DNA of 40,586 bases. Origin: Acidobacteriota bacterium. Its GTDB lineage: Bacteria > Acidobacteriota > Terriglobia > Terriglobales > Acidobacteriaceae. A program made the position numbers and the translations under genes. Positions 1 to 40,586 of the stretch are shown here, piece by piece. Every line of letters begins with the position of its first letter. Positions within the stretch are counted from its first letter, which is position 1. The DNA is taken from assembly GCA_023265315.1 (NCBI GenBank), contig JAHFUA010000003.1, positions 38,670-79,255 of the forward strand, read 5' to 3'. The notes under the pieces were generated by a model that worked only from the letters and a program-made list of their open reading frames with translations, ran no database searches and was not told where the DNA came from.

Positions 1-96
1 CGGGCAGATTTGAACTTGAGGCGTTTAGCGGGCGTGAGCGAAGCGGGAGCCCGCTGCCGAAATCCCGAGCGTAGCGAGGGATCTCTTCCACGAATT
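1..96. repeat. Interspersed repeat abutting tRNA-Pro, with a copy of the tRNA 3' part
   Basis: Positions 1-16 are identical to 106-121, which is the T-arm region of the tRNA-Pro gene next door. Positions 13-47 recur with one mismatch at 1967-2001. Positions 59-82 carry a CCGAGCGTAGCGAGGGAT type motif related to the repeats at 15600-15651 and 35813-35865. No protein-coding potential is credible here. The element runs off the left window edge, so its full length is unknown. Confidence 0.6.
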
Positions 97-173
97 TGGT
101 CGGGACGGGCAGATTTGAACTGCCGACCCCTCGCACCCCAAGCGAGTGCGCTACCAGGCTGCGCCACGTCCCG
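97..173 (-). tRNA. tRNA-Pro (anticodon GGG), CCA encoded
   Basis: Read on the minus strand, the 7-bp acceptor stem CGGGACG/CGTCCCG closes a full cloverleaf. The D-arm is GCGC...GCGC with the loop AGCCTGGTA. The anticodon stem CTCGC/GCGAG encloses the loop TTGGGGT, giving anticodon GGG (Pro). The T-arm has the loop TTCAAAT. The discriminator base is A and the 3' CCA is encoded in the DNA (plus 97-99 is tgg). The gene is followed on its 3' side by a repeat that copies part of the tRNA. Confidence 0.96.
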
Positions 174-238
174 ACATATATCACCACCAGAGCGGCGGTG
201 TGGGGTAGACCTCATTCTACAACGCGCGGTCGGATCCG

Positions 239-946
239 TCAGCCTGCCCTTGTCGCCGAGCCCTTCCCCACCGCCATCTCCGCCAGCGTCTTCAGGTCGG
301 GGACTTCGAGATCGGGCTTGGCGGAGGCGCGCTTCACGGCGCCGAAGCCGCGGCGCGTCACCAGCACGGTGGACATCCCTATCTGCTTGGCCGGGATCAC
401 GTCGTGGAAAATGCTTTGCCCGGCGTGCAGCACCTTCGTCGGCGGCAAGGCGATCTTCTTGAGGGCCAGCTCGAAGATGCTGCGCGCCGGCTTATAGGCG
501 CGGGCCTGCTCGGCGGTGATCACCCAGTCGAAGCTGACGTGCAGGTGGTGCGCGGTGTTGGAGAACAGATTGTCGTCGATGTTGGAGATGATGCCCAGCC
601 GGTACTTGCTCTGGAGCGCGCGCAGCGCCGCCACGGTGTCGGGGAACGGCGTCCAGCTCTTGAGCGACGCCGCCAGGCTGCGGGCCTCATCGAGCGAGAC
701 GGAGAAGCCGAAATGCTGTCCCACCCCGCGCATCACTTCCGCGAGCACCTGGCGGTAGGGCCGGTACTCACCCGACTGGATTGCCGGCTCCAGCTCGGCA
801 TAGAGCTCGAGAATCTGTCCCTCCGGCACCCGTTTGCCGTGCTCCGCCAGCAGCGGCCCCAGCACGCGCAGGATGCCTGACTCCCAGTCGATCAGCGTGC
901 CGTAGCAGTCGAAGGTGATGGCCCGGAAAGAATCGAAGGCGAGCAA
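239..946 (-). CDS. HAD-superfamily hydrolase, haloacid dehalogenase type II-like
   Basis: This is a haloacid dehalogenase superfamily hydrolase, probably acting on a small phosphorylated or halogenated metabolite in the cytoplasm. The nucleophile motif [11 protein letters not shown] is at the N terminus. A central S/T motif lies in GIISNID, and the C-terminal part has KPARSIFE (Lys motif) and [14 protein letters not shown] (acidic motif). The length of about 235 aa fits subclass I. I chose the TTG at 944-946 because it is preceded by an AGAGGGAGA ribosome binding site and places the nucleophile near the N terminus as usual. A GTG at 1007-1009 would add 21 residues. The substrate cannot be told from sequence. 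It is a lone minus-strand gene between tRNA-Pro and a repeat element. Confidence 0.85.
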
Positions 947-1026
947 GAACGAGTCTCCCTCTTGTACAAGAATCGGCACGAAACGCCGGGCTTTACCCGG
1001 GTCATTCACAGTGTCGGACCGGTGCC

Positions 1027-1197
1027 GGTGGAGCAGGGCTTTCAGCCCTGCATAATGACGGTGTCGCTAGGCTCCGCCTTTAGCCACTGCGGTACCTGTC
1101 CGCGGCACCCCCGCCGCAATCAATCCAGTACCTCAGGGGGCTGAAGCCGGCAAATTCTAAGGGCCGCCTCAATGCAGGCCTAAAGGCCTGCTCCACC
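1027..1197. repeat. Palindromic interspersed repeat, copy A
   Basis: The 171-nt element is bounded by imperfect inverted repeats: GGTGGAGCAGGGCTTTCAGC at the left and, at the right, ATGCAGGCC..GGCCTGCTCCACC. Each arm is itself a small palindrome (AGGGCT..AGCCCT; AGGCCTaaAGGCCT). The interior carries CCTTTAGCC and CTGAAGCCGG modules. A second copy is at 37624-37779. It fills most of the gap between the HAD gene and the glycine-zipper lipoprotein. It is non-coding. Confidence 0.8.
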
Positions 1198-1208
1198 CAG
1201 GTCAAAGG

Positions 1209-1910
1209 TTACATCTTAACTTCCAGCGGCTTGAGCAGCTTGAAGCTGAGCGTGGTCTCCGCCGGCAGCACGATGTCCTTGTTGCCGGTAAACGCCCCAC
1301 CCGCGAGGCCCGCGCCTCCGCCCACCAGCGCCCCGATGGCAGCCCCTTTGCCTCCGCCGGCGATGGCTCCGATCAGAGCACCCGCGCCCGCGCCGCCTCC
1401 GCCGAACTCCGCCGTGCGCTTGCCTTTGCCCTTCACGCTGCGGGCCACGGCGGTGGTCTGGATGTCATACTTGGAATCCTTGACCGTCACTGAATCCAGG
1501 ACCAGGCGCAAGGTCGCGGCTCCCTTGATTTTGCCCAGCGGCTTGGCCTCGGTCACGGTTCCGGTGACGGACGCGCCCTTCGGGATTACCACTTTGCCGC
1601 CCGCCTCCACGGGTTCTTCGACGGTGGCAGTGAACCTGTCGCCGGCGCTGTTCCTCTTCGTGCTGACGGTCTCACCCAGCCGCACCGTCAGCACCGTGCC
1701 TTCGGGCAGGGTGACCGGTTTGCTGGTCAAGCGCTCCATGAGCGCGGGCGCTTTGGCGGATTCCTTGGTGGAACCCGGCATCGCCGAACTCTTCGCTGAA
1801 TCCGTTGTGGTTGAGGTAGTTCCCGACGTTTCCTCCGGCTTCTTGCCGCATCCGGCTGCCGCGACCAGCAACAAGACGGCCACGGCCAACGCTGCTGACT
1901 TCACGCGCAT
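1209..1910 (-). CDS. Glycine-zipper lipoprotein with a VirB10/TrbI-like beta domain
   Basis: This is a predicted outer-envelope lipoprotein of about 233 aa. The N terminus is a signal peptide ending in a lipobox-like AAAGC, followed by a Ser/Thr/Lys-rich linker. Residues about 70-165 form a beta domain of the pattern GTVLTVRLGETVS..GDRFTATVEEPV..IPKGASVTGTV. This is followed by a glycine zipper (about 170-205, repeated GxxxG and AIGALVGGG) and a closing strand LPAETTLSFKL. The ATG at 1908-1910 is preceded by GGAGG at a 5-nt spacing. The same domain order recurs in the genes at 2098-3453 and 32154-32714. The role is unknown. The glycine zipper suggests membrane insertion or oligomerisation. 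Confidence 0.85.
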   Translation of the reverse strand: MRVKSAALAVAVLLLVAAAGCGKKPEETSGTTSTTTDSAKSSAMPGSTKESAKAPALMERLTSKPVTLPEGTVLTVRLGETVSTKRNSAGDRFTATVEEPVEAGGKVVIPKGASVTGTVTEAKPLGKIKGAATLRLVLDSVTVKDSKYDIQTTAVARSVKGKGKRTAEFGGGGAGAGALIGAIAGGGKGAAIGALVGGGAGLAGGAFTGNKDIVLPAETTLSFKLLKPLEVKM

Positions 1911-1966
1911 GAGCACCTCCCACCAATTCCTAGTTGCGGTTGTACCAGAACTGCGCGCCGGGTCGC

Positions 1967-2001
1967 AACTTGAGGCGTTTAACGGGCGTGAGCGAAGCGG
2001 G
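1967..2001. repeat. Short interspersed repeat, second copy of 13-47
   Basis: This 35-nt stretch is identical to 13-47 except for one base (TTTAGCGG versus TTTAACGG). Both contain the GGCGTGAGCGAAGCGGG module. It lies in the divergent gap between two glycine-zipper protein genes. Confidence 0.75.
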
Positions 2002-2097
2002 TTAGCCGAGGCTCAACCCTAGGGAAACTTAGCCGCCGGCAAGACGAACTGCATCTAAGTTTTCGCCAAAGTTTTGGACAACTTTGCGAGGTGAGGA

Positions 2098-3453
2098 ATG
2101 AGGATTCTCGCACACAGCACATCAGTCATCCTGCTATCGCTTCTATCGTCATGCCTGGCGGTGGCGCAGGCCCCGCAGCAAGTAGCCAGGATCGAGGTGA
2201 CCGAGGGCCCGACGATCACCTACCTAGATGACCAGTTCGCCGTGGTCGCCTGGACCACCAGTGCTCCCACTGAGAGCCGCGTGTTCTACGGCAGCGACGC
2301 CGAGGACCTGAACCAGGTGGCGGAGTCGATGAAGGCGACCACGGCACACCGCGTCGATCTCCGTGACCTGAAGCCGGACACCACCTATTACTTCCAGCTC
2401 GACACCGGCGACGCCACCGAAGCGCCCGTGCTGCAGTTCCGGACCGTGGCTGCGGGTGGCGCTCCGCTGCATCGCCAGCAGCCGACGCCGGTGGCGAACT
2501 CGCAACCGCCGCCGGCGCCCGGCGTGACCATCACCCGCGGGCCGACCATCGAATTCGCCGACGACCGCTCGGCGGTGATCTCTTGGACCACCAGCGCTGT
2601 CGCGCCCAGTGTGGTGTATTACGGTACGAACCGCAACGACCTCTTCCAGACTGCGGAAGCGGGCGGCACCTCCACCTTTCATCGCCTGCACCTCTCCGGC
2701 CTGCGGCCGGCTACCACTTATTTCTTTCTTGCCGAGTCCGGACAAGCGCAGCCGACAGGACAGATGAACAGTTTTGAGACGGCGGCCGCAGAGGGCGCAC
2801 CAATCTACAACCAGCGGCCGGCGGCAGCGGCCGGCAACGCTGCTGCGGTAGCCGGTCGTCCCCCGGAAAGCCGGTCGCGGCGTCGCGGCGACAAAGAAGT
2901 GCCGGCTGGGGTTGAGATCGAGGCTACGCTGCAAGACGAGCTTTCCACTAAGACCTCCCAGTATGGCGACAAGTTTACCGCCATCGTCAGCCAGCCGGTG
3001 AATGCCAGCGACGGCTCGCGGGCCATCCCCGCAGGGTCGAAGATCACGGGCGAGGTGATCGAGGTGGAGGAGGGCAGGACCGTCGCCGTATTGCGCGGGC
3101 GCGGCAAGCTCAACCTGCGCTTCCGTGACCTGATCCTGCCCGACGGGACCACCATCCCGCTGAATGCCACCCTGGTGTCGGTTCACAACATGAAAGCCAA
3201 CGAGGAAGGGCAGGTGCAGGCCGGGATTGGCGGCAAGACCGTAGCCAAGGATGTGGGCATCGGCGCGGGCTTGGGCACGGTAGCCGGCCTGATCTTCGGC
3301 AGTGCCCTCAAAGGTCTGGCCATCGGCGCCATCGCTGGCGGCGGATACATGATCGCCACTAAAGGCAAGGACGTCGAGATCCCCGCCAATTCCGGCATGA
3401 AATTGCGCCTGGAGCAGACCCTTTACGTGCCGGCGCATAGCGGCGGCAGGTGA
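2098..3453 (+). CDS. Secreted protein: two fibronectin III-like domains plus glycine-zipper beta domain
   Basis: A 451-aa exported protein. The signal peptide (about 1-23) ends at AVAQA. Two tandem beta-sandwich repeats follow, about residues 36-115 and 150-228. Each has the pattern GPTI..D..AVV/ISWTTS..S.V.YG..R/H.L.L..L.P.T.Y.F, which resembles fibronectin III or the N-terminal domain of purple acid phosphatases. A Pro/Ala-rich linker leads to the same beta domain and glycine zipper as in the neighbouring lipoprotein (GVEIEATLQDELSTKT..GDKFTAIV..IPAGSKITGEV; zipper about 385-420). The ATG is preceded by GAGGTGAGGA. No phosphatase domain is present, so the repeats are probably adhesive or structural. 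It is divergent from the lipoprotein gene. Confidence 0.88.
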   Translation: MRILAHSTSVILLSLLSSCLAVAQAPQQVARIEVTEGPTITYLDDQFAVVAWTTSAPTESRVFYGSDAEDLNQVAESMKATTAHRVDLRDLKPDTTYYFQLDTGDATEAPVLQFRTVAAGGAPLHRQQPTPVANSQPPPAPGVTITRGPTIEFADDRSAVISWTTSAVAPSVVYYGTNRNDLFQTAEAGGTSTFHRLHLSGLRPATTYFFLAESGQAQPTGQMNSFETAAAEGAPIYNQRPAAAAGNAAAVAGRPPESRSRRRGDKEVPAGVEIEATLQDELSTKTSQYGDKFTAIVSQPVNASDGSRAIPAGSKITGEVIEVEEGRTVAVLRGRGKLNLRFRDLILPDGTTIPLNATLVSVHNMKANEEGQVQAGIGGKTVAKDVGIGAGLGTVAGLIFGSALKGLAIGAIAGGGYMIATKGKDVEIPANSGMKLRLEQTLYVPAHSGGR

Positions 3454-3879
3454 TTAGAGCAGCGAATCATCCATGTGCGTGGGGAAGACGGCCGGCTTTC
3501 GGGCAACGGGTCGCGCACGCCTGCGGGGCGCCGGAAGCGCCGCGGGCGCGGTCTCATCTTTGTCCTTGCTGATCCGCAGCCGCGAGGCGTAGCGCGCCAG
3601 CGCCGCGGGATCATTCTCGAAGAAGCGCGCGGCCAGGCGGCTGACGGCGCTCCGCCGCGCCGTTTCCAGGTCCAAAGCGGCGGTGTAGAGATAGGCGCGA
3701 CCGTTCTTGCGGCGCCCCACCAATCCTTTGGCGCTCATGCGGTCGAGCACGGTCATGACCGTGGTATAAGCCAGCGGCCGCGGCAGCCCCGCGCGCACCT
3801 GCGCCACCGAAGCGCCAGGATACTTCCACAGCACCTTCATGCATTCCAGCTCCAGCTCCGCCAGGCGCCCTTTACTCAC
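3454..3879 (-). CDS. BlaI/MecI/CopY-family transcriptional repressor
   Basis: A 141-aa winged-helix repressor. The N-terminal wHTH fits BlaI/MecI: LAELELECMKVLWKYPGAS, then AYTTVMTVLDRMSAKGLV and the wing RRKNGRAYLY. The C-terminal part contains an FFENDPAAL helix used for dimerisation, then a basic, Ala/Pro-rich tail (about 105-141) not typical of the family. The GTG start (3877-3879) overlaps the TGA of the upstream yhaM-like gene as GTGA, so the two are translationally coupled. No BlaR1-type sensor protease lies in the window, so the inducing signal is unknown. Its stop codon directly abuts the stop of the convergent gene at 3453. Confidence 0.9.
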   Translation of the reverse strand: MSKGRLAELELECMKVLWKYPGASVAQVRAGLPRPLAYTTVMTVLDRMSAKGLVGRRKNGRAYLYTAALDLETARRSAVSRLAARFFENDPAALARYASRLRISKDKDETAPAALPAPRRRARPVARKPAVFPTHMDDSLL

Positions 3880-4940
3880 TTCTTCACGGCCTCCGCCGGG
3901 ACGAGAGGAGCGGTAGTGGGCGCCGCCGCCGATTGCGGGGCGGCATCACTGCTCGCGGGGACGCCCTCCGGCTTAGGGGTGAGGAACTTGCGGGTGTTCA
4001 GCAGCGGCCGGCCGAGCGACGCGTTGTAGCCCGTCCAATCCCCGTCATAGCTGGACTCGCGCTCCAGGTGGGCGCGCATGCTTTCCATCTTGGAGTCGAG
4101 ATCGTCGAGGTAGTGGAGCATGAGCGCTTCCGGGAACATCGGCAGCTTGGGCGAGCCGAACTCGTACTGCCCGTGGTGGCTGATGATCAGGTGCTCGAGC
4201 AGCGTCTTCAGTTCGTCGGGGAAGCCCGGGACCTCGGCCATCTTGGCGTACAGCATCTCCAGCTCGATCACCATGTGCCCGAGCAACTGGCCGCGGGTGG
4301 TGTAGGCGAAGGAGCGCCCGTAGGAGAGTTCGTGGATCTTGCCGATATCGTGCAGGAAAGCGCCGGCAAGCAAGAGGTCGCGGTCAATCTGCGGATAATT
4401 GCGCACCGCCAGGTCGCACAGCCGGAACAGCGACACCACGTGGTCCAGCAGCCCGCCGATGTAGGCGTGGTGCAGCGTTTTGGCCGCCGGCGCGGTCTTG
4501 TAGGCGGGCGCGATCTCCGGATCGGCCATGAAGGCCGCGAGCAGCGCCTTCAAATGCGGATTCTGGAGCGTGGCCACGAATCCGCCCAGCTCGCGCCACA
4601 GCTCCTCGATATCGCGCGGGCATTTGGGCAGGTAGTCGGCGGGATCGACTTCGTTCTCTTCCAGCCGCCGCAGCTTGTGGATGGTGAGCTGATACCGGCC
4701 GTTGTACTTGTTGAGCAGTCCCTTGACCTTGATGAAGTCGTCCGGTTCGAAGGTCTCCATCACCGCGGCGACGTTGTCCCACATCTTGGCTTCGAGCTGT
4801 CCGGTGCGGTCGGAGAGGGTCAGCGCCAGATAAGGCTCGCCCGTCTTCTTGGCCTTCACCTGTTTGGCCGCGACCACGAACGCGGAGGTGATGACCGTGT
4901 TCTCTTGCTCGGCTGCGCTCGCGATGTAGAAGTCCTTCAT
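3876..4940 (-). CDS. yhaM: 3'-5' exoribonuclease YhaM-like (OB fold + HD domain)
   Basis: A 354-aa protein resembling the Firmicute YhaM RNase. An N-terminal OB-fold nucleic-acid-binding domain covers about residues 15-90 (ALTLSDRTGQLEAKMWD, IKVKGLLNKYNGRYQL). A metal-dependent HD phosphohydrolase domain follows (about 155-320) with HHAYIGGLLDHV, the HD pair in FLHDIGKI, LISHHGQ and the distal Asp in YLDDLDSKM. In Bacillus, YhaM degrades RNA and DNA 3'-5' with Mn. A Pro/Ala-rich tail of about 30 residues is extra. It is the upstream gene of a two-gene unit with the BlaI-like repressor. A TACAAT hexamer at 4958-4963 (minus) may be its -10 box. Confidence 0.88.
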   Translation of the reverse strand: MKDFYIASAAEQENTVITSAFVVAAKQVKAKKTGEPYLALTLSDRTGQLEAKMWDNVAAVMETFEPDDFIKVKGLLNKYNGRYQLTIHKLRRLEENEVDPADYLPKCPRDIEELWRELGGFVATLQNPHLKALLAAFMADPEIAPAYKTAPAAKTLHHAYIGGLLDHVVSLFRLCDLAVRNYPQIDRDLLLAGAFLHDIGKIHELSYGRSFAYTTRGQLLGHMVIELEMLYAKMAEVPGFPDELKTLLEHLIISHHGQYEFGSPKLPMFPEALMLHYLDDLDSKMESMRAHLERESSYDGDWTGYNASLGRPLLNTRKFLTPKPEGVPASSDAAPQSAAAPTTAPLVPAEAVKK

Positions 4941-4957
4941 GCCGTGCCTTGGCCCGT

Positions 4958-4963
4958 ATTGTA
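4958..4963 (-). promoter_or_regulatory. Candidate -10 hexamer for the yhaM-like gene
   Basis: TACAAT on the minus strand lies 17 nt upstream of the ATG at 4940, which would give a leader of about 10 nt. No clear -35 was matched. This is suggested only by similarity to the other TANNNT hexamers near starts in this window. Confidence 0.3.
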
Positions 4964-5058
4964 GCCCAGGAAGCGCAAAACGCCTGCGGCGACCCCAGGA
5001 TGCATCAGGGACTTCTTAGCCGCTGATAGCCTGCCCCGGGCGAAGTCGAGGGGCAGAT

Positions 5059-5106
5059 GAACGCGGATCCAAAGCGGTCTTTAAAATCCGCGTTGGTCCG
5101 CGTGAA
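5059..5106. repeat. Quasi-repeat array (word CCGCGTT/GGTCCGCGT)
   Basis: The left part GAACGCGGAT is answered by the inverted ATCCGCGTTGGTCCGCGT at 5086-5103. It is non-coding and lies just downstream of the SurA-like gene and upstream of yhaM's promoter region. It belongs to the same architectural class as the arrays at 27814-27902 and elsewhere, but with its own word. Confidence 0.5.
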
Positions 5107-5120
5107 TGCGCGGCGGAAAG

Positions 5121-6200
5121 TCAGAAGATGCCGAGCTTCTTGTGCCGTTTCTTGCTCTTCGGTCCCTGGGGGGCAGCGCTGGTATAGACGGGCTGGGTCT
5201 GGTTGGGGCTGGCGCCGCTGTCCACGTATCCCGGCTTGATGTCGATGTAAGCGTCCTCGCGCAGCTTGGTGAGATACCCGCGCAGCGCGGGCTGCAGCTT
5301 CTGGTAATAGAGCTGTTCGCCGATCTCCGGCTCGACGTTCTTGAGCGGGGGCACGCCCGCCTGCTCGTGATCGGTGATCTTCAGGATAAGGAAGCCCTGC
5401 TTGGTGCGCACCACGTCGGTGATCTCGCCGGACTTCATGGCGAAGGCCTTGTCCTCGAGTTCCCGGGCCAGGGTGCCACGCTTGAAGTAGCCGAGGTCTC
5501 CGCCCTGGGCGGCGGTGGGACCGTCGGAGCTCTTCTTGGCCACCTCATCGAAAGCGGCGCCGCCACGCACCTGCTCCAGCAGTTGCTGCGCTTTCTGCTG
5601 GGCGGCGGCCACCCCCGCCTGGTCGCCGAGTTCCAGCTTTTCCGTGGACACCAGGATCTCGCTCAGCCGCACCCGCTCCGGATGCTCCAGCTCCTTCTGG
5701 TGCTCCTCGTAATACTTGTTCTGATCTTCCTTGGTGACCTGGATCTTCGGCTGCACCTCGTTGCGGATGACCAACTGCGTCAGGATCTGGTTTTTCAGGT
5801 TCTGCTTGAAGTCCTCGAAGGAGACGCCCTGCTCCCTGGCCGCTTTCTCCAGCTCGTCCATGGAGGAGAGGTTCATCTGCTTGCGCATCTCGTCCAGGCG
5901 CTTGATCAGTTCGGTATCCGCGGTGAGCCCCTTGTCCTTGGCTTTCTGCAGGAGTAATTGCTGGTCGATAAGATCGCGGAGCACGTCTTTCTCCCGCTGG
6001 GCGAACATGGCGTCGGCTTTGTCGCCGTACTGCTGCCGCAACTCCTGGCGCACCTCGTCCCTGCTGTGCTGCAACTCGGTACGGGTGACAATGTCGCTGT
6101 TGACGCGGGCGACGATCTCTTCGATGACAGTGTCGGCGCCCCACGCCGGCAGCGCCACCAGCAGCAGGAACAAAATGGGCAGAAACGGCTTCTTCATCAT
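5121..6200 (-). CDS. SurA-like periplasmic peptidyl-prolyl cis-trans isomerase
   Basis: A 359-aa exported foldase. The signal peptide (about 1-21, ending PAWGA) precedes a SurA N-terminal chaperone domain (about 24-150; IVARVNSDIVTRTEL, DLIDQQLLLQKAK). A parvulin (PpiC/rotamase) domain covers about 175-280, with VRLSEILVS, FDEVAKKSSDGPTA, GGDLGYFKRGTL and VVRTKQGFLILK. SurA-type proteins help outer-membrane proteins fold in the periplasm. Only one parvulin domain is visible, against two in E. coli SurA. The Lys-rich C terminus is unusual. Two ATGs in tandem occur at the start. It is divergent from the metallopeptidase at 6348. Confidence 0.9.
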   Translation of the reverse strand: MMKKPFLPILFLLLVALPAWGADTVIEEIVARVNSDIVTRTELQHSRDEVRQELRQQYGDKADAMFAQREKDVLRDLIDQQLLLQKAKDKGLTADTELIKRLDEMRKQMNLSSMDELEKAAREQGVSFEDFKQNLKNQILTQLVIRNEVQPKIQVTKEDQNKYYEEHQKELEHPERVRLSEILVSTEKLELGDQAGVAAAQQKAQQLLEQVRGGAAFDEVAKKSSDGPTAAQGGDLGYFKRGTLARELEDKAFAMKSGEITDVVRTKQGFLILKITDHEQAGVPPLKNVEPEIGEQLYYQKLQPALRGYLTKLREDAYIDIKPGYVDSGASPNQTQPVYTSAAPQGPKSKKRHKKLGIF

Positions 6201-6347
6201 GGCAGAAAACCCGGGCGGAAAATACGCTCTTCGGAATTCCAGTGAGCCTCCGTAATTTTACATCAGCCCACTGCCTTCTGCCGGGCTGCTATGATGACAA
6301 CGGCCGAGATCGCCCGAATCGCGCGTGGCGGCTCTCTGGGGAAGACT

Positions 6348-8120
6348 ATGAGACGACTTTGGTGCGTCATCGTGCTGCTCGTGCCCTCGCTGCTCGCCGG
6401 GCAGCAGAAGCCGGCGGCGAAGCCCGCGCCTGCCAAGCAGCCCGCTGCCCAGGCCGAGCACATCCCCGGCCTCGCCGAGCTGGAAAAGATGACTGCGCGT
6501 TTTGCGCCCACCGAGCTGCGCGTCGATACCAGTTCGCTTTCCCCCGGCGACCAGAAGGCGCTGGTCAAGCTGATCGAGGCCGGGCGTGTCATTGACCAGA
6601 TCTTCCTGCAGCAGATGTGGAGCGGCAACGACGCCCTGCGCGCCAAGCTGCGCGAGGAGCGCACGTCCCTGGGCCGCGCCCGCCGGCACTATTTCCGCAT
6701 CAACAAGTCGCCCTGGTCGGCGCTGGACGGCGAGAAGGCCTTCCTTCCCGGCGTCCCGGCACGCAAGCCGCTGGGCGCCAACTTCTATCCCGAGGACATG
6801 ACCCGGCAGGAGTTCGAAGCCTGGCTGAAGACCCTGAACGGCCCCGAGCAGGAAGCGGCCAAGGGATACTTCACCGTCATCCGCCGCCAGCGCTCCGACC
6901 GCAAGCTGGTGATCTTCCCCTACAGCGTGGAGTACCGCCCCGACTTGGAGCGGGCCGCCGCCCTGCTGCGCGAAGCTGCCGGCCTCACCACCAATGACAC
7001 TTTGCGCAAGTTCCTGAACTCGCGCGCCGAAGGCTTTATCACTAACGAGTATCGTGCGAGCGACGCCGACTGGATGGACCTGGACGCGCCGCTCGACATC
7101 ACCATCGGGCCGTACGAGACCTACCAGGACGAGCTGTTCGGCTACAGGGCGTCGTTCGAAGCGTACATCAACCTCCGCGACGACGCCGAGACCGCCAAGC
7201 TCGGCTTCTTCAGCCGCCACTTGCAGGAGATCGAGAACAACCTCCCGGAAGACAAGCAGTACCGCAATCCCAAGCTGGGCAGCCAGTCGCCGCTGCGGGT
7301 GGTGAACGTGGTCTCGGCCGCCGGCGAACGCGGCGTCCAGACCGCCGCCTACAACCTGCCCAATGACGAGATAGTAGTGCACGAGAAAGGCAGCAAGCGG
7401 GTGATGCTGAGGAACGTCCAGGAAGCTAAGTTCAACAGCGTGCTGCTGCCCATCTCGCGGCGGGTGCTGCCGGCCGGGGCGCAGGCCGAGGTGAGCTTTC
7501 AGGCGTTCTTCACCCACATCGTCGCGCACGAGCTGATGCACGGTCTGGGGCCGCACCAGATCACGGTGACGGCGCGGAAGCGCGCCTCCACGCCGCGCCT
7601 GGAGCTGAAAGAGCTTTATGGCGCCCTCGAAGAGGCCAAGGCCGACGTCACCGGGCTGTTCGCGCTGCAATTTCTGATCGACCAGGGGCAGGCGCGGGCG
7701 GGACAGCCGCTCGCCGGCTTGACAGAAAAGAACCTCTACACCACCTACGTCGCCTCCGCCTTCCGCAGCCTGCGCTTCGGCGCCACCGAGGCCCACGCCC
7801 GCGGACAGGCCGTGCAGATCAACTATCTGCTGGATAAGGGAGCGGTGGTCGCGCGGCCCGACGGCCGCTTCGCCATCGACTTCACGAAGATGAAGCAGGC
7901 AGTGCGCGACCTCGACCACAACTTGCTTACGCTCGAAGCCACCGGCGACTATGCCGGCGCTAAGCGCCTGCTCGACCGCATGGGCGTGATCCGTCCGGAA
8001 ATGCGCCGCGTCCTGGACAAGCTGGCGGACATCCCCGTGGACATCGAGCCGCTTTACGTGACCGCCGAACAGCTTGCGCCCCGTCCGCGCCGCGGCGAAG
8101 CCCCGGGCGAGGGACGCTGA
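6348..8120 (+). CDS. Secreted zinc metallopeptidase, M49 (dipeptidyl-peptidase III-like) family
   Basis: A protein of about 590 aa with an N-terminal signal peptide if the ATG at 6348 is used. That ATG has GGGGAAG upstream at good spacing, while the ATG at 6291 would add 19 residues and hide the signal. The zinc site reads HELMH at residues 394-398 (in AHELMHGLGPHQI), and the second motif is EEAKAD at about 428-433. The pair matches family M49 (HEXXGH and EECRAE in eukaryotic DPP III). Here the first motif is the shorter pentapeptide form HEXXH, as described for some bacterial members and for the plant Nudix-fused relatives. The likely role is peptide trimming in the periplasm. It heads a plus-strand run with the kinase gene 39 nt downstream. 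Confidence 0.85.
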   Translation: MRRLWCVIVLLVPSLLAGQQKPAAKPAPAKQPAAQAEHIPGLAELEKMTARFAPTELRVDTSSLSPGDQKALVKLIEAGRVIDQIFLQQMWSGNDALRAKLREERTSLGRARRHYFRINKSPWSALDGEKAFLPGVPARKPLGANFYPEDMTRQEFEAWLKTLNGPEQEAAKGYFTVIRRQRSDRKLVIFPYSVEYRPDLERAAALLREAAGLTTNDTLRKFLNSRAEGFITNEYRASDADWMDLDAPLDITIGPYETYQDELFGYRASFEAYINLRDDAETAKLGFFSRHLQEIENNLPEDKQYRNPKLGSQSPLRVVNVVSAAGERGVQTAAYNLPNDEIVVHEKGSKRVMLRNVQEAKFNSVLLPISRRVLPAGAQAEVSFQAFFTHIVAHELMHGLGPHQITVTARKRASTPRLELKELYGALEEAKADVTGLFALQFLIDQGQARAGQPLAGLTEKNLYTTYVASAFRSLRFGATEAHARGQAVQINYLLDKGAVVARPDGRFAIDFTKMKQAVRDLDHNLLTLEATGDYAGAKRLLDRMGVIRPEMRRVLDKLADIPVDIEPLYVTAEQLAPRPRRGEAPGEGR

Positions 8121-8130
8121 GCCGCTGGAC

Positions 8131-8136
8131 TATAAT
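8131..8136 (+). promoter_or_regulatory. Candidate -10 box for the histidine kinase gene
   Basis: A perfect TATAAT lies 23 nt upstream of the ATG at 8160 in the 39-nt gap after the peptidase. No -35 of quality is seen at 16-18 nt upstream. It would give a leader of roughly 17 nt. Confidence 0.4.
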
Positions 8137-8159
8137 CAACTTTTTTCTGCTGATCGCCC

Positions 8160-9305
8160 ATGAAGGATCCCGGCTTCGCCAAGCCCCATGCCGGCACGGC
8201 TGTCGCTCCCACGGCACGCGCCTATCTCTGGTTGCGGGAGAGCGGCGAACTCTGGCGCATGCTGTTCGACCAGAACCTGGCGGGTGTCTTCTGCTCCACG
8301 GTGGACGGGCAGATGTTGGAGTGCAACCTGTCGTTCGCGCGCATGTTCGGCTACGACTCGCCGGCCGAGATCGCGCGCCGTCCGGGGGCGGACTACTATT
8401 TCGATCCCGCCGACCGCCAGCGTTTTATCGAGAAGCTGCGCGCTGACGGGTGGCTGCGCAACTTCGAGCTCACCCTGCGCAAGCAAGATGGCGCCGCGGT
8501 CACCATCCTGGAGAACGTCACCCTGCTGCCCGCCGAGCGCGGCCAGCCGGCGGCCATGCTGGGCACCGTCATCGACATCACCGGCCGCAAGCACGCCCAG
8601 GAGGCTATGCTGCGCGCCGAGAAGCTGGCGGCGGTCGGACGCCTGGCCGCCAGCATCGCGCATGAGATCAACAATCCTCTGGAGGCGGTGACCAACATTC
8701 TTTTTCTGGCGCGCACCCATTCCGAGGCCACCCCCGCCTTGCGCGAGCTGTTGCTGCTGGCCGAGCAGGAGCTCGCCCGCGTCGCCAACATCACCCGCCA
8801 GACCCTGGGATTCTTCCGCGGCGCCAGCGAGCCCGCCACCACCAGCATGGCCACCATCCTGGAAGATGCCCTGGCGCTCTACCAGGCCAAGATCCGCGCC
8901 AAGAACATCCGGCTGGTGAAACAGGTGCGCTTCAACGGCCTGATCCATGCCCGCCCCGGCGAACTGCGGCAAGCATTCTCCAATCTGGTGGCCAACGCCA
9001 TCGACGCCGTTCCCGACGGCGGCAACCTCATGCTGCGCGTCAGCCGCGGGCGCGATTGGCGCACCAACATGCCCGGCGTTACGGTGACCGTCGCCGACAG
9101 TGGCTTGGGTATCGACCCGCAGCATCGCAAGCGCATCTTCGAAGCCTTCTTCACCACCAAGCGCGAAGCCGGCACCGGCCTGGGGTTGTGGCTTACCCGC
9201 GAGATCGTGCTGCGCCACAGCGGCCGCATCCGCTTCCGCACCAGCTCCCGGCCCGGCCAGAGCGGGACCACGATTTCCATTTTCCTGCCGATGGCCTCCG
9301 CCTAG
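8160..9305 (+). CDS. PAS-domain sensor histidine kinase
   Basis: A 381-aa soluble hybrid of a PAS sensor and a kinase core, with no membrane segment. The PAS domain covers about residues 32-145 (FDQNLAGVFCSTVDGQMLECN, ending in the PAC-type VIDITGRKHAQE). The HisKA H-box is SIAHEINNPLEAV with phospho-acceptor His168. The ATPase domain shows the N box NLVANAIDAV, the G1 box DSGLGID, the F box FEAFFTTK and the G2 box GTGLGLWL. This is the NtrB-like/HPK4 style. No response regulator is adjacent; the nearest one is at 36369-37118. The signal sensed is unknown. Confidence 0.92.
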   Translation: MKDPGFAKPHAGTAVAPTARAYLWLRESGELWRMLFDQNLAGVFCSTVDGQMLECNLSFARMFGYDSPAEIARRPGADYYFDPADRQRFIEKLRADGWLRNFELTLRKQDGAAVTILENVTLLPAERGQPAAMLGTVIDITGRKHAQEAMLRAEKLAAVGRLAASIAHEINNPLEAVTNILFLARTHSEATPALRELLLLAEQELARVANITRQTLGFFRGASEPATTSMATILEDALALYQAKIRAKNIRLVKQVRFNGLIHARPGELRQAFSNLVANAIDAVPDGGNLMLRVSRGRDWRTNMPGVTVTVADSGLGIDPQHRKRIFEAFFTTKREAGTGLGLWLTREIVLRHSGRIRFRTSSRPGQSGTTISIFLPMASA

Positions 9306-9332
9306 CGCCGCGGTGCTGCGGCGCCCAGACGC

Positions 9333-9338
9333 TACAAT
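9333..9338 (+). promoter_or_regulatory. Candidate -10 hexamer for the TPR gene
   Basis: TACAAT ends 11 nt before the ATG at 9350, so transcription could begin only a few bases before the start codon. No Shine-Dalgarno motif is evident in between. Confidence 0.35.
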
Positions 9339-9349
9339 GAAGTCCGGCC

Positions 9350-10111
9350 ATGGGCATCTTTTTCCATCTTCTGCCGTACGGCTTCATCCTGCAGGCGATC
9401 GCCATCGTCCATTTCATCCGCCGCCGCCCGGATGGATTCTGGCTCTGGATCATCATCCTCGGGGGCGGCCTGGGAGCCCTGGTTTACATTGTCGCCGAGG
9501 TCATCCCCGACCTCGGGCTCCTGCGCGGCTCGTTCCGCTTCTTTCCGCGCTGGCAACGCATTCGCGAAGTGGAAGCCCTGGTGCAGCAGAATCCCTCCGC
9601 CGGCAACTACGAAGAGCTCGGCGGCCTCTATCTGGACAATGGCGACTTCGCCCGCGCTCGCGAGTGTTTCGATCGCGCCATCTCCGCGCGCACCGACTCT
9701 CCCGACCCTTTCTACCGGCGCGCGCTGGCGGAGTTGGCGTTGCAGGACTTTGCCGCCGCGGCGGCCGACCTGCAGCGGGTGGTATCGCAGGACGCCAATT
9801 ACGATATTCATCGCGCCGCCGGCCTGCTGGCTTATGCCTGTTGGCGGATCGGCAAAACTGAGGAAGCGGACGCCCTGTTCGCGCGCGTCACCCAGGTCTC
9901 GACTTCCACCGAGATCCAGTATTACTACGCCTCCTTTCTGGCCTCCCAGGGCCGCACGGCGGAAGCCCGCCAGTGGGTGGACCGCATCCTGGCCAAGAAG
10001 CGCTCGCTACCAGGATTCCAGCGGCGCCGCGAGCGTCCCTGGTTTCGTCGCACCGCTTCTTTGGCGCGCCAACTCGCGCGCGCGGGTGGAGCTTCCGCGC
10101 CAGCGTTGTGA
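9350..10111 (+). CDS. Membrane-anchored tetratricopeptide repeat protein
   Basis: A 253-aa protein with two hydrophobic segments near the N terminus (about residues 3-20 and 27-50; WLWIIILGGGLGALVYIVAEV). These are followed by a cytoplasmic or periplasmic TPR solenoid (about 80-225). Recognisable repeats include NYEELGGLYLDNGDFARARE, DPFYRRALAELALQDFAAA and AAGLLAYACWRIGKTEEAD. The C terminus is Arg-rich. TPRs mediate protein-protein contact, so a specific role cannot be given. It lies 44 nt after the histidine kinase and may be co-transcribed, although a TACAAT hexamer upstream suggests its own promoter. Confidence 0.85.
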   Translation: MGIFFHLLPYGFILQAIAIVHFIRRRPDGFWLWIIILGGGLGALVYIVAEVIPDLGLLRGSFRFFPRWQRIREVEALVQQNPSAGNYEELGGLYLDNGDFARARECFDRAISARTDSPDPFYRRALAELALQDFAAAAADLQRVVSQDANYDIHRAAGLLAYACWRIGKTEEADALFARVTQVSTSTEIQYYYASFLASQGRTAEARQWVDRILAKKRSLPGFQRRRERPWFRRTASLARQLARAGGASAPAL

Positions 10112-10115
10112 GGCT

Positions 10116-10191
10116 GGTCGTCGGCTGTCGGTCGTTGGTCGTCGGCAGAGGTTCGCTTCCACCAGACTCGTCATGGCCGACGACCGACGAC
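10116..10191. repeat. GTCGTCGGC inverted-arm repeat upstream of selA
   Basis: The left arm (10116-10146) is built of GTCGTCGG, CTGTCGGTC and GTTGGTCGTCGGC words. The right arm (10175-10191) is its inverse, GGCCGACGACCGACGAC. The spacer is not conserved with the other copies at 13396, 14589 and 28592. It is non-coding. The right arm supplies the ACGACA that could act as the selA -35. Confidence 0.75.
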
Positions 10192-10215
10192 ATGAGAAAT
10201 CAGAAACGATACAAT
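10187..10215 (+). promoter_or_regulatory. Candidate selA promoter, near-leaderless
   Basis: ACGACA (10187-10192, four of six matches to TTGACA) sits at the edge of the repeat's right arm. It is followed 17 nt later by TACAAT (10210-10215). The ATG of selA is at 10223, only 7 nt beyond the -10, so the transcript would start at or near the start codon. No ribosome binding site is visible. Confidence 0.4.
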
Positions 10216-10222
10216 CCCCCGC

Positions 10223-11644
<1,422 letters not shown>

Positions 11645-11659
11645 CAAACGAGCCGGATC

Positions 11660-12256
11660 TTGCTTGAGCTCACCACCGCCGTTGCCGATTTCGCCGCGGC
11701 CTTCAAGGCCGTAGACAGTTCCTCTCCCCAGGGCAGATTCAGAGACCGCGTGTATTCCCCCGGGATTGGTCCTTTAACCGAAGAAGAGGCCGTCCGCCGC
11801 GCAGTACTGCACTTGCAGCAGATCCGGCCCGAGGTCTACAGGTCTGCTGCACCTAGAAATTACCCGAACGATCGACGGAAATGCGATCTCGTAATCCCGG
11901 GAGAGTGGGCTTTCGAGTTCAAGCTGATTCGACCGTTCGGCGACAACGGCAAAGAAGCCGAACACTGGTCGGAAAACATTCTCCATCCGTATCCGGGTTC
12001 AACGAGCTCCGTGGGCGATTGCATCAAGCTGCTGACGTCGCAATTCACCGAGAGGCGCGCAGTAGTCGTATTTGGGTACGAGCACGACCCTCCACAGTTA
12101 AACCTCGATATCGCTGTGAGCGCCTTTGAATCAATCGTTACGCAAGTTCTGCGCATCAAGCTGGGACCCCGTTGTTTCAGCGAATTCTGCGGTTTAATTC
12201 ACCCGTGTCACCAAAAGGGCAAAGTTTTCGGCTGGGAGATACTGAAGGCCGCCTGA
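11660..12256 (+). CDS. Uncharacterised protein with PD-(D/E)XK nuclease-like signature
   Basis: A 198-aa protein I cannot assign to a family. Residues 75-88 read CDLVIPGEWAFEFK, that is Asp76 then Glu86-x-Lys88 at the ends of two predicted strands. This is the arrangement of the PD-(D/E)XK nuclease fold. A later strand RAVVVFGYEHD would fit the same core. The start is uncertain: TTG at 11660 lies 15 nt after the selA stop. Codon use is less GC-biased than in the flanking genes, which suggests recent acquisition. It may be co-transcribed with selA, but nothing links it functionally to selenium. Confidence 0.6.
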   Translation: MLELTTAVADFAAAFKAVDSSSPQGRFRDRVYSPGIGPLTEEEAVRRAVLHLQQIRPEVYRSAAPRNYPNDRRKCDLVIPGEWAFEFKLIRPFGDNGKEAEHWSENILHPYPGSTSSVGDCIKLLTSQFTERRAVVVFGYEHDPPQLNLDIAVSAFESIVTQVLRIKLGPRCFSEFCGLIHPCHQKGKVFGWEILKAA

Positions 12257-12355
12257 GGGACTCGGCCCGCCGCTTCGTTTGACAGCCCTGCTGCTGCCCA
12301 GTAACCTTTTGGTACCGGCTGAAGCGGGGGCTTCGCTGACATCATCTAATCTCCT

Positions 12356-13342
12356 GTGAATTATTGGCGACAACTCGTGCGGCTGGCAGGCGCCATGCAA
12401 CTTCTGCCCGCGCTTGAAAGCGGCAACGAGACGCTGGTGGGCGGGCAGGCGGTGCTGGAGGGCGTGATGATGCGCTCGCCGCATGCCTGGGGGATTGCCG
12501 TGCGCAGGCCCTCGGGCGAGGTGGCGACGCACTCCGAGCCCATCGAGCGGCCGTCGGAAAAACGCAAATTCTGGGCGTGGCCGCTGCTGCGCGGGCTGGC
12601 CACGCTGGGACAGGCGATGTCGCTCGGCTTTCGGGCCCTGCGCTACTCCGCCAACGTCGCCCTGGACGCCATCCCGCGCGAGGAGCAGGAAAAGAAAGTC
12701 GAGATCAGCGGCTGGGTAATGGCGGTCAACATCCTGTTCGCGGTCGGGTTCTTCGTCTTCATGTACAAATTCGTGCCACTGGTGGCGGCCACCGAGTTGA
12801 AGCGGGTCTCGCCGGCGTTCGGCAACCAGATCGTTTTCAACCTGGTGGATGGCGCCATTCGCATCGCGCTGTTCCTGCTGTTCATCTGGGCGATCTCGCT
12901 GTGGAAGGACATCCGCCGCGTGTACCAATACCACGGGGCGGAGCACAAGACGGTGTTCGCCTTCGAGTCCGGCGACCCGCTGACGCCGGCCGCGGTGCAG
13001 AAGTACTCGACCTACCACCCGCGCTGCGGCACCAGCTTCCTGATGACCGTGCTGCTGATCTCCATCGTGTTTTACACCTTGATCCCGGTAACCACATTCT
13101 GGGCGCGGTTTGCCATCCGCATTGCGCTGCTGCCGGTGATCGCGGGCGTGTCGTACGAGATCATCCGCTACGCCGCCAAGCACCGTGGCTCACTCTTCGC
13201 CCTGATGACGGCTCCCGGCCTGTGGCTGCAGCGGATCACCACTCAGCCTCCGAGCGACGACCAGGTGGAATGTGCTATCCGCGCGCTGGACGAAGCCATG
13301 GCGCTCGAGAAGCAACGCGGCGGCGAGCTGGTGATTGCCTAG
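12356..13342 (+). CDS. DUF1385 family membrane protein (YqhQ-like)
   Basis: A 328-aa integral membrane protein of the DUF1385 family. The family hallmark VGGQAVLEGVMMRSP lies near the N terminus. Several transmembrane stretches follow (VMAVNILFAVGFFVFMY, IALFLLFIWAISLW, TVLLISIVFYTLIPVTTF). The conserved cytosolic motif YHGAEHKTVFAFESG and HPRCGTSFL are present. Function is unknown. The gene is found beside prfA and prmC in many bacteria, as it is here. The start is GTG at 12356; an in-frame ATG at 12395 is an alternative. Confidence 0.9.
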   Translation: MNYWRQLVRLAGAMQLLPALESGNETLVGGQAVLEGVMMRSPHAWGIAVRRPSGEVATHSEPIERPSEKRKFWAWPLLRGLATLGQAMSLGFRALRYSANVALDAIPREEQEKKVEISGWVMAVNILFAVGFFVFMYKFVPLVAATELKRVSPAFGNQIVFNLVDGAIRIALFLLFIWAISLWKDIRRVYQYHGAEHKTVFAFESGDPLTPAAVQKYSTYHPRCGTSFLMTVLLISIVFYTLIPVTTFWARFAIRIALLPVIAGVSYEIIRYAAKHRGSLFALMTAPGLWLQRITTQPPSDDQVECAIRALDEAMALEKQRGGELVIA

Positions 13343-13395
13343 CGGCTGGCGCCGCGAACTTTCTCCCTGCTGTAAACTCTGTGGCGCAAGTAAGA

Positions 13396-13507
13396 GGTCG
13401 TCGGCCTTCGGTCCCGTCGCTGCGCTCAGGCAGGCTAAAATCAGTCGCCGGCCAAAGCTGGCGCGGACGAGGCTCATAACGGCCGACGACCGAGAGCCGA
13501 CGACGAC
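13396..13507. repeat. GTCGTCGGC inverted-arm repeat upstream of prfA
   Basis: The left arm begins GGTCGTCGGCCTTCGGTC at 13396. The right arm GGCCGACGACCGAGAGCCGA runs from 13481 into GACGACGAC and stops three bases before the prfA ATG at 13511. This leaves no room for a normal ribosome binding site. Related copies are at 10116, 14589 and 28592. Confidence 0.75.
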
Positions 13508-13510
13508 TTT

Positions 13511-14587
<1,077 letters not shown>

Positions 14588-14588
14588 G

Positions 14589-14738
14589 GGTCGTCGGCTG
14601 TCGGCCCTCGGTCGTCGGCCACAACGATCCTCGCCGGCGCCAGCTTAATTGTTGGTCGTCGGTTCTCAATCACGGCCAACGCGGGCGCAGACGAGACTCG
14701 TCGCGGCCGACGACCGACGACCGAAGGCCGACGACGAC
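14589..14738. repeat. GTCGTCGGC inverted-arm repeat between prfA and prmC
   Basis: The left arm runs from 14589 (GGTCGTCGGCTGTCGGCCCT and a further GGTCGTCGGCC). An internal copy, TTGGTCGTCGGTTCTC, starts near 14650. The right arm ends GGCCGACGACCGACGACC..GACGACGAC at 14738, three bases before the prmC ATG. It fills the whole intergenic gap. Confidence 0.75.
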
Positions 14739-14741
14739 CTC

Positions 14742-15578
14742 ATGCAGCTCAAGCAAGCCCTCACAGCAGCCATCGACACGCTGACGGCCAATGCCGTCGG
14801 CTCGCCGCGCATGAATGCCGAGACGCTGCTGATGTTCGTGCTCCACTCCGACCGCGCCTACCTCTACGCCCACCCCGAGTACGAACTCACCGCCGATGAG
14901 CAGGCGCGCTACGACGAGGCCGTCGCCGAGCGCTCGACCGGCAAGCCGGCGCAGTACATCACCGGCCACCAGGAATTCTGGGGTATGGACCTGATCGTGT
15001 CGCCCGCCGTGCTGATCCCGCGTCCCGAGACCGAGCACGTGATTGAAACGGTGCTGGAGCTGGCGCGGACGAAGCAGGCGCCGCGCATCGTGGACGTGGG
15101 CACCGGTTCAGGCTGCATCGCGCTGGCGCTGGCGGCCGAGCTGCCGTGGGCGCGTGTGGAAGCGGTGGACATCTCGCCGGCTGCGCTGGAAGTGGCACGG
15201 GCGAATGCTGCCCGGCTGCAGTTGGATCATCGCATCATCTTTCAGCAGCGCGATCTGCTGGCCGGGGCCCCGGCTGCGACCTACGATGTCGTCGTCTCCA
15301 ACCCGCCCTATGTTCCCGAGTCGGAGCCGGAAAAGGCGCAGCGCGAAGTGCGCGAGTTCGAGCCCAAGGTGGCAGTCTTCGCCGGCGAAAGCGGGCTAGA
15401 GGTCTACCGCCGCCTGGTCCCGCAGGCGCACGAAGCGCTGAAGCCAGGCGGCTGGCTGGTGGTGGAGATCGGATACTCGATCGAACGCGCCGTGCACGAG
15501 TTGGTGAAGGATTGGGCGGAGGTGCGGATTACGCCAGATTTGCAGGGGATTCCGAGGGTCGTCGCAGCGCGAAGGTGA
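14742..15578 (+). CDS. prmC: Release factor glutamine methyltransferase
   Basis: A 278-aa SAM-dependent enzyme that N5-methylates the Gln of the GGQ motif in release factors. The N-terminal helical domain contains NAETLLMFVL. A Rossmann methyltransferase core follows, with the SAM motif VDVGTGSGCIALALA and the catalytic NPPY at residues 187-190 (VVSNPPYVPES). It lies directly after prfA, its substrate gene. I chose the ATG at 14742; an open frame extends further upstream, but there it only translates the repeat. Confidence 0.97.
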   Translation: MQLKQALTAAIDTLTANAVGSPRMNAETLLMFVLHSDRAYLYAHPEYELTADEQARYDEAVAERSTGKPAQYITGHQEFWGMDLIVSPAVLIPRPETEHVIETVLELARTKQAPRIVDVGTGSGCIALALAAELPWARVEAVDISPAALEVARANAARLQLDHRIIFQQRDLLAGAPAATYDVVVSNPPYVPESEPEKAQREVREFEPKVAVFAGESGLEVYRRLVPQAHEALKPGGWLVVEIGYSIERAVHELVKDWAEVRITPDLQGIPRVVAARR

Positions 15579-15599
15579 TCGCGAGCACAAGCAAAAGCA

Positions 15600-15651
15600 G
15601 GTCCCTCGACTCGGACCGGGATAGGGCGCCCGGTCCTCGCTCGGGATGACA
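15600..15651. repeat. CCCTCG/CGCTCGGGATGACA hairpin repeat
   Basis: Lies in the convergent gap between prmC and purF. GGTCCCTCGACTCGGACCGGG is answered by CCCGGTCCTCGCTCGGGAT. The TGACA end matches the ends of the 124-nt repeat at 21541 and 30725. It could act as a weak bidirectional terminator, but it lacks a T run. Confidence 0.5.
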
Positions 15652-15668
15652 ATTCCAGAATTAAGACC

Positions 15669-17093
15669 TTACTCCCGCACCGGCTCTTCCGCCGGCTTGA
15701 TCTCCTCGACATCCACAAACGCCGTCGGATACTTGCCGGTGTAGCAGGCGGTGCAGTAGGTGAGAGACTCGCTCTCGCCGCAGGCTTGCTTCATGCCTTC
15801 GAGCGAAAGATAGGCGAGCGAGTCGGCGTCGATGTATTCGCGGATCTCTTCCACGCTCTTGTTGGCGGCGATGAGCTGCTTCTTGGAGGGCGTATCCACG
15901 CCGTAGAAGCAGGGGGAGATGGTGGGCGGGCAGGAGATGCGCAGGTGCACCTCGCGAGCGCCGGCGTCGCGCACCATGCGCACGATCTTGCGGCTGGTGG
16001 TGCCGCGCACGATGGAATCGTCGATCAGCACCACCCGCTGGCCCGCCAGCACGCTGCGCACCGGGTTCAGCTTGAGCCTGACCCCGAAATCGCGCACCCG
16101 CTGCTCCGGCTCGATGAATGTCCGCCCGACGTAGTGATTGCGGATCAGTCCCATGCGCAGCGGGATGCCGCTCTCCGCCGCGTAGCCCATGGCCGCGGCT
16201 ACGCCGGAATCCGGCACCGGCACGACGAGGTCGGCTTCAGCGGGAGCCTCGACCGCCAACTGCCGCCCCAGCTTCTCGCGGCTTTCGGCCACCGAGCGCC
16301 CGAAGATCACGCTGTCGGGCCGCGAGAAATATACGTGCTCGAAGATGCAGCTCGATTGCGCGGTCTGGCTGGCGAAATAGCGCGAATAAATGCCTTCGGG
16401 GCCAACCACGAGCATCTCGCCGGGGTTCACGTCGCGCTCGTAGGTCGCGCCGATCAGGTCGAAGGCGCAGGTTTCGGAGGCGAAGACGATGGTGTCCTTG
16501 CGCACGCCGCCGGCAATCCGTCCCATGGAGAGCGGACGGAAGCCGCGCGGGTCGCGCACCGCGAACACCCGGTCGCGGCTCATGATGACCAGCGAAAACG
16601 CGCCCTCGATCCGCCGCAGCGCGTCAGCGATGGCCTCAGGCAGCGTCTGCTCGCGCGACTGCGCCACCAGATGGACGATCACCTCGGTGTCGCTGGTGGT
16701 CTGGAAGATCGAGCCTTGGGCCTCGAGGCGCGAGCGGATAAGCTGCGCGTTGACCAGGTTGCCATTGTGCGCCAGCGCGATCATGCCCTTGTTGCAGTCC
16801 ACCATGATGGGCTGGGCGTTGAGCAGCGCCGAATCGCCGGTGGTCGAGTAGCGGGTGTGCCCAATGGCCAGCGTGCCCTTGAGTTTCTCCAGTACGTCTT
16901 CGGAGAAGATGTCCACCACCAGGCCCATGGAGCGGTGCGCGTACATGGTCACGCCATCGGTGGAGACGATCCCCGCCGACTCCTGGCCACGGTGTTGCAG
17001 CGCGTGCAGCCCGAGGTAGGCGAGCTTGCCCGCCTCCGGGTTGGAGTAGATGGCGGCCACGCCGCATTCGTCTTTGAATTTGTCGAAGGCCAT
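15669..17093 (-). CDS. purF: Amidophosphoribosyltransferase
   Basis: A 474-aa enzyme for the first committed step of purine synthesis (PRPP + Gln to phosphoribosylamine). The Ntn-type glutaminase begins at Cys10 (DECGVAAI) after a nine-residue propeptide that should be removed. The PRPP site is VVLIDDSIVRGTTS. Cysteines in SSCIFEHVYFSRPDS, CPPTISPC and CTACYTGKYP match the Bacillus type, which carries a 4Fe-4S cluster. It follows purL on the same strand, separated by 50 nt of repeat. Confidence 0.97.
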   Translation of the reverse strand: MAFDKFKDECGVAAIYSNPEAGKLAYLGLHALQHRGQESAGIVSTDGVTMYAHRSMGLVVDIFSEDVLEKLKGTLAIGHTRYSTTGDSALLNAQPIMVDCNKGMIALAHNGNLVNAQLIRSRLEAQGSIFQTTSDTEVIVHLVAQSREQTLPEAIADALRRIEGAFSLVIMSRDRVFAVRDPRGFRPLSMGRIAGGVRKDTIVFASETCAFDLIGATYERDVNPGEMLVVGPEGIYSRYFASQTAQSSCIFEHVYFSRPDSVIFGRSVAESREKLGRQLAVEAPAEADLVVPVPDSGVAAAMGYAAESGIPLRMGLIRNHYVGRTFIEPEQRVRDFGVRLKLNPVRSVLAGQRVVLIDDSIVRGTTSRKIVRMVRDAGAREVHLRISCPPTISPCFYGVDTPSKKQLIAANKSVEEIREYIDADSLAYLSLEGMKQACGESESLTYCTACYTGKYPTAFVDVEEIKPAEEPVRE

Positions 17094-17095
17094 AA

Positions 17096-17143
17096 GGCTC
17101 CTGGCTTCTGGCTCCTAGCTAGTGGCTAGTAGCTAGCAGCTAA
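17096..17143. repeat. Quasi-repeat array (word CTAGCTAGT / GGCTCCTGG)
   Basis: Tandem degenerate 7-8 nt words: GGCTCCTGGCTTCTGGCTCC, then TAGCTAGTGGCTAGTAGCTAG. It occupies essentially the entire purL-purF junction and reaches the purL stop codon. The TAGCTA words are self-complementary, so the array can fold on itself in the transcript. Confidence 0.65.
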
Positions 17144-19465
17144 TCAACTTCGCTCCAGCACCGACGGCGCCACCTCTTCGGCGGCCTCCACCCGCAGCGC
17201 CCGCTCCAGGGCGCCCGCCCAAGCTTGCTTCAGCTCCGCCACGGCGGCTGCGACCACTGGCCGGCCATCAACCAGGATTTCGATGTTCTCGGGAACGGTC
17301 TCGCCCAGCACATCCGCGGCGATGCCGCATTCTACCCCTAATTTTTGGATTCGCCCGACGTGCTCGCGGGCGCAGGAAATCAGGATGCGACTCGCATCCT
17401 CTCCGAACAGCAGGAACTCTGGCGCGAGGCCGCTCGAGACCAGCTCGATGCGCGCTCCCACGCCATTGAGGAAAGCGGATTCGGCCAGCGCGACCGCCAG
17501 CCCGCCGTCGGAACAATCGTGCGCTGACTCGGCCAGTCCCTGCTGGATCAGCTCGACGATGCATTTCTGTAGCGCCGCTTCCTTCTCCAGTTCCAGCGCG
17601 GGCGGGAATCCCCACACCGCGCCGAAAATCTCCTTGGCGTACTCGGAGGAACCGAACTCGGCCTCGGCATCGGTGGCATCGCCAGGCTCGGCGCCGCGCA
17701 GCAGCACCACGGACCGCCCTGGCCCGCGGAACTCGAAGCTCGCCGTCTTCTCGACCTCGTCGATCACCCCCACCACGCCCACAACCGGCGTGGGATAAAT
17801 CCCCTCGCCCAGGGTTTCGTTGTAGAAGCTAACGTTACCGCCGGTGATGGGAATTTCGAGCTCTTCGCAGGCGCGGGTCATGCCGTCGATCACCTGGGCG
17901 AACTGCCACATGATCTGCGGCTTCTCGGGATTGCCGAAGTTCAGGCAGTTGGTGGCCGCCACCGGGGTTGCGCCCGTGCACGCCACCTTGCGCGCCGATT
18001 CGGCGACCGCGTGCATGGCGCCCAGCCGCGGATCGAGCCAGCACCAGCGCCCGTTGCCGTCGAGCGCCATGGCCAGCCCGCGCTTGGTGCCCTTGACGCG
18101 GATCACGCCCGCCTCGCGCCCCGGTCCCTGCACGGTGTTGATCTGCACCATGGAGTCGTACTGCTCGTGCACCCAGCGCTTGCAGCAGATGTTGGACGAA
18201 GCCAGCAGGCGCTTGAGATTCGCGGTCAGATCAGACGTTTGACCCAGGCGGATGGATGCCGGCATCTCGCGCTCGACCGGCGGCTTCCAACGCTCCATGG
18301 GGCGGCGATAAAGCGGAGCATCATCGGTGAGGGCGGCATTGGGAATCTCGGCCACCACGCGCCCGTGCTCCAGCACCCGCATCTTGCTGTCAGGGGTGAC
18401 GCGGCCGACGATCACCGCGTCCAGACCCCATTTCTCAAAGACGCGGAAGACCTCGTCCTCGCGGCCCTTCTCGGCCACCAGCAGCATGCGCTCCTGCGAC
18501 TCGCTGAGCATGATCTCGTAGGGCGTCATGCCCGTCTCGCGCTGCGGGACGCGGTCCAGCTCGATCTCGATGCCGACGTTGCCACGTCCGCCCATCTCGC
18601 AGGTGGAGCAAGTCAGGCCGGCGGCGCCCATGTCCTGAATGCCGACCACGGCGCCGGTGCGCATGGCCTCCAGGCAAGCTTCCAGCAGCAGCTTTTCCAG
18701 GAAGGGATCGCCCACCTGCACGTTCGGCCGCTTCTCCTCCGAGGCTTCGCTGAACTCCTCGCTGGCCATGGTGCAGCCGTGGATGCCGTCGCGGCCCGTT
18801 TTGGCGCCCACGTAGATGACCGGATTGCCCTCGCCCGCGGCGCGCGCGTAGTAGATCTCGTCGCGCCGCACCAGCCCCAGCGCGAAGGCGTTCACCAGCG
18901 GGTTCTGCGAGTAGCAGGGCTCGAACTTGGTCTCGCCGCCGACGTTGGGCACGCCAAAACAGTTGCCGTAGGAGGCGATGCCGCTCACCACGCCGTCCAG
19001 GATTGAATGATTGCGGCGGATGGTGGCCTGATCGGCGCCGCTGGTGATTGGCCCGAACCTGAGCGAATCCATGATGGCCACTGGCCGTGCGCCCATGGTG
19101 AAGATGTCGCGCAGGATGCCGCCCACACCCGTGGCCGCTCCCTGGAAGGGCTCGATGAAGGATGGGTGGTTGTGCGACTCGATCTTGAAGGCGCAGGCCC
19201 AACCGTCGCCGATGTCGATGATGCCGGCGTTTTCCCCCGGTCCTTGCACCACGCGGCGGCTGTGCGTGGGCAGGCGCTTGAGGTGCACGCGCGAGCTCTT
19301 GTAGGAGCAGTGCTCGCTCCACATCACGCTGAAGATGCCCAGCTCGGTGATGGTGGGCTCGCGTCCCAGCCATTTCAAAATGCGCTGATACTCTTCCGTG
19401 CTGAGGCCGTGCTCCTGGATGAGGTCGGGAGTGATCGCCTGAAGAATGTCGGGGGATGATGGCAT
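17144..19465 (-). CDS. purL: Phosphoribosylformylglycinamidine synthase subunit II
   Basis: A 773-aa ATP-dependent enzyme of the small PurL type, which works with PurQ and PurS to convert FGAR to FGAM. Seen are [60 protein letters not shown], and the second half with [11 protein letters not shown] and [12 protein letters not shown]. The ATG at 19463-19465 gives the usual N terminus; an open frame continues upstream for about 76 codons but has no family similarity. It is the first gene of a purL-purF unit. purQ and purS are not in the window. Confidence 0.97.
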
Positions 19466-19557
19466 ATGAGTACGGCCTATTCTCGCACATCGGCGCGGCC
19501 GCGTTGACATGGAATCAACCTCGGCTGCCACACCCGCATTCGGCTGCTTGAAGCATG

Positions 19558-19563
19558 TACACT
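19558..19563 (+). promoter_or_regulatory. Candidate -10 hexamer for selB
   Basis: TACACT ends 8 nt before the selB ATG at 19572, the same near-leaderless spacing as selA and moeA. No convincing -35 was found at 16-18 nt. Confidence 0.35.
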
Positions 19564-19571
19564 GTCGCTCG

Positions 19572-21464
19572 ATGAAATCCGTCATCGTCGGCACCGCCGG
19601 ACACATCGACCACGGCAAAACCGCGCTGGTTAAAGCGCTGACCGGTATCGACGCCGACCGCCTGGCGGAGGAAAAGCGCCGCGGCATCACCATCGATATC
19701 GGCTTCGCCCACCTCCAGCTTGCTGGGCCCGACGGCGAGCCCTTGCGACTGGGCTTCGTGGACGTTCCCGGTCACGAGCGCTTCGTGCGCAACATGCTGG
19801 CCGGCGTGGGCGGCATCGACCTGGTGCTGCTGGTGATCGCCGCCGATGAATCCATCAAGCCGCAAACCCGCGAGCACTTCGAGATCTGCCGCCTGCTCAA
19901 CATTCCCCGTGGCATCACCGTGCTCACCAAGGCCGACCTGGTAGACCGCGAGACCCTGGACGTGGTGCGCCTGGAAGTCGAAGACTTTCTGCGCGGGTCT
20001 TTCCTGGATACAGGCCAGGCGCCCATTGTTCCGGTCAGCTCGCTCACCGGCGCCGGCATCGCCGACCTCAAACGCGAGCTGGCGCGCGTAGCCGCCGAGG
20101 TACCCGCAAAGAGCGCCGCTTCCGTCTTCCGCCTGCCCATCGACCGCGTCTTCACCATGAAGGGCTTCGGCACGGTGATCACCGGGACGCTGATCTCCGG
20201 CGCCGTGCGCAAGGAAGAAGAAGTGGAGGTGTTTCCGCTTGGCCGGCGGGCCCGCGTGCGCGGCGTGCAGGTACATAATCGTCCCGCCGAGCAGGCCGCC
20301 GCCGGCGAGCGCACCGCGCTCAACCTCGCCGGCTTTTCTCCTGATGACCTGGTGCGCGGAATGACTCTGGCTGCCCCCGGGCTCTTCCGCTCCACCAGCC
20401 GGCTCGACGTCTCGCTGGCGCTGCTGGCCGGAGTGCGTCCGCTCAAAGACCGCGCCCGCGTGCACTTTCACGCGTACACGTTCGAGACCGTCGCCGAGAT
20501 GGTGTTATACGAGGGCAAGGAAGTGAAGCCCGGTCAAAGCGCGCTGGCGCAACTGCGATTGCAGGAGTCCACGCTGCTTTTTCCCGGCGACCGCTTCATC
20601 CTGCGGCAATTCTCCCCGGTGGTGACCATCGGCGGCGGGGTGGTGCTGGAGAATCAGCCGCAGCGGCTGCCCAAGACCGCATACCGGACGTGGTTAACAA
20701 CTCTGGCCGATGGCTCACGCGCCTCGGCGCTTCACGCCCGCGTCGTCGCGCGCGCGGAGAGAGGGCTCACGCTCTCCGACGCTATCGCTCGGACCGGCTG
20801 GCAGCGTGCGGAAATCGAATCGCTGCTGGCGGCGATGCCCGACGTCGGGCGCGCTGGGCCAACCTGGGTCCACGACGCCGCTTTGAACCGGCTGCGGGCA
20901 GGTACCCACACCGCGCTCGACAACTTTCACACCCAGAACCCGCTCTCGCCCGGGATGAGCCGCGAGGAACTCAGGAAGCGCTTTCCCGAAGTGCTGCCGG
21001 AGGTCTTCGAACACGTGCTGTCGCAGCTTGTGCAGGAGAAGAAACTCGAACTCTCGGGCGAGCTGGCGCGCCTGGCCGGGCGCGGCGTGGTCATGAAAGA
21101 CGAGGAGGCGGAGGCCAAAAAAACCATCGAGAGCGCCTTCTCCACCGCCGGTCTGAAAGTTCCTTACCTGAAAGATGTGCTTGCCGGCCTGCCCGTGGAC
21201 AAAGCACGCGCGCAGAAGATCGTCACGCTGCTGCTGCGCGATAAGGTGCTGATCAAAGTCTCCGACGAGCTGGTGTTCCATCGCCAGGCGCTGGACGGCC
21301 TGCGCAAGCTGGTGGCCGAGCAGAAAAAGAAGACGCCGAAGATCGACGTCGGCGCCTTCAAAGACATGATCGGCGTAACCCGCAAATACGCTATCCCGCT
21401 GCTCGAGTACCTGGACCGCGAACGCGTCACCCGCCGCGTGGGCGACCAGAGAGAAATCCTTTAG
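19572..21464 (+). CDS. selB: Selenocysteine-specific translation elongation factor
   Basis: A 630-aa GTPase that delivers Sec-tRNA to UGA codons marked by a SECIS hairpin. The G domain shows GHIDHGKT (10-17), [10 protein letters not shown] (38-46), DVPGH (64-68) and TKAD (119-122). These are followed by EF-Tu-like domains II and III ([20 protein letters not shown]) and the long C-terminal winged-helix region (about 350-630) that binds the SECIS loop, ending [20 protein letters not shown]. The ATG at 19572 gives the canonical N terminus. A probable selenoprotein gene lies immediately downstream in the convergent direction. RF1 in this window does not compete for UGA; RF2 would. Confidence 0.98.
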
Positions 21465-21540
21465 ACGGGTTTCGCGGCGGCTATATCCCAGGTGTGAGAC
21501 GCTTTGAAGAAGAGCGGGGCCGACTGTTCTCCCGAACCAA

Positions 21541-21664
21541 TGTCATTCTTCCGCCGACCTGAGGGAGGCGGGAGAATCTGACGATGTCGCCTGCGCAACT
21601 TGGTCTGGTGGTGAAAGGCTTCTCGGCAGATCCTCCGCTCGCCTTCGGCTCGCGAAGGATGACA
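21541..21664. repeat. 124-nt interspersed repeat with inverted ends, copy A
   Basis: Starts TGTCATTCTTCCG and ends CGCGAAGGATGACA, which are near-inverse. The internal GGGAGAATCTGACG and the run CAGATCCTCCGCTCGCC are shared with copy B at 30725-30848, which has exactly the same length. It is non-coding and MITE-like, lying in the convergent gap between selB and the AhpD-like gene. Confidence 0.8.
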
Positions 21665-21681
21665 TTCCGGAGGTGACTACG

Positions 21682-21714
21682 CTCTTCCTCCGTGTCTCCG
21701 TGTCTCCTTGGTTA
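21682..21714. repeat. Quasi-repeat array (word CCGTGTCTC)
   Basis: Words CTCCGTGTCTCCGTGTCTCC lead straight into the stop codon of the AhpD-like gene. The same word family occurs as inverted pairs at 23740-23802 and 34401-34457, and singly at 35124-35155. Confidence 0.6.
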
Positions 21715-22245
21715 GATATTCTCCCCCGCGAACTCCGGCTCGACCTCGAGCCCAAGCCCGTCGGTGACGCGGTTGGTGAAGTTCACCAGCGCCACTTCCG
21801 CCACCAGGTCCACCATCTCGGCATCCGAAAAGTACTGCTTCAAGGCGTCGGCTTCGGCTCCGGCTGAAGCGGTCGGGCCGCGCGTCATTTTGTCCGCATA
21901 ACGGAGGGCAGCTTTTTCTTGGTCGGTGAAATTGGAAGGCTCGGGATTCTTGAGCGCCTGCCAATCCTCCGCGGTCAGCCCGGCTCGCTTCGACGAAGCG
22001 AGATGGTGCTTCAGTCAATACTGGCATCCGTTGATGTAGGCCACGCGGATGTAGATCATCTCGTACAGCCGCCGCCCCAGAGACTGGCCGATGCTGCCAT
22101 AGAAGGGCACGAACGTTTCCAGCAGCTTGGGCCGCTGGGCCAGCGCCTTATGGATGTTGCCGGGCTTGCCCTTGAACACCTTCTCGTAGATCTCTTTGAC
22201 CTCGGGCGGGGTGTTCTGCGGTTCGATGTAGGAAACTCTCGCCAT
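21712..22245 (-). CDS. AhpD-like selenoprotein (carboxymuconolactone decarboxylase fold), Sec77
   Basis: A 177-aa protein if the TGA at 22015-22017 is read as selenocysteine. Before it lies EMIYIRVAYINGCQY, and after it LKHHLASSKRAGLT continues in frame to the TAA at 21712-21714. AhpD enzymes use Glu, Cys-x-x-Cys and His. Here Glu62, Cys74, Sec77 and His81 keep the spacing of mycobacterial AhpD exactly (-12, 0, +3, +7 from the first Cys). The C-terminal half (YADKMTRGP, DAEMVDLVAEVALVNFTNRV) is typical of the family, so the downstream frame is under selection. A strong GGAGGTGAAGG precedes the ATG. The likely role is thiol-linked peroxide reduction or reductant relay. A standard caller would stop at residue 76. 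Confidence 0.88.
21984..22002 (-). promoter_or_regulatory. Bacterial SECIS hairpin in the ahpD-like mRNA
   Basis: In the mRNA, the 8-bp perfect stem CUCGCUUC/GAAGCGAG encloses the loop GUC. The stem begins 12 nt after the UGA and the loop G lies 20 nt after it, within the 16-37 nt window known for bacterial SECIS elements. The loop starts with G followed by U, the features SelB recognises in the E. coli formate dehydrogenase element. Confidence 0.75.
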
Positions 22246-22269
22246 CCTTCACCTCCATATGCGCCACGT

Positions 22270-22298
22270 ATAATAAACGCTTTCGACGGGGCAGTCAG
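22270..22298 (-). promoter_or_regulatory. Candidate sigma70-type promoter for the AhpD-like selenoprotein
   Basis: On the minus strand CTGACT (22293-22298, four of six matches to TTGACA) is followed after 17 nt by TATTAT (22270-22275). The start codon is 24 nt further on, with a strong Shine-Dalgarno sequence in between. Confidence 0.45.
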
Positions 22299-22327
22299 CA
22301 ATCTGCCGCTGCGGACTGAGTTGGGTT

Positions 22328-22359
22328 GGCTGAGTGCTGAATGCTGACCGCTGAGTGCT
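22328..22359. repeat. Quasi-repeat array (word GCTGAGTGCTGA)
   Basis: Degenerate 7-8 nt words GGCTGAGTGCTGAATGCTGA and CCGCTGAGTGCT end one base before the trmFO ATG at 22361, so no Shine-Dalgarno sequence is present. A partial inverse GTCAGCA lies at 22294-22300. Confidence 0.6.
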
Positions 22360-22360
22360 C

Positions 22361-23734
22361 ATGCCAAACATCAAAGTCATCGGCGCCGGCCTTGCGGGCA
22401 CGGAAGCCGCCTGGCAGCTCGCCCGTCGCGGGCTCGATGTAGATCTCTACGAGATGCGTCCCGTGCGCTCCACGCCCGCGCACCAGACTGGACAGATGGC
22501 CGAACTGGTCTGCTCAAATTCGCTCAAGTCCGACACTGAACACACCGCGCCCTGGCTGCTGAAGGAAGAGTTGCGCCGCGCCGGATCGCTCTTGATTGCC
22601 ATCGCCCGCGAAGCTGCCGTTCCTGCCGGCCACGCCCTGGCCGTGGACCGCGAACTGTTCGCTGCCAAGGTCACCAGCGCCATCTCGGGCGAGCCGCGCA
22701 TACGCGTGCACCGCGAGGAAGTGACCTGGGTGGACGAGCACGACGGCATCACCATCCTCGCCACCGGCCCGCTCACCTCCGACGCGCTTTCGCGCGAGAT
22801 CGCGCGCCTCAGCGGCAACGGGGTCCCCAGCACGCCCGGTGTTGGCGTGCTGGGGCAGAGCCAGCACCTCTACTTCTACGATTCCATCAGCCCCATCGTC
22901 GAAGCCGAGTCCATCGACATGACGCGCGTCTACCTGGCTGCGCGCTACGACAAGGGCACCGCCGACTACATCAATTGTCCATTCACGCGCGAGGAGTACG
23001 GCCGCTTTTATGACGCGCTGGTCGCGGCCGAGTCGGTCGAGGCGAGCGACTGGGAGAACCTTAATTATTTCGAAGCTTGCCTGCCCATCGAGGAACTGGC
23101 TCGTCGCGGCCGCGACACTCTGCGCTTTGGTCCCATGAAGCCGGTAGGCCTGCGCGATCCGCGCACCGGCAAGCAGCCCCACGCCGTGGTACAACTGCGC
23201 CGGGAAAACCTGCGCGCCGACTCCTACAACATCGTCGGATTCCAAAACCATTTGAAGTACGGCGAGCAGCAGCGCGTCTTCCGCTTGATCCCTGGACTAG
23301 AGAAGGCTCGCTTCCTGCGCTACGGCCAGATTCACCGCAACACCTACATCAACGCGCCCTCGCTGCTGGCCGCGACGCTGCAGATGAAGGCGCACCCGAA
23401 CGTTCTGTTCGCCGGCCAGATCTGCGGGGTTGAAGGCTACACGGAATCAATCGCCGCCGGACTAATGGCCGGCGTTCATGCCGCGGCGCTGGCCAGCGGC
23501 GCTGAACCTGTGCCGCCGCCGCGTGCGTCCGCCTTCGGGTCGCTGGTTTGCTACATCACAAATGCCGACCCGGAAAACTTTCAGCCGGCCAACATCACCT
23601 TCGACCTGCTACCGCCGCTCGACGAGCGCGTGCGGGACCGCGCCCAGCGGCATCGGTTGCAATGCGAGCGCGCGTTGGAGGAGTTCGACGGGTGGCTCGC
23701 CGGCAGCAGCGCACAGCAATCCGTCAGCCGATGA
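22361..23734 (+). CDS. trmFO: Methylenetetrahydrofolate--tRNA-(uracil-54-C5)-methyltransferase
   Basis: A 457-aa FAD enzyme that makes ribothymidine at position 54 of tRNA with methylenetetrahydrofolate as carbon donor. The N terminus is the dinucleotide-binding motif KVIGAGLAGTEAAW (GAGLAG at 8-13), followed by the family-specific YEMRPVRSTPAHQTG and CSNSLKSD. Near the C terminus are FAGQICGVEGYTES and AAGLMAG. The length fits the family. ATG 22361 is chosen; a GTG two codons earlier is also open. Its start abuts one quasi-repeat array and its stop is followed by another. Confidence 0.97.
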   Translation: MPNIKVIGAGLAGTEAAWQLARRGLDVDLYEMRPVRSTPAHQTGQMAELVCSNSLKSDTEHTAPWLLKEELRRAGSLLIAIAREAAVPAGHALAVDRELFAAKVTSAISGEPRIRVHREEVTWVDEHDGITILATGPLTSDALSREIARLSGNGVPSTPGVGVLGQSQHLYFYDSISPIVEAESIDMTRVYLAARYDKGTADYINCPFTREEYGRFYDALVAAESVEASDWENLNYFEACLPIEELARRGRDTLRFGPMKPVGLRDPRTGKQPHAVVQLRRENLRADSYNIVGFQNHLKYGEQQRVFRLIPGLEKARFLRYGQIHRNTYINAPSLLAATLQMKAHPNVLFAGQICGVEGYTESIAAGLMAGVHAAALASGAEPVPPPRASAFGSLVCYITNADPENFQPANITFDLLPPLDERVRDRAQRHRLQCERALEEFDGWLAGSSAQQSVSR

Positions 23735-23739
23735 AATCC

Positions 23740-23802
23740 ACCACCGAGGCACGGAGACACGGAGGAATTCGAACTTCTCCGTGCCTCCGTGTCTCCGTGG
23801 TA
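23740..23802. repeat. Inverted quasi-repeat array (CCACCGAGGCACGGAGACA)
   Basis: The left arm CACCGAGGCACGGAGACACG is answered by the right arm TCCGTGCCTCCGTGTCTCCG across a short GAATTCGAA spacer. It fills the convergent gap between trmFO and der and could fold into a long hairpin that ends both transcripts, although no T run follows. Confidence 0.75.
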
Positions 23803-23809
23803 GTGTTTC

Positions 23810-25186
23810 TTACCGCGCGCGGTTTTTGATCCAGATGGGCGAGCCCACAAAGCCGAACGCCCGCCGGATCTGGTTTTCCAGGAACCTCTGGTAGGAAAAG
23901 TGCAGCTTCACCGGCCGGTCGGTGAACAGGATGAAGGTGGGCGGCGCGACCGCGGCCTGCGTCATGTAATAGATCTTCACGCGCTTCGACGCCGGCACCG
24001 AGGCGCGGCCGAAATCGACCATCTGAAGGAAGCGGTTCATCTCCGCCGTCGAAATCCGCTTCCTCCGCTCCGCCGCCACCTGCGCGAGCACCGGGAAAAT
24101 TTTTTCCATCCCCTTGCCCGAGGTGGCGCTGATGAACAGCACCGGCGCATAGCTCAGAAATTTGAGCGCGTAGCGCAACTCCTGCTCGAACTTGTTGCGA
24201 TCGGCGGGCTTCTTGCCGTCCTGCCGGCCGGGCCCGGCGAGGTCCCACTTGTTGACGAGAATGATGAGCGAGCGCCCGCTCTCGTGGGCGTATCCGGCGA
24301 TGGTGGCGTCGAGCGCGGTGACGCCCTCGACGGCGTCGATGACCAGCAGGGCGACATCGGCGGCTTCCAGGTGCTTGCGCGCCATCACCACCGACAGTTT
24401 CTCCGCCATAAGCTTGGTCTTGCCCTTGCGCCGGATGCCGGCGGTGTCGATGAAGCGATAGCGCCGGCCGTCACGCTCCATCACTTCGTCCACCGCGTCC
24501 CGCGTGGTGCCTGGAGTGGGCGAGACGATGGCCCGCGCCGTCCCCGTCAGCCGGTTGAGCAGAGTGGATTTGCCCACGTTGGGCCGCCCGATGATGGCCA
24601 CCTTGGTCTCTTCGGTGGATTCCGGCTCCGCGGCCTCTTCGGCTCGCTCGACACCCTCGGCGGTGATCTTTTCGAGGACGGCCTCCAGCAACTCGGCCAC
24701 GCCGGCGCCGTGCTCGGAAGATACAGGGAACATCTCGCGGAGGCCCAGCCGCCGGAAGTCCTCGACATCCGCCTCCTGCGCGAGCGAGTCGATCTTGTTC
24801 ACGGCCAGGAACAGCGGCTTGCCCGTGCGCAGCAGCAGGCGCGCCAGTTCCATGTCGGGCGCGGCCAGCTCAGAGCGGCCATCCACAACCATGATTACGG
24901 CGTCGGCCTCATCCAGCGCCACGCGCGCCTGGCGGAAGATTTCGGTGGGAATCAGCTCTTTTTCCTCGGGGATGATTCCGCCCGTATCGATGGCGCGCAG
25001 CCGCCGGCCTGCCCAGTCCGTTTCGCCGTACAGGCGGTCGCGGGTGATGCCGGGCTCGTCGCCGACGATGGCGCGCCGCTTGCCGATCAGCCGGTTGAAG
25101 AGCGTGGACTTGCCCACGTTGGGCCGGCCCACGATGGCGATAGTAAGGGCCTTGCCCGGCGCTTGCGTTTTGGATAGCGATTTCAA
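23810..25186 (-). CDS. der: Ribosome biogenesis GTPase Der (EngA)
   Basis: A 458-aa protein with two tandem GTPase domains and a KH-like C-terminal domain, required for 50S maturation. Both domains show GRPNVGKSTL. The G3 motifs are DTGGI and DTAGI, the latter followed by RRKGK. The G4 motifs are NKID and NKWD. An acidic linker (AEEAAEPESTEE) joins them. The C-terminal part has FGRASVPASKRVKIYYMTQ and FTDRPVKLHFSYQRFLEN. It is divergent from the DinG-like helicase. Confidence 0.97.
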   Translation of the reverse strand: MKSLSKTQAPGKALTIAIVGRPNVGKSTLFNRLIGKRRAIVGDEPGITRDRLYGETDWAGRRLRAIDTGGIIPEEKELIPTEIFRQARVALDEADAVIMVVDGRSELAAPDMELARLLLRTGKPLFLAVNKIDSLAQEADVEDFRRLGLREMFPVSSEHGAGVAELLEAVLEKITAEGVERAEEAAEPESTEETKVAIIGRPNVGKSTLLNRLTGTARAIVSPTPGTTRDAVDEVMERDGRRYRFIDTAGIRRKGKTKLMAEKLSVVMARKHLEAADVALLVIDAVEGVTALDATIAGYAHESGRSLIILVNKWDLAGPGRQDGKKPADRNKFEQELRYALKFLSYAPVLFISATSGKGMEKIFPVLAQVAAERRKRISTAEMNRFLQMVDFGRASVPASKRVKIYYMTQAAVAPPTFILFTDRPVKLHFSYQRFLENQIRRAFGFVGSPIWIKNRAR

Positions 25187-25212
25187 GCAGTCGCTGCCGA
25201 CGAGTAGTGCCG

Positions 25213-25257
25213 GCTTCCAGCCGCCGAAACGGCGGTGCTACATCGGCGGCCCGTGCG
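25213..25257. repeat. GC-rich hairpin in the der-dinG divergent gap
   Basis: CCGCCGaaaCGGCGG forms a short perfect hairpin, followed by a further GGCGG near 25245. It sits just before a TATTATA stretch (25260-25266) that could serve as a -10 region for the helicase gene on the plus strand. Confidence 0.4.
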
Positions 25258-25275
25258 GCTATTATAGAGAACGCC

Positions 25276-27291
<2,016 letters not shown>

Positions 27292-27390
27292 CCTGGCCCG
27301 AGCGAAGTCACGGGGCGGATCGAACGGGAATCTATCTGGAGGGCCGGTCGGCCCCTCGGACTCGGCATCGTCGCGATACAATGAAGGCCG

Positions 27391-27423
27391 GGCCACAAGC
27401 CAAGAGCCAAGGGCCAAGAGCCG
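27391..27423. repeat. Quasi-repeat array (word CCAAGAG)
   Basis: Seven-nucleotide words in tandem: GCCACAAGCCAAGAGCCAAG then GGCCAAGAGCC. It ends five bases before the queD ATG and shows no inverted partner. It replaces any Shine-Dalgarno sequence. Confidence 0.6.
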
Positions 27424-27428
27424 CTTTT

Positions 27429-27806
27429 ATGTTCCAAGTCACCGTCGAAGACACGTTCGCCGCCGGGCACTATCTGCGCAACTATCGCGGCAAGTGCGAG
27501 AACCCGCACGGACACAACTACAAGGTGCGGGTCACGCTGTACGGCGAGGAACTCGACCGCGCCGGGCTGCTCTTGGACTTCAAGGATCTGAAGGACGTGA
27601 TGCGCGACGTGATGGACCGCCTCGACCACCAGATGATCAACGACCTGGAGCCCTTCACCGTGCTGAATCCTTCGGCCGAGAACCTGGCCAAGTATTTCTA
27701 CGATGAGACTCAGGCCAAGCTGCGTGCGGCGACCGACGGCCGCGTGCGCGTCAAGGATGTGACGGTGTGGGAGACGGAGACGACCACGGCAACGTACTTC
27801 GAGTGA
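27429..27806 (+). CDS. queD: 6-carboxy-5,6,7,8-tetrahydropterin synthase
   Basis: A 125-aa enzyme of the PTPS fold that converts dihydroneopterin triphosphate to 6-carboxytetrahydropterin, an early step in queuosine (preQ0) synthesis. Zinc ligands His14, His27 and His29 and the catalytic Cys23 lie in HYLRNYRGKCENPHGH, which is the QueD-type CxxxHGH signature. LLLDFKDLK and the C-terminal VWETETTTATY are also typical. ATG 27429 gives the normal N terminus. queE and queC follow on the same strand. Confidence 0.95.
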   Translation: MFQVTVEDTFAAGHYLRNYRGKCENPHGHNYKVRVTLYGEELDRAGLLLDFKDLKDVMRDVMDRLDHQMINDLEPFTVLNPSAENLAKYFYDETQAKLRAATDGRVRVKDVTVWETETTTATYFE

Positions 27807-27813
27807 TGGCTGA

Positions 27814-27902
27814 TTGGTAATTGGTAATTTGTAATTTCAGAATCCGCCACGCCTTCCTTCTGCCCTTTGCAAATTACAAATTACCAATTACAAGTTACCA
27901 AT
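27814..27902. repeat. Inverted quasi-repeat array (word GGTAATTT)
   Basis: The left arm (27814-27837) is TTGGTAATTGGTAATTTGTA plus ATTT. The right arm (27871-27901) is the inverse, AAATTACAAATTACCAATTA followed by CAAGTTACCAA. Arms of about 24 nt pair across a 33-nt spacer. It is sharply AT-rich in a GC-rich region and ends three bases before the queE ATG. Confidence 0.8.
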
Positions 27903-27905
27903 CCG

Positions 27906-28586
27906 ATGCAGGTCACCGAAATCTATCGTTCCATACAGGGCGAGTCCTCCTACGCCGGGCTGCCCTGCGTGTTCGTGCGGCTGACGGGCTGCAACCTGCG
28001 CTGCACCTGGTGCGACAGCGAGTACACCTTCTACGGCGGCCGCAAGATGAGCCTGGAGGAAGTCGAGGCCGAGGTGCGCCGCCTGGCGCCGGCGGGCCTG
28101 GTCGAGATCACCGGCGGCGAGCCTCTGCTGCAAGAACGCGAGGCCGTGCCGTTGATGGAACGGCTGCTCGCGCTCGGCTACACCGTGCTGCTGGAAACCA
28201 GCGGCGAGCGGCCGCTGGAAGAGGTTCCTCCGCCGGTCATCAAGATCGTGGACGTAAAGTGCCCGCACTCGGGCGAGTTCGGCACTTTCCGGGAGCAGAA
28301 CCTGGCGGCGCTCACCGCCCAGGACGAGGTCAAGTTCGTGCTCGCCGACCGCGACGATTACGAGTTCGCGCGCGACTTGACGCGGCGGCATCAGCTCGGG
28401 TCGCGGGTAGGCTCGGTAATCTTTTCTCCGGCGTTCCGCAAGGACGCCACCGGCGCGCGCGACACCTCACACTGCCTGCTCGACCCGCAGCAGTTAGCGC
28501 AATGGATCCTCGCGGACGGCCTGGACGTGCGCCTCGGATTGCAGATCCACAAATTCATCTGGGAACCGTCGATGAAAGGGGTGTAG
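27906..28586 (+). CDS. queE: 7-carboxy-7-deazaguanine synthase
   Basis: A 226-aa radical SAM enzyme that turns 6-carboxytetrahydropterin into CDG, the second specific step of preQ0 synthesis. The cluster motif is CNLRCTWC (Cys29, Cys33, Cys36), the CxxxCxxC form. EIYRSIQGESSYAG and the SAM-binding VEITGGEPLLQ are typical of the family. It lies between queD and queC; both flanking gaps carry inverted quasi-repeat arrays, so the three genes may not form one simple operon. Confidence 0.96.
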   Translation: MQVTEIYRSIQGESSYAGLPCVFVRLTGCNLRCTWCDSEYTFYGGRKMSLEEVEAEVRRLAPAGLVEITGGEPLLQEREAVPLMERLLALGYTVLLETSGERPLEEVPPPVIKIVDVKCPHSGEFGTFREQNLAALTAQDEVKFVLADRDDYEFARDLTRRHQLGSRVGSVIFSPAFRKDATGARDTSHCLLDPQQLAQWILADGLDVRLGLQIHKFIWEPSMKGV

Positions 28587-28591
28587 CCCCG

Positions 28592-28750
28592 GGTCGTCGG
28601 CCTTCGGTCGTCGGTCGTCGGCCAGGAGCTGAACTGCAAGCAGCAATTCAGCCCCGAGAGTCTTCTCAGGTTCCTGGTTCTTTGCTGGGGGCCGATCATC
28701 GTTATACGGCCCTGGTCTTGGCCGACGACCGAAGGCCGACGACCGACGAT
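28592..28750. repeat. GTCGTCGGC inverted-arm repeat upstream of queC
   Basis: The left arm (28592-28623) is GGTCGTCGGCCTTCGGTCGT plus CGGTCGTCGGCC. The right arm (28720-28750) is its near-perfect inverse. The arms can form about 30 bp of pairing across a 96-nt spacer unrelated to those of the other three copies. Confidence 0.8.
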
Positions 28751-28759
28751 CAAATTGAG

Positions 28760-28765
28760 TAGAAT
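28760..28765 (+). promoter_or_regulatory. Candidate -10 hexamer for queC
   Basis: TAGAAT lies 18 nt before the ATG at 28784. The repeat's right arm provides CCGACG about 18 nt upstream as a weak -35. Confidence 0.3.
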
Positions 28766-28783
28766 CTTGCCGCGCACCTGGTT

Positions 28784-29482
28784 ATGTCAGCGGACGCAAG
28801 AACCCGCGCCGTCGTGCTCCTGAGCGGAGGCATGGATTCCTGCGTGTGTGCTGCCCTGGCGGCGCGCGACCATGATGCCGCCGCCGTGCACGTCAGCTAC
28901 GGGCAGCGCACGGAGGAGCGCGAGCGCCAAGCTTTCTTCGCCATCTGCGATCGGCTCCGCATCCGCGACCGGCTGGTGGTGCGCAACGAGGCGCTGCGAG
29001 CCATCGGAGGTTCGGCGCTGACCGATGACGCCATCGCCGTTCCCCAAGCTGCGCCCCAGATCGGCCACGGCATCCCGGTCACCTATGTTCCCTTCCGCAA
29101 TGCGCATTTCCTGGCGGTGGCGGTGAGCTGGGCGGAGGTGCTGGGCGCGGACCAGGTCTACATCGGCGCCGTGCAGCAGGACAGTTCCGGCTACCCCGAC
29201 TGCCGTCCCGAGTACTACCGGGCCTACAACGAAGTGGTGCGGGCGGGCACGCGCGAAGGCCGCATCGCGATCGTGACCCCGCTGATTGGCCTGCGCAAGG
29301 CCGAGATCGTGCAGCTCGGCCTTGAACTGGGCGCGCCCTTCGATTTAACGTGGAGCTGCTACAGTCGCGAGGACGTGGCGTGCGGCGTCTGTGAAAGCTG
29401 CGTGTTGCGCCGGCGGGCCTTTGCCGCTGCCGGAGCATCCGATCCTATCGCTTACGTCCCTACTGTGGTCACGCATTCATGA
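28784..29482 (+). CDS. queC: 7-cyano-7-deazaguanine synthase
   Basis: A 232-aa ATP-dependent enzyme that converts CDG to preQ0, the precursor of queuosine. The PP-loop ATP motif is SGGMDS at residues 14-19. The C-terminal zinc site is the cysteine group CYSREDVACGVCESC. YIGAVQQDSSGYPDCRPEY is the family substrate loop. It completes a queD-queE-queC set; queF and tgt are not seen here. Confidence 0.97.
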   Translation: MSADARTRAVVLLSGGMDSCVCAALAARDHDAAAVHVSYGQRTEERERQAFFAICDRLRIRDRLVVRNEALRAIGGSALTDDAIAVPQAAPQIGHGIPVTYVPFRNAHFLAVAVSWAEVLGADQVYIGAVQQDSSGYPDCRPEYYRAYNEVVRAGTREGRIAIVTPLIGLRKAEIVQLGLELGAPFDLTWSCYSREDVACGVCESCVLRRRAFAAAGASDPIAYVPTVVTHS

Positions 29483-29519
29483 AATCAATTCCTGGCCCAT
29501 GGCCGGAGGGTTAACTCTC

Positions 29520-30614
29520 GTGAAACGAACTTTCTTAGTCTTGACATTCTCGCTGATGGCGGTTCTGGCTCCGCTCTCGTTGTCGGCGCAGCGCTTGCCG
29601 GTGCGCGGGCACGTTACCGGAGAAGACGGCAAACCGCTGGCCGGCGCGGACATCGTGCTGGTCAACAAGGAAAACGGCCAGAAGTTCACCATGAAGACCG
29701 ACAAGAACGGGGATTTTGTGAACATCGGCGTCGCTCTCGGCGTTTATCACCTGACCGTGAACAAGGACGGAAAGGTCCTGTTCGAAAAAGACCTGGTGGC
29801 GAGCGGAGAGGAGAAGTTCGAGGAGATCAACATCCCCAAGGCCAAGGAAGAGTCCCGGCAGGAGGCGCTGAAGCAGTTGACGCCGGAGCAGCGCAAGCAG
29901 ATCGAGGAGCAGCAGAAGGCGGCCGAAGCTGAGCGGACCAGGATCCAGAGCCTCAACCAGATGCTGGCAGACGCCAAGGCTGCCGAAGACAGCGGCAACT
30001 ACGATCGGGCCGTCTCCCTCTACAAACAGGCTACCGCGGTGGATTCCACCAAGGATCTTCTGTGGGCGCGTTTGGGAGGGGCCTATCTCAACGTGGGTGG
30101 CAAAGTGCCTGCCGGCGATCGCGCCACCGCCAACGAGGATTATGCCCAGGCGGTCGAGGCCTATAAGAAGGCTATCGCCATCAAGGGTTCTGAAGCCGCC
30201 TACCACAACAACCTTGGGCAGGCGTATGCCAAGCTGGGCAAGACGGACGAGGCCCTGAACGAGTACAACGCGGCGGCGGCACTTGATCCCGCCAACGCCG
30301 GCCTGTACTACTACAATCTGGGCGCCATCCTCACCAACGCAGGCAAGGTGGACGAGGCCAATGCCGCCTTCGACAAGGCCATCGCCGCCGATCCCAACCG
30401 CGCCGACGCCTACTATTGGAAGGGCGTCAACCTGCTCGCCAAGGCTACGCTGAAGGACAACAAGATGGTCGCGCCCCCGAGCACAGCCGAGAACTTCAAT
30501 AAGTATCTGCAGCTTGCTCCCAATGGCTCCCATGCTGAGAGCGCCAAGGAGCTGCTGGCCAGTATCGGCGCCAAGGTTGAGACCAAGTACATAAAGGGTG
30601 ACAAGAAGAAATAG
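29520..30614 (+). CDS. Exported TPR protein with carboxypeptidase-like regulatory domain
   Basis: A protein of about 364 aa. The signal peptide (about 1-23) ends at LSLSA. A carboxypeptidase-regulatory-like beta-sandwich (about 26-110; VRGHVTGEDGKPLAGADIVLVN, GVYHLTVNKDG) is followed by a charged, probably coiled-coil helix (about 115-160). At least four TPRs follow (NYDRAVSLYKQATAVDS, AYHNNLGQAYAKLGKTDEA, GLYYYNLGAILTNAGKVDEA, ADAYYWKGVNLLAKA). The GTG at 29520 has GGAGGG nine bases upstream; an ATG at 29499 would add seven residues. It is common in acidobacterial genomes as a periplasmic scaffold; no specific role can be given. Confidence 0.85.
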   Translation: MKRTFLVLTFSLMAVLAPLSLSAQRLPVRGHVTGEDGKPLAGADIVLVNKENGQKFTMKTDKNGDFVNIGVALGVYHLTVNKDGKVLFEKDLVASGEEKFEEINIPKAKEESRQEALKQLTPEQRKQIEEQQKAAEAERTRIQSLNQMLADAKAAEDSGNYDRAVSLYKQATAVDSTKDLLWARLGGAYLNVGGKVPAGDRATANEDYAQAVEAYKKAIAIKGSEAAYHNNLGQAYAKLGKTDEALNEYNAAAALDPANAGLYYYNLGAILTNAGKVDEANAAFDKAIAADPNRADAYYWKGVNLLAKATLKDNKMVAPPSTAENFNKYLQLAPNGSHAESAKELLASIGAKVETKYIKGDKKK

Positions 30615-30724
30615 CTGGCCGCTTTTACTGTGGCTCCACCCCGAATTCACTGTGCTCGCTAAGGCCGGGGAAGCGCCGGGCATCCTTCCGGCGACTGCCC
30701 TCAAGCAACTAGCCCACGATGAAA

Positions 30725-30848
30725 TGTCATTCTTCCGTCGAGCAAAGCGAGAGGGGAGAATCTGACGGCAACGTGGGCGCAACTGGCTGGGTTGGTGCCG
30801 GCGGTTTCATCAGATCCTCCGCTCGCCTTCGGCTCGCGAAGGATGACA
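30725..30848. repeat. 124-nt interspersed repeat with inverted ends, copy B
   Basis: Same ends as copy A at 21541-21664 (TGTCATTCTTCCG and CGCGAAGGATGACA) and identical length. The last 37 nt are identical between copies and the middle has diverged. The gap 30615-30901 otherwise shows no gene. Confidence 0.8.
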
Positions 30849-30888
30849 CCTTCAACCGCGGAGGCAGCGTTGAACTGCAATGGAGGAT

Positions 30889-30894
30889 TACACT
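30889..30894 (+). promoter_or_regulatory. Candidate -10 hexamer for moeA
   Basis: TACACT ends 7 nt before the proposed GTG start of moeA, the same near-leaderless layout as selA and selB. No -35 was matched at the usual spacing. Confidence 0.3.
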
Positions 30895-30901
30895 GTATCC
30901 C

Positions 30902-32149
30902 GTGACCGTTCATGCCCAGCCCGGCATTCTCGCCTTCCCCGAGGCCCGCCGCGCGGTCGAAGAGCAGGCGCGCACCCTGCACCCCGGGCCGGCGGAGCTG
31001 GCGGCGCTGCCGCGCAGCCGCGGACGCGTGCTGGCGGAAGATATCGTCGCCGACCGCGACTTTCCGCCCTTCCCCCGCGCCACCCGGGACGGCTATGCCC
31101 TCCACAGCGCGGATCTGGCAGCGCTCCCAGCGACCCTGAACGTAATCGGCGAGGTGCGGGCAGGAAGCAGCCTCGCGGGCGGCCTGCTGGCTCGCGGCGA
31201 GGCCGCCGAGATCATGACCGGCGCGCCCGTGCCCGAGGGCGCCGACGCCGTGGTGATGCTGGAATACACGGCGCGCCAGGGCGCGAGCGTCGAGGTGCGG
31301 CGCGCGGTGGCAGCGGGAGAGAATCTTGTCCCCACCGGCAGCGAGGCCCGCGCCGGGCAGTTGCTGCTGCCGCGAGGCACGCGCATGGGCTTCGCCGAGA
31401 TCGCGGTGGCGGCCGGCGTCGGCAAGGCGCAGATGAGCATCTACGGCGCTCCGCGCGTGGGTATTCTCTCCACCGGAGACGAGCTTGTGGACGTCGACGC
31501 TCATCCCGGTCCCCATCAGATCCGCAATTCCAACAGCTATTCGCTGGCGGCACAGGTCGAGGCTGCCGGCGCCGAGCCGGTGCGCCTGCCCATCGCCCCC
31601 GACGATCCCGTGGTGCTCAAGCACCTGATCGAGGCAGGGCTCGCGCTCCACCTGCTGCTGCTGACCGGTGGCGTCTCCATGGGCAAATACGACCTGGTCG
31701 AACAGGTGCTGGCGCAGTTCGACGCCGAGTTCTTCTTCACCGGCGCGCAGATCCAGCCCGGCCGGCCGGTGGTCTTCGGCCGGGCGCGGAGCGCACCCGG
31801 CGCTGAGACTGCAACCTACTTCTTCGGCCTGCCGGGAAACCCGGTCTCCACCATGGTCACCTTCGAGATCTTCGTGCGTCCGCTGCTGGACGCGCTGTGC
31901 GGCGCCCCGCCCGGCAAGCTGCGCTTCCTCCAAGCGCGGTTGGGGGCAGAAGTCCGGACCAAGACCGGGCTCACCCGCTTCCTCCCGGCGCAGTTGTCGG
32001 GCGAAGTTGATCGTACTGAGGTCGAACTGGTGCGCTGGCAGGGATCAGGGGACGTCGCCGCCATGGCGCGCGCCAACTGCTTCCTGGTGGTCCCGCCCGA
32101 TCGCGAGCGCCTCGCCGCCGGAGAGCTGGTTTCGGTGCTGCTGCGCTAG
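30902..32149 (+). CDS. moeA: Molybdopterin molybdenumtransferase
   Basis: About 415 aa. MoeA inserts molybdate into adenylylated molybdopterin, the last step of Mo cofactor synthesis. Seen are FPEARRAVEEQA near the N terminus, PPFPRATRDGYALHS, IMTGAPVPEGADAVVMLE, the MoCF-fold motifs VGILSTGDELV and LLTGGVSMGKYDLV, FGLPGNPVSTMVTFEIFVRP, and a C-terminal beta domain. The GTG at 30902 is chosen because translation further upstream runs into repeat copy B. moaB and moaC lie 4-5 kb downstream on the other strand. Confidence 0.95.
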   Translation: MTVHAQPGILAFPEARRAVEEQARTLHPGPAELAALPRSRGRVLAEDIVADRDFPPFPRATRDGYALHSADLAALPATLNVIGEVRAGSSLAGGLLARGEAAEIMTGAPVPEGADAVVMLEYTARQGASVEVRRAVAAGENLVPTGSEARAGQLLLPRGTRMGFAEIAVAAGVGKAQMSIYGAPRVGILSTGDELVDVDAHPGPHQIRNSNSYSLAAQVEAAGAEPVRLPIAPDDPVVLKHLIEAGLALHLLLLTGGVSMGKYDLVEQVLAQFDAEFFFTGAQIQPGRPVVFGRARSAPGAETATYFFGLPGNPVSTMVTFEIFVRPLLDALCGAPPGKLRFLQARLGAEVRTKTGLTRFLPAQLSGEVDRTEVELVRWQGSGDVAAMARANCFLVVPPDRERLAAGELVSVLLR

Positions 32150-32153
32150 GCCG

Positions 32154-32714
32154 CTAGCGCTTGCTCGCCGTTCCGCCGGTGATCGTAAACGTGAGCGCGC
32201 TTTCGGCGGGGAACACCGCTTCCTGCTTGCCCGTCGCGGCCGCAACCCCAGTCCCGGCCGCGCCTCCGGCCAGGGTGCCGATGGCTGCGCCCTTGCCTCC
32301 TCCGGCGATGGCGCCGATGATGGCGCCGGCAGCCGCGCCTCCGCCGATCTTGGTCACGTTGCTCTTGGTGTGGCTCTTACCCTTGCCGCGGACAGCCGAG
32401 CTCTGCACGGGATGGCCATCCACCGAGGTCAGCCGCAACGTGAGCTGGCCTGGTTCGTGCAGCCGGCCACTCGGTTTCACGTAGGTCACTTTGCCTTGGA
32501 CCGGCGCCCCGGCCCGGGCCACGGTCCTGCCCTGGACCACGACATTCCTGGCCAGCGTGCCTTCAAACGTCTCCCCGGCCTGCGCCGTTCCCGAGCTGAT
32601 CTCCGAGGTCAGGCGCACGGTCACCGGCGTCCCAGCAGGGATGGTGGACGCTCCCGCCACCACCGCCAGCGCCAGAAGCGCCATCACAAGCTGCAAGAGT
32701 TTACGGGGTACCAT
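32154..32714 (-). CDS. Secreted glycine-zipper protein, third paralogue
   Basis: A 186-aa exported protein. After the signal peptide (about 1-22) the beta domain begins at once: IPAGTPVTVRLTSEISSGT, AGETFEGTL, AGAPVQGKVTYVKPSGRL. It is followed by a glycine zipper (about 125-160; GAIIGAIAGGGKGAAIGTLAGG) and the closing strand FPAESALTFTI. It aligns throughout with the lipoprotein at 1209-1910 but lacks a lipobox. A GGAGG lies upstream of the ATG. Function is unknown. It is convergent with moeA (4 nt apart) and divergent from the glycosylase gene. Confidence 0.85.
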   Translation of the reverse strand: MVPRKLLQLVMALLALAVVAGASTIPAGTPVTVRLTSEISSGTAQAGETFEGTLARNVVVQGRTVARAGAPVQGKVTYVKPSGRLHEPGQLTLRLTSVDGHPVQSSAVRGKGKSHTKSNVTKIGGGAAAGAIIGAIAGGGKGAAIGTLAGGAAGTGVAAATGKQEAVFPAESALTFTITGGTASKR

Positions 32715-32747
32715 ACAATTCGCCTCCTGTTAATCTCCCTAGCGAAC

Positions 32748-33527
32748 ATGTTTGCGATGCGAAGCCGACGAGTGGACGCGGTCGAAACGAGAGAACAGCA
32801 ACAGCATATCCCAAAAAAACCTGAGGGTGAGAGGGCCGGTGAGAAAGAACTCGATCTGCCGCGGGTCCGTCCCCTCGCGGTGGACTTCTACCACCGCGAT
32901 CCGCGCCGCGTCGCCCGCGCCCTTCTGGGCAAGGTCCTGGTGCGGCAGTTGGGCCGCCAGCGGATGGACGGACGCATCGTGGAGGTGGAAGCCTATCTGG
33001 GGAGCGACGATGCCGCCGCCCACGCCGCCGCCGGGCTCACGCCGCGCAACCGCGTCTTGTTCGGGCCGCCGGGACGCGCCTACGTCTATTTCATTTATGG
33101 GAATCACTATTGCCTGAACATTTCGTGCCTGCCGGAAGGCCAGGCGGGATGCGTATTGTTCCGGGCGCTGGAGCCGCTGCGCGGGCTCGCGGCGATGGCG
33201 CGGCGCCGTGGAATGCTGCCGAAGGCGCTCCATGGCAAGGCACGCCGCCTCCTGACCACGGGTCCGGGCCGGCTTTGCGAAGCCTTCGACATCACTCGCC
33301 CCAAAGACAACGGTACGGACATGACTTCACCCCTGTCCGGCCTATGGGTCGGTGATGACGGCTTCCGTCCACGGAAGATTGTGACCGCCGGGCGTGTTGG
33401 CATTACAAAATCGGCCGAGCAGCCGCTGCGGTACTACATCGCGGGGAATGAGTTCGTCTCGGGACCGAAAATCAGGAGTCAGGAGTCGGGAGCCAGGAGC
33501 CGGCGGGCGCCAAGAATCAGTCGCTGA
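32748..33527 (+). CDS. 3-methyladenine DNA glycosylase (AAG/MPG family)
   Basis: A protein of up to 259 aa that removes alkylated purines from DNA. The AAG-family core starts at about residue 45 (VDFYHRDPRRVARALLGKVLV). It includes the catalytic region RIVEVEAYLGSDDAAAHA, RNRVLFGPPGRAYVYFIYG, CLNISC and LTTGPGRLCEAFDI. The N-terminal 40 residues are poorly conserved, so the start could be later than the ATG at 32748. The last 17 or so residues (from IRSQESGARS) are translated from a quasi-repeat array, so the family C terminus has been replaced or extended by repeat DNA. Confidence 0.92.
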   Translation: MFAMRSRRVDAVETREQQQHIPKKPEGERAGEKELDLPRVRPLAVDFYHRDPRRVARALLGKVLVRQLGRQRMDGRIVEVEAYLGSDDAAAHAAAGLTPRNRVLFGPPGRAYVYFIYGNHYCLNISCLPEGQAGCVLFRALEPLRGLAAMARRRGMLPKALHGKARRLLTTGPGRLCEAFDITRPKDNGTDMTSPLSGLWVGDDGFRPRKIVTAGRVGITKSAEQPLRYYIAGNEFVSGPKIRSQESGARSRRAPRISR

Positions 33528-33545
33528 CTCCCGACTCCTATCCTG
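33471..33545. repeat. Inverted quasi-repeat array (word CAGGAGTC) spanning two gene ends
   Basis: The left arm (33471-33503) is ATCAGGAGTCAGGAGTCGGG and AGCCAGGAGCCGG. The right arm (33524-33545) is CTGACTCCCGACTCCTATCC and TG. The stop codon of the glycosylase (33525-33527) and the stop codon of panC (33538-33540) both lie inside it. Confidence 0.8.
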
Positions 33546-34389
33546 CCCCGTGCAGCACGATGTTGTCGATCAAACGTGTTGAGCCGACGAACGCCGCCAC
33601 CGCCACCAGCGCGCCCTGCGACGTGTTTGCCACCGGGTCGAGGGTGTCGCGATCGACAATCTCGAAATAGTCCAGCCGCACCGCTGGCTCCTGCTCGAAT
33701 ACTTCGAGCGCGGCGGCGATCAAACGTGCGGAATCGCTCTCGCCGGTGTCGGCCAGGGTCTGCACCCGCATCAGCGAGCGGTAGAGCACGGTCGCCTGCT
33801 CGCGCTGCTGGGAATCGAGGTACGCGTTGCGCGAGCTGAGGGCCAGCCCGTCGGGCTCGCGCACGATGGGGCAGACCACGATCTCGACGTCCAGATCGAG
33901 GTCGCGCACCAGGCGACGGATGATGGCTGCCTGCGCCGCGTCCTTCTGGCCGAAGAATGCGCAGTCCGGCTCGACGATGTTGAACAGCTTCGCCACCACG
34001 GTGGCGACGCCGCGGAAGTGTCCGGGACGGGAGCGCCCGCACAGCTTCTCGCTCAGGCCCTCGACCGCGACGAACGTGGTGGCGCCGGGGGGATACATCT
34101 CCTCCGTCGACGGAGCAAAGAGGATGGCGACGCCCTCGGCCTCAAGCGTCTCGCGGTCGCGCTCGAAGCTGCGTGGGTACTTGGAAAAGTCTTCCTTGGG
34201 GCCGAACTGGGTAGGATTGACGAAGATGGAGACAGCCACCGCGTCGCACTGCTGGCGGGCGGCGCGCACCAGCGAGATGTGTCCGGCATGCAGCGCGCCC
34301 ATGGTGGGCACAAAACCCAGCCGGCGCTGCTCCGGGCGCGCGGCACGGCAGGCGGCACGCATCTCCGCGATGGTACGGCAGATTTTCAC
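33538..34389 (-). CDS. panC: Pantothenate synthetase
   Basis: A 283-aa enzyme that joins pantoate and beta-alanine with ATP to make pantothenate for CoA. The nucleotidyl-transferase signature HxGH is His34-His37 in MGALHAGHISL. SIFVNPTQFGPKEDFSKYPR, GHFRGVATVVAKLFN, FFGQKDAAQAAII and the KMSKS-like SSRNAYLD are all present. panB and panD are not in the window. Its last codons and stop fall in a repeat arm. Confidence 0.97.
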   Translation of the reverse strand: MKICRTIAEMRAACRAARPEQRRLGFVPTMGALHAGHISLVRAARQQCDAVAVSIFVNPTQFGPKEDFSKYPRSFERDRETLEAEGVAILFAPSTEEMYPPGATTFVAVEGLSEKLCGRSRPGHFRGVATVVAKLFNIVEPDCAFFGQKDAAQAAIIRRLVRDLDLDVEIVVCPIVREPDGLALSSRNAYLDSQQREQATVLYRSLMRVQTLADTGESDSARLIAAALEVFEQEPAVRLDYFEIVDRDTLDPVANTSQGALVAVAAFVGSTRLIDNIVLHGAG

Positions 34390-34400
34390 AGCTTAATTTA

Positions 34401-34457
34401 ACCACGGAGGCACAGAGACACAGAGGTTTTCTAATTTCCTACGTGCCTCCGCGGTGG
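34401..34457. repeat. Inverted quasi-repeat array (ACCACGGAGGCACAGAGAC)
   Basis: The left arm ACCACGGAGGCACAGAGACA is answered by ACGTGCCTCCGCGGTGG at 34441-34457. It lies just upstream of the panC start in the divergent gap. The word family is the same as at 23740-23802. Confidence 0.7.
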
Positions 34458-34529
34458 ATTGTTCTCCTGCCTGCTTGACGTTCGCCCCGGTTCGGTTGAG
34501 AATTCCCACTCCATCCTATTGAGGTGACC

Positions 34530-35063
34530 ATGCTCGCATACGTGTTCGTGCTGTTGGCCATCGCCAGCCGGTTCCTGCCGCATCCCGAGGGCTGGGTGCA
34601 GTTCACGCCCCTGGGAGCGGCCCTGCTGTACTTCGGGGCGCGCGCGCCGTTGAAGCGCATGTGGATCCCGCTCACGGCGCTGATCGCGGCCGACGTGTAC
34701 CTGACCAAGGTGACCTACGCCTATCCTCTCAAGGCCGACCACCTCGTGACCTGGGCGTGGTATGCGGGCGTCATCGTGCTCGGAGGCGTGCTGCTGGGCA
34801 GGCAGGTGAGCCCGGTGCGCGTCGCCGCCGGCTCGCTCGCGGCATCCGTTGCCTTCTTCGTGGTAAGCAACTTCGCGGTGTGGGCGGTCTGGCACATGTA
34901 TCCCAAGACGCCGGCCGGCCTGCTGACGGCGTACATTGCGGCCATTCCCTTCTTCCGCAACCAGGTGCTGGCCGACCTGCTGTTTGCGGCCGTGCTGTTC
35001 GCGATTGGGGCGCTGGTCGAGCGGCGCGAGAGCAAGGCGGCCCCCCGGATCCGCGCTGCGTGA
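34530..35063 (+). CDS. Integral membrane protein (DUF6580-like)
   Basis: A 177-aa protein with about five hydrophobic segments: MLAYVFVLLAIASRFLP at the N terminus, TPLGAALLYFGAR, YAGVIVLGGVLLG, AASVAFFVVSNFAVWAVW and VLADLLFAAVLFAIGALVE. The pattern recalls small membrane proteins of the DUF6580 type, which resemble ECF transporter S components. This assignment is from memory of the family's look and is tentative. The ATG at 34530 has GAGGTGA just upstream. A good terminator follows. Confidence 0.7.
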   Translation: MLAYVFVLLAIASRFLPHPEGWVQFTPLGAALLYFGARAPLKRMWIPLTALIAADVYLTKVTYAYPLKADHLVTWAWYAGVIVLGGVLLGRQVSPVRVAAGSLAASVAFFVVSNFAVWAVWHMYPKTPAGLLTAYIAAIPFFRNQVLADLLFAAVLFAIGALVERRESKAAPRIRAA

Positions 35064-35090
35064 CCGGCCCTTAATCAGGGAAAAAAGAGC

Positions 35091-35115
35091 AAGGCACGCC
35101 GTGCGCGTGCCTTTT
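35091..35115 (+). terminator. Rho-independent terminator
   Basis: A 9-bp stem AAGGCACGC/GCGTGCCTT with a 5-nt loop is followed by TTTTGATTT. The upstream side has AAAAAAGAGC, so it could also act on the other strand, for dedA-like transcripts. It is the clearest terminator in the window. Confidence 0.8.
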
Positions 35116-35123
35116 GATTTCTT

Positions 35124-35155
35124 GTCCTCCGTGTCTCCGTGCCTCTGTGGCTCCC
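35124..35155. repeat. Quasi-repeat array (word CCGTGTCTC)
   Basis: GTCCTCCGTGTCTCCGTGCC then TCTGTGGCTCCC. It reaches the stop codon of the VTT-domain gene at 35155-35157. Confidence 0.6.
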
Positions 35156-35793
35156 TACTTTTCCAGTTCGTGCTCGAGTTCGGCCACCGGCTCGCGCCAC
35201 AGGCGGTAGATCAGGTAGATCAACAGGATCACGACCGCGGCGCTCCCCAAAGTGAGCGCCAGGTGCTTGTGGATGAGGATCCCGGCGAAGGTCACGACGT
35301 GCGGCCCGAAGAACAGCGTGAGCACCGAGAGCAGGAGGAAGCGCACCATCCGCCCGCAGAAGATGGACAGCAGGAACTGCGTGAAGTGCATCTCGAAGAC
35401 CCCGGCCGAGAGCACGAAGAGTTTGAAGGGCGCAGGGGGCGGCAGCATGGAGGGAATCATCAGCGCCCAGAACTCACGTTTTTCGAACGAGTGGCGGATC
35501 TTGTCGAAGCGTTGCTTGGAGATGCGCTTGCGCAGCAGCAGCTCGCCTCCCTTGTAGCCGATGGCGTAGATGATCAGGCTGCCGAGAGCGGAACCGGCCG
35601 AGGCCATGATCGCGTACTGGAGGAAGCGGGAGCGGTCGTTGTAGACGTAGCCGGCCACCACCGGATCCAGCGGCAGGCCCAGGAAAGCCGCGTCAATGGC
35701 GGCGATGCCGAAGGCGCCCCAGACGCCAAGCGGCTTCAGCAATCCCCACACGAAGACGGTGTAGCGCGACAGGATGTGCTTCAGAAAATTCAC
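35155..35793 (-). CDS. VTT/DedA-like membrane protein (YqaA type)
   Basis: A 212-aa integral membrane protein of the VTT (SNARE-associated/DedA) superfamily. It has LGVWGAFGIAAIDAAFLGLP, a re-entrant-type glycine segment in MASAGSALGSLIIYAIGY, and the conserved MIPSMLPPPAPFKLFVLSAGVFE with GRMVRFLLL. It ends in a hydrophobic helix (LGSAAVVILLIYLIYRLW) and a charged tail. Family members are linked to lipid scrambling or undecaprenyl-phosphate handling. The specific role is not known here. It lies downstream of moaB on the same strand, separated by a hairpin repeat. Confidence 0.88.
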   Translation of the reverse strand: MNFLKHILSRYTVFVWGLLKPLGVWGAFGIAAIDAAFLGLPLDPVVAGYVYNDRSRFLQYAIMASAGSALGSLIIYAIGYKGGELLLRKRISKQRFDKIRHSFEKREFWALMIPSMLPPPAPFKLFVLSAGVFEMHFTQFLLSIFCGRMVRFLLLSVLTLFFGPHVVTFAGILIHKHLALTLGSAAVVILLIYLIYRLWREPVAELEHELEK

Positions 35794-35812
35794 GCGGGCG
35801 TAACTATTTTAC

Positions 35813-35865
35813 GCGAGCGGGCGCGGACCTTGCGCTGGAATTCCGGCTCAAGGTCCCTCGCTCGC
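35813..35865. repeat. CGAGCG/CGCTCG hairpin repeat
   Basis: GCGAGCG and GGACCTTG on the left pair with CAAGGTCC and CGCTCGC on the right. It sits between moaB and the VTT-domain gene and belongs with the motifs at 59-82 and 15600-15651. No T run follows on either strand. Confidence 0.6.
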
Positions 35866-35879
35866 AAAACGCCTCAAGA

Positions 35880-36359
35880 TCAATGGCCAGGGTGCGCGGT
35901 CTTGCCGGCCAGCAGCTCCAGCGCGTGCGGCAGCAGGTCCAGCACCGCGGCCAGCGATTCCGTCGCTGCCTGCGGGCTGCCAGGGAGGTTCAGCACCAAC
36001 GCCCGCCCGCAGACCCCGCACACCCCGCGGCTCAGCGCCGCTAGCGGAGTCGTCTGCGAACCCACGGCACGCATGCGCTCGGCCACGCCTTCCACCAGCC
36101 GGCTGCACACCGCGCGCGTGGCTTCCGGAGTGACGTCGCGCTCGGCGATGCCGGTTCCGCCTGTGGTCACCACCAGTTGTGCCCGCGACGCCATCTCCAG
36201 GATCGCCTCCTGGATGGCCCCCTGTTCGTCGGCAACCACTTCGCTGGCGATGACGTGGAACTTATGTCGTTGGAGCGCCGTCTTGACGGCAGGTCCAGAA
36301 AGGTCGGTTCGCTGGCCGCGCGCCGATGAATCGCTGATGGTGAGCACGGCGGCAGTCAT
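35880..36359 (-). CDS. moaB: Molybdopterin adenylyltransferase family protein (MoaB/Mog)
   Basis: A 159-aa MoCF-fold protein that adenylylates molybdopterin before metal insertion by MoeA. The motifs are AAVLTISDSSARGQRTD, LVVTTGGTGIAERDVTPEAT and NLPGSPQAATESL. Whether it is functionally MogA or MoaB cannot be decided from sequence. It lies in a minus-strand group moaC, response regulator, moaB, with 9 nt to the regulator gene. Confidence 0.93.
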   Translation of the reverse strand: MTAAVLTISDSSARGQRTDLSGPAVKTALQRHKFHVIASEVVADEQGAIQEAILEMASRAQLVVTTGGTGIAERDVTPEATRAVCSRLVEGVAERMRAVGSQTTPLAALSRGVCGVCGRALVLNLPGSPQAATESLAAVLDLLPHALELLAGKTAHPGH

Positions 36360-36368
36360 GCGAACGCT

Positions 36369-37118
36369 TCAGCTCTCCAGCACGTCCTGTTCGGCTTCGT
36401 GGTTGGCTTCATCGAGCAACCGCAGGCCTTCCATCAGCAGGCCCTGGGTAGAGCGCGTAGTGGTCTGTTCGGGGCTGTGCCGGGTGAAGTCGATCAGGAA
36501 GTTGCCGTCGGGCCAGAACAGCACCTTGTACACGGCGCTGTCGCCCTTCAGGTCGCCGTAGAGCGCGTGGTTGATCTGGCCGTCGGAGAAGAAGAGCTGG
36601 CAACTCTCGCCGTCGCGCGTGAGGGTGAGGCCGCAGGTCTTGTGGCCCATCTCGAGCGATTGCAGCAGGTCCACCACGTTCATCTGCGCCAGGCTGCCGC
36701 GCAACTGGCCGTCGCCCGGGGCCTCACGCGCCATCTTCTCCAGCGCGATCTTGTCGATCACCCTTTTCACGCGGGCGGTGGCTTCCTTGATGAAGAACGG
36801 CTTCTCCAGGAAGTCTTCGGCGCGGTCCTCCAGGGACTTGAGCTTGTCGTTGATGTCGGCGCGGCTGGCGGCGAGGATGATGGGAATGCGCGACGTGGCG
36901 GCGCGGCCCTTCAGCTTCTCGAAGAGCTGCCATCCGTCCATGCCCGGCATGCTGTAGTCGGCGATCAGCAGGTCGGGAGGATCGTCGATGGCCTTGAGCA
37001 GGGCGTCGGCGCTGTCGCTGGCGGTGGTCAGCGCCGCCAGCGGCTCCAGCGCCTGGCGCAGCAGGCCGAGGATCATCGGATTGTCGTCCACCAGCAGGAC
37101 TTTGACGTTGCCGGCCAC
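36369..37118 (-). CDS. Response regulator with DUF4388 (PATAN-like) effector domain
   Basis: A 249-aa protein. The receiver domain (about 5-120) has Asp11/Asp12, phospho-acceptor Asp54 (LLIADYSMPGMDG), a Ser85 switch position and Lys106 (EDFLEKPF). The second domain (about 140-215) reads GQLRGSLAQMNVVDLLQSLE, TCGLTLTRDGESCQLFFSDG and INHALYGDLKGDSAVYKVL, the DUF4388/PATAN pattern found in regulators of Myxococcus-, Deinococcus- and Acidobacteria-like lineages. It has no DNA-binding domain. It sits between moaC (3 nt) and moaB (9 nt), so it should be co-transcribed with Mo cofactor genes. Confidence 0.92.
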   Translation of the reverse strand: MAGNVKVLLVDDNPMILGLLRQALEPLAALTTASDSADALLKAIDDPPDLLIADYSMPGMDGWQLFEKLKGRAATSRIPIILAASRADINDKLKSLEDRAEDFLEKPFFIKEATARVKRVIDKIALEKMAREAPGDGQLRGSLAQMNVVDLLQSLEMGHKTCGLTLTRDGESCQLFFSDGQINHALYGDLKGDSAVYKVLFWPDGNFLIDFTRHSPEQTTTRSTQGLLMEGLRLLDEANHEAEQDVLES

Positions 37119-37121
37119 TAG

Positions 37122-37598
37122 TCACTTCTTCCGGCGCAAATACGCGCCGCTCTTGCCGCCGCTCTTGCGCTCCAGGACCACGTCGCGGATCTCGATCCCC
37201 TTGTCCAGGGCCTTGCACATGTCGTACACGGTCAGCGCCGCGACGCTGGCGGCCACCAGCGCTTCCATCTCCACCCCAGTGACGGCGGTGGTCGCGGCGC
37301 GCGCGGTGATCGCCACGCCATTCTTGCATAGCCGGGTGTGCACATCAATGTGACTAAGGGGAACGTTGTGGCACATGGGGATCAGCTCGGACGTGCGCTT
37401 GGCGGCGGCGATGCCCGCAAAACGCGCGATCTCCAGCGGGTTCCCTTTGGGATTGCGCGGCAATGCCTTGACTACGCGGGGCGAGAGCACGACGAACGCC
37501 GAAGCCTCAGCCTCGCGCCGCGTGGCTCGCTTGGCGGAAACATCCACCATCTGCGCCTGGCCACGTCGGTAATGCGATAGCTTGGAGGGTTTGGCCAT
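37122..37598 (-). CDS. moaC: Cyclic pyranopterin monophosphate synthase
   Basis: About 158 aa. MoaC, with MoaA, makes cPMP in the first step of Mo cofactor synthesis. Seen are MVDVSAKRATRREAEASA, RFAGIAAAKRTSELIPMCHN, PLSHIDV, TAVTGVEMEALVAASVAALT and the catalytic Asp/Lys stretch YDMCKALDKGIEI. The ATG at 37596-37598 gives the usual N terminus; another ATG five codons upstream is possible. moaA is not in the window. Confidence 0.96.
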   Translation of the reverse strand: MAKPSKLSHYRRGQAQMVDVSAKRATRREAEASAFVVLSPRVVKALPRNPKGNPLEIARFAGIAAAKRTSELIPMCHNVPLSHIDVHTRLCKNGVAITARAATTAVTGVEMEALVAASVAALTVYDMCKALDKGIEIRDVVLERKSGGKSGAYLRRKK

Positions 37599-37623
37599 GG
37601 GCTTAGTCTGCATTTCCTATCAG

Positions 37624-37779
37624 GGTGGAGCAGGCCTTTTAGGCCTGCAATCAGGCAAGCCCAAGATTATGGGCTTTAGCCCTGAGGAACTCTAATAATT
37701 GCACCGAGAGTGAACCCTCAGCGGCTAAAGCCGGAGGCCATTGATGCCCTACTATGCAGGGCTGAAGCCCTGCTCCACC
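37624..37779. repeat. Palindromic interspersed repeat, copy B
   Basis: A 156-nt element bounded by GGTGGAGCAGGCC..AGGCCTGCA and TGCAGGGCTGAAGCCCTGCT..CCACC, with interior GGGCTTTAGCCCTGAGG and CCTCAGCGGCTAAAGCCGG modules. It shares ends and module types with 1027-1197. It fills the gap between moaC and the peroxiredoxin gene. Confidence 0.8.
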
Positions 37780-37843
37780 CCAAAGCGATCCGACACCATG
37801 ATCCCGGTAAAATCGTGCCCTGAGACGTGTCGCCCTCCATTCG

Positions 37844-38299
37844 CTACTTCTTCAACTCAGCCAGCACTTCTTCCGCGTGTCCATCCGCCTTGACCTTGGG
37901 AAACACATGCGCCACGCGGCCCTGGGGATCGATCAGAAAGGTCGTGCGCTCGATGCCCAGCACGGTCTTGCCGTACATGTTCTTCTCTTTGAGCACGTCG
38001 AAGGCCTTGGCCACCTTTTTGTCCGGGTCAGAGAGCAGGGTGAAGGGCAATTCGTATTTTTCCTTGAAGCTCTTCTGCGCTTTGGGCGAATCGGGCGAAA
38101 TGCCCAGCACCACCGCTCCGGCCTTCTGGATCTTGCTGTATGCGTCGCGGAACCCGCACGCCTCGATGGTTCACCCCGGCGTGTTGGCCTTGGGGAAGAA
38201 GTACACCACGACAGTCTTTCCGCGATAATCTGTTAAGGAGACACTCTGGCCGTTCTCGTCGAGCAGAGTGAATTCAGGGGCTTTTTCTTTGACGTCCAT
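37844..38299 (-). CDS. bcp: Bcp/PrxQ-type peroxiredoxin selenoprotein, Sec43
   Basis: A 151-aa peroxiredoxin if the TGA at 38171-38173 is read as selenocysteine. The N-terminal part reads MDVKEKAPEFTLLDENGQSV and VYFFPKANTPG. Then comes Sec43 in place of the peroxidatic Cys, followed by TIEACGFRDAYSKI, which keeps the resolving Cys48 at +5 as in E. coli Bcp (Cys45/Cys50). The rest (VLGISPDSPKAQKSFKEKY, LLSDPDKKVAKAF, GIERTTFLIDPQGRV) is a normal Bcp. The two halves are in one frame and equally conserved, so this is not a pseudogene. It reduces peroxides in the cytoplasm. A standard caller would keep only the C-terminal 89-90 residues. Confidence 0.9.
38142..38161 (-). promoter_or_regulatory. 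Bacterial SECIS hairpin in the bcp mRNA
   Basis: In the mRNA the stem GCGUGCGG pairs with CCGC-g-ACGC (8 bp with one bulged G) around the loop GUU. The stem starts 9 nt after the UGA and the loop G is 17 nt after it. A loop beginning GU and a bulge in the stem are features of the E. coli fdhF SECIS that SelB contacts. Confidence 0.75.
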
Positions 38300-38309
38300 C
38301 GGACATTAT

Positions 38310-39515
38310 TTGTACCGCAAACGCTCACGATTCGCCATCCTCGCGCTGGTGGCGCTGTTCGCAAGCCTCTCGGTTGCACAATCGCGCAAGAAGGAGAAAG
38401 GGCCGCGGGCCCTGGCCGTGGTCGAGCTGCCTGCCGATGCGAAGTCGAAGCCGCGCCTGATTCCCCTCGCGATCCTGGTTGACGGCCGCTTCTGGGACGC
38501 CTCCATCTACCTCGCCGATCCGCGGCCGATGGCGCTCGATCCCGGCAACGTGTACGAAGTGGAGCGCAGCGGCAAACCGGTGGGTTTTTTCACGGTGAGC
38601 GAGGCCCGCGCGGTGAAGGACCGCTGGATCGCGTTCGGCGACTGGCAGCCGGAGTCGGAAAAGCCTCCGGCGGCTTCGAAGTCCGCGAAGTCCCGCAGCG
38701 CCGAGGACGATGAGCGCCCGGTGCTGCACAAGAGGCAATCTTCCACTTCCGCTCAGGAAACTCACTCCGCTCCGGAAGCCGCGACTGCGGCGCCTGCCCC
38801 GGCTCCGCCGCCACCGGACGATCCCAACCGTCCGGTGCTGCGCCGAGGCCGGCCGAAACCGCAGCCACCAGAGCCTCTGGAGGAAGACCGGGAGACCGGC
38901 AGCCCGTCCCAGCCGCAGGCCGCGCAATCCGCCGCTGCCTTCAAGGTGGTAGAAGTGCTCCCGGCGATCTCCGATGCCGGCGGCCCCGAGCCGCGTCCGT
39001 ATGCCTACGCATGGGCGCCCGAGGAGCAGCAGAAGCTGACCAAGGCGATCTCCGACATCGCCACCGCCGAGGTCGCGCGCTACGTCAAGAACACTCCCGC
39101 GCTGCGCTTTGTGCCGCGAGCGACCTTCGACCAAATCGTGATCCGCGCCTTTGACCTCGACTACGACAACAACCCCGAGATCGTATTCACCGCGCGCGTC
39201 CCCGCAGTAGCGCCGCCAGCCACGCGCACGCGCGCCGCCAGGCCATCGCCGCCTATGCCGGACTTTTTCTTCTACGTCACGGTGGTCGGCGAAACCGATC
39301 TCTACGGCCAGATGCGCAAGCTGTTCAGCTCCGTCACCGACAGCGCCCATCTCGACGTCTTTCCTCGGCTGGAACTCATCGATGCCGTGGATGCCGAGGG
39401 CACGGGCCGCGGCAACCTCCTGTTCCGCGCCGCGAGCCGCGACACCTCCACCTACCAGCTCTACCACGTCGGCCCCGACTCGCTTCGCAAGCTCTTTGAC
39501 AGCGCAGGAGAATGA
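38310..39515 (+). CDS. Exported protein of unknown function
   Basis: About 401 aa; I do not recognise the family. The start is probably the TTG at 38310, giving a signal peptide (KRSRFAILALVALFASLSVAQS); an earlier GTG at 38268 overlaps the divergent bcp gene. A small N-terminal domain (about 30-115; PRLIPLAILVDGRFWDASIYL, VYEVERSGKPVGFFTV) is followed by a Pro/Ala/Glu-rich linker (about 125-220). A C-terminal domain follows (about 230-400; FVPRATFDQIVIRAFDLDYDNNPEIVFTA, FFFYVTVVGETDLYG, TSTYQLYHVG). The Asp-rich DLDYDNNPE looks like a calcium-loop or FG-GAP type element, but this is a guess. Confidence 0.75.
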   Translation: MYRKRSRFAILALVALFASLSVAQSRKKEKGPRALAVVELPADAKSKPRLIPLAILVDGRFWDASIYLADPRPMALDPGNVYEVERSGKPVGFFTVSEARAVKDRWIAFGDWQPESEKPPAASKSAKSRSAEDDERPVLHKRQSSTSAQETHSAPEAATAAPAPAPPPPDDPNRPVLRRGRPKPQPPEPLEEDRETGSPSQPQAAQSAAAFKVVEVLPAISDAGGPEPRPYAYAWAPEEQQKLTKAISDIATAEVARYVKNTPALRFVPRATFDQIVIRAFDLDYDNNPEIVFTARVPAVAPPATRTRAARPSPPMPDFFFYVTVVGETDLYGQMRKLFSSVTDSAHLDVFPRLELIDAVDAEGTGRGNLLFRAASRDTSTYQLYHVGPDSLRKLFDSAGE

Positions 39516-39519
39516 AGCG

Positions 39520-39557
39520 ATTGAGCCATTGATTCATCGAATCATTGACTCATTGAC
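39520..39557. repeat. Quasi-repeat array (word CATTGATTC)
   Basis: GATTGAGCCATTGATTCATC then GAATCATTGACTCATTGA. GATTCATCGAATC is a short palindrome within it. It lies in the gap before the metallo-hydrolase gene, followed by TATACAAT (39564-39571), a possible -10. Confidence 0.6.
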
Positions 39558-39603
39558 GACTCCTATACAATGACACCCCACTTTGTCCGTGAGGATGGAA
39601 CTC

Positions 39604-40524
39604 ATGCATAAGATATTGTTGTCGCTCGCGCTGTGCTTGTTCGTAGCCGCCGCCTCCGCCCAGCAGCAGCCCGATTTCTCCAAAGTCGAGATCAAGGTCA
39701 CCAAGGTTGCGGGAACGGTTTACATGCTGCAAGGGATGGGTGGCAACATTGGTGTCTCCGCCGGCGACGACGGCATTCTGATCGTGGACGACCAGTACGC
39801 GCCGCTGGCCGACAAGATCAAGGCTGCGCTCAAAGGCATCACCGACAAGCCGGTGAAGTTCGTCCTCAATACCCATTGGCATTTCGACCACACCGGCGGC
39901 AACCCATACTTCGGCGAGACTGCCCCCATCATCGCGCACGAGAACGTCCGCAAGCGGTTGCAAAGCGGCGGCAACATCACCTTTCTGAAGATGGAAGTTC
40001 CGCCCGCGTCCAAAGCCGCGCTGCCGGTGGTTACCTTCGAGGACAAGGTGACCGTTCACTTCAACGGCGAGGACATCCGCGCCATCCACTTCCCCAAAGG
40101 CCACACTGACGGCGACATCGTCGTCTTCTTCCCGCAGTCGAACGTGGTGCACATGGGCGACGACTTCTTTGCCGGCATGTTCCCCTTCGTGGACCTGGAG
40201 AGCGGCGGCAGCGTGAAAGGCTTGATCGAGGACATCGCGCAGATTATCCCCATGCTCCCGCCGGACGTGAAGGTCATCCCCGGGCACGGGCCGCTCGCGA
40301 CCCTCGACGACCTGAAGAAGTTCGAGGCTATGCTGCGCGGCGCCTCGGCGGCGGTCGCCGCGGCTATGAAGCAGGGCAAGACCCTCGATCAGATGAAGCA
40401 GGAGAAGGTCCTGGCGAACTTCGCCGACTGGGGTAAGGGATTCCTCAACTCGGACCTCTTCACCGAGATCCTCTACAACGATCTGAGCGGGAAGAAGACC
40501 GGCGCGTTCCTCAAGCACAACTAA
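39604..40524 (+). CDS. Exported metallo-beta-lactamase-fold hydrolase
   Basis: A 306-aa protein. The signal peptide (about 1-18, ending AAASA) is followed by an MBL fold. The metal motif HxHxDH is residues 91-96 in NTHWHFDHTGG. Later ligands are in FPKGHTDGDIVVF, HMGDDFFAG and the C-terminal IPGHGPLA. This is the periplasmic MBL type often annotated only as an MBL-fold hydrolase. Beta-lactam hydrolysis is not implied by sequence. ATG 39604 is chosen because GAGG lies nine bases upstream; two earlier in-frame starts exist within 21 nt. Confidence 0.9.
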   Translation: MHKILLSLALCLFVAAASAQQQPDFSKVEIKVTKVAGTVYMLQGMGGNIGVSAGDDGILIVDDQYAPLADKIKAALKGITDKPVKFVLNTHWHFDHTGGNPYFGETAPIIAHENVRKRLQSGGNITFLKMEVPPASKAALPVVTFEDKVTVHFNGEDIRAIHFPKGHTDGDIVVFFPQSNVVHMGDDFFAGMFPFVDLESGGSVKGLIEDIAQIIPMLPPDVKVIPGHGPLATLDDLKKFEAMLRGASAAVAAAMKQGKTLDQMKQEKVLANFADWGKGFLNSDLFTEILYNDLSGKKTGAFLKHN

Positions 40525-40538
40525 TGAAAGCAGCCATG

Positions 40539-40586
40539 GATTTTCACGGATCAGGTTCCGATGCGTGTTCATCCGTGAAGATCCGT
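40539..40586. repeat. Quasi-repeat array (word CATCCGTGAA), truncated by the window edge
   Basis: GATTTTCACGGAT on the left is answered by TTCATCCGTGAAGATCCGT on the right. It is the same architecture as the array at 5059-5106 and runs off the end of the window. Confidence 0.5.

Follow-up and report, generated by a model that had tools for sequence, protein, structure and literature searches.

An AhpD-like gene interrupted by an in-frame TGA

The window, by which we mean the whole analysed stretch of 40,586 nucleotides, derives from the genome of a soil-type member of the Acidobacteriota and encodes on its minus strand an AhpD-like (CMD-domain) protein, with selB as the adjacent gene and selA also within the window (Table 1). 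The gene starts with an ATG at 22245, preceded by a ribosome-binding motif graded as good, and ends with a TAA at 21714-21712; the frame comprises 177 sense codons with a single internal TGA as codon 77. Mechanical ORF calling returned only a 76-aa piece, the outcome that had been foreseen for ordinary gene callers. The match to the Pfam CMD profile (PF02627, cut-off 23) rose from 23.5 bits for the 76-aa fragment to 61.6 bits for the read-through product, where it covered residues 39-118 and thus ran across the TGA. When compared to the nearest orthologue, third-position changes predominated both 5' and 3' of the TGA, and the plus-strand translation of the same interval, inspected by eye, contained nothing AhpD-like.

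An earlier note on this DNA had placed the TGA exactly at the second Cys of a C-x-x-C motif, with the frame staying open and family-like beyond it, a GUC-loop hairpin following at SECIS distance and selB as the next gene. All four observations were borne out, with the qualification that selB and the ahpD-like gene are convergent (tail to tail) and do not form one operon.

Table 1 Selenocysteine-related genes and sequence elements in the window
Feature	Position	Strand	Details
selA, L-seryl-tRNA(Sec) selenium transferase	10223..11644	+	TIGR00474, 565.5 bits
selB, Sec-specific elongation factor	19509..21464	+	TIGR00475, 378.5 bits (cut-off 242.25); SelB winged-helix domains
Gene for AhpD-like (CMD-domain) protein, predicted selenoprotein	21712..22245	-	177 aa, counting the UGA codon as Sec
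Bacterial SECIS-like hairpin, CUCGCUUC-GUC-GAAGCGAG	21984..22002	-	8 bp, 3-nt loop with leading G
In-frame TGA, codon 77	22015..22017	-	Second Cys position of C-x-x-C (C74-Q-Y-U77; CQYU)
Shine-Dalgarno-like GGAGGTG	22250..22256	-	4 nt 5' of the ATG

Family placement and predicted structure

The read-through protein scored above threshold for the AhpD core domain (TIGR00778, 37.1 bits, cut-off 27.8), and the nearest named subfamily was TIGR01926 (peroxidase-related), of which it is not a formal member, with 74.0 bits against a cut-off of 81.8. No match to the classical AhpD model TIGR00777 was found in the profile search. Two further models that include Sec and Cys variants, NF053654 (YciW-related (seleno)protein) and NF041238 (AhpD_rel_CFYUT (seleno)protein), were homologous over most of the length, but with 63.1 bits (cut-off 310) and 43.8 bits (cut-off 175), respectively, the protein belongs to neither.

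An AlphaFold model built with an alignment of 40 homologues was of high confidence and all helical (pLDDT 93, pTM 0.88), and E62, C74, Y76, column 77 and H81 were invariant in these 40 sequences. The best matches among solved folds (3c1l, 2pfx, 6k40 and 2prr; TM up to 0.86) are single-domain 'peroxidase-related' AhpD-like proteins annotated as putative antioxidant or peroxidase proteins. PA0269 from Pseudomonas aeruginosa (2O4D, 2IJC, 7XW1) shares the helical core and ~30% identity with the window protein, and its relay of Glu36, Cys48, Tyr50, Cys51 and His55 has the same order and spacing as E62-C74-Y76-U77-H81 (PMC3141380); it differs in being shorter (145 aa) and in having Cys where the window protein would have Sec. 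PA0269 has H2O2 peroxidase activity in the FOX assay, and a Tyr replacing His in this enzyme is thought to lower its peroxidase activity (PMC3141380).

The earlier note had likened the catalytic spacing to that of the mycobacterial AhpD. The spacing of the catalytic Glu, Cys, Cys and His in Mycobacterium tuberculosis AhpD (1KNC, 1GU9) is indeed that of E62, C74, U77 and H81, but the two proteins are not closely related: the fold match was weak (TM ~0.5, E ~0.3-1) and they fall into separate subfamilies. In addition, His132 of the M. tuberculosis enzyme corresponds to a Tyr in the window protein.

Column 77 among close orthologues

A set of 47 distinct orthologues, including the window protein and sharing 46-70% identity with it, was assembled from one collection scan and 200 genomes of the same family. 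The codon aligned with codon 77 was TGA in 16 and TGC or TGT in 31 of them, and no orthologue had any other codon; a relative with neither Cys nor Sec in this column was thus absent from the whole set. The recurrence of the TGA in 15 further distinct orthologues rules out a sequencing error. The preceding Tyr codon (codon 76, window 22018-22020) was TAT in all 16 Sec forms compared to 10 of the 31 Cys forms, which is perhaps a context effect of the UGA, or else a matter of kinship. One of the TGA orthologues, L048 (G013:C153), had an extra TAA in the matched region and lacked the usual start codon, and its 5' end may be decayed or misassembled.

A phylogenetic tree of 55 rows required a minimum of four switches between the Sec and Cys forms, two of which were forced by well-supported branches. 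Since the Sec forms branch early among the orthologues and Sec is frequent in the remoter clades, replacement of Sec by Cys accompanied by decay of the hairpin appears to be the simplest reading of this tree, which was rooted at its midpoint only.

A SECIS-like hairpin that follows the TGA

The hairpin starts 12 nt 3' of the UGA, with a distance of 20 nt from UGA to loop, and has a predicted energy of -10.3 kcal/mol. Bacterial SECIS elements have been described as having a loop of 3-9 nt with a G within the first two positions, a stem of 4-16 bp, a UGA-to-loop distance of 16-37 nt and an MFE of at most -7.5 (PMC13188914), and the window hairpin fits every one of these terms for loop, stem, distance and MFE. 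Taken singly, it is nonetheless weak to modest evidence: single-sequence folding gave a z of only -1.5 and 19 of 200 shuffled sequences did equally well, and of synonymous recodings ~2% reached at least seven of eight pairs at the site and 5% satisfied the general model. The decisive evidence is the comparison of orthologues, where at least seven of the eight pairs were retained in 16/16 TGA genes and in 0/31 Cys genes (Fisher 6.7e-13, for related sequences and uncorrected for kinship). The TGA orthologues all had a 7-8-bp stem and a 3-nt loop with a leading G located 20 nt past the TGA. At the codon level, the stem codons GCT, TCG, (TCG) and AAG were fixed in the TGA genes, whereas synonyms varied in the Cys genes.

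Searches with Rfam models around the ahpD-like gene gave no match at the gathering threshold. RF00031 (SECIS_1) was also silent in 14 control genomes, making its lack of a match here uninformative.

Remoter clades with TGA

A second TGA clade of the same family (L072-L077, from G152, G183, G105, G133, G020 and G049), at ~33% identity, carries the motif CEYU and a hairpin of different sequence, CCGTCTT-GGC-AAGACGG, in which the distance from the TGA, the loop length and the leading G are the same as in the window. The Cys-encoding relatives L070 and L071 do not have this hairpin. Across 22 TGA sequences, both partners were replaced in five of the eight stem pairs, and the hairpin had a covariation score of 0.454 compared to 0.234 for shuffled data (0/500) and at most 0.18 when the partner strand was slid.

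Outside the family, AhpD-like matches with exactly one in-frame TGA were common across several families in 200 genomes of the class, and four of the single-TGA matches across the class were inspected for a hairpin and for where the TGA lies. TCGCTTC-G(G/U)C-GAAGCGA occupies the place of the hairpin in L086, L087, L088 and L090, TGA genes that belong to other families within the class, and is missing from L085 and L089, which are Cys genes from such families. L089 also contains a TAG, which is irrelevant to column 77, read as TGC in that gene. The class probably holds a large, under-annotated set of AhpD-like TGA genes.

Selenocysteine machinery of the host genome

All four genes for the synthesis and insertion of Sec (selA, selB, selC and selD) are present in the genome. 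The selA profile match covers window positions 10250-11620 (G000:C114:48919-50289), and a tRNA-Sec with a UCA anticodon was found at G000:C120 (Rfam 70.8 bits, also identified by ARAGORN). selD (L010) lies outside the window on the minus strand at G000:C181:5117-6061, and its own frame contains a single TGA, located in the N-terminal catalytic region at the usual place for SelD (EAVKAAGUASKLSP); SelD is thus likely a second selenoprotein of this genome. A selA match of at least 480 bits was found in 16/16 sampled genomes with a TGA copy of the ahpD-like gene, while G055 and G040, which have the Cys form, had no real selA match.

Predicted decoding and function

With a column restricted to TGA and Cys, a hairpin linked to the TGA, and selA, selB, tRNA-Sec and selD all present, UGA codon 77 is very probably decoded as Sec. 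SelB and the tRNA-Sec would do so under the direction of the downstream hairpin, and the resulting Cys74-Gln-Tyr-Sec77 centre would lie within the two-helix motif that characterises AhpD-like peroxidases, where Glu62, Tyr76 and His81 would complete a proton relay. In AhpD, the second Cys of the CxxC motif attacks and the first resolves. By analogy, Sec77 would most likely be the selenolate attacking a hydroperoxide or another oxidised substrate, Cys74 would resolve it as a selenenyl-sulfide, and a cellular thiol system would then re-reduce the centre. The protein is likely a thiol/selenol peroxidase or disulfide reductase that works through the E62-C74-Y76-U77-H81 relay. The gene, the position of the TGA, the SECIS conservation, the decoding machinery and the motif were all read from sequence, from which we infer Sec insertion in the cell and peroxidase activity, the latter being on record for Cys relatives only (PMC3141380).

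As for the physiological reaction, we lean somewhat towards hydroperoxide reduction. It is, however, quite conceivable that the selenoprotein catalyzes another reaction, acting as a thiol-disulfide oxidoreductase, as the reductant of AhpC or as a reductive dehalogenase: other redox chemistry occurs in some members of the family, the debrominase Bmp8 is among the fold matches, an adaptor function alongside AhpC has also been ascribed to AhpD (PMC3141380), and the name of the nearest NCBI subfamily goes no further than 'peroxidase-related'. Retention of the complete five-residue relay of the peroxidase-assayed PA0269 speaks against this, as does the putative antioxidant or peroxidase nature of the best fold matches.

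Near-cognate read-through, with Cys, Ser or Trp rather than Sec inserted at the UGA, would be in keeping with the 31 of 47 orthologues that function with Cys at this position, but it would leave a hairpin kept in the TGA genes only, a full Sec machinery and a SelD with its TGA at a known Sec site in the same genome unaccounted for, and we regard it as very improbable. A true stop, reflecting a pseudogene or a sequencing error in an AhpD-like gene, agrees with the mechanical ORF ending at the TGA and with the window being a contig of a draft genome, yet is in practice refuted, and given next to no credence here, by a TGA that recurs in the other orthologues and in remoter clades, a conserved frame 3' of it with mainly third-position changes on both sides, and a SECIS-like hairpin that tracks TGA and not Cys.

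Relation to known AhpD-like selenoproteins

The kind of protein predicted here is already known, since AhpD-like CxxU selenoproteins have been reported since 2005, when 27 sequences were described from the Sargasso Sea (PMC1088965). Two AhpD-like types, with 299 and 70 sequences, followed from the GOS survey (PMC2398784), and members were also found in sequenced bacteria (PMC1794560). A review from 2026 lists the AhpD-like class as 'predicted with high confidence' and not as 'experimentally verified' (PMC13188914). The Sargasso Sea and GOS proteins (COG2128/YciW, TIGR01926; 'AhpD-like 1/2', 'CMD domain-containing') share with the window protein the CMD/AhpD domain, the CxxU motif, the existence of Cys homologues and a bacterial SECIS element just past the UGA (PMC1088965, PMC2398784, PMC13188914). 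The branch represented by the window gene differs in belonging to the Acidobacteriota (Terriglobia), in being syntenic with selB and in scoring below the TIGR01926 cut-off.

Our literature search found no paper on AhpD selenoproteins in Acidobacteria or naming the Terriglobia branch, and of three papers joining Acidobacteria, selenoproteins and SECIS none concerned the protein described here, as judged by title. The new part is a well-supported Acidobacteriota branch, its SECIS strongly backed by the comparison of orthologues, whose member in the window is not reached by the curated seleno-aware NCBI models. Standard gene calling would shorten this conserved enzyme to 76 aa in many Acidobacteriota. 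Furthermore, the Sec form and the Cys form share a single syntenic location and the hairpin accompanies Sec only, which amounts to a clean natural experiment on the contribution of Sec, and a matched Sec/Cys pair would be a good test case for the predicted AhpD-like class (PMC13188914).

Genomic neighbourhood

On its other side, the ahpD-like gene is flanked by a diverging gene at 22355-23734, which we take to be trmFO from its resemblance to Gid/TrmFO sequences, and the gene beyond selB is presumably purL, likewise judged by resemblance. The order purL - selB - ahpD-like - trmFO was found in most Sec and Cys orthologues with long enough contigs. As trmFO and purL keep the same order, plain conservation of gene order suffices to explain the adjacency of selB, which taken alone does not tie the protein to selenium metabolism; a functional link between selB and the ahpD-like gene was considered and set aside. 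It is unlikely that the adjacency, shared by Sec and Cys forms, reflects a role in selenium handling or in redox protection of the Sec machinery rather than a general peroxidase function.

The 651-aa selB ORF and the 849-aa purL ORF (minus strand, ending at 19693) overlap at their 5' ends (19509-19693). Homology begins past both mechanical ORF starts, at about residue 21-24 in SelB and mostly at about residue 77-86 in the purL product, so the true starts of both genes are probably further in. An intergenic repeat of the CTCCGTGTCTCCGTGTCTCC-type was observed at 21685-21712, 23740-23767 and 23777-23801; the copies are located directly 3' of the TAA that closes the ahpD-like gene and close to where trmFO ends, and occur in both direct and inverted orientation.

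Follow-up and report, generated by a model that had tools for sequence, protein, structure and literature searches.

Peroxiredoxins (Prx) with selenocysteine (Sec) at the peroxidatic position are an established bacterial selenoprotein family. A study of the Sargasso Sea published in 2005 found 43 Sec-containing Prx genes, which belong to COG1225 and carry the motif TXXU (PMC1088965). The available part of a 2006 survey gives counts of 12 and five Cys-to-Sec events, and it reports four selenoproteins of three families in Acidobacteria, the families not being named in that part (PMC1794560). Later reviews list Prx, with the motif TxxU, as COG1225 (Bcp) (PMC9312934) and as PF00578 (PMC13188914). 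Another Sec-containing peroxiredoxin is PrxU of Eubacterium acidaminophilum (NF040737). In animal glutathione peroxidases, which are enzymes of a different family, Sec has been proposed to make the resolving Cys dispensable (PMC8614756).

The gene described here lies in a stretch of acidobacterial DNA of 40,586 nucleotides, which is referred to as the window. As far as the available text of these sources goes, it belongs to the same family as the bacterial Prx selenoproteins, with a peroxidatic Sec and a T-P-G-U sequence that fits TxxU (PMC1088965, PMC1794560, PMC9312934, PMC13188914), and here too a bacterial SECIS is predicted downstream, Cys homologues are widespread and Sec and Cys have been exchanged repeatedly. 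Sec-containing Bcp is a kind already known and the window gene is a further case; the novelty implied by the first-pass annotation was overstated, as the TxxU Sec-Prx family is described in the portions of the literature at hand (PMC1088965, PMC1794560, PMC9312934). Many Sec sisters of the window gene differ from the described proteins in that they lack the resolving Cys. A Terriglobia-type Acidobacteriota lineage of Prx selenoproteins was not found described in the available text of the Prx selenoprotein literature cited. Vertebrate Sec glutathione peroxidases resemble many relatives of the window gene in having a peroxidatic Sec and having lost the resolving Cys (PMC8614756, PMC5981252), but they form another thioredoxin-fold family and are eukaryotic, and the window protein retains its Cys48.

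The bcp/prxQ gene of the window

The features of the locus and of the associated Sec-decoding genes are collected in Table 1. The first-pass annotation had placed the gene correctly but gave no strand; the plus-strand reading of the interval yields no peroxiredoxin, and it is the minus strand that carries the gene, from 38299 to 37844. It has an ATG start and, once TGA is read as U, a single unbroken frame of 151 residues (MDVKEKAPEF...FFPKANTPGUTIEACGFRDAY...ELKK) with U43 and, five residues past the Sec, Cys48, the only Cys of the protein. The TGA is at the peroxidatic residue and the downstream Cys is intact, just as had been claimed. The sequence ahead of the ATG shows no obvious ribosome-binding site.

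Table 1. Features of the window relevant to the Sec-containing peroxiredoxin
Feature	Coordinates	Strand	Basis
Probable bcp/prxQ selenoprotein gene	37844..38299	minus	151 codons + TAG stop; translation with TGA=U
Codons 36-40, P36 and T40 of motif PxxxTxxU	38180..38194	minus	invariant in 156/156 orthologues
UGA codon 43, probable selenocysteine at peroxidatic position	38171..38173	minus	TGA in 49, TGC/TGT in 107 distinct orthologues
Codon 48 (TGC), resolving Cys, inside predicted SECIS stem	38156..38158	minus	Cys in 107/107 Cys forms, 30/49 Sec forms
Predicted bacterial SECIS hairpin, GCGUGCGG-GUU-CCGC(G)ACGC	38142..38161	minus	folds; group comparison
Codon 118, catalytic Arg (R118) of peroxiredoxins	37946..37948	minus	invariant in 156/156 orthologues
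selA, L-seryl-tRNA(Sec) selenium transferase	10223..11644	plus	TIGR00474 565.5 bits; PF03841 453.4 bits
selB, Sec-specific elongation factor, C-terminal winged helices	19509..21464	plus	TIGR00475 378.3 bits; PF09106, PF09107, PF25461

A search of the 151-residue product against PrxQ/Bcp models, as had been proposed, returned a full-length match to the Bcp equivalog NF006960 (thioredoxin-dependent thiol peroxidase) over residues 4-150 with 169.8 bits, the curated cut-off being 140 bits, and this bears out the claim that a whole Bcp is present in one frame. The Pfam AhpC-TSA model also matches the read-through product above its curated cut-off (149.3 bits). The PrxU subfamily (NF040737) was rejected since the window protein reaches 51.4 bits where the cut-off is 270. 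The AlphaFold model of the window protein has a pLDDT of 94.6, and its best fold matches in the PDB are Bcp/PrxQ proteins with TM scores of 0.93-0.97. The nearest solved structures by sequence, from Burkholderia ambifaria (5enu) and Xanthomonas campestris PrxQ (5iiz/3gkm), show ~46% identity, TM scores of 0.93-0.95 and the same P-T-(C/U)-R site; they differ in having Cys at the peroxidatic position. The PxxxT/SxxC motif and the catalytic Arg are present in the window protein (P36, T40, U43 and R118), with Sec replacing Cys.

On the plus strand, a divergent open reading frame without a Pfam match extends over 38268-39515 and has a signal-peptide-like start near 38313. With only some twelve bases between this start and the ATG of bcp, the divergent frame must share sequence with the bcp promoter. 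On the other side of the gene, between moaC and bcp, is an imperfect 16-nt inverted repeat, GGGTGGAGCAGGCCTT / AAGCCCTGCTCCACCC (window 37623-37780), whose arms are 126 nt apart.

UGA at codon 43 and its probable decoding as Sec

A Bcp match is found in 99 of 100 genomes of the same taxonomic family. When the best match per genome is scored, TGA falls exactly on codon 43 of an orthologue that is otherwise intact in 36 genomes, far beyond chance, and the remaining matches have TGC or TGT there. Addition of a second collection (record titles all Acidobacteriota) and removal of identical copies gave 156 distinct orthologues, of which 49 have UGA at codon 43 and 107 a Cys codon. The latter are the Cys homologues at position 43 that the first-pass annotation had proposed to look for. 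Two genomes from another family of the phylum (L201 and L202) also have UGA-43 and the same hairpin.

A single TGA, which is one base from TGC and TGT, would be explained by a sequencing error or by a Cys codon that had mutated to nonsense in a decaying gene; the genome is a 182-contig assembly, and one relative (L142) has the TGA without the hairpin sequence. The same TGA, however, recurs in the 49 distinct orthologues, from many genera and another family, and UGA forms are strictly linked with selA. Downstream of the UGA, the window gene and its near kin differ by 25-38 synonymous and 19-21 non-synonymous codon changes, with the full frame and the catalytic Arg kept. Codons after the UGA are conserved across dozens of genomes, which excludes the decay of the downstream frame that had been named as the case against a selenoprotein. 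A pseudogene or an assembly error is refuted by the conservation of the UGA and is considered highly improbable.

The genome encodes a full Sec-decoding system (selA, selB, selC and selD). The tRNA-Sec (anticodon TCA, 70.8 bits) is found elsewhere in the same genome, as is selD (L199, 418-1362, minus strand; G000:C181), which has its own in-frame TGA near the start, at U11 of the matched stretch, and probably encodes a selenoprotein as well. Within the window (10223-21464), selA and selB are ~8 kb apart and a PurL-like gene lies on the opposite strand directly before selB; hence the two are not in one operon. Every one of the 36 UGA-43 genomes carries selA, and Cys-43 is found in each of the 33 scored genomes that lack selA (Fisher p = 1.6e-9, counting genomes and uncorrected for kinship). 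selB is present in 34 of the 36 UGA-43 genomes, the exceptions (G028 and G070) being fragmented assemblies. Since many selA-positive genomes carry the Cys form of Bcp, the Sec machinery is necessary but not sufficient for the UGA form.

The frame is open whatever the TGA encodes, and a code change or general read-through could insert an amino acid other than Sec. TGA is nonetheless an ordinary stop in the window, where it ends selA, moaC and other genes, and therefore the code is not changed. The complete Sec machinery of the genome also argues against this alternative, as does the presence of Cys, the expected counterpart of Sec, in every orthologue without UGA. With both selA and the hairpin tied to the UGA forms, insertion of another amino acid was rejected and is hardly credible.

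The evidence for a SECIS element comes from comparison of the two groups of orthologues. The apical loop GUU of the predicted hairpin (38151-38153, minus strand), which is 17 nt after the UGA, is found in 48/49 Sec forms vs 21/107 Cys forms. Mean local folding energy is -10.6 kcal/mol in UGA forms and -6.0 kcal/mol in Cys forms (p = 3e-20). Codon 49 (Gly49) is GGG in 44/49 UGA vs 5/107 Cys forms and codon 47 is GCG in 38/49 vs 10/107, a bias through which the constraint imposed by the hairpin is directly visible. Taken alone, the window hairpin has no stability excess over dinucleotide shuffles in single-sequence folding, and comparison with synonymous resampling gives p = 0.12. RNAalifold on 16 Sec forms returned no covarying pairs and a different consensus fold because the register and bulge of the stem shift between the Cys48, Ser48 and Arg48 subgroups. 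At gathering thresholds, Rfam matches no SECIS family in the window and detects only tRNA-Pro. The arrangement of a bacterial SECIS, a hairpin shortly after the UGA with a G in its apical loop, is found here without strict covariation support, and it is solely the comparison of Sec with Cys groups that gives the predicted hairpin its strong support.

Two relatives depart from this division. L063 (3001-3450, codon 43 at 3127-3129) is a Cys form (TGC) that still carries the SECIS-like GCGTGCGGGTTCCGCGAC; its sister on the starred branch, L065, has UGA. Sec was likely exchanged for Cys recently in L063, leaving a fossil SECIS, and the available part of the 2006 survey reports remnant SECIS elements after such exchanges in other families (PMC1794560). 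L142 (G053:C28:62350-62910) combines TGA at codon 43 with codons of the Cys type and lacks the GGGUUCC hairpin; this would reflect either a different form of SECIS, a nonsense change of very recent date or an error.

The gene in the window very probably encodes a functional Bcp/PrxQ-type peroxiredoxin with selenocysteine as its peroxidatic residue. This reading is based on the conservation of the UGA, with Cys orthologues at the same codon, the decoding machinery, the association with the hairpin, the fold and the catalytic residues, and it upholds the central proposal of the first-pass annotation.

Loss of the resolving cysteine and proposed catalysis

All 107 Cys orthologues have Cys at position 48. 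The UGA orthologues divide at this position into 30 with Cys, 10 with Ser and nine with Arg. Cys48 is thus absent from 19/49 Sec forms vs 0/107 Cys forms (Fisher p = 1.5e-11, uncorrected for kinship), and 11 of the 19 Ser48 or Arg48 forms are without any Cys. More distant paralogues in which Cys43 is combined with a His or Arg at position 48 have Cys79 instead, and this residue occurs in no Sec form. Among the sequences compared, a resolving-type Cys is always kept by Cys peroxidases, at one place or the other, and is often missing from Sec forms. With residues 43-54 left out, a protein tree (139 columns) is poorly resolved, and on it characters 43 and 48 each change at least 11 times. Its well-supported branches give five independent pairs, in which Cys48 was lost on the Sec side in 2-4 and never on the Cys side; a test of independent loss on these five pairs, which is under-powered, is not significant (p 0.125-0.5) and its direction is suggestive of Sec-linked loss. 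As judged from the sequences, Sec-linked loss of Cys48 is a statistical pattern, and the count of its independent occurrences is only poorly resolved.

These comparisons make it moderately probable that in acidobacterial Bcp a peroxidatic Sec makes the resolving Cys dispensable, and that this Cys was lost several times, only in Sec forms, giving rise to one-Sec, Cys-free peroxiredoxins. Alternatively, Cys48 could be a passenger in enzymes that are one-Sec peroxidases throughout, with codon 48 kept or changed chiefly through its position in the SECIS stem. The 19 Sec forms without Cys48, 11 of them Cys-free, would agree with this, as would the Ser and Arg codons that accompany a shifted register of the stem and the proposal that Sec removes the need for a resolving Cys in glutathione peroxidases (PMC8614756). 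Cys48 is nevertheless kept in 30/49 Sec forms, including that of the window, and a change from Cys to Ser or Arg is a large one for a protein indifferent to the residue. The passenger role is possible but doubtful. As the hairpin stem contains codon 48, RNA constraint may also shape residue 48 alongside dispensability of the resolving Cys. In the literature searched, no peroxiredoxin was found described as having lost its resolving Cys in connection with Sec, which is weak evidence given the incomplete coverage; the novelty of the present case, if any, may lie in this Sec-only loss of Cys48.

We infer the incorporation of Sec, the chemistry and the reductant of the window protein as follows. 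Judging by the gene set and by what is known from E. coli, SelA would make Sec-tRNA(Sec), and SelB, directed by the hairpin just past UGA-43, would carry it to the ribosome at that codon. The selenolate of Sec43, held by T40 and R118, would attack the peroxide and become a selenenic acid, which Cys48 would most likely resolve to a Sec43-Cys48 selenenylsulfide that thioredoxin could then reduce. In the Ser48 and Arg48 relatives, direct reduction of the selenenic acid would have to come from an external thiol, as it does in the glutathione peroxidases of vertebrates. The Sec form would be expected to be more reactive than the Cys form.

Implications for acidobacterial peroxiredoxins

With this lineage, a known selenoprotein family gains many natural exchanges between Sec and Cys. 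Close sisters differ at the peroxidatic residue (L063 with Cys and L065 with Sec; L036 with Cys and L066 with Sec), and therefore the benefit of Sec to a peroxidase is directly testable. Gene callers that take no account of Sec would presumably truncate the enzyme to 42 residues or miss the gene in many acidobacterial assemblies. That the resolving Cys has been lost on one side only suggests a concrete hypothesis, namely that a peroxidase with Sec no longer needs a resolving thiol of its own. If this is true, acidobacterial Bcp would parallel, in another family, what has been proposed for the glutathione peroxidases of animals.
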